From an uncultured Dehalococcoidia bacterium (GTDB lineage: Bacteria; Chloroflexota; Dehalococcoidia; Lucifugimonadales; UBA3495), in NCBI GenBank assembly GCA_958296385.1, contig OY282494.1, positions 2,021,537 to 2,085,536 on the forward strand: a DNA stretch of 64,000 nt. Reading direction: 5' to 3'. The translations under genes were made by a program, and so were the position numbers. Below the pieces are notes generated by a model that was not told where the DNA came from, did not search any database, and was given only the letters and a program-made list of their open reading frames with translations. Below, in pieces: positions 1-64,000 of the stretch (its first letter is position 1; each line of letters opens with the position of its first letter).

Positions 1-1545
1 GCGACCTTTACCTCCGCCAGGACCGTCACCATTGATGCTTCCGCCTCCGTCTCCGTTGTCGTCGCCTGGTTCGTCAGCGCTTTCCTCCGCTTGGTCGCTG
101 TCGTCGTCAACGGTTGTAACCCGATGTGGTTGCGGCTTTGGAGTGATAATGCGCGTGTTCAGCTCACGATTGCCCGGCTTTGTAGGGTCCTGGTCAGGGA
201 ACATTTCGGCGAGTTCCGTCAGGTTGCTAATGTCGGCCTCATCCTGTTTCCGAATGGCTTGCTCAATAATGGCCTGGATTTGCGCGCTGGCGTCAGTCAA
301 GTGCCGGCGGGCTGCTTCCTGCTCTCCTTCCGGTAGCCGCTCCGCAGTAATCAGGTCATGTGCGGGGTTTTCCATCCGGCGCATCTGCTGGTCGGTAGCA
401 TCCTCTCTGGCAGTGACCACAGCAGCGTAGTCTGGCCAGGCACCGTGTCCACTGCGTGGGTAAAAGGGATTGCTGCGTCGCCGCTCTTTGGTGTCGGTAA
501 TCAGCATACCTCGGCGATTGACGTAGGCAACACGGTTCGGGGCACCCTTTTCGCTATTGATGTGTACATCCAATGCCCCAATGAAGCCAATCGGTTCTGT
601 GCTCCCGATGGGGTCTTGGACGATGGCACGGTAGTAATAGGCAGTCCGAGGGCTGGCTTTGCGCTGTTCCAAGAGGCTGTCGATAGTGTCGTGGCTGATC
701 GTGACCGTCTCAGCCATCCGTTGCGTCTTTATATTCACAATCAGATTGCGGTTGTGTATGGCGTAGAAAAAGTTGTCGATGGTGGCTCGGACAGCCGCGT
801 GATTCCAACGGGTGCGTGCTGGATTGAAACCGACAATCCACAGACCAGTACCGACCTCGGCGAGGCGGAATGGATCGGGAATGTCAGGGCCAGTAATCGG
901 CTGGCCGCCTGCTGCGGCGTAAAATCCAACGTGCTGTAACATCATCTCGCTGTCGTGCGAGCTAGGGTGACTAACCAACTGGGCACGCCCAGTCATCCTT
1001 TCGACCCTGCCCTGCCGTCCGTTGGTATAGCGAGTGCAGTAAATGACGGCATGAAGGGCAGCTACGTTGTAGGGCGCGTTTTTGCCGATGCCGAAGGATC
1101 CTCCGGGCGATCCGGGGCCGTCTTTCTCCGGGGTACCGTCTTCGTAGATTAGGCTGTCCCACTTCCGGTCGTGCAGGCCGGTAGTGTTCTGGTCCACTAT
1201 GGCCAAGCATGGGATGGTCTGCTTCCTGATCAGGCTCAGTGCGTTCCGGTAATCTTTCTGCCCGTCTATCTGTCCGGTGGCCTTAGTACGGGCCAGGGCC
1301 TGCTCCAGATGCGGCTTTAGCGATGTTGCTCCGATGTACTCGGCCGCTATGTCGCATTCGTAGATGTCAACGATGACTGGTGGCAGGCCGTCCTGGTGGG
1401 CGTCCAAGGAATTCTGGACGGTTTCGCGTACCAGCTTGCCGATGGGGTCTTGCTTAAAGTGCTCAGTGCCGGCGTTATTGTAGCCGTAAAGAACGCCACC
1501 ATTAGTAGGGGCGAAGCACCAAGCGGCGTTGGACGATGCAGCCAT
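1..1545 (-). CDS. GHKL-type ATPase, C-terminus beyond the window (possible defence protein)
   Basis: The frame is open without a stop for 515 codons from an ATG at 1545 to the left edge, so the protein is incomplete. The N-terminal third has the marks of a GHKL (gyrase, Hsp90, histidine kinase, MutL) ATP-binding fold: an N-box ETVQNSLDAH at residues 41-50, a VDQNTTGL segment at 117-124 where the Mg/ATP-contact Asp is expected, and a glycine lid GGSFGIGKNAPY at 148-159. The last visible 60 residues are acidic and glycine-rich, like a linker to another domain. GHKL ATPases of this style occur as MutL-like subunits of anti-phage systems. The TIR-like and GIY-YIG neighbours fit that, but the function is inferred and partner genes would lie outside the window. 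The frame is certain; the role is not. Confidence 0.75.
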   Translation of the reverse strand, partial: MAASSNAAWCFAPTNGGVLYGYNNAGTEHFKQDPIGKLVRETVQNSLDAHQDGLPPVIVDIYECDIAAEYIGATSLKPHLEQALARTKATGQIDGQKDYRNALSLIRKQTIPCLAIVDQNTTGLHDRKWDSLIYEDGTPEKDGPGSPGGSFGIGKNAPYNVAALHAVIYCTRYTNGRQGRVERMTGRAQLVSHPSSHDSEMMLQHVGFYAAAGGQPITGPDIPDPFRLAEVGTGLWIVGFNPARTRWNHAAVRATIDNFFYAIHNRNLIVNIKTQRMAETVTISHDTIDSLLEQRKASPRTAYYYRAIVQDPIGSTEPIGFIGALDVHINSEKGAPNRVAYVNRRGMLITDTKERRRSNPFYPRSGHGAWPDYAAVVTAREDATDQQMRRMENPAHDLITAERLPEGEQEAARRHLTDASAQIQAIIEQAIRKQDEADISNLTELAEMFPDQDPTKPGNRELNTRIITPKPQPHRVTTVDDDSDQAEESADEPGDDNGDGGGSINGDGPGGGKGR

Positions 1546-1602
1546 TAGGTTTCCGCACAAGGGGTCAGCCCTCCACCTTAGCGGAGGCTGGATTTCGTTG
1601 GG

Positions 1603-1611
1603 ATTGTAGCA
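1603..1611 (-). promoter_or_regulatory. Extended -10 promoter for the GHKL ATPase gene
   Basis: Read leftward the sequence is TGCTACAAT, an extended -10 with a near-consensus hexamer. It lies about 60 bases ahead of the ATG at 1545. No good -35 is visible at 17 bases, as is usual for extended -10 promoters. Confidence 0.45.
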
Positions 1612-1714
1612 TAACATGGCCGGAGTGGGTAGCGATTCAAGTGATCTGCGTAGGTTTCGAACCCATTCAGTTTTGGCCTCAGACATCCATCAGAACTAAC
1701 GGCGGGCGCAACTG

Positions 1715-2017
1715 GTGCAGGCTGTACGAACGGCTGGCGGCAGCGGGGGCGGCGTGTACGCAATATGGAGCAGCCCCTACGACTGCCTGTACATCGGCAA
1801 GTCGGCCGACGGCGAAAGCGTCAAAGCCCGCCTGCTGGCGCACATCTCGCCGCAGGAACGCCGCCGCAACCGGAGGCTGTACGATGCGCTGTACCTGAAC
1901 CGCGACCACGCCGAGTTCGCCGTTTGTTTAACTGACAGCGCAGAATGGGCAACCACGCTGGAAGAGCAGCTAATCAAACACTACCAACCGGAATGCAACC
2001 GCACACTGCTGGCATGA
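1715..2017 (+). CDS. Small GIY-YIG domain protein
   Basis: A 100-residue protein that is almost entirely one GIY-YIG nuclease-type domain. It shows GGVYAIW (about 12-18) followed by CLYIGKS (about 24-30), an Arg in VKARLLAH where the catalytic Arg is expected, and a C-terminal LEEQLIKHYQP segment carrying the metal-binding Glu seen in the family. A stop lies just upstream at 1697, so the start is a GTG at 1715 or a CTG one codon earlier; no strong ribosome binding site is seen. It is divergent from the GHKL ATPase gene and convergent with the TIR-like gene. Stand-alone GIY-YIG proteins can be nucleases, but no DNA-binding domain is attached here, so the target is unknown. Confidence 0.6.
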   Translation: MQAVRTAGGSGGGVYAIWSSPYDCLYIGKSADGESVKARLLAHISPQERRRNRRLYDALYLNRDHAEFAVCLTDSAEWATTLEEQLIKHYQPECNRTLLA

Positions 2018-2073
2018 GCGTACCCTGCTTAAATGAGACGGCAAACGGTGCGAACTATGGCGCCTCTGTTGTC

Positions 2074-2643
2074 CTAATCCTCGCGCTGCCGGGGATACCA
2101 TCGGGTACCCTTCCAATTCTTGGCGAACCTGACTGAGGAATTGTCGGGAATGACCGTCCGCCTCCGTTGGTATGCGGCGTGTATCCAGCTGGCCATCTCG
2201 TTCGGCGATTCGCTCCAATCGTACAAATCGGCGAAGTCGCACTCGATGTTGTAGTGCAGGCGCGGCGGTATCGTGTACTGGTTATAGTCATTGCCATCGC
2301 CGAAGTCAGGATGCGTAGGCAAAAGGATACCGAGCAAACCGGACCTCGGGTTAGCGTCGGTGTCCCTTACGGTCGCTGCGATTTCCCAATCGACGTGCTT
2401 TCGGCGCCAGGTATCATTCCCAACCAGCACCACCGTCACGGTAGAGTCGCTGAGATAATCGTCGCGGATACGGCGGCTGATTTCATCCAGAGGCGTCCCC
2501 TGCGGGATAGCCCCTATCCTGACCGACCGGGAATCCAGGATGTCATACACGTCGGCAAAAAGCCGCTCGAACCTGGTGCGATACTTTTGGTCGTTCTCGT
2601 GGTGATAGCTGATAAACACTTTATGCCGGGGAATTGACCACAT
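2074..2643 (-). CDS. TIR-like (DUF1863 / ThsB-type) domain protein
   Basis: A 189-residue protein starting at the ATG at 2643 behind a GAGGAA ribosome binding site; the frame is open further upstream but without a domain there. The opening HKVFISYHHEND (residues 7-18) is the first strand and loop of TIR-like domains. VVLVGNDTWRRKHVDWEIAA (71-90) contains the strand and the WE dipeptide (Glu87) at the place of the NADase catalytic glutamate. DUF1863 proteins act in Thoeris-type anti-phage signalling by making a signal from NAD. No ThsA-like NADase (SIR2/SLOG) gene is visible beside it, so it is either a solo gene or works with a different partner, such as the divergent membrane coiled-coil gene. 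The domain is well supported; the NADase role is inferred. Confidence 0.75.
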   Translation of the reverse strand: MWSIPRHKVFISYHHENDQKYRTRFERLFADVYDILDSRSVRIGAIPQGTPLDEISRRIRDDYLSDSTVTVVLVGNDTWRRKHVDWEIAATVRDTDANPRSGLLGILLPTHPDFGDGNDYNQYTIPPRLHYNIECDFADLYDWSESPNEMASWIHAAYQRRRTVIPDNSSVRFAKNWKGTRWYPRQRED

Positions 2644-2744
2644 TTCATTCCTCGCAGTTTGAGCGCCGGGTTCCGGCGCACCGGGTCTAACTTGCCTATT
2701 AACAATACCACCGACCCGCCGCGCAAAGCACCCAGCCGGCGGCT

Positions 2745-2753
2745 GTGCTATAT
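2745..2753 (+). promoter_or_regulatory. Extended -10 promoter ahead of the coiled-coil gene pair
   Basis: TGCTATATT is an extended -10 lying about 45 bases ahead of the ATG at 2799, within the 155-base divergent gap between this gene and the TIR-like gene. No convincing -35 is seen. Confidence 0.4.
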
Positions 2754-2779
2754 TGGGGCCGACGCCGGATTTTCCAACC

Positions 2780-3187
2780 CCCACAGGCAGGCAGCCCAAT
2801 GGATCCAACCCTCATCGTCAACGCCTACATCATCTACGGTTTTGTGGCTTTTATGCTTATAGCCGAGCTGGCAATTGGCATTGCATTGTTCCGTATGTTT
2901 TCCCATCTCAACAGAATAGAGGCCATAATGAGGGAACCTGTAATTACATCGCCGCGCTGAATGCTCCCGCCGATCGACAGGATGTTGCTCCGGGCATTGT
3001 GCAGGGCCAAATTGCCGATAATCGCGGCCTCCTCATCGCCGTTCACGAGCGCATTGACCTGGTGATGCGGCACCGCCATAATGATTCCGATGGCGCCGTG
3101 CTGCTTACCCCGGCCGCGCCATCCCCCGAGCCCGAACGCACCCCCGCCGATTAAATAACTAACGCACCCCCCACAGGCAGGCAGCCT
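2780..3187 (+). repeat. Duplicated leader sequence (two 17-base direct repeats)
   Basis: The sequence CCCACAGGCAGGCAGCC occurs at about 2780-2796 and again at about 3170-3186. Each copy is immediately ahead of the start codon of a coiled-coil gene copy. The duplication therefore included the translation initiation region as well as the gene. Confidence 0.65.
2799..3154 (+). pseudogene. Decayed, shortened duplicate of the membrane coiled-coil gene
   Basis: The first 53 codons (to 2960) encode an N-terminus and membrane helix closely like the intact gene at 3189: VNAYIIYGFVAF versus VNPYILYGFLAF. The homology then continues in another frame (about 2948-3154), with IAALN, then IVQGQIADNRGLLIAVHERI and RHRHNDSDGA, matching the C-terminus of the downstream copy. 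The long coiled-coil centre is missing except for one RQD unit. So this is a tandem duplicate with an internal deletion and a frameshift between the EAIMRE and IAALN segments. No slippery heptamer is seen near the frame change, so programmed frameshifting is unlikely, and the 53-residue membrane peptide may still be made. Confidence 0.7.
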
Positions 3188-3188
3188 T

Positions 3189-3893
3189 ATGCCCGATACT
3201 ATCCCCGTCAACCCCTACATCCTCTACGGCTTTCTGGCTTTTATAACAATGGCCCTGCTGGCCATCGGGGCCGCCGTGTTCCGCGGCTCTGCCCAGCTCG
3301 GCAAACTCGAAGGCCGCAGCGAGGCCCAATTCGAGGGTATCCGCAACGAAATGGCCGCTCAGTTTGCAGGTGTCCGCAACGAAATCGCTGCCCTGAACTC
3401 CCGTTTTGACCAGCACGATGCCCGGTTTGACCAGCACGATGCCCGGTTTGACCGGCAGGATGCCCGGTTTGACCGTTTTGAAGACCGTATGGAAGCGCGC
3501 TTTGACCGGCTGGATGCTCGTTTTGACGGTTTGGCTGAACGCATTGACCGGCTGGAAGCGCAGTTTGGCGAGTTGGGCGCGCGTTTTGACCGGCTGGATG
3601 CTCGTTTTGACGGTTTGGCTGAGCGCATTGACCGGCTGGAAGACCGTTTTGACCGGCAGGATGCTCGGTTTGACCGTTTTGAAGACCGTGTGGAATCGCG
3701 CTTGGACCGGCAGGATGCTACGCTTGGCCTTTTGCAGGGGCAAATTACGGATAATCGGGTCCTCCTTATGGGGGTGCACGAGCGTATTGGTTTGTTTATG
3801 CGGCACCGGCATAACGATTCTGATGGCGCCATCCTCCTCACTCCTACCGCCCCTGACCCTGAAACCGAGCCGGAGGCGGCGGCGGCTGGTTAG
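3189..3893 (+). CDS. Membrane-anchored protein with a repetitive coiled coil
   Basis: A 234-residue protein with one N-terminal membrane helix (about 9-31), then a long run of 7-residue units of the form ARFDR(Q/L)DA, LAERIDR and DRFED (about 70-180), then a conserved tail (LLQGQITDNR, HERIGLFMRHRHNDSDGA, Pro/Glu-rich end). The heptads are strongly amphipathic and predict a long coiled coil. At DNA level they are built from nearly identical 21-base units, so the number of units can change by slippage or recombination. It is divergent from the TIR-like gene. The fold resembles membrane-tethered spacer or tip proteins, but no named family is recognised. A role as membrane partner of the TIR-like protein is only a positional guess. 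Confidence 0.7.
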   Translation: MPDTIPVNPYILYGFLAFITMALLAIGAAVFRGSAQLGKLEGRSEAQFEGIRNEMAAQFAGVRNEIAALNSRFDQHDARFDQHDARFDRQDARFDRFEDRMEARFDRLDARFDGLAERIDRLEAQFGELGARFDRLDARFDGLAERIDRLEDRFDRQDARFDRFEDRVESRLDRQDATLGLLQGQITDNRVLLMGVHERIGLFMRHRHNDSDGAILLTPTAPDPETEPEAAAAG

Positions 3894-4202
3894 GGGCGCT
3901 GCTCCGCCGGGTTTGGCCGGTTTCTAAAAATTGGCTTGAATTGGGTGGGGTTCCGTAATACTTGGGTAATGCTTGCTGGGCTATTATGGCGGCAGCTTTG
4001 GATGAATCCAGGCCCCCTTTGGGCGGCCTGCTACCTTTACAGGAGGTGTTACCGCCGAACTACTTACGCCCATCGCCGCACGGCACGGCACGACACGGTA
4101 CGAACCGACACGGTACGACACGCAATCCGGACGCAGTGTGCGGCGCGCTAACCTAGCAACCAACAACTACCCTACGGACAATCTCAAGGGAGATTCTGTC
4201 AA
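3894..4202. other. 309-base intergenic stretch with a short tandem repeat
   Basis: No gene is seen here. At about 4085-4125 the sequence carries short direct repeats built on GACACGGTACGA and CGGCACGACACG. A ribosome binding site (AAGGGAGA, about 4186-4193) leads into the surface-protein gene at 4203. A promoter is expected here but none is clear. Confidence 0.4.
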
Positions 4203-6761
4203 ATGAGTAACAAAACCAGAAAACTGATCTGGTCAGTGCCGGTGCTGGCAGTTTTTGCTGTCGCCGCCGCACTGGCCGCTTTTGTGGCCCTGGGTACTGA
4301 GGGCGACGGCCCGCAGACTGCGTTGGCGCAGGATGACCCGAACGCTACCAGTACCCTCAAAAGCTCCAGCACCAGCGGCAGCGCCGCCATCCAGCTGACG
4401 CTGACCATTACGAACTTGGCCGCGGATATGGCCGGCGGCAGCTCGGTCGAGCTCTACCTGGAAGATGACTTTGTAGTGCCGGATACTTTCCCGGCCCGCT
4501 CGGTCTTTTTCACCGCCTCTGGCGGTACAGTCTTTGCTGGTACCGGCCATGCAGACGCTGCTGCCCTCAACAGAAGTACCAGCAATGGCAGTCGGGTCTA
4601 TTTGGCCGACCCAGTGGAAGTTGATACCGATGCCCACTTCACGGCCCAAAAGAGCGACCACGCTATTCGCTTCCTCATCCCGGACATGAACACCGACGAC
4701 AATCATGACGGGTTTGACGGGCCTCATGCCTCCCAAACTTTGACCCTGGTCATTCTCAAGAACGCTGGTATCAAGAACCCCAGCGAGGCCGGCACGCATA
4801 GCGCGGGCTTTGCCATCCTGACTCCCACCGCTGAGGCCAATGGTGGCCCTCAGTACGCTACCACAGCCGAAAATGCCAGGCAGACTTCTGCCAGCGAGGT
4901 AACGCTGCCGGCAGTTGATGCCGATGACAATGCTTCCAGCATTGGTTTGAAGACCTTGCGCAAGATTAGCCTCTCGGATGAGGACAACAAGCGCGGTTAC
5001 GAGATGACCGTTACGGGTTCCGGCTTCAACAACGGCACCACTGCTGACGTGTACGTGAAGCACTATCCCGACGGCCCCCGGACCGGGTCTGGTGACGACT
5101 TGGTGACATGGGACATCGGCGTTGCTGCTGAGGAAGTGGCGATCTGTAACGACATCATCAATACTGGCACCAAGGTTGGCAGCGGGACGGTTGGCGGTGA
5201 TGACAAGGTTTCCGTAACCTTTACGGTTACCGTGCCTACCTTTGGCACCGGCGCGGTCGGCGCAGAAGGCCGCAACTACCTCTGCATGGTTGACGGCGAC
5301 GGCGCGCGCGCTGACACCGATGTTGAGCAGTTCGAACTGGAGCCTTCCATCAGGGTCGTTCCCAGCGAAGTAACCGCTGGCGACAAGGTCACCGTGTTCG
5401 CGCAGGACTTCACCAACGGTCTGACCTTTGACTCCGTAAAGCTGTCCGGCCAGACGATTCCCACTGCCTCTGTGTCATCCACCAACACCAGCGGTGATGG
5501 CGAGGCTACGGCTACCTTTATTATGCCGGGCAATTATGCCGGCATCATCAGGGTGGACGCCAGTTGGGGCGGCATCTCGAAGGACACCAAGATTACTACC
5601 GGCGGGGCCGAGCTGTCCCTCAGCAGAGACGAAGTTCTGCCCAACCAAAGCATCACCATCCGCGGTACTGACTTCAGCACCGACACCAACGGGTGTACCG
5701 GGAATGATATAACGTCCATCGAAATCGATGGCAAGCCGATGATGCTGGAAGACAATGACAACATCAACACCGTGAGCGTCTCCAACGCCGGCCAGTTCGT
5801 ATTCACCGGCGTCATTGCGACGACCGACAATGCGCGGAAGCCCGTCACTGCCGGCAAGCACACTATCGAGGTGGTTGACTGTCAGGACTACACCGGCTCC
5901 GCCACGTTCACCGTGAAGGAACCGACCATTACGGTCACTCCCGACGTTGCTGGCCCCCGGGATACCGTCGTAATCTCCGGCGCCAACTGGCCCGTTGACA
6001 ACGACAAGGGCGCCAGTGTCCGGGACGTTGAAGTCGAAATCGACTTCGGCAGCCAGAACAATGACAACGAAGACGCCGAGCCGGACGTGAACGGCAACTT
6101 CCGCATCACCTACCGCGTGGACAAGGATGTCACCATTCCGTCCACCGTGCAGATAGAAGCCACCTACGGCCCTAGTGAGAGCCCCGAGATCATCAAAATC
6201 GGCAGCTTCAGCGTGCCGTCGGCTTCCCTCAAGGTTGAGCCGGCCCGCGCCGCGCCTGGCGACACCATCAGCATCTCGGCCACCGGGCTCGCCCAGTTCG
6301 AGTCCTCGATCTCGGTTGAGATTGGCGGAACCAGCGTCAACGTTCCCACCGGCACTTTTGTCGACCGGGATGGCGGGCTCGACCTGGACATCGTCGTTCC
6401 GGGGCTGGACGCCGGCCTGTACACCGTGCAGGTTGACGTGGGCGCACAAGACCCGACCGTCACCATCGGCGAACTGACCGTGCTGAGTGACGTGGCCATC
6501 GGCCTCGCCACCGCACTGCCCGGCGCGCTGGACGACCTGGGTGACAACCTGGTGCGGGTGTTCTACTTCAACAACGTGGACAAGTCGTGGTCGTTCTACG
6601 ACCCGCGCGACGAGTTCGCCGAACTGAACACGCTGACGGAACTGGTTGCCGGGCAGTCTTACTGGATACTCGTTAACGAGGACCAGAAGCCTACCCTCAA
6701 CAACAAGGTCAGAGACTTCACCTGCGTGGGCGGTGAGTGCTGGAACAGCATCGTCTGGTAA
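4203..6761 (+). CDS. Secreted surface protein with several IPT/TIG-like domains
   Basis: An 852-residue protein with an N-terminal signal peptide: basic MSNKTRK, a hydrophobic stretch to about 30, and a probable cleavage after TALA at residue 42. After a roughly 370-residue beta-rich region come at least four Ig-like TIG/IPT units. Each begins with a strand plus a phrase such as VTAGDKVTVFAQDF, VLPNQSITIRGTDF, AGPRDTVVISGANW or AAPGDTISISATGL. A C-terminal segment (VRVFYFNNVDKSWSFYDP, then LVAGQSYWILVNED) is typical of repeats closing some Chloroflexota exported proteins. No sortase motif or second membrane helix is visible, so attachment is unknown. It is followed by a collagen-like membrane protein on the same strand, and the two may form a surface layer. 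The start is supported by GGGAGA ten bases upstream. Confidence 0.75.
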   Translation: MSNKTRKLIWSVPVLAVFAVAAALAAFVALGTEGDGPQTALAQDDPNATSTLKSSSTSGSAAIQLTLTITNLAADMAGGSSVELYLEDDFVVPDTFPARSVFFTASGGTVFAGTGHADAAALNRSTSNGSRVYLADPVEVDTDAHFTAQKSDHAIRFLIPDMNTDDNHDGFDGPHASQTLTLVILKNAGIKNPSEAGTHSAGFAILTPTAEANGGPQYATTAENARQTSASEVTLPAVDADDNASSIGLKTLRKISLSDEDNKRGYEMTVTGSGFNNGTTADVYVKHYPDGPRTGSGDDLVTWDIGVAAEEVAICNDIINTGTKVGSGTVGGDDKVSVTFTVTVPTFGTGAVGAEGRNYLCMVDGDGARADTDVEQFELEPSIRVVPSEVTAGDKVTVFAQDFTNGLTFDSVKLSGQTIPTASVSSTNTSGDGEATATFIMPGNYAGIIRVDASWGGISKDTKITTGGAELSLSRDEVLPNQSITIRGTDFSTDTNGCTGNDITSIEIDGKPMMLEDNDNINTVSVSNAGQFVFTGVIATTDNARKPVTAGKHTIEVVDCQDYTGSATFTVKEPTITVTPDVAGPRDTVVISGANWPVDNDKGASVRDVEVEIDFGSQNNDNEDAEPDVNGNFRITYRVDKDVTIPSTVQIEATYGPSESPEIIKIGSFSVPSASLKVEPARAAPGDTISISATGLAQFESSISVEIGGTSVNVPTGTFVDRDGGLDLDIVVPGLDAGLYTVQVDVGAQDPTVTIGELTVLSDVAIGLATALPGALDDLGDNLVRVFYFNNVDKSWSFYDPRDEFAELNTLTELVAGQSYWILVNEDQKPTLNNKVRDFTCVGGECWNSIVW

Positions 6762-6883
6762 ATCCAACACGCACCCGACTGGCGTAACAGTCAGTAGAAC
6801 GCGGAACAGTGAACCCCGCCCCGGGGCAGGCGATGCTCCGGAGCGGGGGGACAACCCGAACCCCACTAGCAGGAGAGAATGAG

Positions 6884-7564
6884 ATGAAGAGAATTGGAGC
6901 AATGGCGGCGGTGGCCTTGATGGCCTTGCTGCTGGCGCTGCCGCTGGGGGCCGCAATGGCCCAAGGCGACCAGCCCAGCTCCGGCAACCTGCCGCCGGCA
7001 ACCCTGTTCGGCACCGTCATGTCCGACGGCCTCCCGGTTCCCGCGGGAACCATGGTCGTGGCCATGGCCGGTGACGAGAAAATTGGCTCGGCCACGGTCA
7101 TGGAAGGCGGGACGTTTGGCCCGCTGGAGATGATGCAGCCCACCGGCGGCGAGATGATGGTTACCATCATGGTCGGCGAGCGCATGACCGACTACAGCGG
7201 CGAATGGATGAGCGGCGACCTGCAAAACACGATGCTGGCCGCCGACCTGGAAGCGGTTATGGAGCCCGGCGCAGACGGTAAAGACGGCCTGCCCGGCTCG
7301 CCCGGCGCGCGGGGCGCCGACGGTAAAGACGGGGCTGCTGGCCCCGCCGGACCCGCTGGCCCCGCCGGCCCGCAAGGCCCGCAGGGTTCGCAAGGGCCCG
7401 AAGGCCCCGCTGGCCCCGCTGGCGCTGCCGGTCCCTCCGGCCCGCAAGGGCAGGTAGGTGGCCCCGGCCCCGCCGGCCCCTGGGGAATCATCGCGCTGAT
7501 AGTGGCCATAGTAGCGGCCATAATCAGCATAGCCGCCATCATAATGGGCCGGCGCACCGCCTAA
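6884..7564 (+). CDS. Collagen-like, membrane-anchored exported protein
   Basis: A 226-residue protein from the ATG at 6884, which has an AGGAGA ribosome binding site. Residues 1-26 are a signal peptide ending AMA. Residues 30-128 form a small beta-rich, Met-rich domain ([14 protein letters not shown] and GGTFGPLEM, like a carboxypeptidase-regulatory fold). From about 129 to 201 there is a run of Gly-X-Y triplets ([10 protein letters not shown], then repeated GPAGPAG and GPQGPQG) typical of bacterial collagen-like proteins. A hydrophobic helix (about 201-221) ending GRRTA anchors it. The triplets should form a trimeric stalk projecting from the envelope. It probably shares a transcription unit with the TIG protein upstream and is followed by a terminator. 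Confidence 0.8.
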
Positions 7565-7611
7565 CCCAGAGGCAGGCTAGCTAACCAAGCCAAACACCGC
7601 CGCAAGGCACC

Positions 7612-7647
7612 AGCCCCCGCCAGCAACAAGTTGGCGGGGGCTTTTTG
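7612..7647 (+). terminator. Intrinsic terminator after the collagen-like gene
   Basis: An 11-bp perfect GC-rich stem (AGCCCCCGCCA paired with TGGCGGGGGCT) with a 9-base loop is followed at once by a run of five Ts. It ends the surface-protein unit about 50 bases after the stop codon. Confidence 0.9.
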
Positions 7648-7656
7648 CGGCCCCGG

Positions 7657-7665
7657 TGATATACT
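7657..7665 (+). promoter_or_regulatory. Extended -10 promoter for the SDR gene
   Basis: TGATATACT lies just after the terminator and about 75 bases ahead of the start at 7741. It fits the extended -10 form seen elsewhere in the window; no good -35 is visible. Confidence 0.4.
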
Positions 7666-7740
7666 GGCAATATCAATTGATCTGCCGTTTGGTGCGCTGC
7701 CGATTTTGGCGTTCTGCCGATTTTGGCGAGGATGGGTGGG

Positions 7741-8667
7741 ATGACAGTTCTGGTTACCGGCGCTACCGGGTTTTTGGGGCGGCGGGTGGTGCAGGGGCTG
7801 CTGGACACGGGCCAGGAGGTGCGGGTGATGGTGCGCCGGCCGGGGAGCGAGTCGGCACTGTACCAACCGCCCACGGACGTTTGCTATGGGGACGTCAGCG
7901 ACCCGGACGCCCTGGCGGAGGCGTGCCGGGACGTTGCGGCAGTGGTGCATCTGGTGGCCGTGATACGGGGCGGCGCCAAAGAGTTTGACGCTATCAACCG
8001 GCAGGGTACGGCCAACGTGGTGGCCGCCGCGCGGGCCGCCGGCACGGTGCGCCGTTTCGTCCACGTCAGCGCGCTGGGCGCCGGCAACGCACCGGAGCTG
8101 CCCTACCTCTACTCCAAGTGGCAGGGCGAGCAGGCGGTGGCCAGCGGCGGCATCCCGCATACCATCCTGCGCCCGTCGCTGATATTCGGCCCCGGCGACG
8201 AGTTCACGGCGGCGGTGGCGGCATTGGTGCGGGTAACGCCCGTCACGCCGGTAATCGGCTCCGGGAACAACCGCTTGCAGCCGATACACGTTGACGACGC
8301 CGCCGCCGCCATCGTGTCGGCGGTCAGCGGCAACCTGCGGGGCAACCGCACGGTGGAGATTGGCGGCCCGGAACAGCTGTCGTACAACGACGTGGTGAGC
8401 GTCATCGCCAAAACGCTGGGCCGCTCCGGCCGCCGCGTCCACGTGCCGGTGTGGGCGGTGCGCGGGCCGGTGGCGATGCTGGGACTGCTGACGCCGCGCC
8501 CGCCGCTGAACAAGGCGATGCTGCAACTGATTACGCTGCGCAACGTTGCCGATACGCACGGGGTGGAGCGGGCTTTCGGGTTCAAGCCGCGCCCGCTGGC
8601 GGGCAACGTGGATTACCTGCGCGACATCACCACCGGCGCCGCCCTGCGGATGACGCTGGGGTTCTGA
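7741..8667 (+). CDS. NAD(P)-binding atypical SDR (NDUFA9-like / NmrA-like)
   Basis: A 308-residue protein with an N-terminal Rossmann fold: VLVTGATGFLG gives the TGxxGxxG cofactor motif. GDVSDPDALAEA marks the acidic residue after strand 3, and YLYSKWQGEQ is the active-site helix region. That region has the shape seen in complex I NDUFA9-type atypical SDRs rather than a classical YxxxK. The middle holds ILRPSLIFGPGDEF and the C-terminal half binds the substrate side. Family members act as redox sensors, quinone-related enzymes or assembly factors. The ATG at 7741 is preferred over an in-frame ATG at 7732 because GAGG lies nine bases upstream. It probably leads a short operon with folC, 15 bases downstream. 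Confidence 0.75.
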   Translation: MTVLVTGATGFLGRRVVQGLLDTGQEVRVMVRRPGSESALYQPPTDVCYGDVSDPDALAEACRDVAAVVHLVAVIRGGAKEFDAINRQGTANVVAAARAAGTVRRFVHVSALGAGNAPELPYLYSKWQGEQAVASGGIPHTILRPSLIFGPGDEFTAAVAALVRVTPVTPVIGSGNNRLQPIHVDDAAAAIVSAVSGNLRGNRTVEIGGPEQLSYNDVVSVIAKTLGRSGRRVHVPVWAVRGPVAMLGLLTPRPPLNKAMLQLITLRNVADTHGVERAFGFKPRPLAGNVDYLRDITTGAALRMTLGF

Positions 8668-8682
8668 CCAGGGGCTGACGCC

Positions 8683-10092
8683 GTGAGCCTGACCTACCCC
8701 GACGCCATCGCCCGGCTGCTGTCGCTGGTGGACCACGAGCGCAGCATCCCGGCAACGCCCCGGCAGAAACGCATCTACGACCTGCGGGGCATCGGGCGGC
8801 TGCTGACCCGGATGGGCGAACCGCAGCGGCGGCCCGGCATCGCCCACGTCGCCGGCACCAAAGGCAAGGGCAGCACCGCCGCCATGATTGAATCCATAAT
8901 GCGGGCGTCCGGCGGCACGACGGGGTTCTACTCGTCGCCGCACCTCCATTCGTTCTGCGAGCGGATACGGCGCAACGGCCAGCCCATCCCCCCCGCGCGC
9001 TTTGCGGAGCTGGTTGAGGCCGTCTGGCCCCACCATCTGGCCAACGCCGCCGACGCGGACGCCGGCCCGGCCACCCTGTTTGAGTACCTGACCGCGATGG
9101 CGATGCAGTGCTTTCAGCAAGACCGGACGGATTGCAGCGTGATTGAGGTCGGACTGGGCGGGCGGCTGGACGCCACCAACGTAGTAACGCCCGCCGTCTG
9201 CGTCATCACGCCGGTAAGCCTGGACCACATGGCGATTTTGGGCGACACCATCGCCGAGATTGCCAGCGACAAGGCCGGCATCATCAAGCCGGGCATCCCG
9301 GTAGTAATGGCGCCGCAGACCGCTGAGGCAGCCGACGTTATCCGGACGGCGGCCCGCGTCCGGTCGGCGCCGCTGGCAGCAGTAGGCGATGACGTGCGGT
9401 GGCAGTGCGCAGCGCGGGGCATTGACGGGCAGGACGTTACCATCCAGGGCAGACTGGCAACCTACCGGGCCCGGCTGCCGCTGCTGGGCGATTTCCAGGG
9501 GGCCAACGCCGCCGCCGCCGTAGCCGCCGCCGAGTTTCTAGCCGACGCCGGCAATCCGATAACGCCCGATTCCGTAGCCGACGGGCTGGCCGGCGTAGAA
9601 TGGCCCTGCCGGCTGGAAGTGCTGTCCCGCAGCCCGACGGTGGTAGCCGACGGCGCCCACAACGGCCACTCGGTAGCCGCCGTGCTGGACACCCTGGCCC
9701 AGTACCTGCCCTTTGACAACCTGACCGTGGTAGCCGGCTTTTCCAGAGACAAGCAGGTTGAGGACATGGTGGGGCTCATTGCCGGCCGGGCCCGCCGGGT
9801 CATCGCCACCCGTTCCCGGCACCCCCGCTCCCTGCGCCCGCCGGAAATCGCCGACGCGTTCCGCCGGGCCGGGATGCCGGCCGGCGCAATCACCACCAGC
9901 CCCCGGGTAGCCGACGCACTGGCCGAGGCCAAGGCCAACGCCGGCAGCGGCGAGCTTATCCTAGTGCTAGGCTCCCTGTTCGCCGCCGCCGAGGCCCGCG
10001 AGTCGGCCCTGGGCATCCCCCCCGAAACCTACCCCGACCTGTTGCCCGCCGACCTGCGCCAACCGCAACCGCCGCCGCCGGAAGGGGTATAA
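8683..10092 (+). CDS. folC: Bifunctional folylpolyglutamate / dihydrofolate synthase
   Basis: A 469-residue Mur-ligase-family enzyme that adds glutamate to dihydropteroate or folate in the cytosol using ATP. HVAGTKGKGSTAAM is the P-loop, YSSPHLHSFCERI the substrate loop, VIEVGLGGRLDATNVV the signature that follows it, and ITPVSLDHMAILGDT the Mg-binding region. The C-terminal domain carries VADGAHNGHSV, matching the usual DGAHN motif. Length is normal for FolC. The start is a GTG at 8683 behind AGGGG. The 15-base gap to the SDR gene suggests co-transcription. Confidence 0.93.
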   Translation: MSLTYPDAIARLLSLVDHERSIPATPRQKRIYDLRGIGRLLTRMGEPQRRPGIAHVAGTKGKGSTAAMIESIMRASGGTTGFYSSPHLHSFCERIRRNGQPIPPARFAELVEAVWPHHLANAADADAGPATLFEYLTAMAMQCFQQDRTDCSVIEVGLGGRLDATNVVTPAVCVITPVSLDHMAILGDTIAEIASDKAGIIKPGIPVVMAPQTAEAADVIRTAARVRSAPLAAVGDDVRWQCAARGIDGQDVTIQGRLATYRARLPLLGDFQGANAAAAVAAAEFLADAGNPITPDSVADGLAGVEWPCRLEVLSRSPTVVADGAHNGHSVAAVLDTLAQYLPFDNLTVVAGFSRDKQVEDMVGLIAGRARRVIATRSRHPRSLRPPEIADAFRRAGMPAGAITTSPRVADALAEAKANAGSGELILVLGSLFAAAEARESALGIPPETYPDLLPADLRQPQPPPPEGV

Positions 10093-10093
10093 T
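10088..10093 (+). promoter_or_regulatory. -10 element for fabF
   Basis: A consensus TATAAT overlaps the end of folC, 58 bases ahead of the fabF start. This suggests fabF has its own promoter; no good -35 is visible. Confidence 0.5.
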
Positions 10094-10150
10094 AGCCGCC
10101 GAGTGAACGCCATTCCCCTGCCGTAATTTTCGCTTGCTGTAATTTGCGCT

Positions 10151-11422
10151 ATGACTGCCCATCGCAACGAACAAGACCGGCCGCCCCGTCGGGTGGTGGT
10201 TACCGGATTGGGGGCGGTTACCCCGCTGGGGCTGACGGCCGGCGATTTCTGGCACGGCCTGCTGTCCGGAACGTCCGGCATCGGCCCGATGACGCTTTGC
10301 GACCCTACCGATTACCCGTGCCGCATCGCCGGCCAGGTTGACGACTTTAACCCGTCCGACTATATGCCGGCACGGGAGGCGCGCCGGATGGCCCGGTTCT
10401 CGCAGCTGGCCGTTGCCGCCGCCATGCAAGCCGTCAGCGACGCCGCTTTGGACATTACGCAGGAGGACTCCTACCGGGTGGGCGTGCTGCTGGGCAACGG
10501 CAACGGGGGGTTTCCCACGCTGGAGGAGAACTGCCGCATCCTGGCCACGCGGGGCGGGATGCGGATGTCGCCCTTTTTCTTTCCGATGGTGCTGCCCAAC
10601 ATGGCGGCGGCCAACGTCAGCCACTACGTGGGCGCGCAGGGCTACAACTCCACCAGCGTAACCGCCTGCGCCGCCGGCAACAGCGCCATCGGCGAGGCTT
10701 TGCAGGTCATCCGGCGCGGCACCGCCGACGTGATGCTGGCCGGCGGCGCGGAGGCCGGCATCAGCCAGCTGGGGCTGGCCGGGTTCGCCGTGATGCGCGC
10801 GCTGAGCACCCGCAACGACGAACCGCAGCGGGCCAGCCGCCCCTTTGACGCCCAGCGCGACGGGTTCGTGCCGGCCGAGGGCGCCGCCGTGCTGGTGCTG
10901 GAGGAACTGGAACGGGCCCGGGCCCGGGGCGCCCGCATCCTGTGCGAGTTGGCCGGCTTTGGGACGACGTCCGACGCCGGCCATCTGGTGCAGCCGCAGG
11001 AAACCGGCGCCAGCGCCGCCCGGGCCATGTCCGACGCCCTCAGCGACGCCGGCCTGAGCCCCGGCGACGTTGACTACATCAACGCCCACGGCACGTCAAC
11101 GCCCATCAACGACGCCGTGGAAACCGTGGCCATCAAGCGGCTGTTCGGCGACTTGGCCTACTCCGTGCCCATCAGCAGCACCAAAAGCATGATCGGCCAT
11201 TCGCTGGGCGCGTCCGCGGCCCTGGAGGCCGTGGCTTGCGTTAATTCCATCGTAGAGCAGCGCGTCCATCCCACCGTCAACTACGAGTGGCCAGACCCGG
11301 AGTGCGACCTGGACTACGTGCCGAATACGGCGCGCGCGGTCAACGTGAACGCGGCGTTGTCCAACGCCTTCGGGTTCGGCGGGCAGAACGCCTGCCTGGT
11401 GTTCACCCGGTTCCCGGAATAG
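10151..11422 (+). CDS. fabF: Beta-ketoacyl-ACP synthase II
   Basis: A 423-residue thiolase-fold condensing enzyme of fatty acid elongation, joining malonyl-ACP to an acyl chain in the cytosol. The Cys-His-His triad is visible: Cys173 in SVTACAAGNSAIG, a His in NAHGTSTPIND and a His in MIGHSLGAS. The opening VVVTGLGAVTPLG and a C-terminal glycine loop SNAFGFGGQN are also typical. The nucleophile loop reads ACAAGN where most FabF proteins have ACATGT, a mild departure. It lies after folC but has its own -10. It could serve a polyketide-like pathway, but no other such genes are near. Confidence 0.9.
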   Translation: MTAHRNEQDRPPRRVVVTGLGAVTPLGLTAGDFWHGLLSGTSGIGPMTLCDPTDYPCRIAGQVDDFNPSDYMPAREARRMARFSQLAVAAAMQAVSDAALDITQEDSYRVGVLLGNGNGGFPTLEENCRILATRGGMRMSPFFFPMVLPNMAAANVSHYVGAQGYNSTSVTACAAGNSAIGEALQVIRRGTADVMLAGGAEAGISQLGLAGFAVMRALSTRNDEPQRASRPFDAQRDGFVPAEGAAVLVLEELERARARGARILCELAGFGTTSDAGHLVQPQETGASAARAMSDALSDAGLSPGDVDYINAHGTSTPINDAVETVAIKRLFGDLAYSVPISSTKSMIGHSLGASAALEAVACVNSIVEQRVHPTVNYEWPDPECDLDYVPNTARAVNVNAALSNAFGFGGQNACLVFTRFPE

Positions 11423-11519
11423 CCCGGTTCGGGAATAGCCCGGTTCCGGGAATAGCCCATCTGCAACTACCCCGTTTGCAAAGGGGCCGCCCGGAACCGG
11501 GCCGGACATGGGGATGATT

Positions 11520-11786
11520 TCAGGCGCTGACGGTTTGCTCCACCTGTTCCGCGCCGCGCCGGGCGAGCATTTCGTCAAGCATACGCTGTAAGGCCATGGT
11601 GTGGCTGCAAACCCGTCGGGTGGCGAAAAAAGCGCACTCGCAGCTCCAGTCGCCGTCGCGGTACGCTACCCGGTAGGTGTTGTGGTTACCGAGGAACGAG
11701 GCTTCAAAGGTGTGAATGTTCACCCGGTCCGGCTCCTCGGCGTACTTTCGTGCCTTGTCAACCTTGCCTATGTAGCTTGAGCTCAT
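11520..11786 (-). CDS. Small SWIM zinc-finger-like protein
   Basis: An 88-residue protein from the ATG at 11786, with GGAGG six bases upstream. It contains SCECAFFATRRVCSH, a CxCx(n)CxH pattern matching the SWIM zinc finger, which binds DNA or protein. The N-terminus (SSSYIGKVDKARKYAEEP) and the beta segment FEASFLGNHNTYRVAYRDGDWSC resemble the region ahead of the finger in stand-alone SWIM proteins. No catalytic domain is attached. It lies convergent with fabF, and the target is unknown. Confidence 0.65.
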   Translation of the reverse strand: MSSSYIGKVDKARKYAEEPDRVNIHTFEASFLGNHNTYRVAYRDGDWSCECAFFATRRVCSHTMALQRMLDEMLARRGAEQVEQTVSA

Positions 11787-11937
11787 CTCAACCTCCACTG
11801 CGTTCTACGGCCGGCCAGCAGCATCGCCCCCGCCCGTTAATAGAATGTTACCGGCAGCATAACCAACTGGTCAATAGATTTGCCGTCACTCAAACCCGAT
11901 TGCAAAGCCCCGATTGTAAAAATCAGGGGTTGCAGTG

Positions 11938-11946
11938 TGCTATGAT
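11938..11946 (+). promoter_or_regulatory. Extended -10 promoter for the bL25 gene
   Basis: TGCTATGAT lies about 70 bases ahead of the bL25 start at 12015, in the gap after the divergent SWIM gene. Confidence 0.45.
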
Positions 11947-12014
11947 AGCGGTTGCCCATTCGGGCGCTGCATCGCCCATGGGCCATACTACCGGATTTCA
12001 GGAGTCCCTTTCCG

Positions 12015-12335
12015 ATGACTACCCCCGTCGTTTCCCCGGTCGTTTCCATCGAACTTGAACCGCGCACCGTGCTTGGCAAAAAGGTCAAGGCGCTGCGGCG
12101 GTCGGGCATTATCCCGGTCAACCTTTACGGCGCCGGCATTGAATCCCGCGCCCTGCAATGCGAGGAGCGCACTTTGCTGCGCACGCTGAACGCCGCCGGC
12201 GGTGAGCAGGGCGGTACGATACAGGTCAACATCTCCGGCCAGCCCGGCCCCATCCCGGCGCGGGCGTCGCACGTCCAGTGGGATCCGCGCACCGGCAACG
12301 TGCTGCACGTCGATTTCCAGACCACTTCCGACTGA
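12015..12335 (+). CDS. rplY: Ribosomal protein bL25, short form
   Basis: A 106-residue protein matching the N-terminal 5S-rRNA-binding domain of bL25/Ctc: SIELEPRTVLGKKVKALRRS, then GIIPVNLYG, then HVQWDPRTGNVLHVDFQ. The C-terminal TL5-like domain found in many bacteria is absent, so this is the short form as in E. coli. It binds 5S rRNA in the 50S subunit. The start at 12015 is chosen because homology begins there; upstream codons are in frame but unlike the family. The next gene follows after 61 bases. Confidence 0.85.
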   Translation: MTTPVVSPVVSIELEPRTVLGKKVKALRRSGIIPVNLYGAGIESRALQCEERTLLRTLNAAGGEQGGTIQVNISGQPGPIPARASHVQWDPRTGNVLHVDFQTTSD

Positions 12336-12396
12336 TTCCGGGGCGCGCGCCGCCGTTCTCCCCGGCTTTGGCTTGGCCCCGCTCAGGAGGCTGTAT

Positions 12397-13167
12397 ATGT
12401 ACATGGTTTTCCTCAACGAATCCGGCAAAACCGGCGCCGGGGACAACGACCCGGCCCAGCTCCATTACCTCCACACCGGCCTGCTCGTTCACGAGAACCA
12501 GTACATTTCGATGTCGGGTGAATACGATGCCCTCTTTCGCCGGCACTTTGGCGCCCGCCCCCGCTCGCCCGGCGTACCCGCCGAACTGGATACCGACGCC
12601 ATCTACAACGGCGCCGCCCCCTTTGAGTCCTGGGAACCCGAACAGCGGGCTGAGCTGTTGCAGGATTGCTTCAACATCCTGATTCGCCGCGAAACCCCCC
12701 TGCTCGTTTCCTACATCGACAAAGCCGAGTTCCAGAACGCCGCCCAATCCGAATCCAACTCCCTGGCCGGCCACGACGACCCCAGCAAGCTGGCCTTTGG
12801 ACGGTTCCTGCTGGCCCTGACCATGTTCCTTGACGAGAACGTGATGTCGCAGATGAACCCGGACGACATCATGGACTCCACCTGGGCGGTCAACGACTAC
12901 GCGATGCTGATGGCCAGCGCCGATTCCGAATCCGTCAAGCGCGGCTTGACCGAATTCCTGAGCGACGAATCGGACACCGTAACGCCGTCCATGTACGACG
13001 ACATCCTGATTGCGCCCCCCGACAGTTCCGTAGGCGCCCAGCTGGTGTCCATGTGCGCCTACTTCATCCAGCGCTGGCTACAGCAGCCCGACATCCCCCA
13101 CAGCTACTTCGACGCCCTGCGCGACGGCCGGGTAATCCAGGTAATCTACCCCTACCAGTTTGACTAG
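12397..13167 (+). CDS. DUF3800-like protein
   Basis: A 256-residue protein from the ATG at 12397, six bases after a perfect AGGAGG. The opening MYMVFLNESGKTG has the layout of DUF3800 proteins, whose first strand usually reads YIDESG and supplies the first acidic residue of an RNase H-like fold. Here that Asp is Asn, while the Glu is kept. Further acidic clusters occur in the middle and C-terminal half (DNDPAQLHYL, MFLDENVMSQMNPDD). Some DUF3800 proteins sit in mobile or defence loci and are predicted nucleases. With the first Asp changed, activity is doubtful. The function is not known and the assignment is moderate. Confidence 0.5.
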   Translation: MYMVFLNESGKTGAGDNDPAQLHYLHTGLLVHENQYISMSGEYDALFRRHFGARPRSPGVPAELDTDAIYNGAAPFESWEPEQRAELLQDCFNILIRRETPLLVSYIDKAEFQNAAQSESNSLAGHDDPSKLAFGRFLLALTMFLDENVMSQMNPDDIMDSTWAVNDYAMLMASADSESVKRGLTEFLSDESDTVTPSMYDDILIAPPDSSVGAQLVSMCAYFIQRWLQQPDIPHSYFDALRDGRVIQVIYPYQFD

Positions 13168-13194
13168 GGCGAAACCATCCCGGCCCTACCCCAA

Positions 13195-13348
13195 CGTCAT
13201 TCTGAGCGCCCATCCCCTAATGTCATTCTGAGCGCCCACCCCCCAATGTCATTCTGAGCGCAGCGAAGAATCTCGACAGCGTAGCAACGGCGTTGCCTCC
13301 AAAGCGTGCGCTACGGCATCGAGATTCTTCGCTGCGCTCAGAATGACA
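13195..13348. repeat. Palindromic MITE-like element with partial copies
   Basis: Two perfectly complementary 30-base arms lie at 13247-13276 and 13319-13348. The left arm starts TGTCATTCTGAGCGCAGCGA and the right arm ends GCTCAGAATGACA, with 42 bases between. Two shortened direct copies of the left arm (TCATTCTGAGCGCC) precede it at about 13196 and 13222. The whole forms a long stem-loop between the DUF3800-like and DUF3179 genes. Such TCATTCTGAGCG palindromes are seen scattered in many metagenome-derived genomes. No transposase is nearby, so it is non-autonomous or a structural repeat. Confidence 0.8.
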
Positions 13349-13375
13349 TAGGGCACGGTGGTATGACAGCGTGGT

Positions 13376-14950
13376 ATGCCCCTGTTGATTCCAACCCGCC
13401 GCCCGCTGCTGCGCCTGCCCTTTGCGATCATCGCCGTCTGGCTGATTATCGCCTGCGGCAGCGCTGCGCCGGCGCCCACCGCATGGCCCGCCCTCACCTC
13501 ACCACCGCCGGCTACCGCAGTTTCCCCGGAATCCCCAACGGCAACCGCATCCGTCCCACCGGCAACGCCGTCAGCAACGCCGGAGCCGTATGACTCCAGC
13601 CGCAATATGTACCGCATCTGGGCGGCGCCGGGCCATCCGACTGACTTGACCCTGCTGGCCTTTGGCGATGCCGTTCAACGCGGCGACCGTTCGCAGGTGC
13701 CGGTAATCCTCGAGGCGATGCGGCTGCTGCACCCCACCATTGCGCCCGACGCCGTTGAAACCGTAGGCCGCATAACCGGCGGCGATTTTGACTTTGGCCT
13801 GCGCGAGTGGCGGGAGATGGGCGAGTGGCTGGGCCGCAATCTGGAATCCTACCCGCCGCCGCCGGATTACCCGGAGTGGAAAGTCCGGTTCCTATCGCAC
13901 ATCGACCCGGCGATGGCCGATTTGCTGCGGCCCGCCGTTGCTGATGCTCCGGCGAATCTACCCGTGAATCTGGTCGAAATAATGTGGGGCGGCGTGCGCG
14001 TTGACGGGATTCCCCCGCTGGAGAACCCGCCCCACATTCTGCCGGAGCGGGCTACCTGGCTGTGGCCCGACGACCGGGTTTTTGGCGTGTCCGTCAACGG
14101 CGAACACCGGGCCTACCCGCTGCGGATAATGAACGCCCACGAGCTGGCCAACGACGAGCTGGGCGGCAAACCAATCTCCCTGGTCTATTGAACCCTGTGC
14201 GGCACCGGAATCGTGTATTCCGGCATCGTCAACGGCGCAGCTACCACTTTTGGCACCTCCGGCCTGCTGTACCGCAGCAACAAGGTAATGTACGACCGCG
14301 CCACCCGCACCCTGTGGCACCAGTTCACCGGCGCGCCCATCATCGGCCCGCTGGCCGGCGCCGGCATCCGCCAGCCCCGTTTCCCGTCGGTAGTATCCAC
14401 CTGGGCCGAATGGCAAGCCGAGCACCCCGACACCACCGTAATATCCCGTGATACCGGCCTCTATCCCCCCGATTTCTACGTGCCGGAGAACCACCCCAAC
14501 GCCATCTACTACCGCTACTTCACCGACGACGAAACCATGTTCCCCGTCTGGCTGCGCAACCCCGAACTGGCCCCCAAGTCAGTAGTAATCGGAGTAGCCA
14601 TCGGCAACACCGCCAAAGCCCACCCCATCGACGCCCTGCGCCAGTCCCGCGTAATCAACGACACCATAGGCGGCGTGAACATCGTAATAACAGCCTCCCC
14701 CAAAACCCGCTCCGCCAGAGTATATCAAAGCAACGAATTAACCTTTACCGCCAGCAACGACGGCCCGGACGCCGCCGCCCCCGCCATGCTGATTGACCAG
14801 ACCGGCGCCGGTTGGCAAGTAACCGAGGAATCCCTAACCAGCGCCGACAGCAGCGCCAACGCTTTGCCCCGCCTTACATCCCAAACATCCTTCTGGTTCG
14901 GCTGGTACCAATACCACCCCGACACCACAATATACCAAGCGGGGGATTAG
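13376..14950 (+). CDS. DUF3179 lipoprotein with in-frame UGA (candidate selenoprotein)
   Basis: One reading frame runs from the ATG at 13376 to the stop ending at 14950 (524 residues), interrupted only by TGA at 14189-14191 (codon 272). The N-terminus has a lipoprotein signal with WLIIAC (Cys27), followed by a Pro/Thr-rich linker. The DUF3179 domain surrounds the TGA: GVSVNGEHRAYPLRIMNAHE before it, TFGTSGLLYRSNKVMYDR after it. In this family the central motif reads Y-C-x-L-C-G-T. Here it reads LVY-(TGA)-TLCGTG, so the TGA replaces the first Cys of CxxC, the classic place for selenocysteine. A SECIS-like hairpin follows at 14205-14223. The frame after the TGA stays open and conserved for 253 codons. 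A nonsense mutation or a TGC-to-TGA sequencing error are the alternatives. The biochemical role of DUF3179 is unknown; a UxxC motif would suggest redox chemistry outside the membrane. Confidence 0.8.
14205..14223 (+). promoter_or_regulatory. Bacterial SECIS-like hairpin after the UGA codon
   Basis: CCGGAAT pairs perfectly with ATTCCGG around a 5-base loop CGTGT. The loop begins 20 bases after the TGA and has G as its second base. Bacterial SECIS elements bound by SelB are expected to have a short stem, a small apical loop with G in the first two positions, and a loop about 16-37 bases after the UGA, all of which hold here. The hairpin lies within the coding sequence, as it must in bacteria. 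Confidence 0.6.
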
Positions 14951-15032
14951 GCCGGGGCGCTGACGAAGGTATGCTCAATTTGCGCGGTGATTATGTATAG
15001 TTGAGCTAAACTCGGTTATCGGAGGTGAGGCT

Positions 15033-15185
15033 ATGGCGCTCGCCCGTGCTTATCGCCACGATGTCCGGCCCGGATTGCGGCTCCGAGATAGTGCGGGGCG
15101 CCCCCAATGGCATGGGGGCGCCTGTAACGATACCGCGCGGCTATCGCCTAGAGGCGTCCGCCGCCGCCGGATACGCGTTCGTTGA
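15033..15185 (+). CDS. Possible 50-residue ORF with a strong ribosome binding site
   Basis: An ATG at 15033 follows GGAGGTGAG with ideal spacing and a TATGTA -10-like element about 40 bases upstream, so an expression signal is present. The predicted 50-residue product is very Arg-rich (ends GVRRRRIRVR), matches nothing recognised, and its last 38 bases overlap the end of the NHL gene on the other strand. It may be a truncated remnant whose start region survived. Weak support only. Confidence 0.25.
   Translation: MALARAYRHDVRPGLRLRDSAGRPQWHGGACNDTARLSPRGVRRRRIRVR
15097..15122. repeat. Perfect 10-bp inverted repeat beyond the NHL gene
   Basis: GGCGCCCCCA and TGGGGGCGCC flank a 6-base loop, about 26 bases beyond the NHL stop codon on the minus strand. 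It may act as a transcription end or mRNA-stabilising hairpin. There is no T-run, so it is not a classical intrinsic terminator. Confidence 0.45.
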
Positions 15186-16236
15186 CGCCGTAGAACACCG
15201 CGTCCTGCTTGTGGAATACCTGGATGCGGGAGCGGGCGGTTTCCACCACGAAAACCCGGCCCTCGTCGTCGCACTCCACCGCAATAGGCCCCCAGAACTG
15301 CTTTTCCCGATCCAGGCCCTGGGCGATTTTGCGCTCCTCCCACATTTCCGGGTTGGCGTCCAGCTTGCCCATCCCCCACTGCGATATGGTGCCTTCGCCG
15401 TAAGTCATCCCGGCGTAAGCCCCGTTGGGGTGGAAAATCTGCATCCGGTCGTTGTTCCAGTCGGCAACGTAAATGGTGCCCTCGGTGTCCACCGCCACGT
15501 CGGTAGGGCGGTTGAACTGGCCGGGGCCGTCGCCGGTTTCGCCAAAGGCCATCAGGAACTCACCGTCGGCGGTGAACTTCTGGATGCGGTCGTTGCGCCA
15601 GTCGGCCACGTACACGTTGCCGGCCTGGTCAACGTCAATGCCAAAAGGCATATTGAACTGGCCGGGGCCGCTGCCAAACTCGCCCCACTGCCCGATGTAA
15701 TCGCCGTCTTTGGTCAGCATCTGCACCCGGTGGTTGTTGGAATCCACCAGATAAAGCCGCCCGTCGGGGCCAAAGACCAGGCCGCTGGGATTGTCCCACT
15801 CCCCGTCGCCCGTGCCGGGCCGCTGCCACTTGGCAAGATACTCCCCGTCGGGAGAGTAGATGCTGATGCGATCCAGATTCTCGTCGGCCAGATAAACGTT
15901 CTCGTCCGGCCCAACGGTGATGGCCGTCGGCCAGATGATGGCGCCGTCGGTGGCCACCGCCTCGCCGTCGCCCTGCTCAAACACCCCTTTGGCAAACTCG
16001 CTGATGAACTCCTCGTCAACGGTGCACATCGTAATGCGCTTGCCGTCCGGCCGGTAATCGTAAGAGCGGTTGGCAACGTACATCACGTTGCCCTCGCCCC
16101 GGGCCATTGCGGTAGGGTTGCGGAAGCCGGGGCCGGAGAACTCGGCGCGCCCGATGGTATGGCTGTACTGGAGCGAAATCTCCAGCGTGGGCAGCCCGGT
16201 CTGTTGGGCGCCGGGCTGTTGGGTCATTATAGTCAT
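15148..16236 (-). CDS. NHL-repeat beta-propeller protein
   Basis: A 362-residue protein made of about six NHL blades, seen as recurring phrases: NPSGLVFGPDGRLYLVDSNN, then MPFGIDVDQAGNVYVADWRN, then RPTDVAVDTEGTIYVADWNN. Each is followed by a D/NRIQxF strand and a G-x-GPGQF loop. No signal peptide is present, so it is probably cytosolic. The start at 16236 has GGAGGA ahead. NHL propellers bind ligands or act as peptidyl-glycine or hydrolase-like domains; no catalytic residues can be assigned. It is the first of a minus-strand group with the DUF1501 and DUF1800 genes. Confidence 0.8.
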   Translation of the reverse strand: MTIMTQQPGAQQTGLPTLEISLQYSHTIGRAEFSGPGFRNPTAMARGEGNVMYVANRSYDYRPDGKRITMCTVDEEFISEFAKGVFEQGDGEAVATDGAIIWPTAITVGPDENVYLADENLDRISIYSPDGEYLAKWQRPGTGDGEWDNPSGLVFGPDGRLYLVDSNNHRVQMLTKDGDYIGQWGEFGSGPGQFNMPFGIDVDQAGNVYVADWRNDRIQKFTADGEFLMAFGETGDGPGQFNRPTDVAVDTEGTIYVADWNNDRMQIFHPNGAYAGMTYGEGTISQWGMGKLDANPEMWEERKIAQGLDREKQFWGPIAVECDDEGRVFVVETARSRIQVFHKQDAVFYGVNERVSGGGGRL

Positions 16237-16354
16237 TAGTATTCCTCCGTCAGAACGGTAGCGTCGGTGTGCCAGCCGGTTGATTGGGGCGGTTGATTGA
16301 TTGGTGCGTAACCGGGCCGGATGTCGGCCCGGTCAACCGCCCCGTATCGTTTGG

Positions 16355-17488
16355 CTACACGAAGTTAAACTTCTCGAAGTTACCGTTCACCAGCGGCTGG
16401 GGGTCCAGCCCCATCCAGTTCTCCAGCAGGTCGGTGTAGATGCTGCGGAAGTCGTTGTTGAAATGCAGGTCGCCCTCCAGCAGCTTGCCCTCTTCCAGCG
16501 AGGGATATTCGCCGTAGAGGCCGCCTTTGACGGCATCGCCCACCACGAAGGCCACGCCGCCGCTGCCGTGGTCGGTGCCGGAACCGTTGTCGTGCACCCG
16601 CCGCCCGAACTCGGTGAACACCAGCAGCACCACGTTGTCGCTGGCGTCGTGTTCTTTCAGGTCGTCGTAAAAATCGGCAACGGCGTTGGAGGTGTCCGAC
16701 CACAGTTTGGCGTGGGCGGCCAGCTCGCCGGCGTGGGTGTCAAAGCTGTTGTACGGCGCGGTGGTGTACAGAATCCGCGTGCCAAAGCCCGCCAGATGCA
16801 CCTGGGCAATGTTCTTCATATACTGCCCCACCACGTCGCCGCCGTACTCCACCGACGAAGTGTACATATCGGGAGCGGCGCTGAGAATGTCGGCGCCTTT
16901 CAGCGCGTCCATCCCGGTTTGGGACAGATAGTCAACGACGGAACTGCGCCCGATGGTGGGCGAGTAGATTTTGGAGAACACGTCCAGCGCGTCAACCCGC
17001 TGGTCATCGGCCTCGATGCCGGTAAGCACGCCGTAGGTGGCCAGATTGCCGACGGATGCCACCGGCACGCCCGGCGCGGCCAGCGCGCGAGGCAGGCCGC
17101 GCCCGAAGTTCACGCCGGTAAGCACGTTGTCCTTGCCGGGGTCAAGCTCCCGGATGGCGCGGCCCAGCCAACCCTCGGTGCCCTGCTTGTCCGGCTCGCA
17201 GGTGTGCCAGATGTCCATACTGCGGAAGTGGCTGCGGTTGGGATTGGCGTAGCCCACGCCCTGGATGACGGCCAGCTTGCCCTCATCGTAAAGCCGCTTC
17301 AGCGGCCCCATGTTGGGATTGAGGCCAATGTAGCCGTCAATGTCCAGCGCCTGCCCCTCGGGAACGCGCACGGAGGGCCGGTTGTCGTAATACAGCGGGT
17401 CGCCGTGCGGCACCACCGTATTCAGCGCATCATTGCCCCCGGAAAGCTGGAGTACCACCAGCACCGGGTCTTTCTTGGTAGCGGTCAT
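16355..17488 (-). CDS. DUF1501 family protein
   Basis: A 377-residue protein with family hallmarks: VLVVLQLSGGNDALNTVVPH at the start, the middle HFRSMDIWHTCEP, NSFDTHAGEL, and a C-terminal FTEFGRRVHDN followed by GTDHGSGG. These His/Asp/Gly motifs place it in the alkaline-phosphatase-like superfamily. Most homologues carry a Tat signal peptide; this one starts directly at the domain (MTATKKDPVLVV), so export is not evident. DUF1501 and DUF1800 genes usually occur as a pair, as here with 18042-19448. Their joint function is unknown. A GGAGAAACC ribosome binding site precedes the ATG. Confidence 0.88.
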   Translation of the reverse strand: MTATKKDPVLVVLQLSGGNDALNTVVPHGDPLYYDNRPSVRVPEGQALDIDGYIGLNPNMGPLKRLYDEGKLAVIQGVGYANPNRSHFRSMDIWHTCEPDKQGTEGWLGRAIRELDPGKDNVLTGVNFGRGLPRALAAPGVPVASVGNLATYGVLTGIEADDQRVDALDVFSKIYSPTIGRSSVVDYLSQTGMDALKGADILSAAPDMYTSSVEYGGDVVGQYMKNIAQVHLAGFGTRILYTTAPYNSFDTHAGELAAHAKLWSDTSNAVADFYDDLKEHDASDNVVLLVFTEFGRRVHDNGSGTDHGSGGVAFVVGDAVKGGLYGEYPSLEEGKLLEGDLHFNNDFRSIYTDLLENWMGLDPQPLVNGNFEKFNFV

Positions 17489-17537
17489 CAGGTTTCTCCT
17501 TGGTGTTGCGGGTGGAGATTTAGAGTGATTGTCGGCA

Positions 17538-17957
17538 TCAGCGGGACGATTTCCGTCGGCCTTTCAGTTCAGGCGGGGGTTCGTCAAACGGCTCTCCCCT
17601 GGCCTTAGCGTCCTCAAGACGTTGCAGCCATTCTTCCCAGCGCCGATGGACTTGCTCGCGGGCGCGGCGCAACCGCCATTCCGTCCAAAGTTCTGCGAAA
17701 ACCATTTTGCCTGCCTCTACTATAATGGGCGATGTGATGAGGGCTACGCCGCCGGCTTTGAGCAGTTCGCCAGCGACGACGTATTGAATCGCCTGCCATC
17801 CGGTTATCTGCTCCGCTACGAGCACAAAAAGCGTGTTTGTGACCGTTAGGTAGGCAGTGATTGCATTGAATACGACGAGATACCAACGCACCGTTTCAGC
17901 AGGGATGCTTGGAATGCTGATGCGATGGCTTCGCCTCGGTTCGTCTCTGCTGTCCAA
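17538..17957 (-). CDS. Small membrane protein with a charged C-terminal helix
   Basis: A 139-residue predicted protein with two hydrophobic stretches (about 25-50 and 58-85) and a highly charged helical tail (WRLRRAREQVHRRWEEWLQRLEDAKA) that may form a coiled coil. The start is a TTG at 17957 with AGAGAG ahead. It lies between the DUF1800 and DUF1501 genes on the same strand. It resembles in layout the membrane coiled-coil proteins at 3189 and 37354, but no family is recognised. Confidence 0.5.
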   Translation of the reverse strand: MDSRDEPRRSHRISIPSIPAETVRWYLVVFNAITAYLTVTNTLFVLVAEQITGWQAIQYVVAGELLKAGGVALITSPIIVEAGKMVFAELWTEWRLRRAREQVHRRWEEWLQRLEDAKARGEPFDEPPPELKGRRKSSR

Positions 17958-18041
17958 TGTCGCTCTCTACGAGTGGCGCCGGGCTGCGGATGTTCCGACG
18001 GCCCGGCAAAGGCAATCGCCGCCCGCAGCCCGACGGTTTGG

Positions 18042-19448
18042 TTAGGCGAACTGGTACTCCTGGGTGCTTACGATGAGTTGCAGCGTTTGGGCTACCATGT
18101 CCGAGTACTCGGGTGTGCCGGGGGATACGCTGCCGGCGTTGCTGGCGTAGGCGATGAGCTGGTCGCGGGTTTCCGGCGCCAGTTCGTAGGAACCCATCAT
18201 CTCCAGGCAGCGGTCCACGACGGCGGCGGCGCCGGAGATTTGCTCTGCGCCCAGCCGGGCCACGATGTCCTGCACGCCGGGCAGCCTGACGTTGCCCACC
18301 TGGTCGGCGGCAAAGTTGATGCGCTCCACCAGCGTGCCGGAGTCAATCCACTCAGCGCCGGTGTGCCAGCCCTCCACGGTGGGCGGGTTCATCAAGTCCT
18401 GCCCCATGTAGCGGATGGTGTTGGCCAGCGGTTGCAGTCCCAGCTTGGGCGAGTTGAAATCGCCCACCAGCCGCATCGTGCCGATGACCACCTCGGCCGG
18501 GCTCTTCACCTTCTCAAAGCGGGCGTCCTTGAAAAAGTCGGCGTTGAACAACACCCGCAGCATCGCGGTCAGGTTGTAGCCGGAGTCAAAGTAAGTCTGC
18601 TCCAGCAGAGCGATGGCGTCCGGGTCCCGCGGCGCGGTGTTCTGCCAGGCCGGAACCTGCACTTCGTCGGCCACAAAGAAGTTGTAGAGATGGCGGGAAA
18701 CAAACCGCGCCGCCGACGGCTGACGGGCGATGATGTCAACGATGTCGTCACCGTTGAAGTTGCCCGACTCGCCCAGGAAAGTCTTGGCTTCCTCGTCGTG
18801 GTCGTAGGGATTGTAGATGAAGTTGGACTCGTAGCGCCCATAGGGGTAGCGCGGCACGGCGTTGGTGATAGTCCAGCCCGTAAAGGCGCGGGCGGCCTCC
18901 TTGACGTCATCCTCCGAGTAGTTGGCCTGGCCGTCCATCCCAACGCCCAGAGAGAACAGCTCCAGCAGCTCCCGCCCCCAGTTCTCGTTGATGGCGCCCT
19001 TGTGGCTCATGCAGTTGTCCAGGTAAAACACCATCGCCGGGTCGCGCGACAGCCCCTTCAGCAGGGCGTCAAAGTTGCCCATGCCCATGTTGCGGAACAA
19101 ATCCAGCTGGAGCTGCACCTGCCGGCCATGCTCGCACTTGGAGTTGCCGGTGCAGAGGATGCCGTGCCAGAACAGCGCAATCTTCTCTTGCAGCGGCCGC
19201 GCGGTGTTAATCATCCGGTAAGTCCAGTAAGCCTGGTTGACTTCCAGCGCGTTCATCTCTTTCCAGTCGACAAACTTGCGCTCGAGAATATCCATCTCCA
19301 GGTCAGGCTGGGCCTGCGGATTCAGCAGCTCTTCAACGGTGGCCTCATAGCCCCGGCCGGCCCGTTCCTCCAGCTCAGCGTAAGTTGCGCCAAAGCCGGC
19401 CCGACGCATCAGGTGGGCCATCAGGGCAATTTCCTGGTTGGTAGGCAT
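18042..19448 (-). CDS. DUF1800 family protein
   Basis: A 468-residue protein from the ATG at 19448, supported by GGAGG. Family marks are the opening HLMRRAGFGAT, then ALFWHGILCTGNSK, then INENWGRELLELFSLGVG, then EAARAFTGWTI and the C-terminal FVSRHLYNFFVADE. As with its DUF1501 partner there is no signal peptide, although homologues are usually exported. The pair is common in Planctomycetes, Proteobacteria and Chloroflexota and its function is unknown. The NHL protein and the small membrane protein in the same run may belong with it. Confidence 0.88.
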   Translation of the reverse strand: MPTNQEIALMAHLMRRAGFGATYAELEERAGRGYEATVEELLNPQAQPDLEMDILERKFVDWKEMNALEVNQAYWTYRMINTARPLQEKIALFWHGILCTGNSKCEHGRQVQLQLDLFRNMGMGNFDALLKGLSRDPAMVFYLDNCMSHKGAINENWGRELLELFSLGVGMDGQANYSEDDVKEAARAFTGWTITNAVPRYPYGRYESNFIYNPYDHDEEAKTFLGESGNFNGDDIVDIIARQPSAARFVSRHLYNFFVADEVQVPAWQNTAPRDPDAIALLEQTYFDSGYNLTAMLRVLFNADFFKDARFEKVKSPAEVVIGTMRLVGDFNSPKLGLQPLANTIRYMGQDLMNPPTVEGWHTGAEWIDSGTLVERINFAADQVGNVRLPGVQDIVARLGAEQISGAAAVVDRCLEMMGSYELAPETRDQLIAYASNAGSVSPGTPEYSDMVAQTLQLIVSTQEYQFA

Positions 19449-19655
19449 AGCAAGTACCTCCTGTAAGTGATACGACGGTTTCAACAGCGAAACAGCACAA
19501 TTGACGACGAATACCGCAAGACGCAAACCCCGCAAAGCCAACCGCACGGCAACGCCGGACAGATGCCCGAATGGTACGCCCCGGCACGCTGGAGTGTCAA
19601 GGAAACCGGGCAGCCCGGCGACAGCCTCCGGCACGGTTAAGCGTGGGAAGTTTGC

Positions 19656-20588
19656 CTAGAACGGTGGCGCAAATCCGCCCTTGCCCTCACCCAATTCCGG
19701 CAGCGTTTCGCACAGCACCTCAAACACCATCCGGTAATGCTCCAGATATTCCGCGCGGAACGAATCCCGGTCGCAGCCCAGCTTTTCCGCCATCAAGTCA
19801 AATGCCTTGTCCCGCGTTCCGGCCAGGAACTTGCCCCGCTGGAAGTGGAAAGGCTGTGCGATGAACTTTTTGACGCCGGTGGCGATCAAGCTATCGGCAA
19901 AGGCGTAGGGACTACTGACCAGGAGCAGCGGCGTCATCGTGATGCAGGTGTCAACCCCGGCGTCCTGCACCTTTCCGATGGCTTGCAGCCGCACGGAGTT
20001 GGACGGACAGAACGGCTCGAAAGTACGCCGGATGTCCTCGTCGTCGGTGGTAACGGTCATATTGACCTGAACCCGACCGCCATTGTCCTCAATGCGTCGC
20101 AACAAGTCGCAATCCCGCGCCACCGTAGGACTGCGAGTTTGGATGACCAGCTTAGGCTTATGCCGCTTCGCCATTATTTCCAGCAGACGGCGGGTGAGCT
20201 GCAATTCCCGTTCCACCGGCTGGTAAGGGTCAGTGACGCTGCTCATATAGATGAGCTTGCCGTCCAGCGCGCCGGGCTTGCGCCTGTCAATCAAGTCAAC
20301 GGCGTTCTCCTTGACGTTGACCCAATACCCCCACGAATCCCGCTTTGCCACATCCCGGCTGAAAAAAGCGGCGTAGCAGTAAGTACAGCCAAAAGAGCAG
20401 CCGCTATACGGGTTCAGCGTAAAATCGTAAGCATCCATAAACCCGGTAGCACGAGTCAGGATTTCACGCGCCGGGGCGTAACAAATCGTAGCCTCCCCAA
20501 TCAAGCACGGACGCTCTATCGGGTGTCCGGCAACGTCGGGGCTCTCAAAAAGGGGACCCTGAACGGGTTGGGCAACCATTTTCGTCAC
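19656..20588 (-). CDS. SPL-type radical SAM protein
   Basis: A 310-residue radical SAM enzyme with the 4Fe-4S-binding CxxxCxxC motif as C64-SFG-C68-TY-C71, inside NPYSGCSFGCTYCYA, which is characteristic of the spore-photoproduct-lyase-like (Rv2578c-type) family. IYMSSVTDPYQPVE and LVIQTRSP are later strands of the partial barrel. The thymine-dimer role of true SPL is not implied, since this broad family has many members of unknown function. Its ATG overlaps the stop of the upstream methyltransferase-like gene by four bases (ATGA), so the two are translationally coupled and probably act together. Confidence 0.82.
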   Translation of the reverse strand: MTKMVAQPVQGPLFESPDVAGHPIERPCLIGEATICYAPAREILTRATGFMDAYDFTLNPYSGCSFGCTYCYAAFFSRDVAKRDSWGYWVNVKENAVDLIDRRKPGALDGKLIYMSSVTDPYQPVERELQLTRRLLEIMAKRHKPKLVIQTRSPTVARDCDLLRRIEDNGGRVQVNMTVTTDDEDIRRTFEPFCPSNSVRLQAIGKVQDAGVDTCITMTPLLLVSSPYAFADSLIATGVKKFIAQPFHFQRGKFLAGTRDKAFDLMAEKLGCDRDSFRAEYLEHYRMVFEVLCETLPELGEGKGGFAPPF

Positions 20589-21586
20589 CGCTTAATGTAG
20601 ATACTGTAGCGAGGGTCTTTAGGCTCCCACTTGACAAGATTTCCCAAAAAAAACCGTGTGCGACTGGAATCAGCAGCGTCAATTTCTTGCAGACTGCCTG
20701 AACTTTCAATTTCTTTGTAGATGGAATGTCTCACTTCGGTGATTTTTTGGCAGCCGTCATTATTTAGACCTCCTCCAATTTCACGAAGAGGATGTAGGAC
20801 GTAGAATTTCTCATCAAATGGTGACACGATTCTAGCCAAGTGGGCTTTTTGTTTAAACGTAGTGATGAACCCAGCGTGGGGTTGAATCGTTTTGCACAGA
20901 TCAGATAGGCTGCTTTTGACTGCCCCAACGTTCGTTTGGTACACCGTGTGCAAAGCACTAAGCCAACGCTCTTCGTTTGGGTTAGACCTTATCCGCTCTG
21001 TTATTGTATCAACATCAGGATGTCCCGGCAGTCCGTATTCCATCATACCACAAGCGCTGGATAAGCATGATACCCAATGATTTTGATTTTGGCTGACAGA
21101 TTCGCTGACCAATTTCACAAAGCGATTCCACGTGGATTCACCTAAGGCGGTCATGGGCTTGTTAGGGTCAATTGCATCGATGTGGATAGACGTCAGCTGT
21201 TGCCCGCGGCTAATGGCATCGGCCGCAGCCAGTGCCACGCCAAATTGCATCGCCAATGATCCGCAACCGAAATCCGCAACATACAGAGCCCCGGAAGTAC
21301 TAAGAGCGTTGTTCTGATCGCCTCGGTTCTCAATCATGGCATTAATCACCCGGTATGCCACGTTGATTTGCTTCGGTTGGTACCAGAGGTTATAAAATAA
21401 GGTTACCCACTCGTTGTTGTACTCCGGCACAGCACCTCTAGCCATCGCATTGAGCTGTTTGAGCGCACCGACAACATTCAAGGCCACTTGCTTTGGAGGC
21501 AAGCCTTGGCTGAGATGCTGAAATCCAGCGTCGCCTTCCTCCGCAATTACGCTGTCCAGCGCAGTTTTCACCCATTGACTATCCAT
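20585..21586 (-). CDS. Methyltransferase-like protein coupled to the radical SAM gene
   Basis: A 333-residue protein with one recognisable segment, LYVADFGCGSLAMQFGVALA followed by HIDAIDPN, which looks like motifs I and II of a Rossmann-fold SAM-dependent methyltransferase. The rest matches no family I recognise. Its bases are visibly more A/T-rich than the neighbours', and it has a textbook promoter, both suggesting acquisition by transfer. The coupling to the SPL-type radical SAM gene suggests a two-enzyme modification unit, perhaps acting on nucleic acid; that is inference. Confidence 0.65.
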   Translation of the reverse strand: MDSQWVKTALDSVIAEEGDAGFQHLSQGLPPKQVALNVVGALKQLNAMARGAVPEYNNEWVTLFYNLWYQPKQINVAYRVINAMIENRGDQNNALSTSGALYVADFGCGSLAMQFGVALAAADAISRGQQLTSIHIDAIDPNKPMTALGESTWNRFVKLVSESVSQNQNHWVSCLSSACGMMEYGLPGHPDVDTITERIRSNPNEERWLSALHTVYQTNVGAVKSSLSDLCKTIQPHAGFITTFKQKAHLARIVSPFDEKFYVLHPLREIGGGLNNDGCQKITEVRHSIYKEIESSGSLQEIDAADSSRTRFFLGNLVKWEPKDPRYSIYIKR

Positions 21587-21611
21587 TTCTTGCTCCTCCT
21601 ATGCTGATACT

Positions 21612-21641
21612 ATCCTAGTAGGCTACTCGTTCTTTTGTCAA
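21612..21641 (-). promoter_or_regulatory. Sigma70-type promoter of the methyltransferase / radical SAM pair
   Basis: Read leftward: TTGACA (21636-21641), an 18-base spacer, then TAGGAT (21612-21617). It lies about 25 bases ahead of the start at 21586, leaving a short leader with AGGAGGA. It is one of the few consensus -35 elements in the window. Confidence 0.65.
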
Positions 21642-21649
21642 TACTATTG

Positions 21650-22387
21650 CTAGACCGCCCGTCGAAACGCCGCCACCCGCCCCGCAACCCAAGCCTGCGT
21701 TTCCGGCGCAAACTCCGGTTCCGGCGGTGGGTTTTGGTAGCGGGTTATTTGGCCGTAGCGGGCGGTTTGGTGCAGGGTGTTGACTATGAGGCCGAGGTCA
21801 ACGTCCGGCGGTTCGTCCTCCGGTAGCAGGGGCAGGGTCAACTTGGGGATGGGCTGTTGTACGCTGAACGGGTAGAGCAGTGCGTCGGGCCGTTCCCAGC
21901 CCCGGCATACCAGGATGCGGTAGTCGCTGGCCGGCGGCGCGGTTTCCAGGGGCATGGGCTCCCAGCGGCGCAGCAGGTCAATTTCAACCAGGTTGACGCC
22001 GCTGGCGATTATCACATCGCGCTTGCGGATGTAGCGCTGGCGCTCCCGTCCCGGCGCTTTGTTGGTGGGCGACAGCACCTCAATGATGGTGACGAGTTCC
22101 CGGTCAGGCACGGTTTCCACACGCAGCCAGTTGACCTTAACCTCCCGGGGCATCCGAACCCGTACTGCAACGCCGTCCTCCGGTGATGCAGCGACGGTTG
22201 CCGGTTGCCCCGACCCCGTCTCTACGACTTCTCTGCGCTGCTGCAAGGCAATGCGGTAGGCGTCAGGCAATCGCGGCCCCAGTTCTCCGGCCATAGTTGC
22301 AATCAGGCTGAAGTGAAAGTCCGGCCAGATGTCCCGCCGTTCCAGGTACGGGTTCATGCCGGGGAACGGGTTGTCGTATTGCATCAT
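21650..22387 (-). CDS. DUF4058 family protein
   Basis: A 245-residue protein with the family opening NPFPGMNPYLERRDIWPDFH, the middle LVTIIEVLSPTNKAPG (an acidic E-V-L-S strand like that of Uma2 and other PD-(D/E)XK-type folds), and IASGVNLVEIDLLRRW. DUF4058 proteins are common in Cyanobacteria and Chloroflexota, often in many copies; their function is unknown, though the fold suggests a nuclease-like relative. It is slightly shorter than many members. It stands alone, separated by 50 bases from a decayed gene upstream. Confidence 0.82.
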   Translation of the reverse strand: MMQYDNPFPGMNPYLERRDIWPDFHFSLIATMAGELGPRLPDAYRIALQQRREVVETGSGQPATVAASPEDGVAVRVRMPREVKVNWLRVETVPDRELVTIIEVLSPTNKAPGRERQRYIRKRDVIIASGVNLVEIDLLRRWEPMPLETAPPASDYRILVCRGWERPDALLYPFSVQQPIPKLTLPLLPEDEPPDVDLGLIVNTLHQTARYGQITRYQNPPPEPEFAPETQAWVAGRVAAFRRAV

Positions 22388-22440
22388 CGGATCGGTCAGT
22401 ACCAGTAATAAGGCGCATCAGCGCGCCGGGCCCAGCTTTC

Positions 22441-22693
22441 CTACCCGGTTGTGCGCATCGCCGGCCCTAATCCCGCCATCTGCCGCTGCCATTCGCCGGC
22501 GCCGAAGTTTTGCCACATACCATGCCCCGGCAGGGCGGCCGGTAGTTCAACAGTGTCGGCCAGAATGTCCCACGAGTAAAAGTTTGCGACGGGAAAACGT
22601 CCGGCTCGCCCCGCCGGTGGTTCCAGTGCAGCGCGTGTCCACGTACCAGTCGCCGGGGGCATCGTTCAGATGCGCCAGGTCGGGTCGGGCCAT
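22441..22693 (-). pseudogene. Remnant of a ferredoxin-MBL hydrolase gene
   Basis: An ATG at 22693 behind AGGAGG opens a frame reading MARPDLAHLNDAPGDWYVDT, the typical start of proteins joining a ferredoxin-like segment to a metallo-beta-lactamase domain. The frame soon fails. Another frame (22441-22662) then reads FYSWDI, LPGHG and EWQRQMAG, matching the C-terminus of the same family. The central roughly 180 residues with the metal-binding HxHxDH are missing. So the two ends of one gene survive around a deletion with a frameshift. The identification rests on remembered family features and is moderate. Confidence 0.5.
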
Positions 22694-22718
22694 CCGCTGC
22701 CTCCTGTCTATTCGCGCT

Positions 22719-23141
22719 CTATCCCCGCCGCCGCTTGTGCTGGCGCAGGATGCAGTCGTCCATTATCACGCCAATGCCGGCGTCGCGCGCCCGTGCCGCC
22801 GCCGGTTCGTCCACCACGCCGTCCTGCATCCAGACGTAGCGCGCTCCGATACTGATGGCGTCGTCGGATACTGCGCCGGCAAACTCACTGCGCCGGAACA
22901 CGTCCACCAGGTCAACGCGCGCACCCTGCTCGGCGGTGGCGGCGGCAGCGGATTGCAGGTCAGGATAAGACGGCTCGCCCAGCACGCTGGCGCCGTTGAG
23001 CGCCGGGTTGACGGGGATGATGCGGTAGCCCTGCGACTGCATATAAGCCGAAACGCCGTGGCTGTCCCGCGCCGGGTTGTCGGAAAGGCCGACTACGGCG
23101 ATGGTCTTTACGTTGTCCAGAATCTCGTCAATCAAGTCCAT
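22719..23141 (-). CDS. CoA-binding domain protein (YccU-like)
   Basis: A 140-residue single-domain protein with a Rossmann CoA-binding fold: VKTIAVVGLSDNPARDSHGV holds the nucleotide loop, GYRIIPVNPALNG follows, and a late YVWMQDGVVDEPA matches the strand-turn of the family. Such proteins bind CoA and are structurally like the N-terminal domain of succinyl-CoA synthetase alpha; their role is not established. The ATG at 23141 is chosen because homology begins there and GGGAG precedes it; an in-frame upstream start at 23189 is possible. It lies downstream of the cupin gene. Confidence 0.8.
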   Translation of the reverse strand: MDLIDEILDNVKTIAVVGLSDNPARDSHGVSAYMQSQGYRIIPVNPALNGASVLGEPSYPDLQSAAAATAEQGARVDLVDVFRRSEFAGAVSDDAISIGARYVWMQDGVVDEPAAARARDAGIGVIMDDCILRQHKRRRG

Positions 23142-23252
23142 AAAGCGCTTGCTCCCGATGCAACGTGCTCTCGATGACGTGCTCTCCATGATAACGATGA
23201 CACGCCGGGGCGGATGATTGTTGGCCCCGGCGGGCGCGCCGCAGATTGCAAC

Positions 23253-23627
23253 CTACCGGCTGGCGGTGCTGTCGTTGGTGGTGATAGTGATGTGGCCCAT
23301 GTAGCTGCTGGCGGTGGCGCCGTGCCAGTGGTTCTCGCCGGCCTTGATTTGCACCACGTCGCCCACGCCAACCTCAACCTCATGGTTCTCATCGGCCACG
23401 ATACCGTTGCCCATCGTGATGACCAGAATCTGGTCGCTGCTGTGGCGATGCCAGCCGGTTTGAGCGCCGGTCTGGAAGTTGACCACGCTGGCGTTAAAAA
23501 AGTCGCTTTCCCCCTCCGGGATAATCGGCTGCCGGCTGCGATGCACCTCACCCCCCGTCCACCCCGGCACCGACTCCGCCGGCCCCAACGGCACGTGCTC
23601 AACGCTGGAAATGCGTACTACGCGCAT
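23253..23627 (-). CDS. Cupin-domain protein
   Basis: A 124-residue single-cupin protein. Motif 1 is seen as TGWHRHSSDQILVITMGNG (two His plus Gln/Glu-like spacing) and motif 2 as GDVVQIKAGENHWHGA with its metal-binding His. The pattern is complete, so a bound divalent metal is likely. Small cupins with ENHWHG are often carboxymuconolactone-associated or dioxygenase-like, but no substrate can be named. The ATG at 23627 has GGAGG at the right distance. Confidence 0.82.
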   Translation of the reverse strand: MRVVRISSVEHVPLGPAESVPGWTGGEVHRSRQPIIPEGESDFFNASVVNFQTGAQTGWHRHSSDQILVITMGNGIVADENHEVEVGVGDVVQIKAGENHWHGATASSYMGHITITTNDSTASR

Positions 23628-23661
23628 AATCAATCCTCCATCTGTTTGGTGTCAGTGCAAG

Positions 23662-23892
23662 TTAGGCAACATCGGCAGGAATTGGCTCCGCGACCAACGC
23701 CGCCAGTTCCGCCGGAGTATCGAATTCCAAATCCAGAATTCCCCGGGACAGGATATATGCAACCTCTCGGTCTTCGTCATCGCCGGTCGTTAGCAGTTCG
23801 GCAATCACCTTCAGTAATTCGGCGCGATATTCCGGGTCGCCCTCGGCAGAGCGGCGCGGCGCGATTTTCCAATCCTCGGCGGCCTGGTTCAT
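23662..23892 (-). CDS. Small acidic protein, possible antitoxin
   Basis: A 76-residue acidic, helical protein (MNQAAEDWKIAPRRSAEGDP; ILSRGILDLEFDTPAELAAL). It begins 16 bases after the stop of the RelE/HigB-like toxin gene and shares its strand. Toxins of that type are normally followed by their antitoxin, so position supports that role. The helix-turn-helix usual in HigA-type antitoxins is not visible, and the protein is short. Confidence 0.5.
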   Translation of the reverse strand: MNQAAEDWKIAPRRSAEGDPEYRAELLKVIAELLTTGDDEDREVAYILSRGILDLEFDTPAELAALVAEPIPADVA

Positions 23893-23908
23893 AATCTTTC
23901 TCCTCAGT

Positions 23909-24229
23909 TCATCTCATCCGCGTCTGATAATCCCGCCAGCGTACTTTGGCGTTTGCGATGTCCCTACTCTGGTTGCTCTTGTCACCGCCGCCCAGCAGGA
24001 TTATCAGACGCGGCCCATCCCAGGCCAGATAAATCCGGTAGCCGGGACCAAAATGTATCCGACGCTCGATTACCCCCTCTCCAACGTTGTCAACATCACC
24101 GGGATTTCCAGCAATCATTCGGGCAATTACGGCGTCAATCCGAGGTCGTACTGACGGGTCAAGCCGTTCGTACCACGCGCGAAACGGGCTGTACCCCCGA
24201 CCGTCAGTATAAGCGAGAACATCAGGCAT
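23909..24229 (-). CDS. RelE/HigB-type addiction module killer protein
   Basis: A 106-residue protein of the addiction-module killer group (phage Gp49-like, RelE superfamily). The family pattern is clear: an N-terminal FRAWYERLDPSVRPRIDAVI, IAGNPGDVDNVGEGVIERRIHFGPGYRIYL in the centre, and IILLGGGDKSNQSRDI near the end. RelE-fold toxins usually cleave mRNA at the ribosome; the conserved Arg and Tyr in ERRIHFGPGYR are in place. The gene precedes a small acidic protein, the expected toxin-first order of HigBA-like loci. Confidence 0.82.
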   Translation of the reverse strand: MPDVLAYTDGRGYSPFRAWYERLDPSVRPRIDAVIARMIAGNPGDVDNVGEGVIERRIHFGPGYRIYLAWDGPRLIILLGGGDKSNQSRDIANAKVRWRDYQTRMR

Positions 24230-24292
24230 ACCGGCATTGTATCACCGGCGCAGGCCGGTATGCCTCCAGCAACGCGGGTTGCGTCCGGCCGC

Positions 24293-25210
24293 TTACTGCG
24301 CCGGCACCGGCACGCCGGCTATTTTGACCGGCACGCTGCCGACGGTGTTGCGGCTGGTGAAGTACAGCGTTTTCCAGTCGGCTCCGCCGAAGCAGAGGTT
24401 GGTGGTGGCCGTTTGGCCGTGTACCACGATGCCCAGCGTTTCGCCGCCCGGATTCAGTATGTGCAGGCCGCCCGCGCCGCCGCAATACACGTTGCCCTCG
24501 GCGTCCACCTTCATCCCGTCCGGCACGCCCTCCCGCGCGCCGCGCAGGTCGGCAAACTGCCGCTGCGTGGCCAGCGACACGGTGCCGTCGTCCTGCACGT
24601 CAAAGGCGCGAATGACGCCCCGGCGCGAGTCGTTGACGTAGAGGATGCTCTCGTCCGGCGAGAAAGCCAGGCCGTTAGGCACCACGAAATCGGCCACCAG
24701 CAGCGTCAGCGTGCCCAGGTCGGCCGACAGGCGATAGACGCCGGAGATAGTCTGCTCCCACTGCTCCCGGGGCCGGCGGAACGTCCACGGGTCGGTAAAG
24801 TAGATGCTGCCGTCAGACTTCACCACCACGTCGTTGGGGCGGTTCAGCTGGCGCCCCTGAAACTGATTGGCCAGGACAGTGGTAGAGCCGTCATGCTCCC
24901 GCCGGCTGATGCGACGGCCATCGTGTTCGGCGGCAATCAGGCGTCCCTGCCCGTCGCGCGTCAGCCCGTTGTGCCGGTTAACCGGCTCGGCATCAACGGT
25001 AACGCCGCCGCCCGGAGTATAGCGCATCCGGCGGTTGTTATGGATGTCGCTGAACAGCAGATAGCCGCCGTCGCCATCGCCGGAATCCGCCCACCACAGC
25101 GGCCCCTCAGCCGGCCCCTCAGCGCCGCCAAAACCGGAGCCATGCTCCACAACAGCAGCGTCGCCGTCAATAATCGCGTCCAAAGCATCGGATAACTTCT
25201 CAATAGGCAT
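24293..25210 (-). CDS. SMP-30/gluconolactonase-like beta-propeller
   Basis: A 305-residue six-bladed propeller protein. Typical marks are AEGPLWWADSG (metal-binding Glu), NRPNDVVVKSDGSIYFTDP (Asn-Asp metal and substrate site), VPNGLAFSPDESILYVNDS and VPDGMKVDAEGNVYCGG (late Asp). These residues match the divalent-metal site of gluconolactonases. The substrate, a sugar lactone or similar, cannot be read from sequence. The ATG at 25210 has GGAGG ahead; in-frame upstream codons derive from a repeated non-coding cassette, so they are excluded. Confidence 0.85.
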   Translation of the reverse strand: MPIEKLSDALDAIIDGDAAVVEHGSGFGGAEGPAEGPLWWADSGDGDGGYLLFSDIHNNRRMRYTPGGGVTVDAEPVNRHNGLTRDGQGRLIAAEHDGRRISRREHDGSTTVLANQFQGRQLNRPNDVVVKSDGSIYFTDPWTFRRPREQWEQTISGVYRLSADLGTLTLLVADFVVPNGLAFSPDESILYVNDSRRGVIRAFDVQDDGTVSLATQRQFADLRGAREGVPDGMKVDAEGNVYCGGAGGLHILNPGGETLGIVVHGQTATTNLCFGGADWKTLYFTSRNTVGSVPVKIAGVPVPAQ

Positions 25211-25245
25211 AATTGCGCCTCCAGATAACGTCCGCCGGAGCGGGG

Positions 25246-25311
25246 GTAGCTGCGATAAAAACCACCAGCCCCGCCATTGTAGGCCGCACAACCCACCGGC
25301 GCAACGGGCAA
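25246..25311 (-). repeat. 66-bp promoter-bearing repeat, copy 1
   Basis: This 66-base block recurs at 25620-25685 with one mismatch. Read leftward it contains TTGCGC, a 17-base spacer and TACAAT, a good sigma70 promoter directed at the SMP-30 gene, which starts 36 bases on. The repeat thus looks like a duplicated promoter cassette. Confidence 0.7.
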
Positions 25312-25348
25312 ATGTCACAACCGCTGATAGCAGATACGCGAACGCCAA

Positions 25349-25582
25349 TCAGCCTCGGTTCCCCAAAACATCCTCAAAGAACGCCTCAAAATCAACGCCG
25401 CCCTGTTCCGCCGCCTCCGCACGGGCCTTTTCAATCTTGAAGCGTTCAGCATCATCCTGAGCAGCCTCAGCCAGCCAGGACACAATAGCCTCGTCCACCA
25501 ACTCCTGCACCGACTTGCCGCAGCGCCCGGCGGCGGTCTCAAGGGCAGCGTAAAGGTTGTCGGCCACGGTCATCGTCCTCAT
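25349..25582 (-). CDS. Ribbon-helix-helix type antitoxin-like protein
   Basis: A 77-residue protein with a short N-terminal strand and a helix pair (MTVADNLYAALETAAGRCGK, then SVQELVDEAIVSWL) of the CopG/ribbon-helix-helix type, and an acidic tail (AERFKIEKARAEAAEQ, VDFEAFFEDVLGNRG) like those that wrap a toxin. No toxin gene lies next to it on the same strand, so it is an orphan antitoxin or a stand-alone regulator. The ATG at 25582 is preferred for a GGATGGG ahead. Its promoter is the second copy of the 66-bp repeat. Confidence 0.6.
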   Translation of the reverse strand: MRTMTVADNLYAALETAAGRCGKSVQELVDEAIVSWLAEAAQDDAERFKIEKARAEAAEQGGVDFEAFFEDVLGNRG

Positions 25583-25619
25583 AATCAATCCCATCCAGTA
25601 CCCTACCAGGGCGTAGGAG

Positions 25620-25685
25620 TAGCTGCGATAAAAACCACCAGCCCCGCCATTGTAGGCCGCCCAACCCACCGGCGCAACGGGCAAT
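25620..25685 (-). repeat. 66-bp promoter-bearing repeat, copy 2
   Basis: The second copy of the 66-base block also found at 25246-25311, in the same orientation 374 bases away and differing at a single base. It places the same TTGCGC / TACAAT promoter about 40 bases ahead of the RHH-type gene at 25582. Confidence 0.7.
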
Positions 25686-25731
25686 GGCATCGTCCGGCCG
25701 GCTTATGCTGGCAGGGCGGCCCCTATTCTGG

Positions 25732-25740
25732 TATAACCAG
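25732..25740 (+). promoter_or_regulatory. Extended -10 promoter for the OB-like/PIN pair
   Basis: TGGTATAAC lies about 60 bases ahead of the start at 25800 and fits the extended -10 form used elsewhere in the window. No clear -35. Confidence 0.35.
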
Positions 25741-25799
25741 CATAAGCGCCCTGCAATACCCTTGCACCGGCAGCATCCGGCCCGTTGGGGTACGGGACT

Positions 25800-26543
25800 A
25801 TGGCCAAGAATACGCTCACATTCGAACTCGGCGGGCAAATCGCTATTGATGACCTTGCTAAGGGCATCGCCGCTTTCCGGCGTTTGGTCAATGGACTGAC
25901 GCCCCGGAGCGCCGGCGTTGCCTGGGTTGTTGATGACCTTCAGCCCGGCAGCGCCGTGGTGACACTGCGCGGCGAAGCCGACGATCCGGCAGCGGTGGAA
26001 CGGATAGTAGATAGCTACGAGAAAGTCGGTGCCGCGCTGGAGCGGAAAGAAGACCTGTATCAGTTTGACAAGCGGGTATATCGCGCTGCCAATGCCATTA
26101 TAAGCCTGACCGGAACTACGAAGTATGTGCGATTCCAAACGTTGGCTAGCGACTACACGATTTATCATAACGGACACTCGCCCGACGGCCCAGCGTCAAC
26201 AGTGTCTATCGGAGCGATAACAGGCCGGGTACAAACCCTGAGCAATCGCAGTGGGTTGCGGTTCAACCTTTACGACGCTCTCCATGATAAAGCCGTTGCC
26301 TGTTACCTGACGCCAGAGATGGAAGAAACGATGCGGGAAGTCTGGGGCCGTCGGGCGACGGTAACCGGCCGGGTATCCAGAGATGCGAAGACCGGACTGC
26401 CCATCGCTATTCGGCAAATCGTTGACGTGAAAGCTCTACCCGAAACAACGCCCGGTTCGTACCGGGAGGCTAGAGGGGCCCTGCCGTGGCAACCGGGCGA
26501 CCGGCTGCCGGAAGACATCATCCGAGAGTTGCGAGATGCCTGA
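25800..26543 (+). CDS. Unknown protein paired with a PIN gene; C-terminal OB-like region
   Basis: A 247-residue protein I cannot assign. The N-terminal half is mixed alpha/beta (LTFELGGQIAIDDLAKGIAA, then GSAVVTLRGEADD). The C-terminal half reads like a small beta-barrel: SIGAITGRVQTLSNRSGLRFNL, AVACYLTP, RRATVTGRVSRDA and IRQIVDVKAL resemble the alternating strands of an OB fold. Its stop overlaps the start of the PIN gene by eight bases, so the two are translationally coupled in antitoxin-then-toxin order. At 247 residues it is far larger than a normal VapB. A regulator or RNA-binding partner of the PIN protein is a reasonable guess. Confidence 0.55.
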   Translation: MAKNTLTFELGGQIAIDDLAKGIAAFRRLVNGLTPRSAGVAWVVDDLQPGSAVVTLRGEADDPAAVERIVDSYEKVGAALERKEDLYQFDKRVYRAANAIISLTGTTKYVRFQTLASDYTIYHNGHSPDGPASTVSIGAITGRVQTLSNRSGLRFNLYDALHDKAVACYLTPEMEETMREVWGRRATVTGRVSRDAKTGLPIAIRQIVDVKALPETTPGSYREARGALPWQPGDRLPEDIIRELRDA

Positions 26544-27027
26544 CCGCAAGATGGACATCTATTGGGACGCCAACCCCTTTCTCTCGTATGTCAACGAACA
26601 TCCGGGTCGTATGCCTACGTTGGGCGCCTTGCTTGAAAACAACGCCGGCGGCGGCGTCAATACCTATACATCGTCGCTTTCGCAAGTGGAAGTCGCCTTC
26701 GCCGCCTCCGAGCAACAGCGACGGGCATTAGACCCACAGGAGGAACAAAAAATCGCTAGCCTGTGGAGCGCCCCGGACGCCGTTTCTCTTGTTGAATATC
26801 ATAACGACATCGGGCAAGAAGCGCGTACCCTGATACGCGGCGCCATCACCCGGGGCTGGAGCCTGAAACCCCTGGATGCGATCCATCTGGCAACGGCGCA
26901 GTGGCTGTCAAACGTAGGTTTCACTATCACCGAGTTTCACACTTATGACCGCGCTTTGGATAAATACGGTCAAATAGTCGGCTTCAGAATCTGCGAACCG
27001 TACACTGCTCAACCCAGTATGATATAG
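26536..27027 (+). CDS. PIN-domain ribonuclease-like protein
   Basis: A 163-residue protein with a PIN fold: the first acidic residue in MDIYWDANPFL, a Glu in SSLSQVEVAFA, and LKPLDAIHLATAQWL with the third conserved Asp, then TITEFHTYDRALDKYG where the fourth acidic residue lies. All the positions needed for Mg-dependent RNA cleavage are present. The coupling to the upstream 247-residue gene suggests a toxin with an unusual partner. It is convergent with the RHH antitoxin-like gene at 27056. Confidence 0.75.
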   Translation: MPDRKMDIYWDANPFLSYVNEHPGRMPTLGALLENNAGGGVNTYTSSLSQVEVAFAASEQQRRALDPQEEQKIASLWSAPDAVSLVEYHNDIGQEARTLIRGAITRGWSLKPLDAIHLATAQWLSNVGFTITEFHTYDRALDKYGQIVGFRICEPYTAQPSMI

Positions 27028-27055
27028 CGTTCCTACTTGCCGGCACTGCCCTTAG

Positions 27056-27295
27056 TCAACTTGCATCCGTGAACCCCTCGTGTTCCGCCCGCGCCTCCTC
27101 GAGCATCGCCGCCGCGCTAACCGTGCGCTGACTTACCGGCAGCCGAACCCAGCGTTCTTTCCATTCCAGCCACTCCAATTCGCGCCGGACCACGCCCAGC
27201 ACAAAATCCCCAACGGCACAATCCCCCTCCCCGGCCGCCCGACGCAAACGCTCGTAAAGCGCATCCGGAACACCCTCGATTACCAAACTTGCCAT
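27056..27295 (-). CDS. FitA/VapB-like ribbon-helix-helix antitoxin
   Basis: A 79-residue protein with the RHH opening MASLVIEGVPDALYERLRRAA typical of FitA-type VapB antitoxins, followed by a long acidic tail (AAMLEEARAEHEGF) that would bind a toxin groove. A strong GGGGAGG precedes the ATG at 27295. No PIN toxin directly follows on this strand. The nearest same-strand PIN gene is at 28798-29226, upstream, with the pentapeptide-FRG gene in between. They may be a split toxin-antitoxin pair. Confidence 0.65.
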   Translation of the reverse strand: MASLVIEGVPDALYERLRRAAGEGDCAVGDFVLGVVRRELEWLEWKERWVRLPVSQRTVSAAAMLEEARAEHEGFTDAS

Positions 27296-27350
27296 AACAA
27301 AACCTCCCCAAAACGCACGCCCCCAACCAGCCCACCCACTGCGCCGCCCG

Positions 27351-28709
27351 CTACTCCGACCGCTGGCGATAAAGCTCCGTAATCGCCTCCGCAGACGAAT
27401 CAAGACCGGGAAACAGGGTTTCCCGCGTGATGTTCAACATCTGCAACTCCTCCAGGATGCTTGCTTTGTACTCGCCCGGTATGGTCAGCTGGTAATGGTC
27501 GTACAGCGGAATATCTTTAGTCCGTCGTATAATCTCATCCCGCTCGAATTGCTGGTGAAAAGCCGATACCAGGAAAGCCCCGGACTGCGCGCGGATGCGC
27601 TCTGATGACTTTTGCGGCTCAACTATGATGACGCGATAAAAGTCTCTAGGGTCAATCCGGGATACAAAATAAGGTTTCTCAGACTGAATCAGCTGGAAAA
27701 GCTGCTCCATAGCCATGCCATAGATTGTGATTCCATTAGGTTCTCCAATGAGCGCCATCTGGTGGTATGTCGGCAATCTGGCGTAGTTTGCTATAATGCT
27801 AACCGTGTCACTGTTGAACGGCTTTATTATTTGACGCGGCGCTGCAAAAACGTGTAGCCGGCCATCTTGTGAATTTTCCGTTTCCCCGCAGGCATGAAAC
27901 AAAGCGACCATAGGATTGCTGGTGATGTCCAGAAAACGAGTTTTAAGGCCATTATGTTGGGCGGTCACCAATTGGGATAACCCAGAAGTCAGTCCGTTAA
28001 ACTCCTCGGGCCGTCGTGATATTAGTTCGGTTAGCATAGCACTTTCATTCTCGGCGAGGGTTTGGTCGCGCATTACGGAAGGTTCCAGTTTCCATTCACC
28101 CCGTTGGCACTCTCCGCGAAAATAGAATCTAGGTGCATCTTTCGCATCTTTGTAACAATTTTTTATTTCCCCGATATTGTCCAACAAGTTCGCTATTGAT
28201 TGAACATGATTTAGCGTAAGCGGATATTGTACAGACGTTTGACTATAACCGTAAAAAAGCATCGCATCCCAAATTTTTACACCACCTAGATAGGCGTCAG
28301 TGAGGATAGCGCCAACAAGGTCGGCATCAGCGAGGTTGACCTGCAATAAATAAGCGCCAGTGAGATTGGCGTTAGCTAGATAGGCGCGAATGAGTTTGGT
28401 AGAAATAATACGAGCGCCAGATAGATCAGCATTATAGAGGTAGGCGTCAGTTAGGTCAGCGCCAGCGAATTCGGTCTTAGTGAGGTCGGCATTCATTAGC
28501 TTGGCGCCAATTAGGTTGGCGTCAACAAACCTATATCCGGCGAGCGGAGTGTGTCCACGACGTTTATATTCGCCAGTATCTGAAAAATGCCTGGAAAAGT
28601 CCAATCCCGAAAGGTCGAAGCCGCCGTGCAGACTCCTGCCTACGTCCTGCCGCGCGTTCCAAGCCTCCACCCCCTCTAACAACCATTCAACGTGCTGCGG
28701 ATTAGCCAT
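27351..28709 (-). CDS. Pentapeptide-repeat / FRG-domain fusion protein
   Basis: A 452-residue two-part protein. Residues about 60-155 are pentapeptide repeats of the A(D/N)LxG type (ANLIGAKLMNADLTKTEFAG and similar), which form a right-handed square helix. Residues about 190-420 are an FRG domain: FYFRGECQRGEWKLEPSVMR, then LVTAQHNGLKTRFLDITSNP, then a late RAQSGAFLVS. The FRG domain is named for its Phe-Arg-Gly and is frequent in phage-defence and prophage loci; its enzymatic role is unsettled. It is in a minus-strand run downstream of the RM and PIN genes and upstream of an RHH antitoxin. A/T content is higher than in nearby housekeeping genes, consistent with transfer. Confidence 0.82.
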   Translation of the reverse strand: MANPQHVEWLLEGVEAWNARQDVGRSLHGGFDLSGLDFSRHFSDTGEYKRRGHTPLAGYRFVDANLIGAKLMNADLTKTEFAGADLTDAYLYNADLSGARIISTKLIRAYLANANLTGAYLLQVNLADADLVGAILTDAYLGGVKIWDAMLFYGYSQTSVQYPLTLNHVQSIANLLDNIGEIKNCYKDAKDAPRFYFRGECQRGEWKLEPSVMRDQTLAENESAMLTELISRRPEEFNGLTSGLSQLVTAQHNGLKTRFLDITSNPMVALFHACGETENSQDGRLHVFAAPRQIIKPFNSDTVSIIANYARLPTYHQMALIGEPNGITIYGMAMEQLFQLIQSEKPYFVSRIDPRDFYRVIIVEPQKSSERIRAQSGAFLVSAFHQQFERDEIIRRTKDIPLYDHYQLTIPGEYKASILEELQMLNITRETLFPGLDSSAEAITELYRQRSE

Positions 28710-28797
28710 CAGAGAACCTCCGTGCTTACCACTTTACCCTACCCTGCAACAACGATTGTACCACCCCATCCCCTCGCCGCAAGGAATAGCAAGCCCC

Positions 28798-29226
28798 TTA
28801 CCGTAGGCCAACATCCCGCATCGTTACGCCCGGCGTTGGCGCATTGGCCAAGCGGCTATCGCACGTTAGCAGCGTTGCGTTGTAGGTTTGGGCTACTGCA
28901 ACGTATAGCGCATCATACGCACTCACGTTGTGACGATATTGCCACGCCGTTCGGATGATGGTTTGGTGTGCAACGCGTTCAACATCCCAGGCGGCCAAGT
29001 CGTCGAGTATCGCCAACGCCTCCGCCTCGGTCAGATTTCCTCGCGACACTTCAGAGCGCAATACGGATAGCACTTCGGCATCCAGCAGTTGAGGCGCAAT
29101 CACCCGGGCATCCGCTATTAATTCGGCTACCAGCAATCCCACCGGCGTCCGCCGCAGGTATTCATAGGCCGCCGATGCGTCTATGACATACGGTTCAGGC
29201 GCATCTCCATTTGCCGCCGCCGTCAT
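28798..29226 (-). CDS. VapC-like PIN toxin, coupled to the RM gene
   Basis: A 142-residue PIN-domain protein: YVIDASAAYEYLRR with the first Asp, PQLLDAEVLSVLR with the conserved Glu, HNVSAYDALYVAVAQ with the third Asp, and LLTCDSRLANAP with the fourth. This is the classical VapC arrangement, an endoribonuclease usually cutting tRNA or rRNA. Its ATG overlaps the stop of the type IIG-like gene by four bases (ATGA), so it is translationally coupled to a restriction-modification protein rather than to a VapB. Confidence 0.82.
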   Translation of the reverse strand: MTAAANGDAPEPYVIDASAAYEYLRRTPVGLLVAELIADARVIAPQLLDAEVLSVLRSEVSRGNLTEAEALAILDDLAAWDVERVAHQTIIRTAWQYRHNVSAYDALYVAVAQTYNATLLTCDSRLANAPTPGVTMRDVGLR

Positions 29227-32200
29227 TGCCGCTGCCCTTGATCTATTACCGCCATTTCCCGCTCGCGTTCTGCCCGCGCCTCGTGAATCAGCGTTGCGGC
29301 GTCAATGCCGAGAAAGGCTTGCGGGCGTGCTTGTCCGGGCGTGGGTTGCTGTATGCCTTGCCGGATGAACAGCTCTTTGACTACCATCTCGATGCAACGG
29401 CCTATGTTGGACTCCCGCAGCCAACCCCGCAGATCTTTCCGGGCTATGGCTACACTCAAACGGCTGCCTCGCTGCTCCCTCAACTCCGCCAGCCGCTCCG
29501 CCGCCTGCTCCGTCGCTATCTCTCCCTGCCATGCCAATTCCCGATGCAGCGACTCGCCAGCGTCAAACTCCGGTATCGCCAACTTCCAGAGATGCTTGTG
29601 CAAATCACGCGCCCCGAACTGTCCTTTGTTCATCAACGGCGTTACTGCTTGATACATCGCATCGCTGTTTATGATGGCCAGCAGGTAATGGGCTTCCCGA
29701 ATATCTTTGCAGGTAACCCAATATAGTTTGGTGTCAATGATGGCATCAGTATCATCAATTACCGCCGCCGTTGGCTGACCATTTCCGGTATAAACTATCC
29801 GCACTGGCCGGCTATGCTGATTGCCTTGCCATTCCAGTTGCGTTGACATTTCACGATGATAGTCCAACCGTTCCAGCAAGTTCAGCTTTGTACTCCTTTG
29901 CCGTTTAGATTCCCACAGCTGGCTAACCGTCTGCCACCGTTCCCGCATCCGCCATTCCAACCCGCCCAGACGGATGCCGCCCGGCCCGTCAGCATCCAAC
30001 GGTATCTCGTATTCCCCGCGTTTCACCGGCAAAACGGCTTTGAGCGGTTCCAGCGTGGCATACGGAACCACCGTTTCGCCCAGATGCACGTCATAAACGT
30101 GCGACTCGTCAACGGTTTGCCCGGTAATCGCATCCAGCTTCAACTCGTTCCAGGGCCGCTTGTCCTGCGAACCCCGGCGCGGGTTCACCGTAATCGTCTG
30201 GCCGGCTTGGATAGACGTCTGGCTTTCCGTTTCCTGCACAAAGAACAGGCAGCGCGGCACGATTGACGCTCCCTGCCGGGTATAGTCAGCGTAAGGCGAT
30301 TCGCCGGCGAGCGAGGTATCCGTTATACCGGCTACTACCCGCCGCACATCGGACGTTCCAGTCGGGCCTTGCCAGCGTTCTACCGTCCTGGCCAGCGCCG
30401 TCCCCTCGGCGTTCTCGCCCTTGCGTTTCGCAAAGACCACGCAGGAGGCTACCGGAAAGAAATTGTTAGGTTCCAGCTGTTCCAAATCCCACGCCGCCTT
30501 GTAAGCGAAATCCATCGCCAGCGTGCGCCCAACAATCCGGTTCCGTCCCCGGCCCGACGCCTTTGATTCCCACGCCCCGGTGCGCCATTTGGCGTACTGG
30601 CCCGATTGCAGGGCGCTGTGCGGCAGCACCATCCCGATTGCGCCGCCGTCTTTCAGATACAGGTCAACGCTGCGGGCAAAGAACAGCCCGGCCACGTCCT
30701 GGTGCGTGGCATACCGCCCGCCCTGCCAGATGCCGTAAAGGTTGCGGCTTTGCGCCTCCAGTTCCGTCCGCAGGATGCTGGCGGTGTTGCGGTAGTTCAG
30801 CCACGGCGGGTTGCCGATAATGACGTCAACTTTGTTGCGGCTCAGCACCACCGGCCGCACCATGTTGCGGGTGTAGTAGGCCCAGATGTGGTTGCGCCCC
30901 GCCCGGTGCAGCATCGCCATCGTCGCGGCAGCCTGTTCCAGCTGCTGCCGCTCCGCCACGTCGGTAACCTCTCGGTCGTCCATCGCCAGCATCGGGTCGG
31001 CGCCCTTGGCGATAGCGTCGGCGATGTCCGACAGCAGGGCGTCAAAGGTATCGGCCCGCTCCACCAGGGACATTGGAAACTCGAGGGTAGGACTGCCCAG
31101 GTCGGTTTCCCGGGTTTCGATAGTCACTGAGTTGACGGCGAACAAATCCCCGGTGCGGTAACGCAGTTGCAGGGCGTCGCCCAGGTAGATGGGCGCGGAT
31201 ATTTCGGTGTTGTAATCCGCTGCCGCGCTGATGGCCTCCCGCGCCGCAAAGGCCCAGGCCGCCCGCGCCAGATGCACCGCCGCCGGATGCACGTCAATGC
31301 CCAGCACCGCCGCCCGCAGCCGGTCCAGAATCTCTTTGGGTTCCAGATCCGACTCCCGCGCCGCCGCCAGAAACCGGCCCACCGCCGCCACGATGAAAGT
31401 GCCGGAGCCGCAGGACGGGTCTAACACCCGCTGCTCCAGCGGGTCGTCGATCAGCTCGACGGCCATTGCGTCGGCCAGCCATTGGGGGGTGTAGTATTCG
31501 CCCAACTGCCGCCGCTCGTCGGCCGGGATGACGGTTTGATAGAGGATGGCGGCAATATCGGCCGGCGCGTCGCGCCAGTCAAACCGGGACACCCGCGCCG
31601 CCAGCTGCCGGATGAACCCCGCGCCGCCGGCAACCTCCACCGGCCAGGTAAAAAAGTCCGACTCCACGATGCCGCTCAAGCCGGTGTCGCTTTTCAGCCG
31701 CCGCCCCTGCAGCAAATCCACAGCCTCCCGCTCCGCCAAATCCGGCAGGTTGATGCCAAAAGACGCCTGCACCGCCATACCGATGACGGCGCTGAGATAG
31801 GTATGCCGGATAAACAAATCGTCCAGCTCGTCCGGCGTGCCGGCGACTTCGCCCAGCGCCGCCCGCAGCAAGTCCTCCCACAGCCGCCGCTTAACGCGAA
31901 TCGTATCCAGCCCGCCGTTCCGCTTGTACAGCGCCGTCAGGGTAGCAAAATCCTGATTGCTTTCTCGCCGCGCGTCGCCAAACTCCCGCTGCAAGTTCTC
32001 CGCCGTCGGCGCAACGTCCACCGCCCGCGCCTCAAACACGTAATCCCGCAGCCACTCGTAAAGCCGCAGCCCGCCGGCTGGGGTTTCCAGCGTGAACGAC
32101 CGCGAGCCGAGAACATCCACCGCCCCATCGCCAATGCGCCGCAAAACCCAGCGCTTGCCGTCGGTCAGCACCCCATTGCGCACGCCGCGCCCGGCCGTCA

Positions 32201-32504
32201 AAGCGTCGGTCAGATAGCCGTCCAGCTGCGCGACGTGCTGCGGGTCAACCACGCCGCCGCCGCCGTAAAGATTGCGCTTGAACTCAAAGAAAGTATCCCG
32301 CGCGCGTAAGTCAACCCGCCCGGAGAACCCGTCCGCCGGCGATTCCTCCTGATCCACCTCGTCAACCGCCGCCAGCCCGGTTTGGGTGATGAAAACCCAC
32401 ACGGCGGTGCGAATGTCCGCCTCCGAACTTCCCCCGTCGTGCCGGCGCAAAATCCCCGCTGCCGGCCCGGAATAAACATCGCCGCTGTCCTGTTGCCTGC
32501 TCAT
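29223..32504 (-). CDS. Type IIG-like restriction-modification fusion (N6-adenine methylase with N-terminal nuclease)
   Basis: A 1093-residue protein. The N-terminal region has RVDLRARDTFFEFKRN (about residues 62-77), a D-x(n)-E-x-K signature of a PD-(D/E)XK nuclease. A helical region is followed by a methyltransferase core: LGEYYTPQWLAD, VLDPSCGSGTFIV (about 360-373, SAM-binding motif I) and IIGNPPWLNY (about 563-572, catalytic motif IV of gamma-type N6-adenine methylases, Eco57I-like). The C-terminal 500 residues look like a target-recognition region (NSDAMYQAVTPLMNKGQFGA). One chain would thus modify and cut DNA. It is divergent from a second DNA methyltransferase gene and coupled to a PIN toxin. 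The recognition sequence cannot be predicted. Confidence 0.85.
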   Translation of the reverse strand: MSRQQDSGDVYSGPAAGILRRHDGGSSEADIRTAVWVFITQTGLAAVDEVDQEESPADGFSGRVDLRARDTFFEFKRNLYGGGGVVDPQHVAQLDGYLTDALTAGRGVRNGVLTDGKRWVLRRIGDGAVDVLGSRSFTLETPAGGLRLYEWLRDYVFEARAVDVAPTAENLQREFGDARRESNQDFATLTALYKRNGGLDTIRVKRRLWEDLLRAALGEVAGTPDELDDLFIRHTYLSAVIGMAVQASFGINLPDLAEREAVDLLQGRRLKSDTGLSGIVESDFFTWPVEVAGGAGFIRQLAARVSRFDWRDAPADIAAILYQTVIPADERRQLGEYYTPQWLADAMAVELIDDPLEQRVLDPSCGSGTFIVAAVGRFLAAARESDLEPKEILDRLRAAVLGIDVHPAAVHLARAAWAFAAREAISAAADYNTEISAPIYLGDALQLRYRTGDLFAVNSVTIETRETDLGSPTLEFPMSLVERADTFDALLSDIADAIAKGADPMLAMDDREVTDVAERQQLEQAAATMAMLHRAGRNHIWAYYTRNMVRPVVLSRNKVDVIIGNPPWLNYRNTASILRTELEAQSRNLYGIWQGGRYATHQDVAGLFFARSVDLYLKDGGAIGMVLPHSALQSGQYAKWRTGAWESKASGRGRNRIVGRTLAMDFAYKAAWDLEQLEPNNFFPVASCVVFAKRKGENAEGTALARTVERWQGPTGTSDVRRVVAGITDTSLAGESPYADYTRQGASIVPRCLFFVQETESQTSIQAGQTITVNPRRGSQDKRPWNELKLDAITGQTVDESHVYDVHLGETVVPYATLEPLKAVLPVKRGEYEIPLDADGPGGIRLGGLEWRMRERWQTVSQLWESKRQRSTKLNLLERLDYHREMSTQLEWQGNQHSRPVRIVYTGNGQPTAAVIDDTDAIIDTKLYWVTCKDIREAHYLLAIINSDAMYQAVTPLMNKGQFGARDLHKHLWKLAIPEFDAGESLHRELAWQGEIATEQAAERLAELREQRGSRLSVAIARKDLRGWLRESNIGRCIEMVVKELFIRQGIQQPTPGQARPQAFLGIDAATLIHEARAEREREMAVIDQGQRQ

Positions 32505-32677
32505 ACAGGCAATGTATCTACCCCTACCAATGTTGTCAACACCCCGCCGTCACTCCGTCATTCGGAACGCACCCCGCATCCGCCAAAATCCGCAGCCCCG
32601 TCGCTATGCGCCGCCGCTATCCGATGGGGTTAAATGCCCGTCGTATTTGGGCAATTTTTATGAATATGACCGGATAA

Positions 32678-33496
32678 ATGCGCGCCTGGCTCAATCAAAT
32701 CCATCAGGGCGATTGCCGCCCCTTGATGTCGGCGATGCCGGCCGGCTCGGTGCCGCTGGTGGTTACCTCGCCGCCGTACAACCTGCTCAACAGCAGCGGC
32801 AACGGCATGAAAAACGGCAACGGCGGCAAGTGGGCCCGCTCCGCCCTGATGCAGGGCCAGGGCTACGCCGACCACGGCGACTGTATGCCCCACGCCGATT
32901 ACGTGGAGTGGCAGCGCGAGTGCCTGCGGGCGATGCTGCGCGTGCTGACTCCCGACGGCGCCATTTTTTACAACCACAAGTGGCGGGTGCAGCGCGGCCG
33001 CCTGCAAGACCGGGCCGACATCATGGACGGCTTCCCGGTGCGGCAAATCATCATCTGGCAGCGCTCCGGCGGCTTCAACCACAACCCCGGCTACTTCCTG
33101 CCCACCTACGAAGTCATCTACCTCATCGCCAACCCGGAGTTCCGCCTGGCCCCCAAAGCCGGCAGCATCGGCGACGTCTGGCGCATCCGGCAAGACCGGG
33201 GCAACCCCCACCCGGCGCCGTTTCCCGTCGAGCTGGCCCGCCGCGCCATCGCCGCCACCACCGCCCAGGTAGTCCTCGACCCCTTCATGGGCAGCGGCAC
33301 CACCGCCGTAGCCGCCGCCCTGGAAGGCCGCGCTTACATCGGACTGGAAATCTCCTCCGAATACTGCCAGCTCGCCCGCCAGCGCATCGCCGCCGCGATT
33401 GCCGAAACGCAGCCTGAGCCTGAGGCGATACTGCCCAACGCCCTGGACGTGCGGGCCGCCCTGCTCCCGGACGCCGCGCCCGCCCCGGCCCGCTAA
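32678..33496 (+). CDS. Beta-class site-specific DNA methyltransferase
   Basis: A 272-residue N4-cytosine or N6-adenine DNA methyltransferase. The catalytic motif TSPPYN (residues 30-35) precedes the SAM-binding motif VLDPFMGSGTTAVAA near the C-terminus, which is the beta-class order. GDVWRIRQDRGNPHPAPFPVELARRAI lies between, as in this family. No endonuclease gene follows. It is divergent from the type IIG-like gene across a 173-base gap, so it may serve that system or act as an orphan. The ATG at 32678 begins at the domain. Confidence 0.88.
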   Translation: MRAWLNQIHQGDCRPLMSAMPAGSVPLVVTSPPYNLLNSSGNGMKNGNGGKWARSALMQGQGYADHGDCMPHADYVEWQRECLRAMLRVLTPDGAIFYNHKWRVQRGRLQDRADIMDGFPVRQIIIWQRSGGFNHNPGYFLPTYEVIYLIANPEFRLAPKAGSIGDVWRIRQDRGNPHPAPFPVELARRAIAATTAQVVLDPFMGSGTTAVAAALEGRAYIGLEISSEYCQLARQRIAAAIAETQPEPEAILPNALDVRAALLPDAAPAPAR

Positions 33497-33542
33497 CCCG
33501 TCCGTTTGCCCACCGGCGGCCCGCCCCGGCGCCGGCCGGCAG

Positions 33543-33551
33543 TGGTACAAT
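33543..33551 (+). promoter_or_regulatory. Extended -10 promoter for the Uma2 pair
   Basis: TGGTACAAT lies about 50 bases ahead of the first Uma2 gene at 33603. It is an extended -10 with a hexamer one base from consensus. Confidence 0.45.
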
Positions 33552-33602
33552 CTCGGTGTACGCAAGCAAGCCCGCACCAACCACGCCGAGGCCAGGCGCA
33601 TT

Positions 33603-34292
33603 ATGACGACGACGACCACCACCACAGCAACCACCACCACCACCAGGCCAGCGCCCCCCGACGCGCCGGCGCCCGACGGCTACGGAGCCACCGCCATCCC
33701 GCTGGCCGAGTTCGGCAAATCCCTGACCGACGCCGACCTTGACGAATGGCTCGAGGCGTTCGGCCAGCGCAACGCCACCGCCGGCCAATACGAAATATCA
33801 CCGCAAGGATGCCTCTTAATTATGCCGCCAACGGGAAACCCCGGCACCTATCACGAAACCCACATCACAATAGCGCTGGGCATATGGGCCGACGCGCACG
33901 GCGGCTTCGTCCGCGGCCCCACCGCCCTATTCGTCCTCCCCAACGGCGCTCGCTACGGCCCCGACGCCAGCTGGGTTGCCCCGGAGCGGCGGGACGAAGT
34001 GCTGCAAGAACGGCGCGCCTTCTCCCACCTGGTGCCGGACTTTATCGTAGAAGTGCAATCCCCATCCAACAGCCGCGCGGAACTGGTCGATAAAATCAAC
34101 CAATTCATCGCCCACGGCACCCGCCTAGCTTGGCTGATTGACGCTCCCACCCGAACCGTAATCAAGTTTCGCCCTGGTCAGGAACCGGAAATCCTGCACG
34201 ACCCGGAGTACATTGACGGCGATGCCGACGTACTCCCCGGTTTCCGGTTCGCCGTCCGCGCCCGAATTTTTGACTACCTGAACAACCCCTAG
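33603..34292 (+). CDS. Uma2 family protein with poly-Thr N-terminus (copy 1 of a pair)
   Basis: A 229-residue Uma2 (DUF820) protein. Its first 14 residues are almost all Thr, encoded by ACG/ACC repeats, followed by a Pro/Ala linker. The Uma2 domain shows GQYEISPQGCLLIMPPTG, GARYGPDASWVAPER (Asp), HLVPDFIVEVQSPSNSRAEL (E-V-Q-S strand), then LAWLIDAPTRTVIKFRPGQEPEIL. These are the D/E-x-(K/Q) positions of a PD-(D/E)XK-like fold. Uma2 proteins are abundant in Cyanobacteria and Chloroflexota and their function is not established. The frame is open upstream, but the ATG at 33603 is used because homology and the promoter agree. Confidence 0.82.
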   Translation: MTTTTTTTATTTTTRPAPPDAPAPDGYGATAIPLAEFGKSLTDADLDEWLEAFGQRNATAGQYEISPQGCLLIMPPTGNPGTYHETHITIALGIWADAHGGFVRGPTALFVLPNGARYGPDASWVAPERRDEVLQERRAFSHLVPDFIVEVQSPSNSRAELVDKINQFIAHGTRLAWLIDAPTRTVIKFRPGQEPEILHDPEYIDGDADVLPGFRFAVRARIFDYLNNP

Positions 34293-34321
34293 CCGGGATT
34301 GCAGCGGCGCCGAGGCGCACC

Positions 34322-34990
34322 ATGACGACGACAACTACGACGACGACAACCACAACAAGGCCGGCGCCCAGCGGCTACGGAGCCATCGCCATCCCGCTGG
34401 CCGAGTTCGGCAAATCCCTGTCCGACGCCGACCTTGACGAATGGCTCGTATCATTCGGCCAGCGCAACGACACCGCCGGCCAGTACGAAATATCACCGCA
34501 AGGATGCCTCTTGATTCTGCCGCCAACGGGAGACCCCGGCACCTTTCACGAAACCGAAATCGCCGTCGACTTGCTGGTGTGGGCCCGTTCGCACGGCGGC
34601 TTTGTGCGGGGGACAAGCGCCCGGTTCGTCCTCCCCAACGACGCCCGCTACGGCCCCGACGCCACCTGGGTTGCCCCGGAGCGGCGGGACGAAGTGCGGC
34701 AAGGCACCCGCCCTTTCTCCCATCTGGTGCCGGATTTCATCGTAGAGATACAGTCACCATCCAACAACCGCGCGGAACTGGTCGATAAAATCAACCAATT
34801 CATCGCCCACGGCACCCGCCTGGCCTGGCTGATTGACGCTCCCACCCGAACCGTAATCAAGTTTCGCCCCGGCCAGGAACCGGAAATCCTGCACGACCCG
34901 GAGTACATTGACGGCGATGCCGACGTACTGCCCGGTTTCCGGTTCGCCGTCCGCGCCCGCATCTTTGACAACCCGAACAACCCCCAATAA
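34322..34990 (+). CDS. Uma2 family protein with poly-Thr N-terminus (copy 2 of a pair)
   Basis: A 222-residue tandem paralogue of the gene 30 bases upstream. The C-terminal 70 residues are almost identical (LVDKINQFIAHGTRLAWLID, HDPEYIDGDADVLPGF), while the first third diverges. It also opens with a Thr run, 12 in a row after Met, coded by ACG/ACA/ACC triplets and so prone to slippage. The acidic positions (YGPDATWV, FIVEIQSPS) are kept. The high identity suggests recent duplication or gene conversion. Confidence 0.82.
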   Translation: MTTTTTTTTTTTRPAPSGYGAIAIPLAEFGKSLSDADLDEWLVSFGQRNDTAGQYEISPQGCLLILPPTGDPGTFHETEIAVDLLVWARSHGGFVRGTSARFVLPNDARYGPDATWVAPERRDEVRQGTRPFSHLVPDFIVEIQSPSNNRAELVDKINQFIAHGTRLAWLIDAPTRTVIKFRPGQEPEILHDPEYIDGDADVLPGFRFAVRARIFDNPNNPQ

Positions 34991-35025
34991 CAGCCCCTGA
35001 CCACAATCATTAGTGAGGTAACCCC

Positions 35026-35952
35026 GTGCCTGAGCAGAACTACGAAGTAATTATCATCGGCGGCGGTATGGCCGGCCTCACCGCCGGCATCTACGCCGCC
35101 CGCCACGGCCTCACCACCGCCGTCGTCGAGGAAATGATGGCCGGCGCCCAGATTATCAACCTGGAGCGCATCGAGAACTTCCCCGGCTTCCCCCAGGGCA
35201 TCGCCGGCTACGAACTTGGCCCCTCCACGCAAGAGCAGGCCATGAACGCCGGCGTAGCCATGCTGATGGATACCGTAACCGGCGTTGCCGCCGACGGCGA
35301 TTATCTGCGGGTGTCCGGCGATGGCGGCGATACCTACCGGGGCAAGGCCGTCATCATGGCCGCCGGCTCCTCCCTGCGCACCCTGGGCATCCCCGGCGAG
35401 GCGGAGTTCAACGGGCGCGGCGTCTCCCACTGCGCCACCTGCGACGGCCCCATGTACATGGGCCAAACCGTCGCCGTAGTCGGCGGCGGCGATTCCGCAG
35501 CCGACGAAGCCCTGACCCTCACCGACTACGCCGACCGGGTCATCCTGCTGCATCGCGCCGCCGCCCTGGACGCCCAAAGCGTGCTGCAAGACCGCATCGC
35601 CGGCTCCGGCAAGATAGAGGTACGCTGCAACGCCGAAGTAGTAGAGGTGCTTGGAGAGGACGCCGTAACCGCCATCCGCGTCCGCGGCGCCGACGGCGAG
35701 ACCGTTGAGCCGGTGCACGGCCTGTTCGTCTATGTCGGCCTGGATCCCAACTCCGCTCCCGTTGCCGACCTGGTGCCGCTGGACAACGCCGGCCACATCC
35801 CCGTCGGCCTGTCAATGGACACGCCCCAACCCGGCCTGTTCGCCGCCGGCGACATCCGCCAGCAGTCGGCCGCCCAGCTCGTAGCCTCCGCCGGCGACGG
35901 CGCCACCGCCGCCATCGCCGCCTTTCGCTACATCAACAGCAAGCAGTGGTAA
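35026..35952 (+). CDS. Thioredoxin reductase-like FAD/NAD(P)H oxidoreductase
   Basis: A 308-residue two-domain flavoprotein: VIIIGGGMAGLTAGIYAAR for FAD, IENFPGFPQGIAGYEL, a redox-active HCATCDGP disulfide pair, VAVVGGGDSAADEALTL for NAD(P)H, and LFAAGDIR near the end. That is the normal layout of bacterial TrxB, moving electrons from NADPH to thioredoxin. No thioredoxin gene is adjacent, so another small acceptor is possible. Start is a GTG at 35026 behind GTGAGG. The MBL gene follows after 36 bases. Confidence 0.87.
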   Translation: MPEQNYEVIIIGGGMAGLTAGIYAARHGLTTAVVEEMMAGAQIINLERIENFPGFPQGIAGYELGPSTQEQAMNAGVAMLMDTVTGVAADGDYLRVSGDGGDTYRGKAVIMAAGSSLRTLGIPGEAEFNGRGVSHCATCDGPMYMGQTVAVVGGGDSAADEALTLTDYADRVILLHRAAALDAQSVLQDRIAGSGKIEVRCNAEVVEVLGEDAVTAIRVRGADGETVEPVHGLFVYVGLDPNSAPVADLVPLDNAGHIPVGLSMDTPQPGLFAAGDIRQQSAAQLVASAGDGATAAIAAFRYINSKQW

Positions 35953-35988
35953 AAACGCCGCCATCGCCTAATCCCAGCGAGTCCCGCC

Positions 35989-36819
35989 ATGCAAATCACC
36001 GACCACGTGTACAGCACGCACATTCAGGAAGACCCCAACGCCTACGGCGCCATGCACCCCGGCGGCACGCAGATTTACTTCGTCGGCAACCCCGCCGGCC
36101 GGATGGTAATGATTGACTCCGGCGAACCCTACCGTGCCTGGACGCAGCAAATACTGGCCTACTGGCACGAACTGGCCCGCCCCACGATTGACGCCATCCT
36201 GATTACCCACGGCCACGGCGACCACATCGGCGGCCTGGACCGGTTGCAGGAAACTTTTGATTGCCCGGTGCGCTGCCATCCCAAGCTGGCCCCCCGCTTG
36301 CAGCACATCCTCGGCGGCGATTCCGTATCCCCCCTCAGCGCCCGGGAAGTCATCACCACTGGCGACGGAGCAACCCTGCGCCCCCTGTTCACCCCCGGCC
36401 ACGAGGAAGACCACGTCTGCTACTTCCTGCGCCCCGACCGGGTACTGTTCAGCGGCGATAACCTGCTGGGCAATTCCTCATCCAGCGTCCGCGACTTAAA
36501 ACTGTACCTGAACTCCCTCACCCGGATGGCCAAAACCCGCCCGCAAGTCGTCTGCCCCGGCCACGGCAGCACCATCATCAGGGGCGAGCCGCGCATCCGA
36601 CAGCAAATCGCCCACCGCCAGGCGCGGGAAGCCCAGGTAATAGATGCCCTCGCCAGCGGAGCCGCCACCGTAGATGAAATAGTATCCGCAGTGTACCCCC
36701 GCAACCTCCGCAAGTCGCTGCGCAACGCCGCCGCCCGCAACGTACAAACCCACCTGGAAAAACTCCGGCAAGACGGCCAGGTAGCCGAGCAAGCCGCAAC
36801 CTACACCCTGTCCGAATAA
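35989..36819 (+). CDS. MBL-fold hydrolase with C-terminal winged helix (LACTB2-like)
   Basis: A 276-residue metallo-beta-lactamase-fold protein: ITHGHGDHIGG is the zinc HxHxDH motif, LFTPGHEEDHVCYFL the third His, VLFSGDNLLG the bridging Asp, and VVCPGHGSTI the last His. The C-terminal 70 residues (AREAQVIDALASGAATVDEI, then HLEKLRQDGQVAEQ) form a small winged helix as in LACTB2-type hydrolases, some of which cut RNA. It lies directly after the thioredoxin reductase-like gene. Confidence 0.85.
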   Translation: MQITDHVYSTHIQEDPNAYGAMHPGGTQIYFVGNPAGRMVMIDSGEPYRAWTQQILAYWHELARPTIDAILITHGHGDHIGGLDRLQETFDCPVRCHPKLAPRLQHILGGDSVSPLSAREVITTGDGATLRPLFTPGHEEDHVCYFLRPDRVLFSGDNLLGNSSSSVRDLKLYLNSLTRMAKTRPQVVCPGHGSTIIRGEPRIRQQIAHRQAREAQVIDALASGAATVDEIVSAVYPRNLRKSLRNAAARNVQTHLEKLRQDGQVAEQAATYTLSE

Positions 36820-36828
36820 CCCCGCCCA

Positions 36829-37044
36829 ATGCGCCCACCCCGGCAAATCATCGGCCAGGCATCCGGCCCCACCGGCGCGCTAGGCTGCGGCCTGGCCCTG
36901 CTCTGCCTCGGCCTGTTCCTGCTAACGCCGGTAGCAATCATACTGATCAAAAGCGTAGGCTGGCTGCTGATAGCGCTGGGCCTGCTGCTATCCGCCCTGG
37001 CAATATGGGCCTGGCTAAAACAACGCGGCCGCCAGATTAGCTAG
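36829..37044 (+). CDS. Small two-helix membrane protein
   Basis: A 71-residue protein whose middle is two hydrophobic helices (GCGLALLCLGLFLLTPVAII; VGWLLIALGLLLSALAIWAW) ending in a basic tail (LKQRGRQIS). It begins nine bases after the MBL gene and probably shares its transcript. No family is recognised. Its end overlaps the convergent coiled-coil gene by eight bases. Confidence 0.5.
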   Translation: MRPPRQIIGQASGPTGALGCGLALLCLGLFLLTPVAIILIKSVGWLLIALGLLLSALAIWAWLKQRGRQIS

Positions 37045-37336
37045 CCGACTGATGATGCGATGACGCCGGCGAAAGCCGCCGTCGGCGGCGCCTTTTAGCG
37101 CGTTTTACCTCCGACTCCAACGCCGCGATGCGCCTATATGCGACGGCAATTTCGGTGTACAACTGCGCGGTGGCAACAGCAACGGCGCGTTCTATTTCAG
37201 CCTCCAACCGCGCCCTGTTAGCGGCAGCCTCCCGCTCTTTGGCGGCGGCGATGATTTGAGCGGTTTCCGCTTTAGCAATTGCAGCGCGCCGCTCATCTTG
37301 CTCCACGAGGCGCGACACGAACCATAATGACAACAT
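37037..37336 (-). CDS. Alanine-rich coiled-coil protein
   Basis: A 99-residue predicted protein, mostly one long amphipathic helix (AAAKEREAAANRARLEAEIE, IAALESEVKRAKRRRRRR) with a very basic end. GGAGG lies about ten bases ahead of the ATG. It follows the membrane coiled-coil gene by 17 bases on the same strand, and both end in an Arg run, so they may form one heteromeric complex. Low-complexity composition makes the coding call moderate. Confidence 0.5.
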   Translation of the reverse strand: MLSLWFVSRLVEQDERRAAIAKAETAQIIAAAKEREAAANRARLEAEIERAVAVATAQLYTEIAVAYRRIAALESEVKRAKRRRRRRLSPASSHHQSAS

Positions 37337-37353
37337 AGTTGCCGTACCTCCGG

Positions 37354-37998
37354 TCAGGACTGTAGCTGGCGTCGCCGTCGTCTGGGCCGACGTTCAAGTT
37401 GAGCTTGCAACGCCGCAATTGACGCCTGGGCAGCGGCGGCCTGCTCACTTGCGGCGTCGGCCTGCTCGCGTGCGGCAGCGACTTCGGCAGCAGCAGTAGC
37501 AAAGTTTGCTTCGGCGGCATTGGCGCGCCGTTCCGCTTCTTGCCATTGCTGTTCTACCTCAAGCCGCCGCTGCTCCGACGCTTGTTTCTGATTTTCAACC
37601 TCTTGCTTTTGGCGTTCAACCTCTTGCTTTTGGCGTTCAACCTCTTGCTTTTGGCGTTCAACCTCTTGCTTCTGCTGCTCCGATACTTGCTCGGCCAAAC
37701 GCGCGCGGCGCGCCAGTATCCAGGTTGATAACACGATTGCGGCACCTCCGGGTAAAGCTAACGTTGGGTTCACCACCTGGAATATCGCCATCCAGTCCTC
37801 AAATCCCGCCGGACGCCCCACGTCCATCAGGTGGGCCAGATGGTACAGGCCGGTGGTTACTCCAACTGCGAACGCTTGCAGTATAGAGAATTCTACCAGA
37901 ATTATGAACAGCAGCCCGGCGACCGCATCCCACCCGGCCCACGCCTCCAGCGCGTTGCGGCGGCCTGATGCGGTGGCGCCGCCGGCCTCAGTCGCCAA
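37354..37998 (-). CDS. Membrane protein with QKQEVER tandem coiled coil
   Basis: A 214-residue protein with two membrane helices (about 25-55 and 72-95) followed by four near-perfect copies of a 7-residue unit QKQEVER, further Ala/Glu-rich heptads (AAAEVAAAREQADAASEQAA) and an Arg-rich end. The four units are identical at DNA level as a 21-base tandem repeat (about 37598-37680). Layout matches the membrane coiled-coil protein at 3189, without sequence similarity. Start is a TTG at 37998 behind GGAGG, three bases beyond the VOC stop. Function unknown; a membrane-tethered spacer or scaffold is suggested by the shape. Confidence 0.65.
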   Translation of the reverse strand: MATEAGGATASGRRNALEAWAGWDAVAGLLFIILVEFSILQAFAVGVTTGLYHLAHLMDVGRPAGFEDWMAIFQVVNPTLALPGGAAIVLSTWILARRARLAEQVSEQQKQEVERQKQEVERQKQEVERQKQEVENQKQASEQRRLEVEQQWQEAERRANAAEANFATAAAEVAAAREQADAASEQAAAAQASIAALQAQLERRPRRRRRQLQS

Positions 37999-38001
37999 CC
38001 C

Positions 38002-38424
38002 CTATGCCTCCAGCAGTCCCGAACCGTCCCGCTGCAACAGCTCGATGCGCACGTCGTCCGGGCCCCGCACGAATGCGATGCGGACGCCGGGCCGGATGGT
38101 GCGCGGCTCGGTATAGATTTCCGCTCCCTTGCCCCGCAAATCCTCCACCGCGCCATCAATGTCGTCAACGCGAAACCCGAAATGGTCCAGCCCCAGATGC
38201 GGGTCGCCGGGGTTAGACTCGATGTGTTCCTCCGGCGGCACGGTGGCGATGAATATGGCCAGCCCGTTCACGTCCAGGTCAATGCGGGGCGCCCCGTCGC
38301 TCTGGATCAGCCGCAGCACCTGCGCCCCGAACATCGTCTCAAAAAACCCGGCCATCGCCTCCGGGTCTTTGGTGCGCACGTGGATGTGGTCGTAGGTGTA
38401 AGTGTAAATCGGAGTAGTACTCAT
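38002..38424 (-). CDS. VOC (glyoxalase/dioxygenase-fold) protein
   Basis: A 140-residue vicinal-oxygen-chelate protein with two paired beta-alpha-beta-beta-beta modules: YTYDHIHVRTKDPEAMAGFF opens the first, with a metal-ligand His, and LGLDHFGFRVDDIDGAVEDL the second, followed by FVRGPDDVRIELLQRD with the usual Glu. This resembles methylmalonyl-CoA epimerase and glyoxalase members, but the reaction cannot be read. The ATG at 38424 has AGGAGAG ahead. It leads the run with the two coiled-coil genes. Confidence 0.8.
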   Translation of the reverse strand: MSTTPIYTYTYDHIHVRTKDPEAMAGFFETMFGAQVLRLIQSDGAPRIDLDVNGLAIFIATVPPEEHIESNPGDPHLGLDHFGFRVDDIDGAVEDLRGKGAEIYTEPRTIRPGVRIAFVRGPDDVRIELLQRDGSGLLEA

Positions 38425-38539
38425 TCTGCGCTCTCCTCTCCTGTTGTCGGGATAAACCCGTGTCGCTGGCCTGCCGGCCATTTTACCCGCAACCGTGCCG
38501 GGCGCATACCCGCCGGCGTCTTTCCATATTGGCGCTGCG

Positions 38540-39175
38540 CTACGCCGATTCCGAGTAGGCCCGCGTGGTTCCGCTGACGTGGGACGTGTCGTTGTACAGG
38601 TGCATCACGCAGTTGTCGGGGTAGGTGTACACCACCGTAAGCGAGCAGTTGTGCATCGCAAATTTCCAGTTCGCCTCCACCGGCAGTTCCAGCAGCGACA
38701 CGATGCCGGCCCGCAGGCTGCCGCCGTGCCCCACTATCAGCGCCGTTTCGTCCGGATGCCGCCGTCGTATCCGCTGAAACACCCGGTCCAGACGCGCGCC
38801 CGTTTCGCGGATGGTTTCCCCGTCGGGCGGCGCAAAATCCGGATTGTTCTCCAGCGATGCCTCGTACAGATGCGGGTACGCCTCCCGGTACTCGTCGGCG
38901 GTCAGCCCCTCAAACACCCCCTTGTTGTACTCCCGCAGCTCTGCCGTGAGCTCCAGCGGCACGTCCCGCTCCCCCAGCGCCACCCGGGCCGTTTCCGCCG
39001 CCCGGCTCAAGTCCGACGAATAAGCCGCGTCAATGCGGACGCCGGCCAGACGGCGCCCCAGCATCTGCGCCTGCGCCCGCCCCCGTTCCGACAGCGGCAC
39101 GTCGGTATGCCCCTGTATCCGCCCCTCCACGTTCCACTCGGTTTCCCCGTGTCGCGTAATGTAAATGATGCCCAT
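38540..39175 (-). CDS. cobC: Histidine phosphatase, probable alpha-ribazole phosphatase
   Basis: A 211-residue histidine-phosphatase-superfamily enzyme: IYITRHGETEWNVEGRIQG carries the phosphorylated His in RHG, SSDLSRAAETA the second Arg, LREYNKGVFEGL the Glu region, and LIVGHGGSLRA the second His. Its gene follows cobD with a 22-base gap in a B12-synthesis run, which favours alpha-ribazole-phosphate phosphatase (CobC) over a phosphoglycerate mutase. The symbol rests on context. The ATG at 39175 has GAGGGG ahead. Confidence 0.75.
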   Translation of the reverse strand: MGIIYITRHGETEWNVEGRIQGHTDVPLSERGRAQAQMLGRRLAGVRIDAAYSSDLSRAAETARVALGERDVPLELTAELREYNKGVFEGLTADEYREAYPHLYEASLENNPDFAPPDGETIRETGARLDRVFQRIRRRHPDETALIVGHGGSLRAGIVSLLELPVEANWKFAMHNCSLTVVYTYPDNCVMHLYNDTSHVSGTTRAYSESA

Positions 39176-39197
39176 ATTCCCCTCATTAACTGCTTGA

Positions 39198-40325
39198 TTA
39201 GCGCCGGATTTCGGACATAGCGTTGGCCAGGCGTTCGCAATCCGCCACGGGCCGCAAACCGATGCGGATGCAGTCCGGCAGCCCAAAGGACGTGCAATCC
39301 CGCACGAACATACCCCGCCGCGCCAGAGCGTCTCGCAGCCCACCGGCGTCCCCAACCTGCGCCAGCACGTAGTTGGCCGCCGTCGGATAACACCGGATGC
39401 CCAGCTCGCCAAACCTCGCCTCAATGCACTCCCGCGACGCCCGCACCGCATCCCGGGCCCGCTCCAGATAATCGCCATCCGCGAGCGCGACGACCCCGGC
39501 CGCCTGCGCCAGCCCGTTCACGCTCCAATCGGGTTGCAGCGCCGCCAGCCGTTGGATTACCGACGCCCCGGCCACCGCGTAGCCCAGCCGCAACGCCGTC
39601 AAAGCATAATCCTTAGTCATCGACCGCAGCGCCACCACCGACTCAGTCTCCGCCGCCAGCGCCACCGCGCCCGCCTCAGCGTAACGCTCCGACAGATTGA
39701 CGTAAGCCTCGTCAATCACCAGCAGCGACCCAGCCCGCCCGGCCGCATCCGCCAAAATCCGCAGCTCCTCCCCCGACACCAGCGCCCCCGTAGGATTGTT
39801 CGGATTACACACAAACACCAGCGCCGGCCGCCCGTCCGCAATACGCCGCGCCGCACGCGCTATATCCCAACTAAACCCGTCCTCACCCCGCTCCGCATCC
39901 AGCGACTCAACACTCCCCCCCGACACCCGCACCGCGCCCTGATATTCGCTGTAAGTCGGCGTAAGCAGCAAAGCCGCCCGATTCACCCTGGCGGCCGGCA
40001 AGCCAACCCAGGCGCGGGCCAGCAGATGAATAATCTCAGTAGAGCCGTTGCCAACGATGACATTGCCCACCCCGACGCCATCAGCCCGATGATGCCCGGC
40101 GATGGCCTCAGTAAGCTCCAGGCTGTGCGGGTCCGGATAAGCCGCCAAATCAACGGCGGCAATGGCCCCAACCACCCCCGCCGGCGGCCCCAGCGGACTG
40201 ACGCTGGCCGAGAAATCCAAACATTCCTCCAAACGCAGCCCCAACTCCCGCAATTCGGCCAGCTTAATGCCGCCGTGTACCGGACGATTGGCTACCCCTC
40301 CGGCAGCATCAGCAAAATCAGTCAT
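39198..40325 (-). CDS. cobD: Threonine-phosphate decarboxylase / HisC-like aminotransferase of B12 synthesis
   Basis: A 375-residue PLP-dependent class I aminotransferase-fold protein. The N-terminal VHGGIKLAEL and DFSASVSPLGPP are the CobD hallmark, and FVCNPNNPTGALV is the substrate-binding loop. LLVIDEAYVNLSERY holds the cofactor Asp/Tyr, and SMTKDYALTALRLGY the PLP-binding Lys. CobD makes aminopropanol phosphate for the lower-ligand loop of cobalamin. It lies between the Uma2 array and the phosphatase, downstream of cbiB, supporting the B12 role over histidinol-phosphate aminotransferase. Confidence 0.82.
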   Translation of the reverse strand: MTDFADAAGGVANRPVHGGIKLAELRELGLRLEECLDFSASVSPLGPPAGVVGAIAAVDLAAYPDPHSLELTEAIAGHHRADGVGVGNVIVGNGSTEIIHLLARAWVGLPAARVNRAALLLTPTYSEYQGAVRVSGGSVESLDAERGEDGFSWDIARAARRIADGRPALVFVCNPNNPTGALVSGEELRILADAAGRAGSLLVIDEAYVNLSERYAEAGAVALAAETESVVALRSMTKDYALTALRLGYAVAGASVIQRLAALQPDWSVNGLAQAAGVVALADGDYLERARDAVRASRECIEARFGELGIRCYPTAANYVLAQVGDAGGLRDALARRGMFVRDCTSFGLPDCIRIGLRPVADCERLANAMSEIRR

Positions 40326-40350
40326 AAGGCAGCAACGGCGCTAGCAGCGA

Positions 40351-40938
40351 TTAGCGGGCGCCAATCTGCGCGCGCATCGGGTTGCCAAAAAGCTGTTCCA
40401 GCGGCAAAGCAAACCCCGGTATCGCCGGCGTAGTAAGCGTATCCCCGCGCGTCAACACCGCCCGGTCAACGTAATCAGAACCGGATAATTCCAGTATGGT
40501 AATACTGTCGTTCACCGGGTCAATAATCCAATACTCCGGCACCCCGGCGCCAGCATACCAACCCCGTTTCATCACCAAATCCCGGTTGCGGTCCGATGAT
40601 AGTACTTCAACCACCACCTCGGGGATGCCCTCCATAAAGCCGCCGCGCGTCAGATGCAGATTCTCGTAGCGCACGTAGGTAATATCCGGCGTCGGCGCGT
40701 ACAGCTCCGAAATCGCCAACCCGATGTTAGAGAACCCCAGCCCCGGCGCCGGATGCAACGCCCGCGTGAAAAAATTAATAGCCCCGACCAGAAAATCAAT
40801 CAGCAGCTGGTGTTCGATGGTAGCCGGCGGCATTTGATACAACTCCCCATTGACCAATTCCCACACCCCGCCATCGGTTTCGTCCATAGCGCGGTATTCG
40901 GCCAGCGTAATTTTAGTTCCGTGCTGTACGGTAGTCAT
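40351..40938 (-). CDS. Uma2 array member 1 (type A)
   Basis: A 195-residue Uma2 protein. Type A is defined here by the start MTTVQHGTKITLAEYRAM and the phrase ELYAPTPDITYVRYENLHLT. The core has PDITYV (Asp), VVVEVLSSDRNRDLVMKRGW (Glu and Lys) and GVPEYWIIDPVNDSITILEL, the positions of a PD-(D/E)XK-type site. Position about 55-75 (TIEHQLLIDFLVGAINFFTR) differs strongly from other members. It is the last of six in the transcription order, 25 bases ahead of cobD. The ATG is at 40938 behind GGAGG. Confidence 0.85.
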   Translation of the reverse strand: MTTVQHGTKITLAEYRAMDETDGGVWELVNGELYQMPPATIEHQLLIDFLVGAINFFTRALHPAPGLGFSNIGLAISELYAPTPDITYVRYENLHLTRGGFMEGIPEVVVEVLSSDRNRDLVMKRGWYAGAGVPEYWIIDPVNDSITILELSGSDYVDRAVLTRGDTLTTPAIPGFALPLEQLFGNPMRAQIGAR

Positions 40939-40975
40939 CGCCCTAATGCCTCCGTTAGTGTAGCGACGGCAGCGG

Positions 40976-41560
40976 TTAGCTGATGAGAGTCTGCTGGCGC
41001 ATCGGCTCGCCAAAAAGCTGTTCCAGCTGAAACGCAAACCCCGGTATCGCCGGCGTAGTAAGCGTGTCGTTACGCGTCAAAACCGCCCGCTCCACGTAAT
41101 CTGAACCGGACAGTTCCAAGATGGTTATAGTTTCGTTAACCGGGTCCATAATCCAGTACTCCGGCACCCCGGCATCGGCGTACCAGCCCCGTTTCATCAC
41201 CAAATCCCGCCGGCGGTCCGAGGATAATACTTCAACCACCAAGTCAGGAGCGCCTTCAATGAGGTTGCGGCGCAGCAGATGCGCCCGTTCCGCCCGCACA
41301 TACGTCAAGTCGGGTATGAACATCCGAAACTCGGACAGCGCCACGCCAACCCCCGGCAGGGTTATCCCCATCCGCGGGCTTGTGGTAATCAGGTAAGCGT
41401 CAATCAGTTGGCAAAGCAGCTTGATAAGGTACTGGTGATCCAATATCGGTGGCGGCATTTCGTAAAGTTCTCCATCGCACAGTTCCCACAGCCCCTCCAG
41501 CGTGTCAATGGCCATGTACTGGGCCACCGTCATTTTGGCCCCGCGCCGTGTGGTAGTCAT
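40976..41560 (-). CDS. Uma2 array member 2 (type B)
   Basis: A 194-residue Uma2 protein of type B: start MTTTRRGAKMTVAQYMAI, then ELCDGELYEMPPP and LSEFRMFIPDLTYVRAERAH. From about residue 85 to the end it is identical in translation to member 4, while residues 53-80 differ (LDHQYLIKLLCQLIDAYLIT against LEHQCLISLLSQLINAYLLT). The gene is one half of a 1247-bp duplication unit. The acidic Asp, E-V-L-S strand and Lys are all kept. Confidence 0.85.
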   Translation of the reverse strand: MTTTRRGAKMTVAQYMAIDTLEGLWELCDGELYEMPPPILDHQYLIKLLCQLIDAYLITTSPRMGITLPGVGVALSEFRMFIPDLTYVRAERAHLLRRNLIEGAPDLVVEVLSSDRRRDLVMKRGWYADAGVPEYWIMDPVNETITILELSGSDYVERAVLTRNDTLTTPAIPGFAFQLEQLFGEPMRQQTLIS

Positions 41561-41597
41561 CGCCTTGATACCTCCGTTTTGTCCAGCGTCGCTGCGG

Positions 41598-42185
41598 TTA
41601 GCGGTCGCTAATCTGCGCGCGCATCGGGTTGCCAAAAAGCTGTTCCAGCGGCAATGCAAACCCTGGTATCGCCAACGTGGTAAGCGTATCACTCCGGCCC
41701 AACACCGCCCGCTCCACGTAATCGGAACCGGACAGTTCCAGTATGGTAATCGTGTCGTTCACCGGGTCAATAATCCAGTATTCCGGCACCCCTGCGCCAG
41801 CATACCACCCCCGTTTCAGCACCAAATCCCGCTGGCGGTCCGATGACAGCGCCTCAACCACCAGGTCAGGAACGCCCTCCATAAAGCCGCCGCGCGTCAG
41901 ATGCAGGTTCTCGTAGCGCACGTAAGTAATGTCCGGCGTCGGCGCGTACAGCTCCGAAATCGCCAAACCGATGTTGGTGAACGCCAGCCCCGGCGCCGGC
42001 GACAGGCTCTCCATCAGATTGTTAATCATCCGGGCCAGGAAATCGATCAGGAATTGATGTTCGGCGGTGGCCGGCGGCATTTGATACAACTCCCCATTGA
42101 CCAATTCCCACACCCCGCCATCGGTTTCGTCCATAGCGCGGTATTCGGCCAGCGTGATTTTAGTTCCGTGCTGTACGGTAGTCAT
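41598..42185 (-). CDS. Uma2 array member 3 (type A)
   Basis: A 195-residue type A member, lying exactly 1247 bases from member 1 and very like it outside the 55-75 region (AEHQFLIDFLARMINNLMES). Two small departures stand out: the catalytic-strand phrase reads LVVEALSSDRQRDLVLKRGW (Val to Ala after the Glu, Met to Leu before the Lys), and TLTTLAIPGF replaces TLTTPAIPGF. The key Asp, Glu and Lys remain. Confidence 0.85.
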   Translation of the reverse strand: MTTVQHGTKITLAEYRAMDETDGGVWELVNGELYQMPPATAEHQFLIDFLARMINNLMESLSPAPGLAFTNIGLAISELYAPTPDITYVRYENLHLTRGGFMEGVPDLVVEALSSDRQRDLVLKRGWYAGAGVPEYWIIDPVNDTITILELSGSDYVERAVLGRSDTLTTLAIPGFALPLEQLFGNPMRAQISDR

Positions 42186-42222
42186 CGCCCTAATGCCTCC
42201 GTTAGTGTAGCGACGGCAGCGG

Positions 42223-42807
42223 TTAGCTGATGAGAGTCTGCTGGCGCATCGGCTCGCCAAAAAGCTGTTCCAGCTGAAACGCAAACCCCGGTATCGCCGG
42301 CGTAGTAAGCGTGTCGTTACGCGTCAAAACCGCCCGTTCCACGTAATCAGAACCGGACAGTTCCAGGATGGTTATAGTTTCGTTAACCGGGTCCATAATC
42401 CAGTACTCCGGCACCCCGGCATCGGCGTACCAGCCCCGTTTCATAACCAAATCCCGTCGGCGGTCCGAGGATAATACTTCAACCACCAAGTCAGGAGCGC
42501 CTTCAATGAGGTTGCGGCGCAGCAGATGCGCCCGTTCCGCCCGCACATACGTCAAGTCGGGTATGAACATCCGAAACTCGGAAAGTGCCACGCCAACCCC
42601 CGGCAGGGCTATCCCCATCCGCGGGGTGGTGGTAAGCAGGTAAGCGTTGATCAGCTGGGAAAGCAGACTGATCAGGCACTGGTGTTCCAAGTTCGGTGGT
42701 GGCATTTCGTAAAGTTCTCCATCGCACAGTTCCCACAGCCCCTCGAGCGTATCGATGGCCATATACTCGGCCACCGTCATTTTGGCCCCGCGCCGTATGG
42801 TAGTCAT
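42223..42807 (-). CDS. Uma2 array member 4 (type B)
   Basis: A 194-residue type B member starting MTTIRRGAKMTVAEYMAI. It lies exactly 1247 bases from member 2 and shares an identical C-terminal half, ending FGEPMRQQTLIS. The two differ mainly in residues 53-80. The flanking intergenic sequence (start GCCTCCGTTAGTGTAGCG on the plus strand) is also shared with member 2. Confidence 0.85.
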   Translation of the reverse strand: MTTIRRGAKMTVAEYMAIDTLEGLWELCDGELYEMPPPNLEHQCLISLLSQLINAYLLTTTPRMGIALPGVGVALSEFRMFIPDLTYVRAERAHLLRRNLIEGAPDLVVEVLSSDRRRDLVMKRGWYADAGVPEYWIMDPVNETITILELSGSDYVERAVLTRNDTLTTPAIPGFAFQLEQLFGEPMRQQTLIS

Positions 42808-42862
42808 CGCCCCATTGCCTCCATTTGTCTAGATAGCGCCGCTGCGGTTAGCGGGTGAGAGT

Positions 42863-43432
42863 TTAATGGCGCATCGGGTCGCCAAAAAGCTGTTCCAGCG
42901 GCAGCGCAAACCCCGGTATCGCCGGCGTAGTAAGCGTATCCCGACGCGTCAAAACCGCCCGCTCCACGTAATCGGAACCGGACAGTTCCAGCATCGTTAT
43001 GGTTTCGTTAACCGGATCCATAATCCAGTACTCCGGCACCCCGGCATCGGCATACCAACCCCGTTTCATGACCAAATCCCGCCGGCGGTTTAAGGATAAT
43101 ACTTCAACCACCAAATCGGGAGCGCCTGCAATGAGGTTGCCGCGCACCAGATGTGCCCGTTCCGCCCGCACATACGTCAAATCGGGTATGAACATCCGAA
43201 ACTCGGACAAGGCAACGCCAACCCCCTGCATTACTTTCCCCAATCGCGGATTGGTGGTGAGCAGGTAAGCTCTAATCAGCCAGTAAAGCGAACCGATAAG
43301 GTCCTGATGATCCACGTTCGGTGGCGGCATTTCGTAAAGTTCTCCATCGCACAGTTCCCACAGCCCCTCGAGCGTGTCGATGGCCATATACTCGGCCACC
43401 GTCATTTTGGCCCCGCGCCGTGTAGTAGTCAT
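42863..43432 (-). CDS. Uma2 array member 5 (type B, shortened end)
   Basis: A 189-residue type B member, ending at FGDPMRH, five residues before the others. The variable segment is VDHQDLIGSLYWLIRAYLLT, followed by NPRLGKVMQGVGVALSEF. The Asp/Glu/Lys core is retained, but the motif reads VVEVLSLNRRRDLVMKRG, with LN for the usual SD. The gap to member 6 is 37 bases. Confidence 0.85.
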   Translation of the reverse strand: MTTTRRGAKMTVAEYMAIDTLEGLWELCDGELYEMPPPNVDHQDLIGSLYWLIRAYLLTTNPRLGKVMQGVGVALSEFRMFIPDLTYVRAERAHLVRGNLIAGAPDLVVEVLSLNRRRDLVMKRGWYADAGVPEYWIMDPVNETITMLELSGSDYVERAVLTRRDTLTTPAIPGFALPLEQLFGDPMRH

Positions 43433-43469
43433 CGCCCTGATACCTCCGTTTTGTCCAGCGTCGCTACGT

Positions 43470-44054
43470 TTAGCGGGCGCGAATCCGCTGGCGTGCCGGG
43501 GCGCCAAAAAGCTGTTCGAGCGGCAAAGCAAACCCCGGTATCGCCGGCGTGGTAAGCGTATCGCTCCGGCCCAACACCGCCCGTTCAACGTAATCGGAAC
43601 CGGACAGTTCCAATATGGTAATAGTGTCGTTCACCGGGTCAATAATCCAGTATTCCGGCACCCCGGCGGCGGCGTACCAACCCCGTTTCATCACCAAATC
43701 CCGCCGGCGGTCCGATGACAATACTTCAACCAGCAAGTCGGGAGCGCCGTAAATGAGGTTGCGATGCACCAGATGCTCTCGTTCCGCCCGCACAAACGCC
43801 AGGTCGGGTATGAACATCCGGAACTCGGACAGCGCCACGCCAACCCCCGGCAGGGTTATCCCCAACTGCGGGCTGGTGGTAATCAGGTAAGCGTCAATCA
43901 GCTGGCAAAGCAGCTTGATAAGGTACTGGTGTTCCACGTTTGGTGGCGGCATTTCGTAAAGCTCTCCATCGCACAGTTCCCACAGCCCCTCCAGCGTGTC
44001 AATGGCCATGTACTCCGCCACCGTCATTTTGGCCCCGCGCCGTGTGGTAGTCAT
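43470..44054 (-). CDS. Uma2 array member 6 (type B/A hybrid)
   Basis: A 194-residue member, first of the array in transcription order and 49 bases after cbiB. The N-terminal two thirds are type B (MTTTRRGAKMTVAEYMAI, LSEFRMFIPDLAFVRAEREH), while the end (IIDPVNDTITILELSGSDYV, then AVLGRSDTLTTPAIPGFALP) matches type A, especially member 3. It thus looks like a recombinant of the two types. The Asp and Glu positions are kept (PDLAFV, LLVEVLSSDRRRD). Confidence 0.85.
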   Translation of the reverse strand: MTTTRRGAKMTVAEYMAIDTLEGLWELCDGELYEMPPPNVEHQYLIKLLCQLIDAYLITTSPQLGITLPGVGVALSEFRMFIPDLAFVRAEREHLVHRNLIYGAPDLLVEVLSSDRRRDLVMKRGWYAAAGVPEYWIIDPVNDTITILELSGSDYVERAVLGRSDTLTTPAIPGFALPLEQLFGAPARQRIRAR

Positions 44055-44103
44055 CCCGATTCTCCTTGCGACGTTTGCTGCCGTGCCGTGCCGCCATTCT
44101 ACA

Positions 44104-45081
44104 CTACTGCAACACCAGCCACCGCAGCCAGATGATGCCGGCGGCGACCCCGGCTGCCAGCGCCGTCGTTGCGTACAATGCCCGCGTTGCCCGCCCGATG
44201 TGCTGCGCCTGCGGTTCCGGCGCCGGGTCGCCCAGCCGGTAGTGTCCCACCTTCTCCAGCGTCACCCCCAGCCCGCCGGCCATCGCCGCCATCGTCCAGC
44301 CGGCGTTGGGCGATTCGGTGCGCCCCCGGTGCGCCAGCATGATGCGTCCGGCCCGTCCTGCGGACATCCCCGGCAGCGCCATCGTGCCCAGCCACAGCAG
44401 CAGCGCCGCCAGCCGCGCCGCAATCAGATTCACCAAGTCGTCCAGCCTTGCCGATGCCTTGCCCAGGTATTCGTAACGCCCGTGATAGCCCACCATACTG
44501 TCCAGCGTGTTGATGGCCCGGTACGCCGCCGCCCCCGGCAGGCCAAACAGCGCAAACGCCAGCAGCGGCCCCACCACGCTGTCGGTGATGTTCTCCGCTA
44601 CCGACTCAATAGCGCCTGCCGCCATTTGCGCCGGCGTCAGCTGCGCGGTATCCCGGCTGACCAGCGCCGACATCCGCCGCCGCGCCGCGCCGACATCGCC
44701 CGCCATCAGCGTCCGCCCGATGTCGGCCGCCGCCCGGTGCAGCATCCGCACCGAGAATGTTGATTTCAGCAGCGCCGCCGTCACCAGCAGATAGGCCAGC
44801 GGGTGCAGTTGCAGCAGCCCGCACGCCAGCGCCCACGCCAGCGTCCCCCACACCGCCGGCACCAGCAGCGCCATCGCCCCGCCGTACAGCAGCTGCATCG
44901 CCGGCGCCGCCGCTTCCCCTGGCCCGACGCGTTCCGCCAGCGCAACCGTTTTGCCCATCCAAACCGTCGGATGCAACCGATTGGGCGGTTCCCCCAGCGC
45001 CACGTCCAACACCAGCGCCAGCGCCAAAACCGCCACGTCCAACGGGATGGGCAAGGCCGGCAGAACGGCTAACGCGTCCAT
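44104..45081 (-). CDS. cbiB: Adenosylcobinamide-phosphate synthase
   Basis: A 325-residue integral membrane protein of the CbiB/CobD(Pseudomonas) family, which joins adenosylcobyric acid to aminopropanol (phosphate). Signature phrases: LALVLDVALGEPPNRLHPTVWMGK near the start, AGAIESVAENITDSVVGPLLAF in the middle, and YRAINTLDSMVGYHGRYEYLGKASARLDDL. Several hydrophobic helices are evident. The ATG at 45081 lies within the last codons of cobS (13-base overlap), so the two are coupled. It is the last classical cob gene before the Uma2 array. Confidence 0.92.
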   Translation of the reverse strand: MDALAVLPALPIPLDVAVLALALVLDVALGEPPNRLHPTVWMGKTVALAERVGPGEAAAPAMQLLYGGAMALLVPAVWGTLAWALACGLLQLHPLAYLLVTAALLKSTFSVRMLHRAAADIGRTLMAGDVGAARRRMSALVSRDTAQLTPAQMAAGAIESVAENITDSVVGPLLAFALFGLPGAAAYRAINTLDSMVGYHGRYEYLGKASARLDDLVNLIAARLAALLLWLGTMALPGMSAGRAGRIMLAHRGRTESPNAGWTMAAMAGGLGVTLEKVGHYRLGDPAPEPQAQHIGRATRALYATTALAAGVAAGIIWLRWLVLQ

Positions 45082-45884
45082 ATCCCAATACCGTATCCCG
45101 CCGTCGCCAGCGACGACCCGGCCAGCGGAACCAGCAAGACCAGCGCCGCCGCCTCGATTATCTCGTTGACCGCCCCGTAGCAATCCCCGGTCAGCCCGCC
45201 GCCCAGCCGTCGCATCGCCCAGACCCCCAGCAGCAGCGCCAGAATTGACGCCGCCAGCAGGACAATCAGCCCAGCAATGCCCAGCAGCAGCCACGCTAGC
45301 GCCGCCGCCGTCAGCAGCGCCAGCGCCGTCGCCAGCCAGGGACGCCCGCCCGCCGCGAACGCCTGCCCGATGCCCTGCCGCCGTCCGTAGGGAAACACCG
45401 TCAGCAGCAGCGTCATCGTCCAGCGCGCTACCACCGGGAACACCAGCAGCGCCCCCACTCCGGCGCCGCTCCACAACAGCGGAGAGCTCAGCGCCCCAAC
45501 CTTAATCAGCAGCACGCACGCGCCGCCGGCCACCGCAAAGGAACCGACCCGCGAATCCCGCATTATCTCCAGCCGCCGCTCCACCGTGCGCCCGCCCCAC
45601 ATCGCGTCGCAAAAGTCCATCAGCCCGTCCAGATGCAAAAACCGATTCAGCACGGCCAGCAGCGTAACCGCCAGCGCCGCCGCCAGCAGCGAACCGGGGG
45701 CGATGCCCGCCAGCTCCCGCAGCACGACCACCAGCCCGGCCAGCGCCAGCCCGTACAGCAGCCCCACCAGCGGATACCAGCCCCGCGAGCGGGATATTTC
45801 GGCATCGGTTGCCGACGCCAACCCCACCGGCAGCAGCGTCAAAAACGACACCGCCACCAGCAGCGGCGCAAAAACCGCCCGCAT
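45069..45884 (-). CDS. cobS: Adenosylcobinamide-GDP ribazoletransferase (cobalamin synthase)
   Basis: A 271-residue polytopic membrane enzyme for the last joining step of cobalamin assembly. Marks: the start FLTLLPVG, then RFLHLDGLMDFCDAMWGG with the acidic, metal-binding HLDGxxDxxDA motif, and RDSRVGSFAVAGG. The C-terminal GDCYGAVNEIIE is also typical. A GTG one codon ahead of the ATG at 45884 is an alternative start. It lies 18 bases beyond cobT. Confidence 0.92.
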   Translation of the reverse strand: MRAVFAPLLVAVSFLTLLPVGLASATDAEISRSRGWYPLVGLLYGLALAGLVVVLRELAGIAPGSLLAAALAVTLLAVLNRFLHLDGLMDFCDAMWGGRTVERRLEIMRDSRVGSFAVAGGACVLLIKVGALSSPLLWSGAGVGALLVFPVVARWTMTLLLTVFPYGRRQGIGQAFAAGGRPWLATALALLTAAALAWLLLGIAGLIVLLAASILALLLGVWAMRRLGGGLTGDCYGAVNEIIEAAALVLLVPLAGSSLATAGYGIGIWTR

Positions 45885-45902
45885 CACCGCAATACGGCCC
45901 GC

Positions 45903-46973
45903 TTATTCATCATCCCGGTCACTAACGCCGGCCTCGGCAAAGGTGGACATTTCGGACAGACAGCGCGCCGCCGCCTCTACGACGTGCATCGCCAGCACGG
46001 CCCCGGTGCCCTCGCCCAGGCGCAGGTTCAGATTCAGCAGCGGTTCCAGCCCCATCGCCTGCAACCCCACGTTGTGCCCCGGTTCCACCGAGCAATGCCC
46101 GGCGATGAGCCGCTGCGCTATATTAGGACACAGCCGCCACGCAATCAGCGCCGCCGCCCCGCTGATAAACCCGTCCACGATGACGGCGCAGCCGCGCGCC
46201 GCCGCCCCCAGCATCACGCCGGCCAGTACGCCAATCTCGTACCCGCCCACCTTAGTCAGCACGTCCAGCCCGTCTGCGCCGTCGGGCCGGTTCACCTCCA
46301 GAGCCCGCCGGATTGTTGCGATTTTCGCCGCCAGTCCCGCATCATCCACGCCGGTTCCCCGCCCGGTAACCGTTGCCACGTCAGCCCCGGTCACGGCGGC
46401 GGTAATCGCCGCTGACGGCGTAGTATTCCCGATGCCCATATCGCCCCCGGCGATTACGTTAGCCCCCGCGTCGGCCCGCTCGTTAGCGGCGTTAATCCCC
46501 ACCTCCAGGCAGCGGATTGCCTCCTCCCGCCCCATCGCCGGCCCTTGGGCGATGTTGCCCGCCCCGTAGCCAATCTTGGCGATAGTCAAACCGGATTGCG
46601 GCTCAAGGTCAACGGCCACGCCGGCGTCAATGACCATAATCTCGGCCCCGGCCTGCCGGGCCAGCGCGTTAATCGCCGCGCCGCCGGCCAGAAAGTTAAA
46701 CACCATCTGCGGCGTAACCTCCGCCGGATACGCCGACACCCCCTCGCTGGCCACCCCATGGTCCCCGGCCGCAATAATAACCGCCTTGCCCCTGACCTGC
46801 GGAACCGCCTCCCCCAATATGCCGGCCAGCTGTACCGACAGCGTCTCCAAACGCCCCAAACTGCCCGGCGGCTTGGTCAGCACGGCCTGCCGCGCCTCAG
46901 CCGCCGCCATCGCCGCCTCATCCAGCGGCCCCACCGCCCCAATCGTCCGGTCAACCAATTCGGAAATGGACAT
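45903..46973 (-). CDS. cobT: Nicotinate-nucleotide--dimethylbenzimidazole phosphoribosyltransferase
   Basis: A 356-residue soluble enzyme that activates the lower ligand base for cobalamin. Family phrases: TKPPGSLGRLETLSVQLAGI, VIIAAGDHGVASEGVSAYP, GYGAGNIAQGPAM, NVIAGGDMGIGNTTPSAAI, VTGRGTGVDD, VLTKVGGYEIG and HCSVEPGH. The catalytic Glu lies in GLEPLLNLNLRLGEGTGAVL. Length is normal. The start at 46973 has CGAGGGTGA ahead. Confidence 0.94.
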   Translation of the reverse strand: MSISELVDRTIGAVGPLDEAAMAAAEARQAVLTKPPGSLGRLETLSVQLAGILGEAVPQVRGKAVIIAAGDHGVASEGVSAYPAEVTPQMVFNFLAGGAAINALARQAGAEIMVIDAGVAVDLEPQSGLTIAKIGYGAGNIAQGPAMGREEAIRCLEVGINAANERADAGANVIAGGDMGIGNTTPSAAITAAVTGADVATVTGRGTGVDDAGLAAKIATIRRALEVNRPDGADGLDVLTKVGGYEIGVLAGVMLGAAARGCAVIVDGFISGAAALIAWRLCPNIAQRLIAGHCSVEPGHNVGLQAMGLEPLLNLNLRLGEGTGAVLAMHVVEAAARCLSEMSTFAEAGVSDRDDE

Positions 46974-47032
46974 ATCGTCACCCTCGCAACAGTCAGCTAC
47001 GCTTGCTTGCGCTGCCAGCAGTCCGGCATTGT

Positions 47033-47602
47033 TCAGAACTCAATCCCCGGCTGCGCCTTTATCCCGGCGTCGTAGGGATGCTTGACCACGTTCATCTCCG
47101 TCACCAGATCGGCGTACTCCACCAGCCCCTCCGGTGCGTGCCGCCCGGTGATGATGACGTGCTGCATTTCCGGCCGGTTCCGCAGCGCCTCCACCACGTC
47201 CTCCACCGGCAGCCACCCGTAGTGCATCGGGTAGGTGAACTCGTCCAGAATCACCAGGTCGTACTCGCCGCCGGCGATAACCTCCTTGGCATCCTCCCAC
47301 AGCGCCCGCGCCAGGTCCGCGCTGGCCTCCAGATTCTGCGACCGCCAGGTGAACCCGTCGCCCATCGCCCGCACGGTAACGCCCATCTTTTCCGCCGCCC
47401 GCTGCTCCCCAAAGTTGGCGGTAGTGTGCTTGATGAATTGCAGCATCACCACCCGCATATCCCGCCCCCACGCCCGCATCAGCACCCCCATCGCCGCCGT
47501 AGTCTTGCCCTTGCCGTTGCCCGTGTTGACGATAACCAGCCCCTGGTTGATGCGCGGCCCCCGCACCGATTGCGGCCCGTGCCGCCCCTCTTGCGTAGTC
47601 AT
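47033..47602 (-). CDS. cobO: Corrinoid adenosyltransferase (CobO/BtuR type)
   Basis: A 189-residue ATP:corrinoid adenosyltransferase. The P-loop is [68 protein letters not shown] and [22 protein letters not shown] follow in the usual order. It adds the upper adenosyl ligand to reduced corrinoids. Start at 47602 has GGGAGGA ahead. The gap to cobB is 42 bases and to cobT 59. Confidence 0.93.
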
Positions 47603-47644
47603 ATCAATCTTTCCTCCCGAACGATAACGATTTACCCTGTCAGA

Positions 47645-49024
47645 TTATCCGATTGCCGATGCTGCCGTTGCGCCGGCGTCCACAAAGCGTTTCGCCAGCC
47701 CCGGCCGGCTGCCCAGATGGACGTGGATGTAAGACGCCCACACGCTGCCCGCCCGGAACCCCTCGGCCCGCCCGTCCTGATTCAGCACCCGGTAGGCGGC
47801 GCCCGCGTCGTCCGGCGGCTCTTGCAGCACCGACCAGTGAAACTCGTGCCCGCGCACCCGTTCCCCGGCCCGCAGTATCGGCCCGTCGGCGCACGCCGCC
47901 ACCTCACGGTAGCCCAGATGCAGCCGCCGTCCTTCCATCGACGACACCACCGGCAGCGCCCCCACCATCGCAAACTGCCGCCCGTCCAGATCCGACAAAC
48001 TCTGCCCTAAATACATCAGCCCCCCACATTCGGCGTAGATGGGCAGCCCCCGCCCGACGGCATCCCGCACCGACCGCAGCATCCCCGCGTTGCCCGACAG
48101 CTCGGCGGCAAACAGCTCCGGAAACCCACCGCCCAGATACACGCCCCCCACGCCTTGCGGCAATGCCGAATCCTCCAGCGGCGAGAACGGCACAATCTCC
48201 GCCCCCCACGCCGCCAGCAAGTCCAGCGAGTCCTGATAGTAGAACGAGAAAGCCCGGTCCTGCGCGACGGCGATAGCGGTTCGTGCCGGCGCCGGCGCAT
48301 CGGGAAACACCCCCGATTCCGTATCGCCCGGCGCCCCCGCCGTCGCCGCGATTCTAACGATGGCGTCAATGTCAACCGTCTGCTCAATCTGCGCGTTGAG
48401 CGCGTCGTACCAGTCCCGCAGCACCGTCCCTTCCACGGTTGGAATCAGCCCCAGATGTCGCTCCGGCTGCACCAGCTCGTCCCGCCTGGGCAGCCATCCC
48501 ACCACCGGCAGCCCGGTAGTAGCCTCAATTTGCGGCTTACAAAACTCCAGGTGCCGCTCGCTGCCCACCCCGTTGAGAATCACGCCGGCGATACGCAAGT
48601 TAGGGTCAAACCGCTGGTAGCCCAGCACCTCCGCGGCCACGCTGCGCGCCACCTTGCCGGCGTCCGCAATCAGAATGACCGGAGCATCCAGCAGCTTGGC
48701 CAGCTCCGCCGTCGAGCCGTCCTCGTCCAGCGACGAATGGCCGTCAAAAACCCCCATCACCCCCTCCACCACCGCAATGTCAGCGGCGCCGGCCGCCCGG
48801 TGAAACAGCTCCGCCGCCACCGGATGCGGCAGCAGCCACGTATCCAGATTGCGCGACGGCGCCCCGCAGGCGATGGTGTGATAGGTAGGGTCAATGTAAT
48901 CCGGCCCGGCCTTAAACGGCTGCACTTTCCAGCCCCGCCGGGCCAGCGCCCCCATCACCCCGCTGGCAATCGTAGTCTTGCCCACCCCGGAGCGCACCCC
49001 CGCAATCACAACGGCGCCCGCCAT
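47645..49024 (-). CDS. cobB: Cobyrinate a,c-diamide synthase
   Basis: A 459-residue CbiA/CobB enzyme that amidates the corrin ring using glutamine and ATP. The N-terminal ATPase has VIAGVRSGVGKTTIASGVMG and FKAGPDYIDPTYH; VVEGVMGVFDGHSS and ILNGVGSERHLEFCKP follow. The C-terminal class I glutaminase has GGGFPELFA, YAECGGLMYLG with the Cys nucleophile, and YIHVHLGS with a His. The ATG at 49024 begins the domain and lies just past the stop of the upstream gene. The presence of CobB but no earlier ring genes suggests corrinoid salvage or that other genes lie elsewhere. Confidence 0.93.
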   Translation of the reverse strand: MAGAVVIAGVRSGVGKTTIASGVMGALARRGWKVQPFKAGPDYIDPTYHTIACGAPSRNLDTWLLPHPVAAELFHRAAGAADIAVVEGVMGVFDGHSSLDEDGSTAELAKLLDAPVILIADAGKVARSVAAEVLGYQRFDPNLRIAGVILNGVGSERHLEFCKPQIEATTGLPVVGWLPRRDELVQPERHLGLIPTVEGTVLRDWYDALNAQIEQTVDIDAIVRIAATAGAPGDTESGVFPDAPAPARTAIAVAQDRAFSFYYQDSLDLLAAWGAEIVPFSPLEDSALPQGVGGVYLGGGFPELFAAELSGNAGMLRSVRDAVGRGLPIYAECGGLMYLGQSLSDLDGRQFAMVGALPVVSSMEGRRLHLGYREVAACADGPILRAGERVRGHEFHWSVLQEPPDDAGAAYRVLNQDGRAEGFRAGSVWASYIHVHLGSRPGLAKRFVDAGATAASAIG

Positions 49025-49025
49025 T

Positions 49026-49472
49026 TTACGGATGCTCCCCGGCGGCGCGGAAGTCGTCCGGCAGCGCAATTTTGCCCGGATACTTGTCCAGCAGCGCCAT
49101 AAAGAAGTTATGCCGCGGCGGGTTCGTAGCGTCAACGTCCGACTTCCGCAGATAAACGCGCATCGCCGGCTTGCCGTCCCCGTCCCGCATCCACAGCTGA
49201 TACGACGGCAGCCCCTGCTCGTTGGTAGTGTGAATGAACTCCGCCTCCCGGATTTTTGACATATCCAGGTGCATATGCGTGCCGCCCGGAACCATCAGCG
49301 TAACGATGCGCCCGTCCGGTGTGAACCGCAGGTCGTCAAAGTCCATATAGACCTCAGCCGATGCAGCCGTGCTTTCCAGCATCACCACCACCTCATTAAA
49401 CCCAACGCCGCCAACCCCGTCGCGGCATTCCTCAAGGATACTGCGCAGCGCAGCATCAGCAGGAGCAGTCAT
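49026..49472 (-). CDS. Unknown protein leading the B12 operon
   Basis: A 148-residue protein from the ATG at 49472 with GAGGTGAG ahead. I do not recognise it with confidence. It has predicted strands around VVVMLESTAASAEVYMDFDD, RIVTLMVPGGTHMHLDMSKI, IHTTNEQGLPSYQLWMRDGD and KPAMRVYLRKSDV, a layout distantly like heme-carrier ChuX/HutX-type proteins. It contains a GTHMHLDM segment with two His that could bind a metal or cofactor. It is the first gene after the cobalamin riboswitch and ends one base before cobB, so a B12 or corrinoid handling role is a fair inference. Confidence 0.65.
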   Translation of the reverse strand: MTAPADAALRSILEECRDGVGGVGFNEVVVMLESTAASAEVYMDFDDLRFTPDGRIVTLMVPGGTHMHLDMSKIREAEFIHTTNEQGLPSYQLWMRDGDGKPAMRVYLRKSDVDATNPPRHNFFMALLDKYPGKIALPDDFRAAGEHP

Positions 49473-49488
49473 AGCGCTCACCTCATAA

Positions 49489-49523
49489 TGCGGATTTGTG
49501 ACCAATGCGGATTTTGTGACCAA
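49489..49523. repeat. Tandem 17/18-base repeat ahead of the first B12-operon gene
   Basis: TGCGGATTTGTGACCAA (49489-49505) and TGCGGATTTTGTGACCAA (49506-49523) lie head to tail, 17 bases upstream of the ATG at 49472. They could be an operator or a translational control site; nothing more can be shown. Confidence 0.6.
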
Positions 49524-49679
49524 TCAAATTGCGGATACGAGCTTGTAACCGCTAAAGCTGCGCCGATTATGGCCCAAGGCCATCGCCAAAGCAAACCCAA
49601 ACCGTGCCCATCCGTGCGGCGCCGGCCGGATTGATTGCCGGATTGGAGCCGGATTGATTGATAGATAGATTGACTACAA

Positions 49680-49731
49680 GCGTCGCTCCGGCCGGACGGC
49701 GGAGGAGGCAACCGTCCCACCGGAGCGACGC
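49680..49731. repeat. Long hairpin in the B12-operon leader
   Basis: A 12-bp perfect outer stem (GCGTCGCTCCGG with CCGGAGCGACGC) and a 6-bp inner stem (GGACGG with CCGTCC) form one extended hairpin. It lies between the riboswitch terminator and the first gene. It has no T-run in either direction. Confidence 0.6.
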
Positions 49732-49761
49732 GGGAAATCGGTCGCGTCAGCGACCCCAAAG

Positions 49762-49788
49762 AAAAACCCGACTGCTGCAACAGTCGGG
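49762..49788 (-). terminator. Intrinsic terminator downstream of the cobalamin riboswitch
   Basis: Read leftward, CCCGACTG and CAGTCGGG form an 8-bp stem with a 6-base loop followed by TTTTT. It lies about 120 bases after the aptamer and 290 bases before the first gene, so it fits the expression platform of a riboswitch acting by transcription termination. Confidence 0.8.
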
Positions 49789-49894
49789 CAAGATTTCAGA
49801 GGCATATTCGCTGGGAGCGGTCAGCACCCTGGTCGGTATCGTCACCCGACGCCGGCGCATCCCGGGCTCTTGCTCACTCGTCCGCGCAGTGCAG

Positions 49895-50096
49895 CCAGAA
49901 CACACCTGCGGCAGGTCTCCTGGCTCATGGCTGCAAACGACGTTCCTCCGCCTTCCCACCCTAAATCGGGCAGTGGCTTACGGCCAGCATCCTAACGGAC
50001 ACCAACCGGGAGGGCGTCTCACCAATTACAGTGGCGGGACCGCACCGGATTCACACCGGATTTCCTTTTCAACCCGCAAACCACCATCCAAGATTA
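49895..50096 (-). promoter_or_regulatory. Cobalamin riboswitch (B12 aptamer)
   Basis: Read leftward, the conserved blocks come in order: GAAAAGGAAATCCGGTG, GAATCCGGTGCGGTCCC, then GCCACTGTAA (the B12 box), then, about 100 bases on, GAGCCAGGAGACCTGCC, the closing conserved segment. These are the hallmarks of adenosylcobalamin-class riboswitches. With B12 bound, the downstream terminator would close and the cob operon would be switched off. The boundaries are approximate. Confidence 0.92.
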
Positions 50097-50161
50097 TCGG
50101 AACAGCAGCAAGCGAGCCACCAACAGGCATTTTCAATCCTGATTCAATTGTTAACGCCCCA

Positions 50162-50170
50162 ACTATAACA
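50162..50170 (-). promoter_or_regulatory. Extended -10 promoter for the B12 operon
   Basis: Read leftward TGTTATAGT lies about 65 bases ahead of the first conserved aptamer block, a proper distance for transcription to start before the riboswitch. Confidence 0.45.
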
Positions 50171-50197
50171 CCCTCCTCACCCCCCGTCAAACAAGCC

Positions 50198-50230
50198 GGG
50201 GGTCTGGGGGAAATCATTTCCCCCAGCGTC
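50198..50230. repeat. 33-base palindromic repeat, copy 1
   Basis: A block with CTGGGGGAAAT and ATTTCCCCCAG as an 11-bp perfect palindrome around one base, preceded by GGGGGT. The same 33 bases occur at 59964-59996. This copy lies between the asparaginase stop and the B12-operon promoter. Confidence 0.75.
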
Positions 50231-50243
50231 CCCCCGTCCCCAT

Positions 50244-51263
50244 TCAATACTCCAGCATCATCCGCTGCAACTCACCCCTCCCGCCCGTCTGCGTCAGCCC
50301 CAGCATCATCAAGATGCGCGCCTTTTTAGGATGCAGATTATCAGCCACGATGTAGCCCGCCTCAGTGAACCGCCGCGTTTGCACCACCCGGCCCGTGCCC
50401 ACGTGCGTGGCCAGCGTAACCGGCAGCCCGGCGTCCACCGCGCTTTGCAAGGCGTCCATAAACGGCGCCGGCGACCCTCCGCTGCCCAGGCCCGCCGCCA
50501 CGATGCCGTCCACCCCGGCCTCCACCAGCGCGTCAATCACCGTCCCGTCGGCCCCGGCGTACCCGTAGGCGATGTCCACCCGGGGCAGTTCGGATATGCC
50601 CGACACGTCAAACTCCGAATCCGCCGTATGCCGCTTTTCGGGCCGCCGGTAATAGACCACCCCGCCATCGGCGTCCGCGTAGCCCAGAAACCCCACGTGG
50701 CCCGACTGGAACGTTTCCACCCGGTAGGCGTCGGTCTTGGTGACGTCCCGCGCCGCCTGGATTTCGTTGTTCAGCACCACCAGCGCGCCCCGTCCCGCCG
50801 ACTGCCCGGCGGCGGCCACCCGCACCGCGTCCAGCAGGTTGTTGTCGGCGTCCGTGCCCATCGCCGACGGCGGACGCATCGCCCCGGTAACCACCACCGG
50901 CCGCGCGTCCCGCACCGTCAAGTTCAGAAAGTACGCCGTTTCCTCCAGCGTCGCCGTGCCGTGCGTAACCGCCGCCCCTGCCGCATCCCCGTCTGCCGCC
51001 AGCCGCTCGTTGATGCGCCGGGCCAGCGTCAGCCAGTCCGACGGATACACCTCCGTACTGCCCACGTTGATAACCTGCTCGGCAACCACGTCCGCCAGCT
51101 CCGCCGCCTCCGGCACCCGCGCCAGCATCTCCTCAATCGTCAGCTGGCTGCCCCCGTAGCTGTAATTGGCAAAATCGGTGCGGTTGGCGCCCACAAACGA
51201 AATCGTGCCGCCCGTGCCAAACAGATACACCCGCCGTTTCTCAGCGTATGCTTCATTAACCAT
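50244..51263 (-). CDS. L-asparaginase-like protein with altered active site
   Basis: A 339-residue type I/II asparaginase-family protein. The nucleophile motif LFGTGGTIS (Thr20) is intact, as is TGAMRPPSAMGTDADNNLLDAV and the Lys in ARDVTKTDAYRVETF. The second signature reads VTHGTATLEETAYFL: where the family has T-H-G-T-D-T, the Asp of the Thr-Asp-Lys triad is Ala (residue 104). Loss of that residue severely weakens known asparaginases, so activity or substrate may differ. The reading in the DNA is clear (ACG-GCG-ACG). No signal peptide. It is divergent from ftsH. Confidence 0.85.
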   Translation of the reverse strand: MVNEAYAEKRRVYLFGTGGTISFVGANRTDFANYSYGGSQLTIEEMLARVPEAAELADVVAEQVINVGSTEVYPSDWLTLARRINERLAADGDAAGAAVTHGTATLEETAYFLNLTVRDARPVVVTGAMRPPSAMGTDADNNLLDAVRVAAAGQSAGRGALVVLNNEIQAARDVTKTDAYRVETFQSGHVGFLGYADADGGVVYYRRPEKRHTADSEFDVSGISELPRVDIAYGYAGADGTVIDALVEAGVDGIVAAGLGSGGSPAPFMDALQSAVDAGLPVTLATHVGTGRVVQTRRFTEAGYIVADNLHPKKARILMMLGLTQTGGRGELQRMMLEY

Positions 51264-51318
51264 CGGAACCTCCGGGGCGCGGGAATTGGCCCGCTTTGAC
51301 GCAGGTTCGCCGCCCGCT

Positions 51319-51347
51319 TTGCAATTTTGGCATTGCGCCGCTAATAT
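51319..51347 (+). promoter_or_regulatory. Sigma70-type promoter of ftsH
   Basis: TTGCAA (51319-51324), a 17-base spacer and TAATAT (51342-51347) lie about 85 bases ahead of the ftsH start. Confidence 0.5.
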
Positions 51348-51430
51348 GGTAGCCTATCCCCGGACTTCTGTCCGCACCGCACCGCATCCATCGCGCCGCG
51401 CCGCCGTGTCAACACACCGGCAGGAGTGTT

Positions 51431-53437
51431 ATGACTAATAACCGCTGGGTCCGCAACAGCCTCATCTACCTGCTGATTATCATTGGCGTTATAGTCATCT
51501 TCTATACGTTCATCCCCAGCTTCGGCAGCAGCGACACTCGTTCCGTTACCGAAGTCCTCAATCAGGCCAGCACCGGCCAGATTGACGAGATTATCGTGGA
51601 TGGCGAGAAGCTTACCGTCATCCCCAACGTCCGTACCGGCGGCGAAGCCACCAAGTACACCAGCCGCATCGGTAAGAACACCGACCTGATTCAGCTGCTC
51701 TCCGAAACCGGCGGCCTGAACACCACTGCCGCGCCTAACGTCACCTACAAGGGTTCCAGCGGCTTCGGCAGCGTCTTCGGCATCCTGCTCAACTTCCTCC
51801 CCCTCATCTTCTTCGGCGGCCTCATCCTCCTGATGATGCGCCAGGCCCAGGGCTCCAACAACCAGACCATGAGCTTTGGCCGCAGCCGCGCCCGCATGAT
51901 GCCCTTCAACCGCCCCTCCGTAACCTTTAACGACGTCGCCGGCGTTGACGAGGCCAAGGCGGAGCTTGAGGAAGTCGTTGACTTCCTGAAATACCCGGAG
52001 CGGTTCCTCTCGCTGGGCGCCCGTATCCCCAAGGGCGTCCTGCTGGTCGGCCCCCCCGGCACCGGCAAAACCCTGCTGGCCCGCGCCGTTGCTGGCGAGG
52101 CCGGCGTGCCATTCTTTCACATCTCCGGCAGCGAATTCGTCGAGATGTTCGTCGGCGTCGGCGCCGCCCGCGTCCGCGACCTCTTTGAGCAGGCCAAGCG
52201 CAACTCCCCCTGTATCCTGTTTGTCGATGAGATTGACGCCGTAGGACGCCATCGCGGCGCCGGACTCGGCGGCGGCCACGACGAGCGCGAGCAAACCCTC
52301 AACCAGATTCTCGTCGAGATGGACGGCTTTGAGACCAACACCAACATCATCGTCATCGCCGCCACCAACCGCCCCGACATCCTCGACCCCGCCCTGCTGC
52401 GCCCCGGCCGCTTTGACCGCCGCGTCACCCTCGACCTCCCCGATGTCGTCGGCCGCGCCGCCATCCTCAAAGTCCACGCCGCCGGCAAACCCCTGGCCCG
52501 CGAAATCAACGTAGAAGTCCTCGCCCGCGAAACCCCGGGTTTCAGCGGCGCCGACCTCTCCAACCTGGTCAACGAAGCCGCCCTCCTCGCCGCCCGCAAA
52601 AACCAGTCCAGCATTTTTATGGCCGACTTTGAGGAAGCCATCGAGCGCGTCATCGCTGGCCCGGAACGCAAGAGCCGCGTCATCAACCAGCGCGAGAAAG
52701 AAATGACCGCCTACCACGAGGCCGGCCACGCCCTCGTCGCCTGGCTCCTCCCCCACGCCGACCGCGTCCACAAAATCAGCATCGTCTCCCGCGGCAACAT
52801 GGGCGGCCACACCACCCTCCTCCCCGAAGAAGACCGCTACCTCTGGACCAAAAATCAGTTCCAGGATATGCTCGGCGTCATGATGGGCGGCCGCGTCGCC
52901 GAAGAACTAATCTTTGACGAAGTAACCACCGGCGCCAGCAACGACATTGAGCGCGCCACCAAAACCGCCCTCGGCATGATTAAACGCTACGGAATGTCCG
53001 CCAGCCTCGGCCCCCGCACCTTTGGCAAGCGCGAAGAGCTGGTGTTCCTGGGTCGCGAAATCAGCGAAGAACGCGATTACGGCGATAAGATTGCCGAAGA
53101 GATTGACGTCGAAGTGCGCCATCTCATCACCAGCGCCTACCGTCAGGCCCAGCAGCTGCTGATTGACTACAAGCCCAAGCTGGTTCAAATCGCCGAATAT
53201 CTAATCGAGCACGAAGCCATCTCCGGCGAAGCCCTCAACGGTCTGTTCAACGACGACCCGCCCGGCATTGAGCCCGAACCGGCCCGGCCCACCCCGGCCC
53301 CATCGCCCTACGCCCCGCCGGCCCCCCCCGCCTCCCAAAGCGACCCCCTGCCCACCCCAACCCCCGCCCCCGCGCCATCATTCAGCAGCACAACCACCAC
53401 CGACCCCACCACCGCCAACCCGCCGGCGGCCGACTGA
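51431..53437 (+). CDS. ftsH: ATP-dependent membrane zinc metalloprotease FtsH
   Basis: A 668-residue membrane AAA+ protease. Two membrane helices (about 10-28 and 114-136) frame a small extracytoplasmic domain. The AAA domain has [14 protein letters not shown] (Walker A, 207-214), [11 protein letters not shown] (Walker B), [10 protein letters not shown] and the arginine fingers in [10 protein letters not shown]. The protease domain has HEAGH (429-433) with a later conserved Asp in DIERAT. The C-terminal 70 residues are a Pro/Thr-rich disordered tail. It degrades misfolded membrane and regulatory proteins. hflK and hflC, whose products form its regulator, lie just downstream. AGGAG precedes the ATG. 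Confidence 0.96.
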
Positions 53438-53522
53438 CTGCTGCGAACGGGTTAGTACGGACGGATTATCGCCGACGGTTTATTGCCGATTGACTATCCT
53501 TGACGTCCGGGGCCGAACCGCA

Positions 53523-53846
53523 TCAAGCGGCCGGTTCGGCCCCGGTGTCAACATCAGCCTCCAGCGGCAGGCTGCGGTAGTACAACCCCCACTGCTGCAT
53601 CAGCGCCGACACCCGCGGGTCTTGCAGCGCCACCAATTCCCGCAGAAACCCGGCCAGCGCATGGGCCGGACGCAGCTCGTCGCTGCAAACCCAGCTCCGC
53701 TCCCCCGGCGCCGCGTAAATCAGCCCGTTCTGATGCGGACACCCCACCTGCACCCGCGCCAAATCCCGCCCGATTTTCACCGTAACCCCATAACCCTGCG
53801 CCAACGGCTCTGCGCCGCCCGACGATAACTGTACTGGCGATGTCAT
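53523..53846 (-). CDS. Hypothetical protein between ftsH and hflK
   Basis: A 107-residue protein from the ATG at 53846, six bases behind GGAGGA. No family is recognised. It has a beta-rich N-terminal half (QGYGVTVKIGRDLARVQVGC, PHQNGLIYAAPGERSWVCSD) with two Cys and a helical C-terminal half (AHALAGFLRELVALQDPRVS). Codon use is like the neighbours'. It stands alone on the minus strand between two plus-strand genes for the FtsH system. Confidence 0.55.
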   Translation of the reverse strand: MTSPVQLSSGGAEPLAQGYGVTVKIGRDLARVQVGCPHQNGLIYAAPGERSWVCSDELRPAHALAGFLRELVALQDPRVSALMQQWGLYYRSLPLEADVDTGAEPAA

Positions 53847-53948
53847 ATATTCCTCCGGAGTGAACCAGCGGCCCGGAACTGGCCCGGGAACGGCATTTTG
53901 CATTTTTCCAATGGGCTTGCCATTATAAACCACGCGCCGGCCATTGGT

Positions 53949-53957
53949 GTTATACTG
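53949..53957 (+). promoter_or_regulatory. Extended -10 promoter ahead of hflK
   Basis: TGTTATACT lies about 120 bases ahead of the hflK start. On the opposite strand, TATAAT (53923-53928) could serve the hypothetical gene at 53846. Confidence 0.4.
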
Positions 53958-54076
53958 TTTCATCAATCGGGCCTTTGCGCTGTTTCACTGCCATTGAGCG
54001 GCGAAGGTTCAGCCGGCCCGCCTAATGTCCAACCCATACCCACCAACCGCACACCCCCATAAAGGAACGGATTCGT

Positions 54077-55165
54077 ATGTTTTCACCCGGCGGCGGCCAA
54101 CCACCGCGACAGCCTGAGTTCGACCTCAACCAGATTTTGGGCCGCTTGAGCGGCATTTTCGGCGGCACCGGCGGGCGCCTCGGCGGTGGCAATCTCGTCA
54201 TCCTCGTGCTGGCCCTCGCCGCCCTCATCGTCATCGTCTGGGCCGCCTTTGGCGTCTATACCATCAGCCCCGGCGAGAACGCCTCCCTCCGCCTGTTCGG
54301 TTCCGTTCAGGGCGACCCCAAAACCGATGAGGGTTTGGACTGGTGGTGGCCGGCGCCCGTCGGCAACCGCGACGTGCTGCTGGTAACCGAAACCCGACGC
54401 ATGGAGCTGGGCTTCCGCTCCAACGACGCGGCGGTAATCACCCCGTTCCTCGAAGAAGCCCTGATGATTTCCGGCGACCTGAACATCGTTGACGTGCAGA
54501 TGGTGGTGCAGTACCGCATCAGCAACCTCAACAACTTCCTGTTCAACGTGGACGACCCCGGCGAGCCCATTCGCGGCATCCCGGATGGCCGCCCCGACGG
54601 ACGCACCCTCAAGGACGGCGCCGAAGCCGCCCTGCGTCTGGTCGTCGGCCAACGCTCCATCGACGACGTGCTGGTGCGGGGCCGTGAGGAAGTGGAAACC
54701 GACACTCGCGAACGCTTGCAGGCCATCCTTGACGAATACCGCGCCGGCGTTGAAATCATCTCGGTTCAGTTGCAGGACGTCAAAGCCCCCGAGGAAGTGC
54801 GCGATGCCTTTGACGACGTGCTGCGCGGCCGCCAGGAACGCGAAACCCGCATCAACCAGGCCCTCGCCTACGAAGCCGACATCATCCCCCGCGCCCGGGG
54901 TGAAGCCCAGCGCATCATCGAGGCGTCCGAAGCTTTCAAGCGCGCCCGCATCGAAACCGCCACTGGTGAAGCCCAGCGCTTTGAGGCCGTCCTCGCCGAG
55001 TACAACAGCTCCCCCCAGGTAACCCGCCAGCGCCTCTACCTGGAAGCCTTGGAGAACGTGCTGCCGGGCGTAAGCAAAATCATCGTTGACCCGGATACCG
55101 ACCCGGTACTCATTCTGGGACAGGACGGCAGCGTGATACCGGCCCCCATCGGCCCCAACCCCTAG
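54077..55165 (+). CDS. hflK: FtsH regulator HflK (SPFH protein)
   Basis: A 362-residue SPFH/band-7 protein with a Gly/Pro-rich N-terminus, one membrane helix (about 40-62), and the SPFH domain: FGVYTISPGENASLRLFG, LDWWWPAPVGNRDVLLVTET and VVQYRISNLNNFLFNVDDPG. A long charged helix region follows (RGRQERETRINQALAYEADI). That order is HflK. With HflC it forms a cage around FtsH at the membrane and restrains it. It lies 60 bases before hflC in the same orientation. Confidence 0.9.
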   Translation: MFSPGGGQPPRQPEFDLNQILGRLSGIFGGTGGRLGGGNLVILVLALAALIVIVWAAFGVYTISPGENASLRLFGSVQGDPKTDEGLDWWWPAPVGNRDVLLVTETRRMELGFRSNDAAVITPFLEEALMISGDLNIVDVQMVVQYRISNLNNFLFNVDDPGEPIRGIPDGRPDGRTLKDGAEAALRLVVGQRSIDDVLVRGREEVETDTRERLQAILDEYRAGVEIISVQLQDVKAPEEVRDAFDDVLRGRQERETRINQALAYEADIIPRARGEAQRIIEASEAFKRARIETATGEAQRFEAVLAEYNSSPQVTRQRLYLEALENVLPGVSKIIVDPDTDPVLILGQDGSVIPAPIGPNP

Positions 55166-55224
55166 CGCGCGGCCAACCCCCCGTCGCTAACTGCTAACTG
55201 TCCACCCTCCCGGAGAACCCTGCA

Positions 55225-56175
55225 ATGCGCAACCTCATCATCATCGGCATCGTCATCGTCGTCGGCCTGTTCGTCCTGCGCCAGTCCCTCTACGTCGTTG
55301 ACGTCACCGAACAGGTCATCATCCTTCGTTTCGGCGAAGTCGTGAACACCCGCCTCTCCCCCGGCCTCAACGTCAAACTCCCCTTTGTCGATGACGTAGT
55401 CCGGCTGGACAAACGCATACTCCGCATCGACGCCCCCCCGGTGTCCATGCCCGACCAGGACAAGGAAAACCTGGTTATTGACATCTACGCCCGCTACCGG
55501 ATTACCGACCCGGTGCAGTTCCGCAAAACCCTGCAAACCGAGGACACCGCCCGCAGCCGCCTCGGCGACATCGTTACCTCCACCCTCCGCGACCGCGTAG
55601 CCCTCCGCGACCGCACCGAAATCATCGGCGCCCGCCCCCAGGTTGACGAAGCCACCGGCAACCCCATCGTTGACGACGAGGGCTTGCCCCTGGTCGAGGG
55701 CCAGGAAACCCGCACCCAAATCCTCGACGAAGTGCTGGCCGCCGTCCGCGAAACCACCCAGCGCGACAACTTCGGCATCGATATGATCGACGTCCGCATC
55801 AAGCGCGCCGACTTCCCCGACGCCGTCACCGCCTCCATTTTCACCCGGATGCGCGCCGAGCGTAACCGCATCGCCGCCGGTTTCCGCGCCGAGGGTGAGG
55901 AGGAGGAACGCAAGATTCGCGCCGCCACCGACCGCGACCGCGACGTACTCCTCGCCGAAGCCGAGCGCGAATCCAACAAGCGGCGTGGTGAGGGCGAAGC
56001 CCAGGCCATCAGCCTCCTTGCCGAAGCCCTCAACAAAGACCCCGAACTATTCGCCTTCCTCCGCAGCCTGGAATCCTACCAGCGCATCATCCAGCGCCAG
56101 GACACCGTAATAATGTCCTCCGACGCCCCCCTATTCGACTACCTATCCAGCCCCGAAGCGCCGTCCGACCGCTAA
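55225..56175 (+). CDS. hflC: FtsH regulator HflC (SPFH protein)
   Basis: A 316-residue SPFH protein: an N-terminal membrane helix (IIIGIVIVVGLFVLRQSLYV), then VTEQVIILRFGEVVNTRLSPGL, LPFVDDVVRLDKRI, VIDIYARYRITDPVQFRKTL and the C-terminal MRAERNRIAAGFRAEGEEEE with AEAERESNKRRGEGEAQAI. This matches HflC. An insertion of about 25 residues (RPQVDEATGNPIVDDEGLPL) sits in the SPFH domain compared with the E. coli protein. The partner hflK is just upstream. Confidence 0.92.
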   Translation: MRNLIIIGIVIVVGLFVLRQSLYVVDVTEQVIILRFGEVVNTRLSPGLNVKLPFVDDVVRLDKRILRIDAPPVSMPDQDKENLVIDIYARYRITDPVQFRKTLQTEDTARSRLGDIVTSTLRDRVALRDRTEIIGARPQVDEATGNPIVDDEGLPLVEGQETRTQILDEVLAAVRETTQRDNFGIDMIDVRIKRADFPDAVTASIFTRMRAERNRIAAGFRAEGEEEERKIRAATDRDRDVLLAEAERESNKRRGEGEAQAISLLAEALNKDPELFAFLRSLESYQRIIQRQDTVIMSSDAPLFDYLSSPEAPSDR

Positions 56176-56181
56176 CCCCCA

Positions 56182-56919
56182 ATGGTCAGCACCACCCAAA
56201 CACTATCGCCGGCCGTCACCCCGGCCGGCGATGCTGAGCCGACTGACGCTGAGTCAATTAGTGCCGGGCTGCTTAATGACGGCCTGGTTGACGCCGAGTC
56301 AATTGACGCAGAGCCGGCCGGCGCAATTCGCCTGCTGCTGGCCCCGCTGGGCATAGATTTCCGGGCCCCCGATTTCCCGGCCCGGTTCATCCATTTCTGC
56401 GAACAAAACGACTTCTACGATATGGAAGTCAACGAAGCCGGCGAATTGGTGATTCTGCCTATGGTTGGATACCGGGGAAACCAGCACGAAACTGAGCTGA
56501 CCATCGAACTAGGCAACTGGCGACGGGCCAATGGCGGCGTCAGCACATCCCCAGGCTGCCGCTTTCGACTGTCCACCGGGGCAATCCGCGGCCCGGACGC
56601 CGCCTGGATTACCCAGGAACGCTACGACTCTGCCACCGACCACGAACGCGCAACGGTGATCACCGACGCCCCCGATTTCGTAGTAGAAATCCGCTCCCGC
56701 ACCGACAACCTGCGCCCCTTGCAGCGCAAAATGCAAATCTGGCTGGACGGCGGCGCCCGCCTCGGCTGGCTCATCGACCCCCGCCGCCGCCGCGTCTATA
56801 TCTACCGCCCCGGCCAGCCCGAACCCCAAATGCTGGAAAACCCCGAAACGCTGGACGGCGAGGATGTCCTCCCCGGTTTCACCTTCGCCGTCCGCCAGTA
56901 CATTTTTGACCTGCAATAA
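56182..56919 (+). CDS. Uma2 family protein, divergent form
   Basis: A 245-residue Uma2 protein, six bases after hflC and so perhaps on its transcript. It has a 45-residue N-terminal extension with repeated short Asp/Glu-Ser phrases (AEPTDAESISAGLL, VDAESIDAEPA). The core has IRGPDAAWITQERYD (Asp), PDFVVEIRSRTDNLRPLQRK (Glu and Lys) and LGWLIDPRRRRVYIYRPGQ. It is not close to the array members at 40-44 kb and is nearer to the pair at 33.6-35 kb. Confidence 0.8.
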   Translation: MVSTTQTLSPAVTPAGDAEPTDAESISAGLLNDGLVDAESIDAEPAGAIRLLLAPLGIDFRAPDFPARFIHFCEQNDFYDMEVNEAGELVILPMVGYRGNQHETELTIELGNWRRANGGVSTSPGCRFRLSTGAIRGPDAAWITQERYDSATDHERATVITDAPDFVVEIRSRTDNLRPLQRKMQIWLDGGARLGWLIDPRRRRVYIYRPGQPEPQMLENPETLDGEDVLPGFTFAVRQYIFDLQ

Positions 56920-56970
56920 CCGGCTTGCGTAACCCCCTTGCAATAGCCGGGCCAGCGCAACCGCCCGCCC

Positions 56971-57837
56971 TTACCGCCTCCCGGCAAGCCGCAGCCCTTC
57001 CTCCAGCCCGCTGGCCGAACGGGTTGGCGACGTAATCAAAATGCTAAACCCCTGCTCCAGTCGCATCGGCACTTCGGCAGCCGTGCACCCCACCGCGCAG
57101 GGAACCCCGGCGTTCTGGCAGATGCCCAGAATCCGCAGCAGCATTTCCTGCACCTCCGGATGCCCGGCGTTCCCCTTATGCCCCAGCGCCACCGACATAT
57201 CGCCCGGCCCGGCCCAAATGGCCCCAATCCCCTTCACTTCCCGCAAAATGTCGGGCAGATTGTTCGCCCCGGCCGGCTCCTCCACAATCCCCATCAGCAG
57301 CAGATTGCCCTCCGGGTCAATTGGCCAAACGTCGGCCGCGTCGTAATACTCGGTTGCCGACAGCCCCCAATAGCGCGGCGCGATACGCTGCCACCACCCC
57401 CGCTCGCCGGCCGGCTCAAAGTCCGCCACGCCCGGCACCTGCGGATACCGCGCCGCCCGCACCGCCGCCTGCGCGCCCTCAACAGTATCCAGATGCGGCA
57501 AAATCAGCCCGTACACCCCCGTATCCAGCGCCTGCTTGATAACCCACTGGTTCTGCTCCCGCGTGTTCGGCGGAATCCGCACCACCGGCGTCGGGTCAGC
57601 CTGCAAACCGCCCCCATCGGCAACCCGCTTGCGGTTCAGCAAAAACTGGAGCGAAGTTCGCAGGTTGTTAAAAGACAACCCCTCATGCTCCATCTCAATC
57701 ATCACCATATCGTAATCGGAATCGGCAAAATAGGTCATCTCATCCAGATTGCCGTTCCAGATCAGCCCGGTGCCAAAAACCGGCTTCCCCTCCTCCAGCA
57801 GCTGAATAACCTTGTTGTAACGCATCGCAGCGGCCAT
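56971..57837 (-). CDS. HpcH/HpaI-family aldolase
   Basis: A 288-residue TIM-barrel class II aldolase of the HpaI/citrate-lyase-beta superfamily: KPVFGTGLIWNGNLDEMTYF, then YDMVMIEMEHEGLSFNNLR (metal-site Glu), VVRIPPNTREQNQWVIKQAL, GLILPHLDTVEGAQAAVRAA, LLMGIVEEPAGANNLPDI and IWAGPGDMSVALG. The reaction is the reversible splitting of a hydroxy-keto acid. The insert around RGWWQRIAPRYWGLS is seen in a subgroup of unknown substrate. It is on the minus strand with the M16 gene upstream. Confidence 0.83.
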   Translation of the reverse strand: MAAAMRYNKVIQLLEEGKPVFGTGLIWNGNLDEMTYFADSDYDMVMIEMEHEGLSFNNLRTSLQFLLNRKRVADGGGLQADPTPVVRIPPNTREQNQWVIKQALDTGVYGLILPHLDTVEGAQAAVRAARYPQVPGVADFEPAGERGWWQRIAPRYWGLSATEYYDAADVWPIDPEGNLLLMGIVEEPAGANNLPDILREVKGIGAIWAGPGDMSVALGHKGNAGHPEVQEMLLRILGICQNAGVPCAVGCTAAEVPMRLEQGFSILITSPTRSASGLEEGLRLAGRR

Positions 57838-57887
57838 ATTTCTACCCTCCGGGTGTCGTTGATTTCTATTGGCGATGGGTGCCTTTT

Positions 57888-59156
57888 CTACCCGTTGCCC
57901 AGCGCGCCCCGCAACGCCTCATCGTCGTCGTGCGGCCCCACCACCGCCAAACGCAGCAATTCCGGTTCAATCAGCCGCTCCGCTACGCTGCCCACGTCAT
58001 CCGACGTAATCCCATCGATGCAGTCCGCCGTTTCATCCGGCGTAGCAACTTCCCCCATCAGCAGCTCTTGCGACGACAGCCAGGCCGCTACCGCCCGCGA
58101 GTCCTCCATCCGCATCAGCAGCCGCCCCTTGATGTACTCACGGGCTTTATGCACCTCGGCGTCGGGCGCGGGTTGTCGCAGGTTGATTAGTTCCTGCCGG
58201 ATGGCGGCCACCGCCTCCGGCGCGCGCCCCGGTTCGGTGCCGCACGACACCAGCAGCGCCCCGCAGTCGCGGTAGTTGCTCAGCGCGCTGTGCACGTCGT
58301 AAGTAATCCCCAGATTCTCCCGCAGGTTTTGGAACAGCCGGCTGCTCATCCCGTCGCCCAGCACGCCGTTCAGCACGGTGGCGGCGTAGCGGTCCGGGTC
58401 AGTCAGCCGCAGCCCCGGCAGCGCCATGCAAACGCTGCTATCCTCCGTAGCCCGCGACTCCACCAGAATAGCCGGGGCGTCCGCTGACGGAGCGCTGGCC
58501 GGCTCCCACCCCAGCGGTTCGCCCGGCGTCCAGTCCGCCGTCGCCGCCGCGACCAGTCCCACCGCATCATCATGACTCAAGGCGCCGGCGATGCCGATGA
58601 CCGTGTTGTTGGGGCGGTACTGCCGCTCCATATACCGCCGCACGTCGTCCAGCGTAATCGCCGCCACCGTCGCCGGTTCACCGCCCACGTCCCGCCCCAT
58701 CGCCTGCCCCGGCCACAGCGCCCGGTCAATCAGCAGCCCGCACACCTCCGCCGGGTAGTCGTTGGTCATCCGCAATTCGTCCAGAATGACCTCCCGCTCT
58801 TTCTCCATCTCCACCGGGTCCAGCAGCGGATGCCGCACCAAATCCAGGATGACGGGCAAGGCCCGGTCGGCGTACACGCTGGCGACCTTGCACCAGAACG
58901 ACGTCATCTCCCGGTCCGTAGCGGCGTTCATCATCCCGCCCACGCCCTCCACTGCCTCCGAGATTGCCAGCGCGGTCGGCCAGCGGCGGGTGCCCTTAAA
59001 AGGAAGGTGTTCCAGAAAGTGCGACAGCCCGGCCAGCTCCGGCGGTTCGTACCGCGAGCCGGCCCCCACTGATACGAACATTGATACGCTGCGGGTGTGC
59101 GGCATCTCCGCCGTCAGCACCCGCAGCCCGTTGTCCAGCACGGTGCGGCGATACAT
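57888..59156 (-). CDS. M16 family zinc peptidase (PqqL/MPP-like)
   Basis: A 422-residue peptidase with the inverted zinc motif HFLEH (46-50) within LSHFLEHLPFKGTRRWP, the downstream Glu region EREVILDELRMTNDYP, and a C-terminal half with the Arg-Tyr substrate loop form SSRLFQNLRENLGITYDVHS. That is the full two-domain layout of mitochondrial-processing-peptidase-like bacterial enzymes. Family members usually cleave peptides or signal remnants. Its start lies 11 bases from the stop of the MBL gene, so the two are an operon. Confidence 0.88.
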   Translation of the reverse strand: MYRRTVLDNGLRVLTAEMPHTRSVSMFVSVGAGSRYEPPELAGLSHFLEHLPFKGTRRWPTALAISEAVEGVGGMMNAATDREMTSFWCKVASVYADRALPVILDLVRHPLLDPVEMEKEREVILDELRMTNDYPAEVCGLLIDRALWPGQAMGRDVGGEPATVAAITLDDVRRYMERQYRPNNTVIGIAGALSHDDAVGLVAAATADWTPGEPLGWEPASAPSADAPAILVESRATEDSSVCMALPGLRLTDPDRYAATVLNGVLGDGMSSRLFQNLRENLGITYDVHSALSNYRDCGALLVSCGTEPGRAPEAVAAIRQELINLRQPAPDAEVHKAREYIKGRLLMRMEDSRAVAAWLSSQELLMGEVATPDETADCIDGITSDDVGSVAERLIEPELLRLAVVGPHDDDEALRGALGNG

Positions 59157-59167
59157 CAGCGCCGCCG

Positions 59168-59830
59168 TCAGGTGTTCAGCCAGTCCACGTCGCCCTGCAA
59201 ATCTGCCGGGTGCGACTTGGACATAAACACGGTGTACCGCCGGCGCGCCTCGCCGATGGTGGTATCATCCGGGCCATGGCCCGGATAGACGTAGGTATCA
59301 TCGGGCAAAGTAAGCAGCTTGCCGCTGATGCTGCCCAATTCCTGCTGCAACGCCTCCGGACTGCGCGACCGCCCGGGCCCGCCCGGAAACAGCGTATCGC
59401 CGGAGAACAGAAACCCGCCCACTAGAAAGCACGTTGACCCGTCGGTATGCCCCGGCGTGCTCAGACATTGGATGCTGTGATTGCCAAAGTCAACGGTGTC
59501 GCCGTCGCTGAGATTGCGTTGCGGCGGACTCGGCGGCAGCCCGGCATCGGCCCCGCCGATCGCCGCCGGCGCCCCGATGCTCCCCGTAATCGCCGTGTAC
59601 CCCGCCAGATGATCCTGATGGCCGTGCGTAATGAGAATCGCCTGCACGTCAATCCCGTGCGCCCGCACCTCGTCAATCATCTTTTCCGGCTCGTCCGGCG
59701 TATCGATGCAAACCCCCTGCCTGGTCTCCGGGCAAACCACGATGTACCCGTTGTTGCCCAGCGACCCCATATTCTCAATCTTGTGCACGGTAACGTCCCC
59801 CGCACCCTGCGCCTCGTGATGAACTGGCAT
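59168..59830 (-). CDS. MBL-fold hydrolase, glyoxalase II-like
   Basis: A 220-residue metallo-beta-lactamase-fold protein: GYIVVCPETRQGVCIDTPDE, ILITHGHQDHLAGY (HxHxDH), CLSTPGHTDGSTCFLVGG (His), FLFSGDTLFPGGPGRS (Asp) and VYPGHGPDDTTIGEA (His). All zinc ligands are present. The motifs are like hydroxyacylglutathione hydrolase or persulfide dioxygenase relatives, which act on small thioesters or thiols. The ATG at 59830 has GGAGGG ahead. It leads the operon with the M16 gene. Confidence 0.86.
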   Translation of the reverse strand: MPVHHEAQGAGDVTVHKIENMGSLGNNGYIVVCPETRQGVCIDTPDEPEKMIDEVRAHGIDVQAILITHGHQDHLAGYTAITGSIGAPAAIGGADAGLPPSPPQRNLSDGDTVDFGNHSIQCLSTPGHTDGSTCFLVGGFLFSGDTLFPGGPGRSRSPEALQQELGSISGKLLTLPDDTYVYPGHGPDDTTIGEARRRYTVFMSKSHPADLQGDVDWLNT

Positions 59831-59963
59831 ACTCGCTGCCCTCCTTTCTTTGGTAAGCAATTCCGCTGCAAGCGGCTGCGCCGTAAGTTTCCAACCGGAT
59901 TATACCCGCCCCCGCATTGTAACAAACCCAGCGCAGCAGCGTACCCCCCAAATGTCACCCTGA

Positions 59964-59996
59964 GGGGGTCTGGGGGAAATCATTTCCCCCAGCGTC
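59964..59996. repeat. 33-base palindromic repeat, copy 2
   Basis: Identical over 33 bases to 50198-50230 and in the same orientation, with the 11-bp palindrome CTGGGGGAAAT / ATTTCCCCCAG. It lies in the divergent gap before the MBL gene. Confidence 0.75.
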
Positions 59997-60584
59997 ACCC
60001 CCCAAATCCAAAAAATCAATGACACCCCCCTATTGCCAAACGGTACACCCGTTCGCCATAATACATCCATCGGGCAAAAACCAACCCCCGCTCCCAGCCA
60101 GAGGACGCTCTTGGGGAATCGGGGCCATCACACCGCTAGCACAACCGCCGGAGATTCAAGTCAAAAACGGCCAGTCAGCAAAATCGCAATCGGCAAGGGT
60201 AGTCCCGACCCCGCTTTCACGGCGCGGGCTGCCTCCGCTGGGTATCGAGCTTCAGCCCGCGTGCAGCCCCCTAAAAAGGGTAGGACACGTAAAATGAAGG
60301 TCCAAAATAGTTGCGTACCAACCTCCGGCCGTAGGGCTGACAACGACTTGAATCTCCGACACCAAACCAACCAAACCAACCGCCCGATAAACGATAGCCC
60401 GATACCAACCAACCGGAGAATCCACCATGCCACCGTCCACCCGCGCTCCTCCGCCGCCATCGCGGACGCCAAATCCGCCCCCGGCCGGTTATGCTATACT
60501 GCCGTCAATACGCCGGCATTGGCTTGGCTTGGCGTCCCCGGACGCCGGTTATGCCTTGCTGTGTGCTATGGAGGGATGCTCGGT
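59997..60584. other. Long gap before the fur-like gene, without a recognisable gene
   Basis: About 590 bases with no gene I can support. Composition is C- and A-rich on the plus strand, with strings of ACCAACC (about 60360-60420). A 9-bp hairpin, CGCGGGCTG paired with CAGCCCGCG, lies at about 60223-60261. The frame of the Fur gene stays open through most of it, but the translation has no domain. It could hold a structured RNA or a decayed gene. No riboswitch, tRNA or tmRNA signature is seen. Confidence 0.4.
60492..60500 (+). promoter_or_regulatory. Extended -10 promoter for the Fur-family gene
   Basis: TGCTATACT lies 85 bases ahead of the Fur start at 60585 and is one of the best extended -10 elements in the window. 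Confidence 0.45.
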
Positions 60585-61013
60585 ATGATACAAAGCGCGG
60601 TGGTTCAACAACTGCGCCAGGGCGGGGTGCGCGTCACCCCCCAGCGGCTGGCCATCGCCGAGGCGGTGCTCAACTCCAGCGACCATCCCACCGTCCAGCA
60701 AATCCACGAACGCGTCCAGCAGCACTTCCCCTCCATGACCCTTGCCACCGTGTACTCCACCCTCGGCGTACTCTCCCGCAGCGGCCTCATCCAGGAACTC
60801 CCCTTCGCCAAGCAGTCCCGCTACGAGAGCAACGTCTCCCCCCACGTCAACCTGGTCTGCGTGGGCTGCGGCAGCATCTCCGACGCCGACGACAGCAGCG
60901 ACGTCATCCTCCGCCTGCGCGACCAGGTTTCCAACGAAACCCGGTTCCAGGTGATGTGGCAGCGCGTTGACTTCCACGGCTGGTGCCGAGCCTGCCGCCC
61001 CGGCGACGCATAG
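60585..61013 (+). CDS. Fur-family metal-dependent repressor
   Basis: A 142-residue DNA-binding protein of the Fur superfamily. The winged helix is GGVRVTPQRLAIAEAVLNSS, then HPTVQQIHERVQQHFPSMTL, then ATVYSTLGVLSRSGLIQEL. The metal-binding half has SPHVNLVCVGCGSISD and the C-terminal CRAC, giving two CxxC pairs for a structural zinc. The regulatory site could be Fe (PerR or Fur), Zn or Mn; HVN instead of HHH leaves it open. The ATG at 60585 lies nine bases after GGAGGG. A VOC gene follows after 26 bases. Confidence 0.87.
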   Translation: MIQSAVVQQLRQGGVRVTPQRLAIAEAVLNSSDHPTVQQIHERVQQHFPSMTLATVYSTLGVLSRSGLIQELPFAKQSRYESNVSPHVNLVCVGCGSISDADDSSDVILRLRDQVSNETRFQVMWQRVDFHGWCRACRPGDA

Positions 61014-61039
61014 CGAACCCGGAATAGCCAACCCCCATC

Positions 61040-61405
61040 ATGGTCAACGCCGTAGTCGGCATCACCCTCTGGACGGACAACCTGGCGCCGATGCTGCGGT
61101 TCTACCGCGACGTAATCCGCCTCCCCCTCCATTCCTACCACGCCGACGCGGAATTCGCCGCCTTCGCGCTGGGCGCCGTCCGGTTCAATATCGGCCGGCA
61201 CAACGCCATCAGCGGCCCATCGCAAGACCCCCTGCGGATAATGCCCCACCTCGGCGTAACCGACATCCACGCCGAACACCGCCGCCTAACCCAGGCCGGC
61301 GTAAAGTTCATCCGCCCGCCCGAACAGGAGCATTGGGGCGGCTGGGTAGCCACCCTGCAAGACCCCGACGGCAACACCCTGCAACTGCTGCAATTCCCGG
61401 AATAG
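61040..61405 (+). CDS. VOC (glyoxalase-fold) protein
   Basis: A 121-residue vicinal-oxygen-chelate protein: VVGITLWTDNLAPMLRFYRDVIRLPLH opens one module (that stretch read in parts), and HLGVTDIHAEHRRLTQAG with LQDPDGNTLQLLQF the other. The QDPDGN and final LQLLQF strand are typical. The first metal-ligand His is not obvious. It sits after the Fur gene, so metal or oxidative stress control is conceivable. Confidence 0.78.
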   Translation: MVNAVVGITLWTDNLAPMLRFYRDVIRLPLHSYHADAEFAAFALGAVRFNIGRHNAISGPSQDPLRIMPHLGVTDIHAEHRRLTQAGVKFIRPPEQEHWGGWVATLQDPDGNTLQLLQFPE

Positions 61406-61440
61406 CGTCCGGAAACAGCGGCCCGGAACCGCCGCCCGAT

Positions 61441-62121
61441 TCAGTCGGCGGCCCGCCCCGCTCCCGGCGCCCGTTCCTCCGGCAGCCGTTCCCCCTGCGA
61501 ATAACTGGGCCGAATCAGCTCGTACACGTCATCGGTGCGGCAGTAAGCGTTGCCGGCCAGCCGTCCGGTGGGCTGCAACGCCTGGTGGTTCACCCGCCAG
61601 CCGTTCGGCCCCTCGTAAAGCACGTCGTCCCGCACGTGCATCCGCACGATTTCCCCGATGACCAGCCCATGCTGGTGCGGCTGTTCGCCAATGTCCACCA
61701 CCTGCACCAGACGGCACTCCATATTGACCGGCGATTCCGCAACCCGCGGCGTCTTGACCAGCTCGCTGGCCGCCTCAGTCAGCCCGGCGATACTGAACTC
61801 CGACACGTCCGACGGGTACTCGGCGGCCGTAGCGTTCATCGCGGCGGCGATGGGATCAACCACCACGTTCACCACAAACTCGCCGGTTTCCTCAATGTTC
61901 GTCAGCGTATCCTTGCGCTTGTCATCCCACCCCGGCGCCTTGCGCGACGACGAGAACACCAGCGTCGGCGGGTTGTAAGCCACCGCGTTGAAAAAGCTGT
62001 ACGGCGCCAGATTCACCACCCCATCCGTAGAACGGGTGGACACAAAAGCGATGGGACGCGGCACCACCACCCCGGTCAAAATCAGGTTAAAGCGCTCGAA
62101 AGTTTTCGGATCGATAATCAT
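61441..62121 (-). CDS. Flavin reductase-like, FMN-binding split-barrel protein
   Basis: A 226-residue protein of the flavin reductase domain group: IVPRP-like segment GVVVPRPIAFVSTRSTDGVV, NLAPYSFFNAVAYNPPTLVF, DTLTNIEETGEFVVNVV and the late VIGEIVRMHVRDDVL. These make an FMN-binding split barrel. Such proteins supply reduced flavin or act directly as oxidoreductases. A 50-residue tail (LAGNAYCRTDDVYELIRP) extends it. The ATG at 62121 begins the domain and has GGAG ahead; an upstream frame start at 62154 is less likely. Confidence 0.82.
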   Translation of the reverse strand: MIIDPKTFERFNLILTGVVVPRPIAFVSTRSTDGVVNLAPYSFFNAVAYNPPTLVFSSSRKAPGWDDKRKDTLTNIEETGEFVVNVVVDPIAAAMNATAAEYPSDVSEFSIAGLTEAASELVKTPRVAESPVNMECRLVQVVDIGEQPHQHGLVIGEIVRMHVRDDVLYEGPNGWRVNHQALQPTGRLAGNAYCRTDDVYELIRPSYSQGERLPEERAPGAGRAAD

Positions 62122-62294
62122 AGGTCTTGACTCCACGATGACGTAATTCAGCAAGCATCATAACCCATTTCGCCCAACAGCGGGGTCCGGGAACTGTGTC
62201 GGATGAATGGCGGGAACTGCGTCAGACGGATGTTTGACGGCGGGTGTAAAATCGGAACCACGCTTGACCGAGTAATAAGGAGACGTGAACGGGC

Positions 62295-63485
62295 ATGGCC
62301 GCCGGCGTATTTGATGGACTGAAAGTGCTGGACTTGAGCGAGGACGTCGCCGGGTCTTTCTGCGCCCGGCTGCTGGCCGACTACGGCGCCGACGTGCTGA
62401 AAGTTGAGCCGCCCGCCGGCTCAGCCATGCGCCGCGTCGGCCCCTTTTATCACGATGACCCCCACCCGGAGAAAAGCCTGTTCTTTCTAATCCTCAACCT
62501 CAACAAAAAAGGCATCACCCTCAACCTGCACACCGCCGCCGGCCAAAACATCCTGCATCGGTTAGCCGCCCATGTTGACCTGGTGATTGAAAGCTACCGC
62601 CCCGGCCATCTTGACAACCTCGGCATCGGCTACGCCGCCCTGTCGGCCCGCAACCCCCGGCTGGTTATGACGTCCATAACGCCTTTCGGACAGAGCGGCC
62701 CCTACCGCGATTACGCCGGCGCCGAAATCGTTTCCTACGCCATGGGCATGGTTATGGGCATCAGCGGCGTGCAGGGGCGCCCGCCCCTCAAGCACGGCGG
62801 CTTTCAGGCCCAGTACCAGGGCGGCCTGTTCGCCGCCGGCGCCACCGCCATGGCCCTGTTCGCCCAAGACCGCCAGGGCGTCGGTCAGCACGTTGACGTC
62901 TCAATCACCGAGTGCGTGGCCTCTACGATGATGGCTACCCAGACCATCTACCCGTTCCTCGGCGGCTCCCAAATCCGGCGGCCGGATGGCACGATGTGGG
63001 AGAACCCCATGCCCTGCAAGGACGGCTGGATTATCGTCCAGGCCGGCGGCGGCGCATCGTGGGAGGACATCGCCGATTTCTTTCAGGCCCCGGAACTGCT
63101 GGAACCCCGTTTCGCCGACCGCGCCCAGCGCGTCCGCAACGGCCCGGCAATGGACGCCGTAGTCCTGGACGCCATCAAAGACCGGGAGAAATGGGAGCTG
63201 TTCCCCAAAGCCGCCGAGAAACGGATGCTGTTCGGACTGGTGCAAACGCCCCTCGAGCTGGCCGAGTGCCCCCAGCTGCAATCCCGCGATTTCTACAAAG
63301 ACGCCGAGCATCCGGTAATCGGGCGCATCAAAGTGCCGGCCGAGCTGTTCAAGATGTCCGCATCGCCTTACCAGCTCCGCATGGCCGCCCCCACCCTGGG
63401 CCAGCACAACGCCGAAATCTACGTCGACGGCCTCGGCTACGACCCCGCAACCTGGGCCGTAATGCGCCAGCTGGACGTCGTCTAG
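62295..63485 (+). CDS. Class III CoA-transferase (CaiB/BaiF)
   Basis: A 396-residue CoA-transferase that would move CoA between carboxylic acids. Markers: GLKVLDLSEDVAGSFCARLL, DYGADVLKVEPPAGSAMRRV, LFFLILNLNKKGITLNL, VDLVIESYRPG, SITPFGQSGPYRDYAGAE and QHVDVSITECVAS, where the Asp before the strand is the catalytic residue. The substrate cannot be identified. A second family member follows 44 bases later, so the two may act in one pathway or as two subunits. Confidence 0.9.
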   Translation: MAAGVFDGLKVLDLSEDVAGSFCARLLADYGADVLKVEPPAGSAMRRVGPFYHDDPHPEKSLFFLILNLNKKGITLNLHTAAGQNILHRLAAHVDLVIESYRPGHLDNLGIGYAALSARNPRLVMTSITPFGQSGPYRDYAGAEIVSYAMGMVMGISGVQGRPPLKHGGFQAQYQGGLFAAGATAMALFAQDRQGVGQHVDVSITECVASTMMATQTIYPFLGGSQIRRPDGTMWENPMPCKDGWIIVQAGGGASWEDIADFFQAPELLEPRFADRAQRVRNGPAMDAVVLDAIKDREKWELFPKAAEKRMLFGLVQTPLELAECPQLQSRDFYKDAEHPVIGRIKVPAELFKMSASPYQLRMAAPTLGQHNAEIYVDGLGYDPATWAVMRQLDVV

Positions 63486-63529
63486 CCAACCCTCACTCCA
63501 ACCCACCGCCGGACACCGGGAGCATCAAT

Positions 63530-64000
63530 ATGACGTCATTGCCACTGGACGGCATCCGCGTGCTGGATTCCACCTACGTGTTTGCGCTGCCCTACACCGG
63601 CGGCCAGCTCGCCGACTTGGGCGCCGACGTCATCAAGATTGAGGGCCCGGGACGCCCCGACATCACGCGCGGCGGCGGCCTGTACGGTACTTTCCCCGAC
63701 AACGACCCCGGCGAGGACTGGTGGAACCGCCCCTCTACCTACCAACTGCTGAACCGGGGCAAGCGCTCGCTGGCGCTGGATATGTCGCAAGAGGACGGGC
63801 GCGAGATTTTCCGTGAACTGGTCAAGGTCAGCGACGTGGTGATGGAGAACTTCACCCCCCGCGTGATGCGCCGCTGGGGGCTGGACTACCCCAACCTGCG
63901 CCGCCTGCGCCCCGACATCATCATGGTTTCCAACACCGGCTACGGCCACGGCGATGGCCCCTACTCCGGCTATCCGGCGCAGGCCACCACGCAGGAGGGC
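63530..64000 (+). CDS. Class III CoA-transferase, truncated by the window edge
   Basis: The first 157 codons of a second CaiB/BaiF protein, open to the right edge: GIRVLDSTYVFALPYTGGQLADLGADVIKIEGPG, seen as separate short motifs LGADVIKIEGPG and LLNRGKRSLALDM, then VKVSDVVMENFTPRVMRRWG. The catalytic Asp would lie just beyond the edge. It is in tandem with the gene at 62295 but not closely similar. Confidence 0.88.
   Translation, partial: MTSLPLDGIRVLDSTYVFALPYTGGQLADLGADVIKIEGPGRPDITRGGGLYGTFPDNDPGEDWWNRPSTYQLLNRGKRSLALDMSQEDGREIFRELVKVSDVVMENFTPRVMRRWGLDYPNLRRLRPDIIMVSNTGYGHGDGPYSGYPAQATTQEG

Follow-up and report, generated by a model that had tools for sequence, protein, structure and literature searches.

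The DUF3179 family has already been listed among the selenoprotein families (UxxC/T) in reviews of 2022 and 2026, which credit the DUF3179 selenoprotein to Zhang & Gladyshev 2007, NAR 35:4952 (PMC9312934, PMC13188914). The reviewed protein belongs to the same Pfam family, PF11376, and has selenocysteine (Sec) at the same UxxC position as the gene described here; the entry gives a name and a motif, and the review passages that carry it are silent on Chloroflexota, fold, duplication and function (PMC9312934, PMC13188914). No function for DUF3179 was found in the literature searched, and searches of Pfam, NCBIfam and PDB sequences returned no function beyond DUF3179 itself. The gene under study lies in a 64,000-nucleotide stretch of DNA from an uncultured Dehalococcoidia bacterium, the whole of which is termed the window. 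It is read here as encoding a lipid-anchored, extracytoplasmic selenoprotein in which UGA 272 would be decoded as Sec by the genome's own system; the selenoprotein reading has a probability of about 0.88. The case is less novel than it was scored in an earlier note on this DNA, because DUF3179 was already listed as a selenoprotein family; the present analysis contributes strong evidence from evolution, together with an initial clue to the fold. Compared with the reviewed entry, many of the members collected here are of Dehalococcoidia/SAR202 type, and they usually carry an N-terminal helical domain and a membrane anchor.

The earlier note had described a 525-codon frame interrupted once, by a TGA in place of the first motif cysteine, and this was confirmed (Table 1). 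The TGA stands in the context LVY-U-TLCGTG and takes the position of the first motif Cys of DUF3179 (Y-U-T-L-C). A profile search matched PF11376 to residues 210-517, a span that extends to either side of the TGA, with E = 9e-75 and a score of 252 bits against a curated cut-off of 27, and the U/CxxC motif was present. A gene of this kind would be cut short by annotation pipelines that end a frame at UGA, in this case after 271 residues. The protein is predicted to be anchored to the membrane outside the cytoplasm; several orthologues have a similar lipobox, and others have a membrane anchor without the Cys. An AlphaFold2 model (mean pLDDT 91) consists of the helical domain, residues 74-189, followed by DUF3179. 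The C-terminal half alone matched profile positions 22-89 of PF11376, the repeat-1 part (E 1.7e-16), and repeats 1 and 2 were aligned by hhalign with a probability of 99.6%. On this comparison, DUF3179 is an internal duplication in which the U/CxxC motif is found in repeat 1 only. Besides UxxC, which is strictly conserved in alignment A1, the same alignment contains strictly conserved RAYP, TSG, RSNKVMYDR (RSNKVMYDRxT), HPxTT and FWFxW-type motifs.

Table 1. Positions in the window of the predicted features of the DUF3179 gene
Feature	Position	Strand	Details and basis
Putative DUF3179 selenoprotein gene	13376..14950	+	524 residues, one predicted UGA-encoded Sec, TAG stop
Signal peptide with lipobox ...WLIIA-C27	13376..13456	+	predicted lipid attachment at Cys27; translation, by eye
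N-terminal helical domain	13595..13942	+	residues 74-189; AlphaFold2 model m2abc43cbe82d, model helices 5-120
DUF3179 repeat 1, with U-x-x-C	14060..14464	+	residues 229-363; Rieske-like in model
UGA codon, predicted Sec272	14189..14191	+	translation, homologue alignment
Cys275	14198..14200	+	second (putative resolving) Cys of UxxC, invariant in alignment A1
Putative bacterial SECIS hairpin	14205..14223	+	7-bp stem, 5-nt loop CGUGU; folding, covariation
DUF3179 repeat 2, without UxxC	14567..14947	+	residues 398-524, homologous to repeat 1; profile, hhalign

The host genome, a single 3.3-Mb contig estimated to be 99.95% complete, was found to contain the genes for Sec insertion, a check that the earlier note had proposed. 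Relatives with names assign this genome to the Dehalococcoidia/SAR202-type Chloroflexota. The products of selA (537 bits, cut-off 268), selB (357 bits, cut-off 242) and selD (374 bits, cut-off 125) all scored above their curated cut-offs, and a tRNA-Sec (66 bits, cut-off 47) was assigned the anticodon TCA by ARAGORN. This SelA/SelB/SelC/SelD system, guided by the hairpin that follows UGA 272, would translate that codon as Sec, and we infer that selenium is inserted at residue 272. The host selD gene (L020, C1:1766127-1767047) itself has one in-frame UGA (TELSHCAG-U-AAKL); an in-frame UGA in selD is a known trait of many selenium-using bacteria. Among the matches listed, selA was above the cut-off in 39 of the 42 genomes with a UGA copy versus 215 of the 351 other genomes of the class search, a co-occurrence with p 1e-5 by a statistic that ignores kinship among genomes; the three UGA-copy genomes without selA above the cut-off all have selB.

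Alignment of the family, also suggested in the earlier note, placed either Cys or UGA at the column of residue 272 throughout, and the UGA was seen to recur in related genomes. At this column TGA was present at 59 homologous places and TGC or TGT at 48, while the other 10 rows were mostly secondary alignments onto the C-terminal repeat; with duplicates removed, there were 55 distinct UGA sequences and 46 Cys sequences. All 14 of the nearest relatives (56-60% identical) read ISLVY-UGA-TLCGTGIVYSG. Besides this gene, the host genome has two DUF3179 copies, a UGA type and a Cys type. The family also occurs in Haloferax volcanii, whose DUF3179 protein is a Cys homologue. On a quick tree, used for this count only, there were at least 4 changes between Sec and Cys (starred branches), and 7 by parsimony. 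The values of dN/dS downstream of the UGA were 0.07-0.30 in 12 close pairs, which indicates purifying selection, and those upstream were similar. A read-through search also returned DUF3179 matches that contain an in-frame TAG rather than TGA (L070 in G259:C42, L073 in G097:C73, and G492:C27); the residue at the Sec site is Cys in L070 and L073.

The hairpin CCGGAAT-CGTGT-ATTCCGG was found where the earlier note had placed it, with its loop 20 nt after the TGA and G as the second loop base. The bacterial SECIS rules set out in one review passage are a loop of 3-9 nt, a stem of 4-16 bp, a distance of 16-37 nt from the UGA, a G within the first two loop bases and an MFE of at most -7.5 kcal/mol (PMC13188914). 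The hairpin falls within all of them, with its 5-nt loop, 7 bp and 20 nt, and the folding energy of the 55 nt containing it was -16.1 kcal/mol. As a single sequence its folding energy is not unusual (z = -0.5), and a 7-bp stem arises at this site in 1.6% of synonymous recodings. In the UGA copies the 7-bp stem lies at +17 to +35 from the U of UGA, with the loop CGUGU or CGGGU and with stem variants that include CCGGAAU/AUUCCGG, CGGGCAU/AUGCCCG, GCGCGAU/AUCGCGC and GUGGAAU/AUUCCAC; in a minority of distant UGA copies the stem is shifted by one to two bases. Across 46 distinct UGA sequences 278 of 322 stem pairs were formed, versus 184.5 +/- 6.2 expected (maximum 209 in 2000 trials) from synonymous recodings based on codon usage within the family, and the Cys homologues formed 138 of 322; the counted sequences are related, so that the counts are inflated and the significance figures are upper limits. 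In a set of 20 sequences the covariation score was 0.451 against 0.113 when shuffled, both-side changes occurred in 4 of the 7 stem pairs (22 cells versus 6.7 in shuffles), and covariation was far lower in every slid register of the stem. As judged from these alignments, the hairpin is absent from the Cys copies and carries compensatory changes in the UGA copies, and these changes span several clades.

A lone frame with a lone hairpin would be weak evidence, because single-TGA frames are common in the window, where 47 such open frames pass a loose filter at its high GC content, and the hairpin energy is ordinary. On this background of frequent chance TGAs, the gene could be of the Cys type, its TGA having come from faulty sequencing or from mutation of a pseudogene. 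The probability of this is vanishingly small: 55 distinct homologues, drawn from many assemblies, have UGA at the column of residue 272, dN/dS is low after the UGA and the hairpin is conserved in the UGA copies only. The recurrence of the same UGA in independent assemblies of relatives makes a read error not credible, and the low dN/dS, with the UGA in 55 distinct homologues, bears out the earlier view that this is no old pseudogene. It is also very improbable that the UGA is read as another amino acid under an altered code, or passed by unprogrammed read-through. Read-through exists in bacteria, although nothing specific supports it here, and against both readings stand the long frames of the window that end in TGA (29223-32504 and 51431-53437), the finding that true homologues without UGA at the column all have Cys there, and the SECIS covariation together with the complete set of sel genes. 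The data leave practically no room for a read error, gene decay or an altered genetic code. The case for the selenoprotein stands above chance because 55 distinct homologues share the position of the UGA and the stem covaries, and the earlier proposal of a selenoprotein is upheld by the sel genes, the UGA/Cys column and the covarying hairpin. Covariation and selection data from Dehalococcoidia/SAR202-type bacteria now support the selenoprotein status of this widespread, unstudied family.

The DUF3179 protein is probably a redox enzyme, a selenol/thiol oxidoreductase, to judge from its motif. Sec often replaces Cys in CxxC redox motifs to give UxxC, and Sec272 and Cys275 would form such a U-x-x-C redox pair: the selenolate would attack or reduce an oxidised substrate, Cys275 would resolve the product as an Se-S bond, and a partner would re-reduce that bond. 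The argument for redox catalysis comes from the UxxC motif and the Sec/Cys exchange, because the neighbouring genes show no shared pathway. Among 112 neighbours of 20 loci no shared operon was found around DUF3179; the types that recurred were limited to transport, MFS, methyltransferase and three AhpC/TSA-type proteins, and the immediately adjacent genes vary across the family. At one Chloroflexota locus (L066, genome G027) two convergent UGA DUF3179 genes have thioredoxin-like AhpC/TSA genes on both flanks, a weak hint of extracytoplasmic thiol chemistry. An alternative is that the protein, though a selenoprotein, uses UxxC to bind a metal ion such as copper or mercury and serves as a metal carrier or sensor rather than as a redox enzyme. 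A predicted anchored extracytoplasmic protein with a CxxC-type motif would suit this role, and in five relatives of one clade genes read from sequence as copper-type P-ATPase-like and glutaredoxin-like lie a few kb upstream. Note, however, that this gene arrangement is seen only within a single clade of closely related members, that Sec is used mostly in redox motifs, and that the large strictly conserved set (RSNKVMYDRxT, HPxTT, FWFxW) better fits a substrate site; metal binding is accordingly considered unlikely.

Several other features of the window were recorded. Directly upstream of DUF3179, at 12397-13167 (+), is a conserved orphan protein, 63-70% identical in relatives, that has no Pfam or NCBIfam match; it has the same position next to DUF3179 in several relatives (L106, L107, L110, L111, L115 and L116). 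The segment 13181-13353, just upstream of the DUF3179 gene, contains three 26-nt direct repeats and a 44-nt inverted repeat of the ATTCTGAGCGCAGCGAAGAATCTC type, 91% complementary with the arms 24 nt apart, and is possibly a REP-like element or terminator. Downstream, at 15148-16236 (-), is an NHL beta-propeller, partly ScyF-like, with relatives near DUF3179 also at L106, L107, L109 and L110. On the minus strand, 40344-43762 consists of six tandem copies of a 622-625-bp unit that are 80-98% alike, and two tested copies encode Uma2-type putative endonucleases (PF05685). A cobalamin riboswitch (88.9 bits) at 49893-50125 (-) was the only Rfam match in the window.

The structural model offers a first view of the fold. 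For residues 172-277 of the whole model the best structural matches were Rieske ferredoxins and NirD, with Z up to 6.3 and about 95 residues superposed at an rmsd of 2.5-3.3. Residues 341-438, the second repeat, also matched NirD, with Z 6.2. When repeat 1 was folded alone (pLDDT 84), the first 46 rows were Rieske or NirD, with Z up to 6.1. Taken over the whole and single-domain models, VIA Z was 5-6.3 with nearly all top rows Rieske or NirD, and as a Z below 8 may reflect a common arrangement, the likeness of the predicted fold to Rieske/NirD domains is suggestive. Foldseek gave no significant match for the whole model; for repeat 1 alone its first 11 rows were Rieske oxygenases, the best E of 0.038 being not significant (probability 0.87). 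A weak profile alignment of DUF3179 with 28 Rieske domains placed YCTLCGTG on the CxH loop and aligned the TG..P segments (p 0.011; 1 of 150 column permutations scored as high), and a Pfam search extended to E 10 gave no Rieske hit. The UxxC motif seems to sit where Rieske domains have their first cluster-ligand loop (CxH). One tentative interpretation of the model, held at somewhat below even odds, is that DUF3179 is a duplicated, cluster-free Rieske-type domain whose first Fe-S ligand loop has turned into a Sec-Cys redox pair. Both the Rieske-like reading and the internal duplication appear unreported in the literature searched. If the Rieske-like fold holds, it would be the first structural idea for the role of DUF3179 and a clear-cut example of a selenol/thiol catalyst built on a scaffold of electron transfer.

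In comparison with known systems, the models of repeats 1 and 2 align with Rieske/NirD domains (the ISP fold) over about 90-100 residues at Z about 6. Rieske domains have the cluster ligands CxH and CxxH, whereas DUF3179 has UxxC in place of CxH, with the first His replaced, and at the place of CxxH alignment A1 has TSG and no conserved Cys/His pair; with CxxH missing and the first His replaced, no Rieske cluster is expected even if the fold is shared. Thioredoxin-like UxxC selenoproteins have the UxxC redox pair in common with DUF3179 but differ in that the DUF3179 model is mostly beta strands and has no thioredoxin among its matches. Were the Rieske reading true, DUF3179 would represent a selenoprotein fold class outside the thioredoxin type, with thiol/selenol chemistry on a scaffold that elsewhere carries an iron-sulfur cluster.
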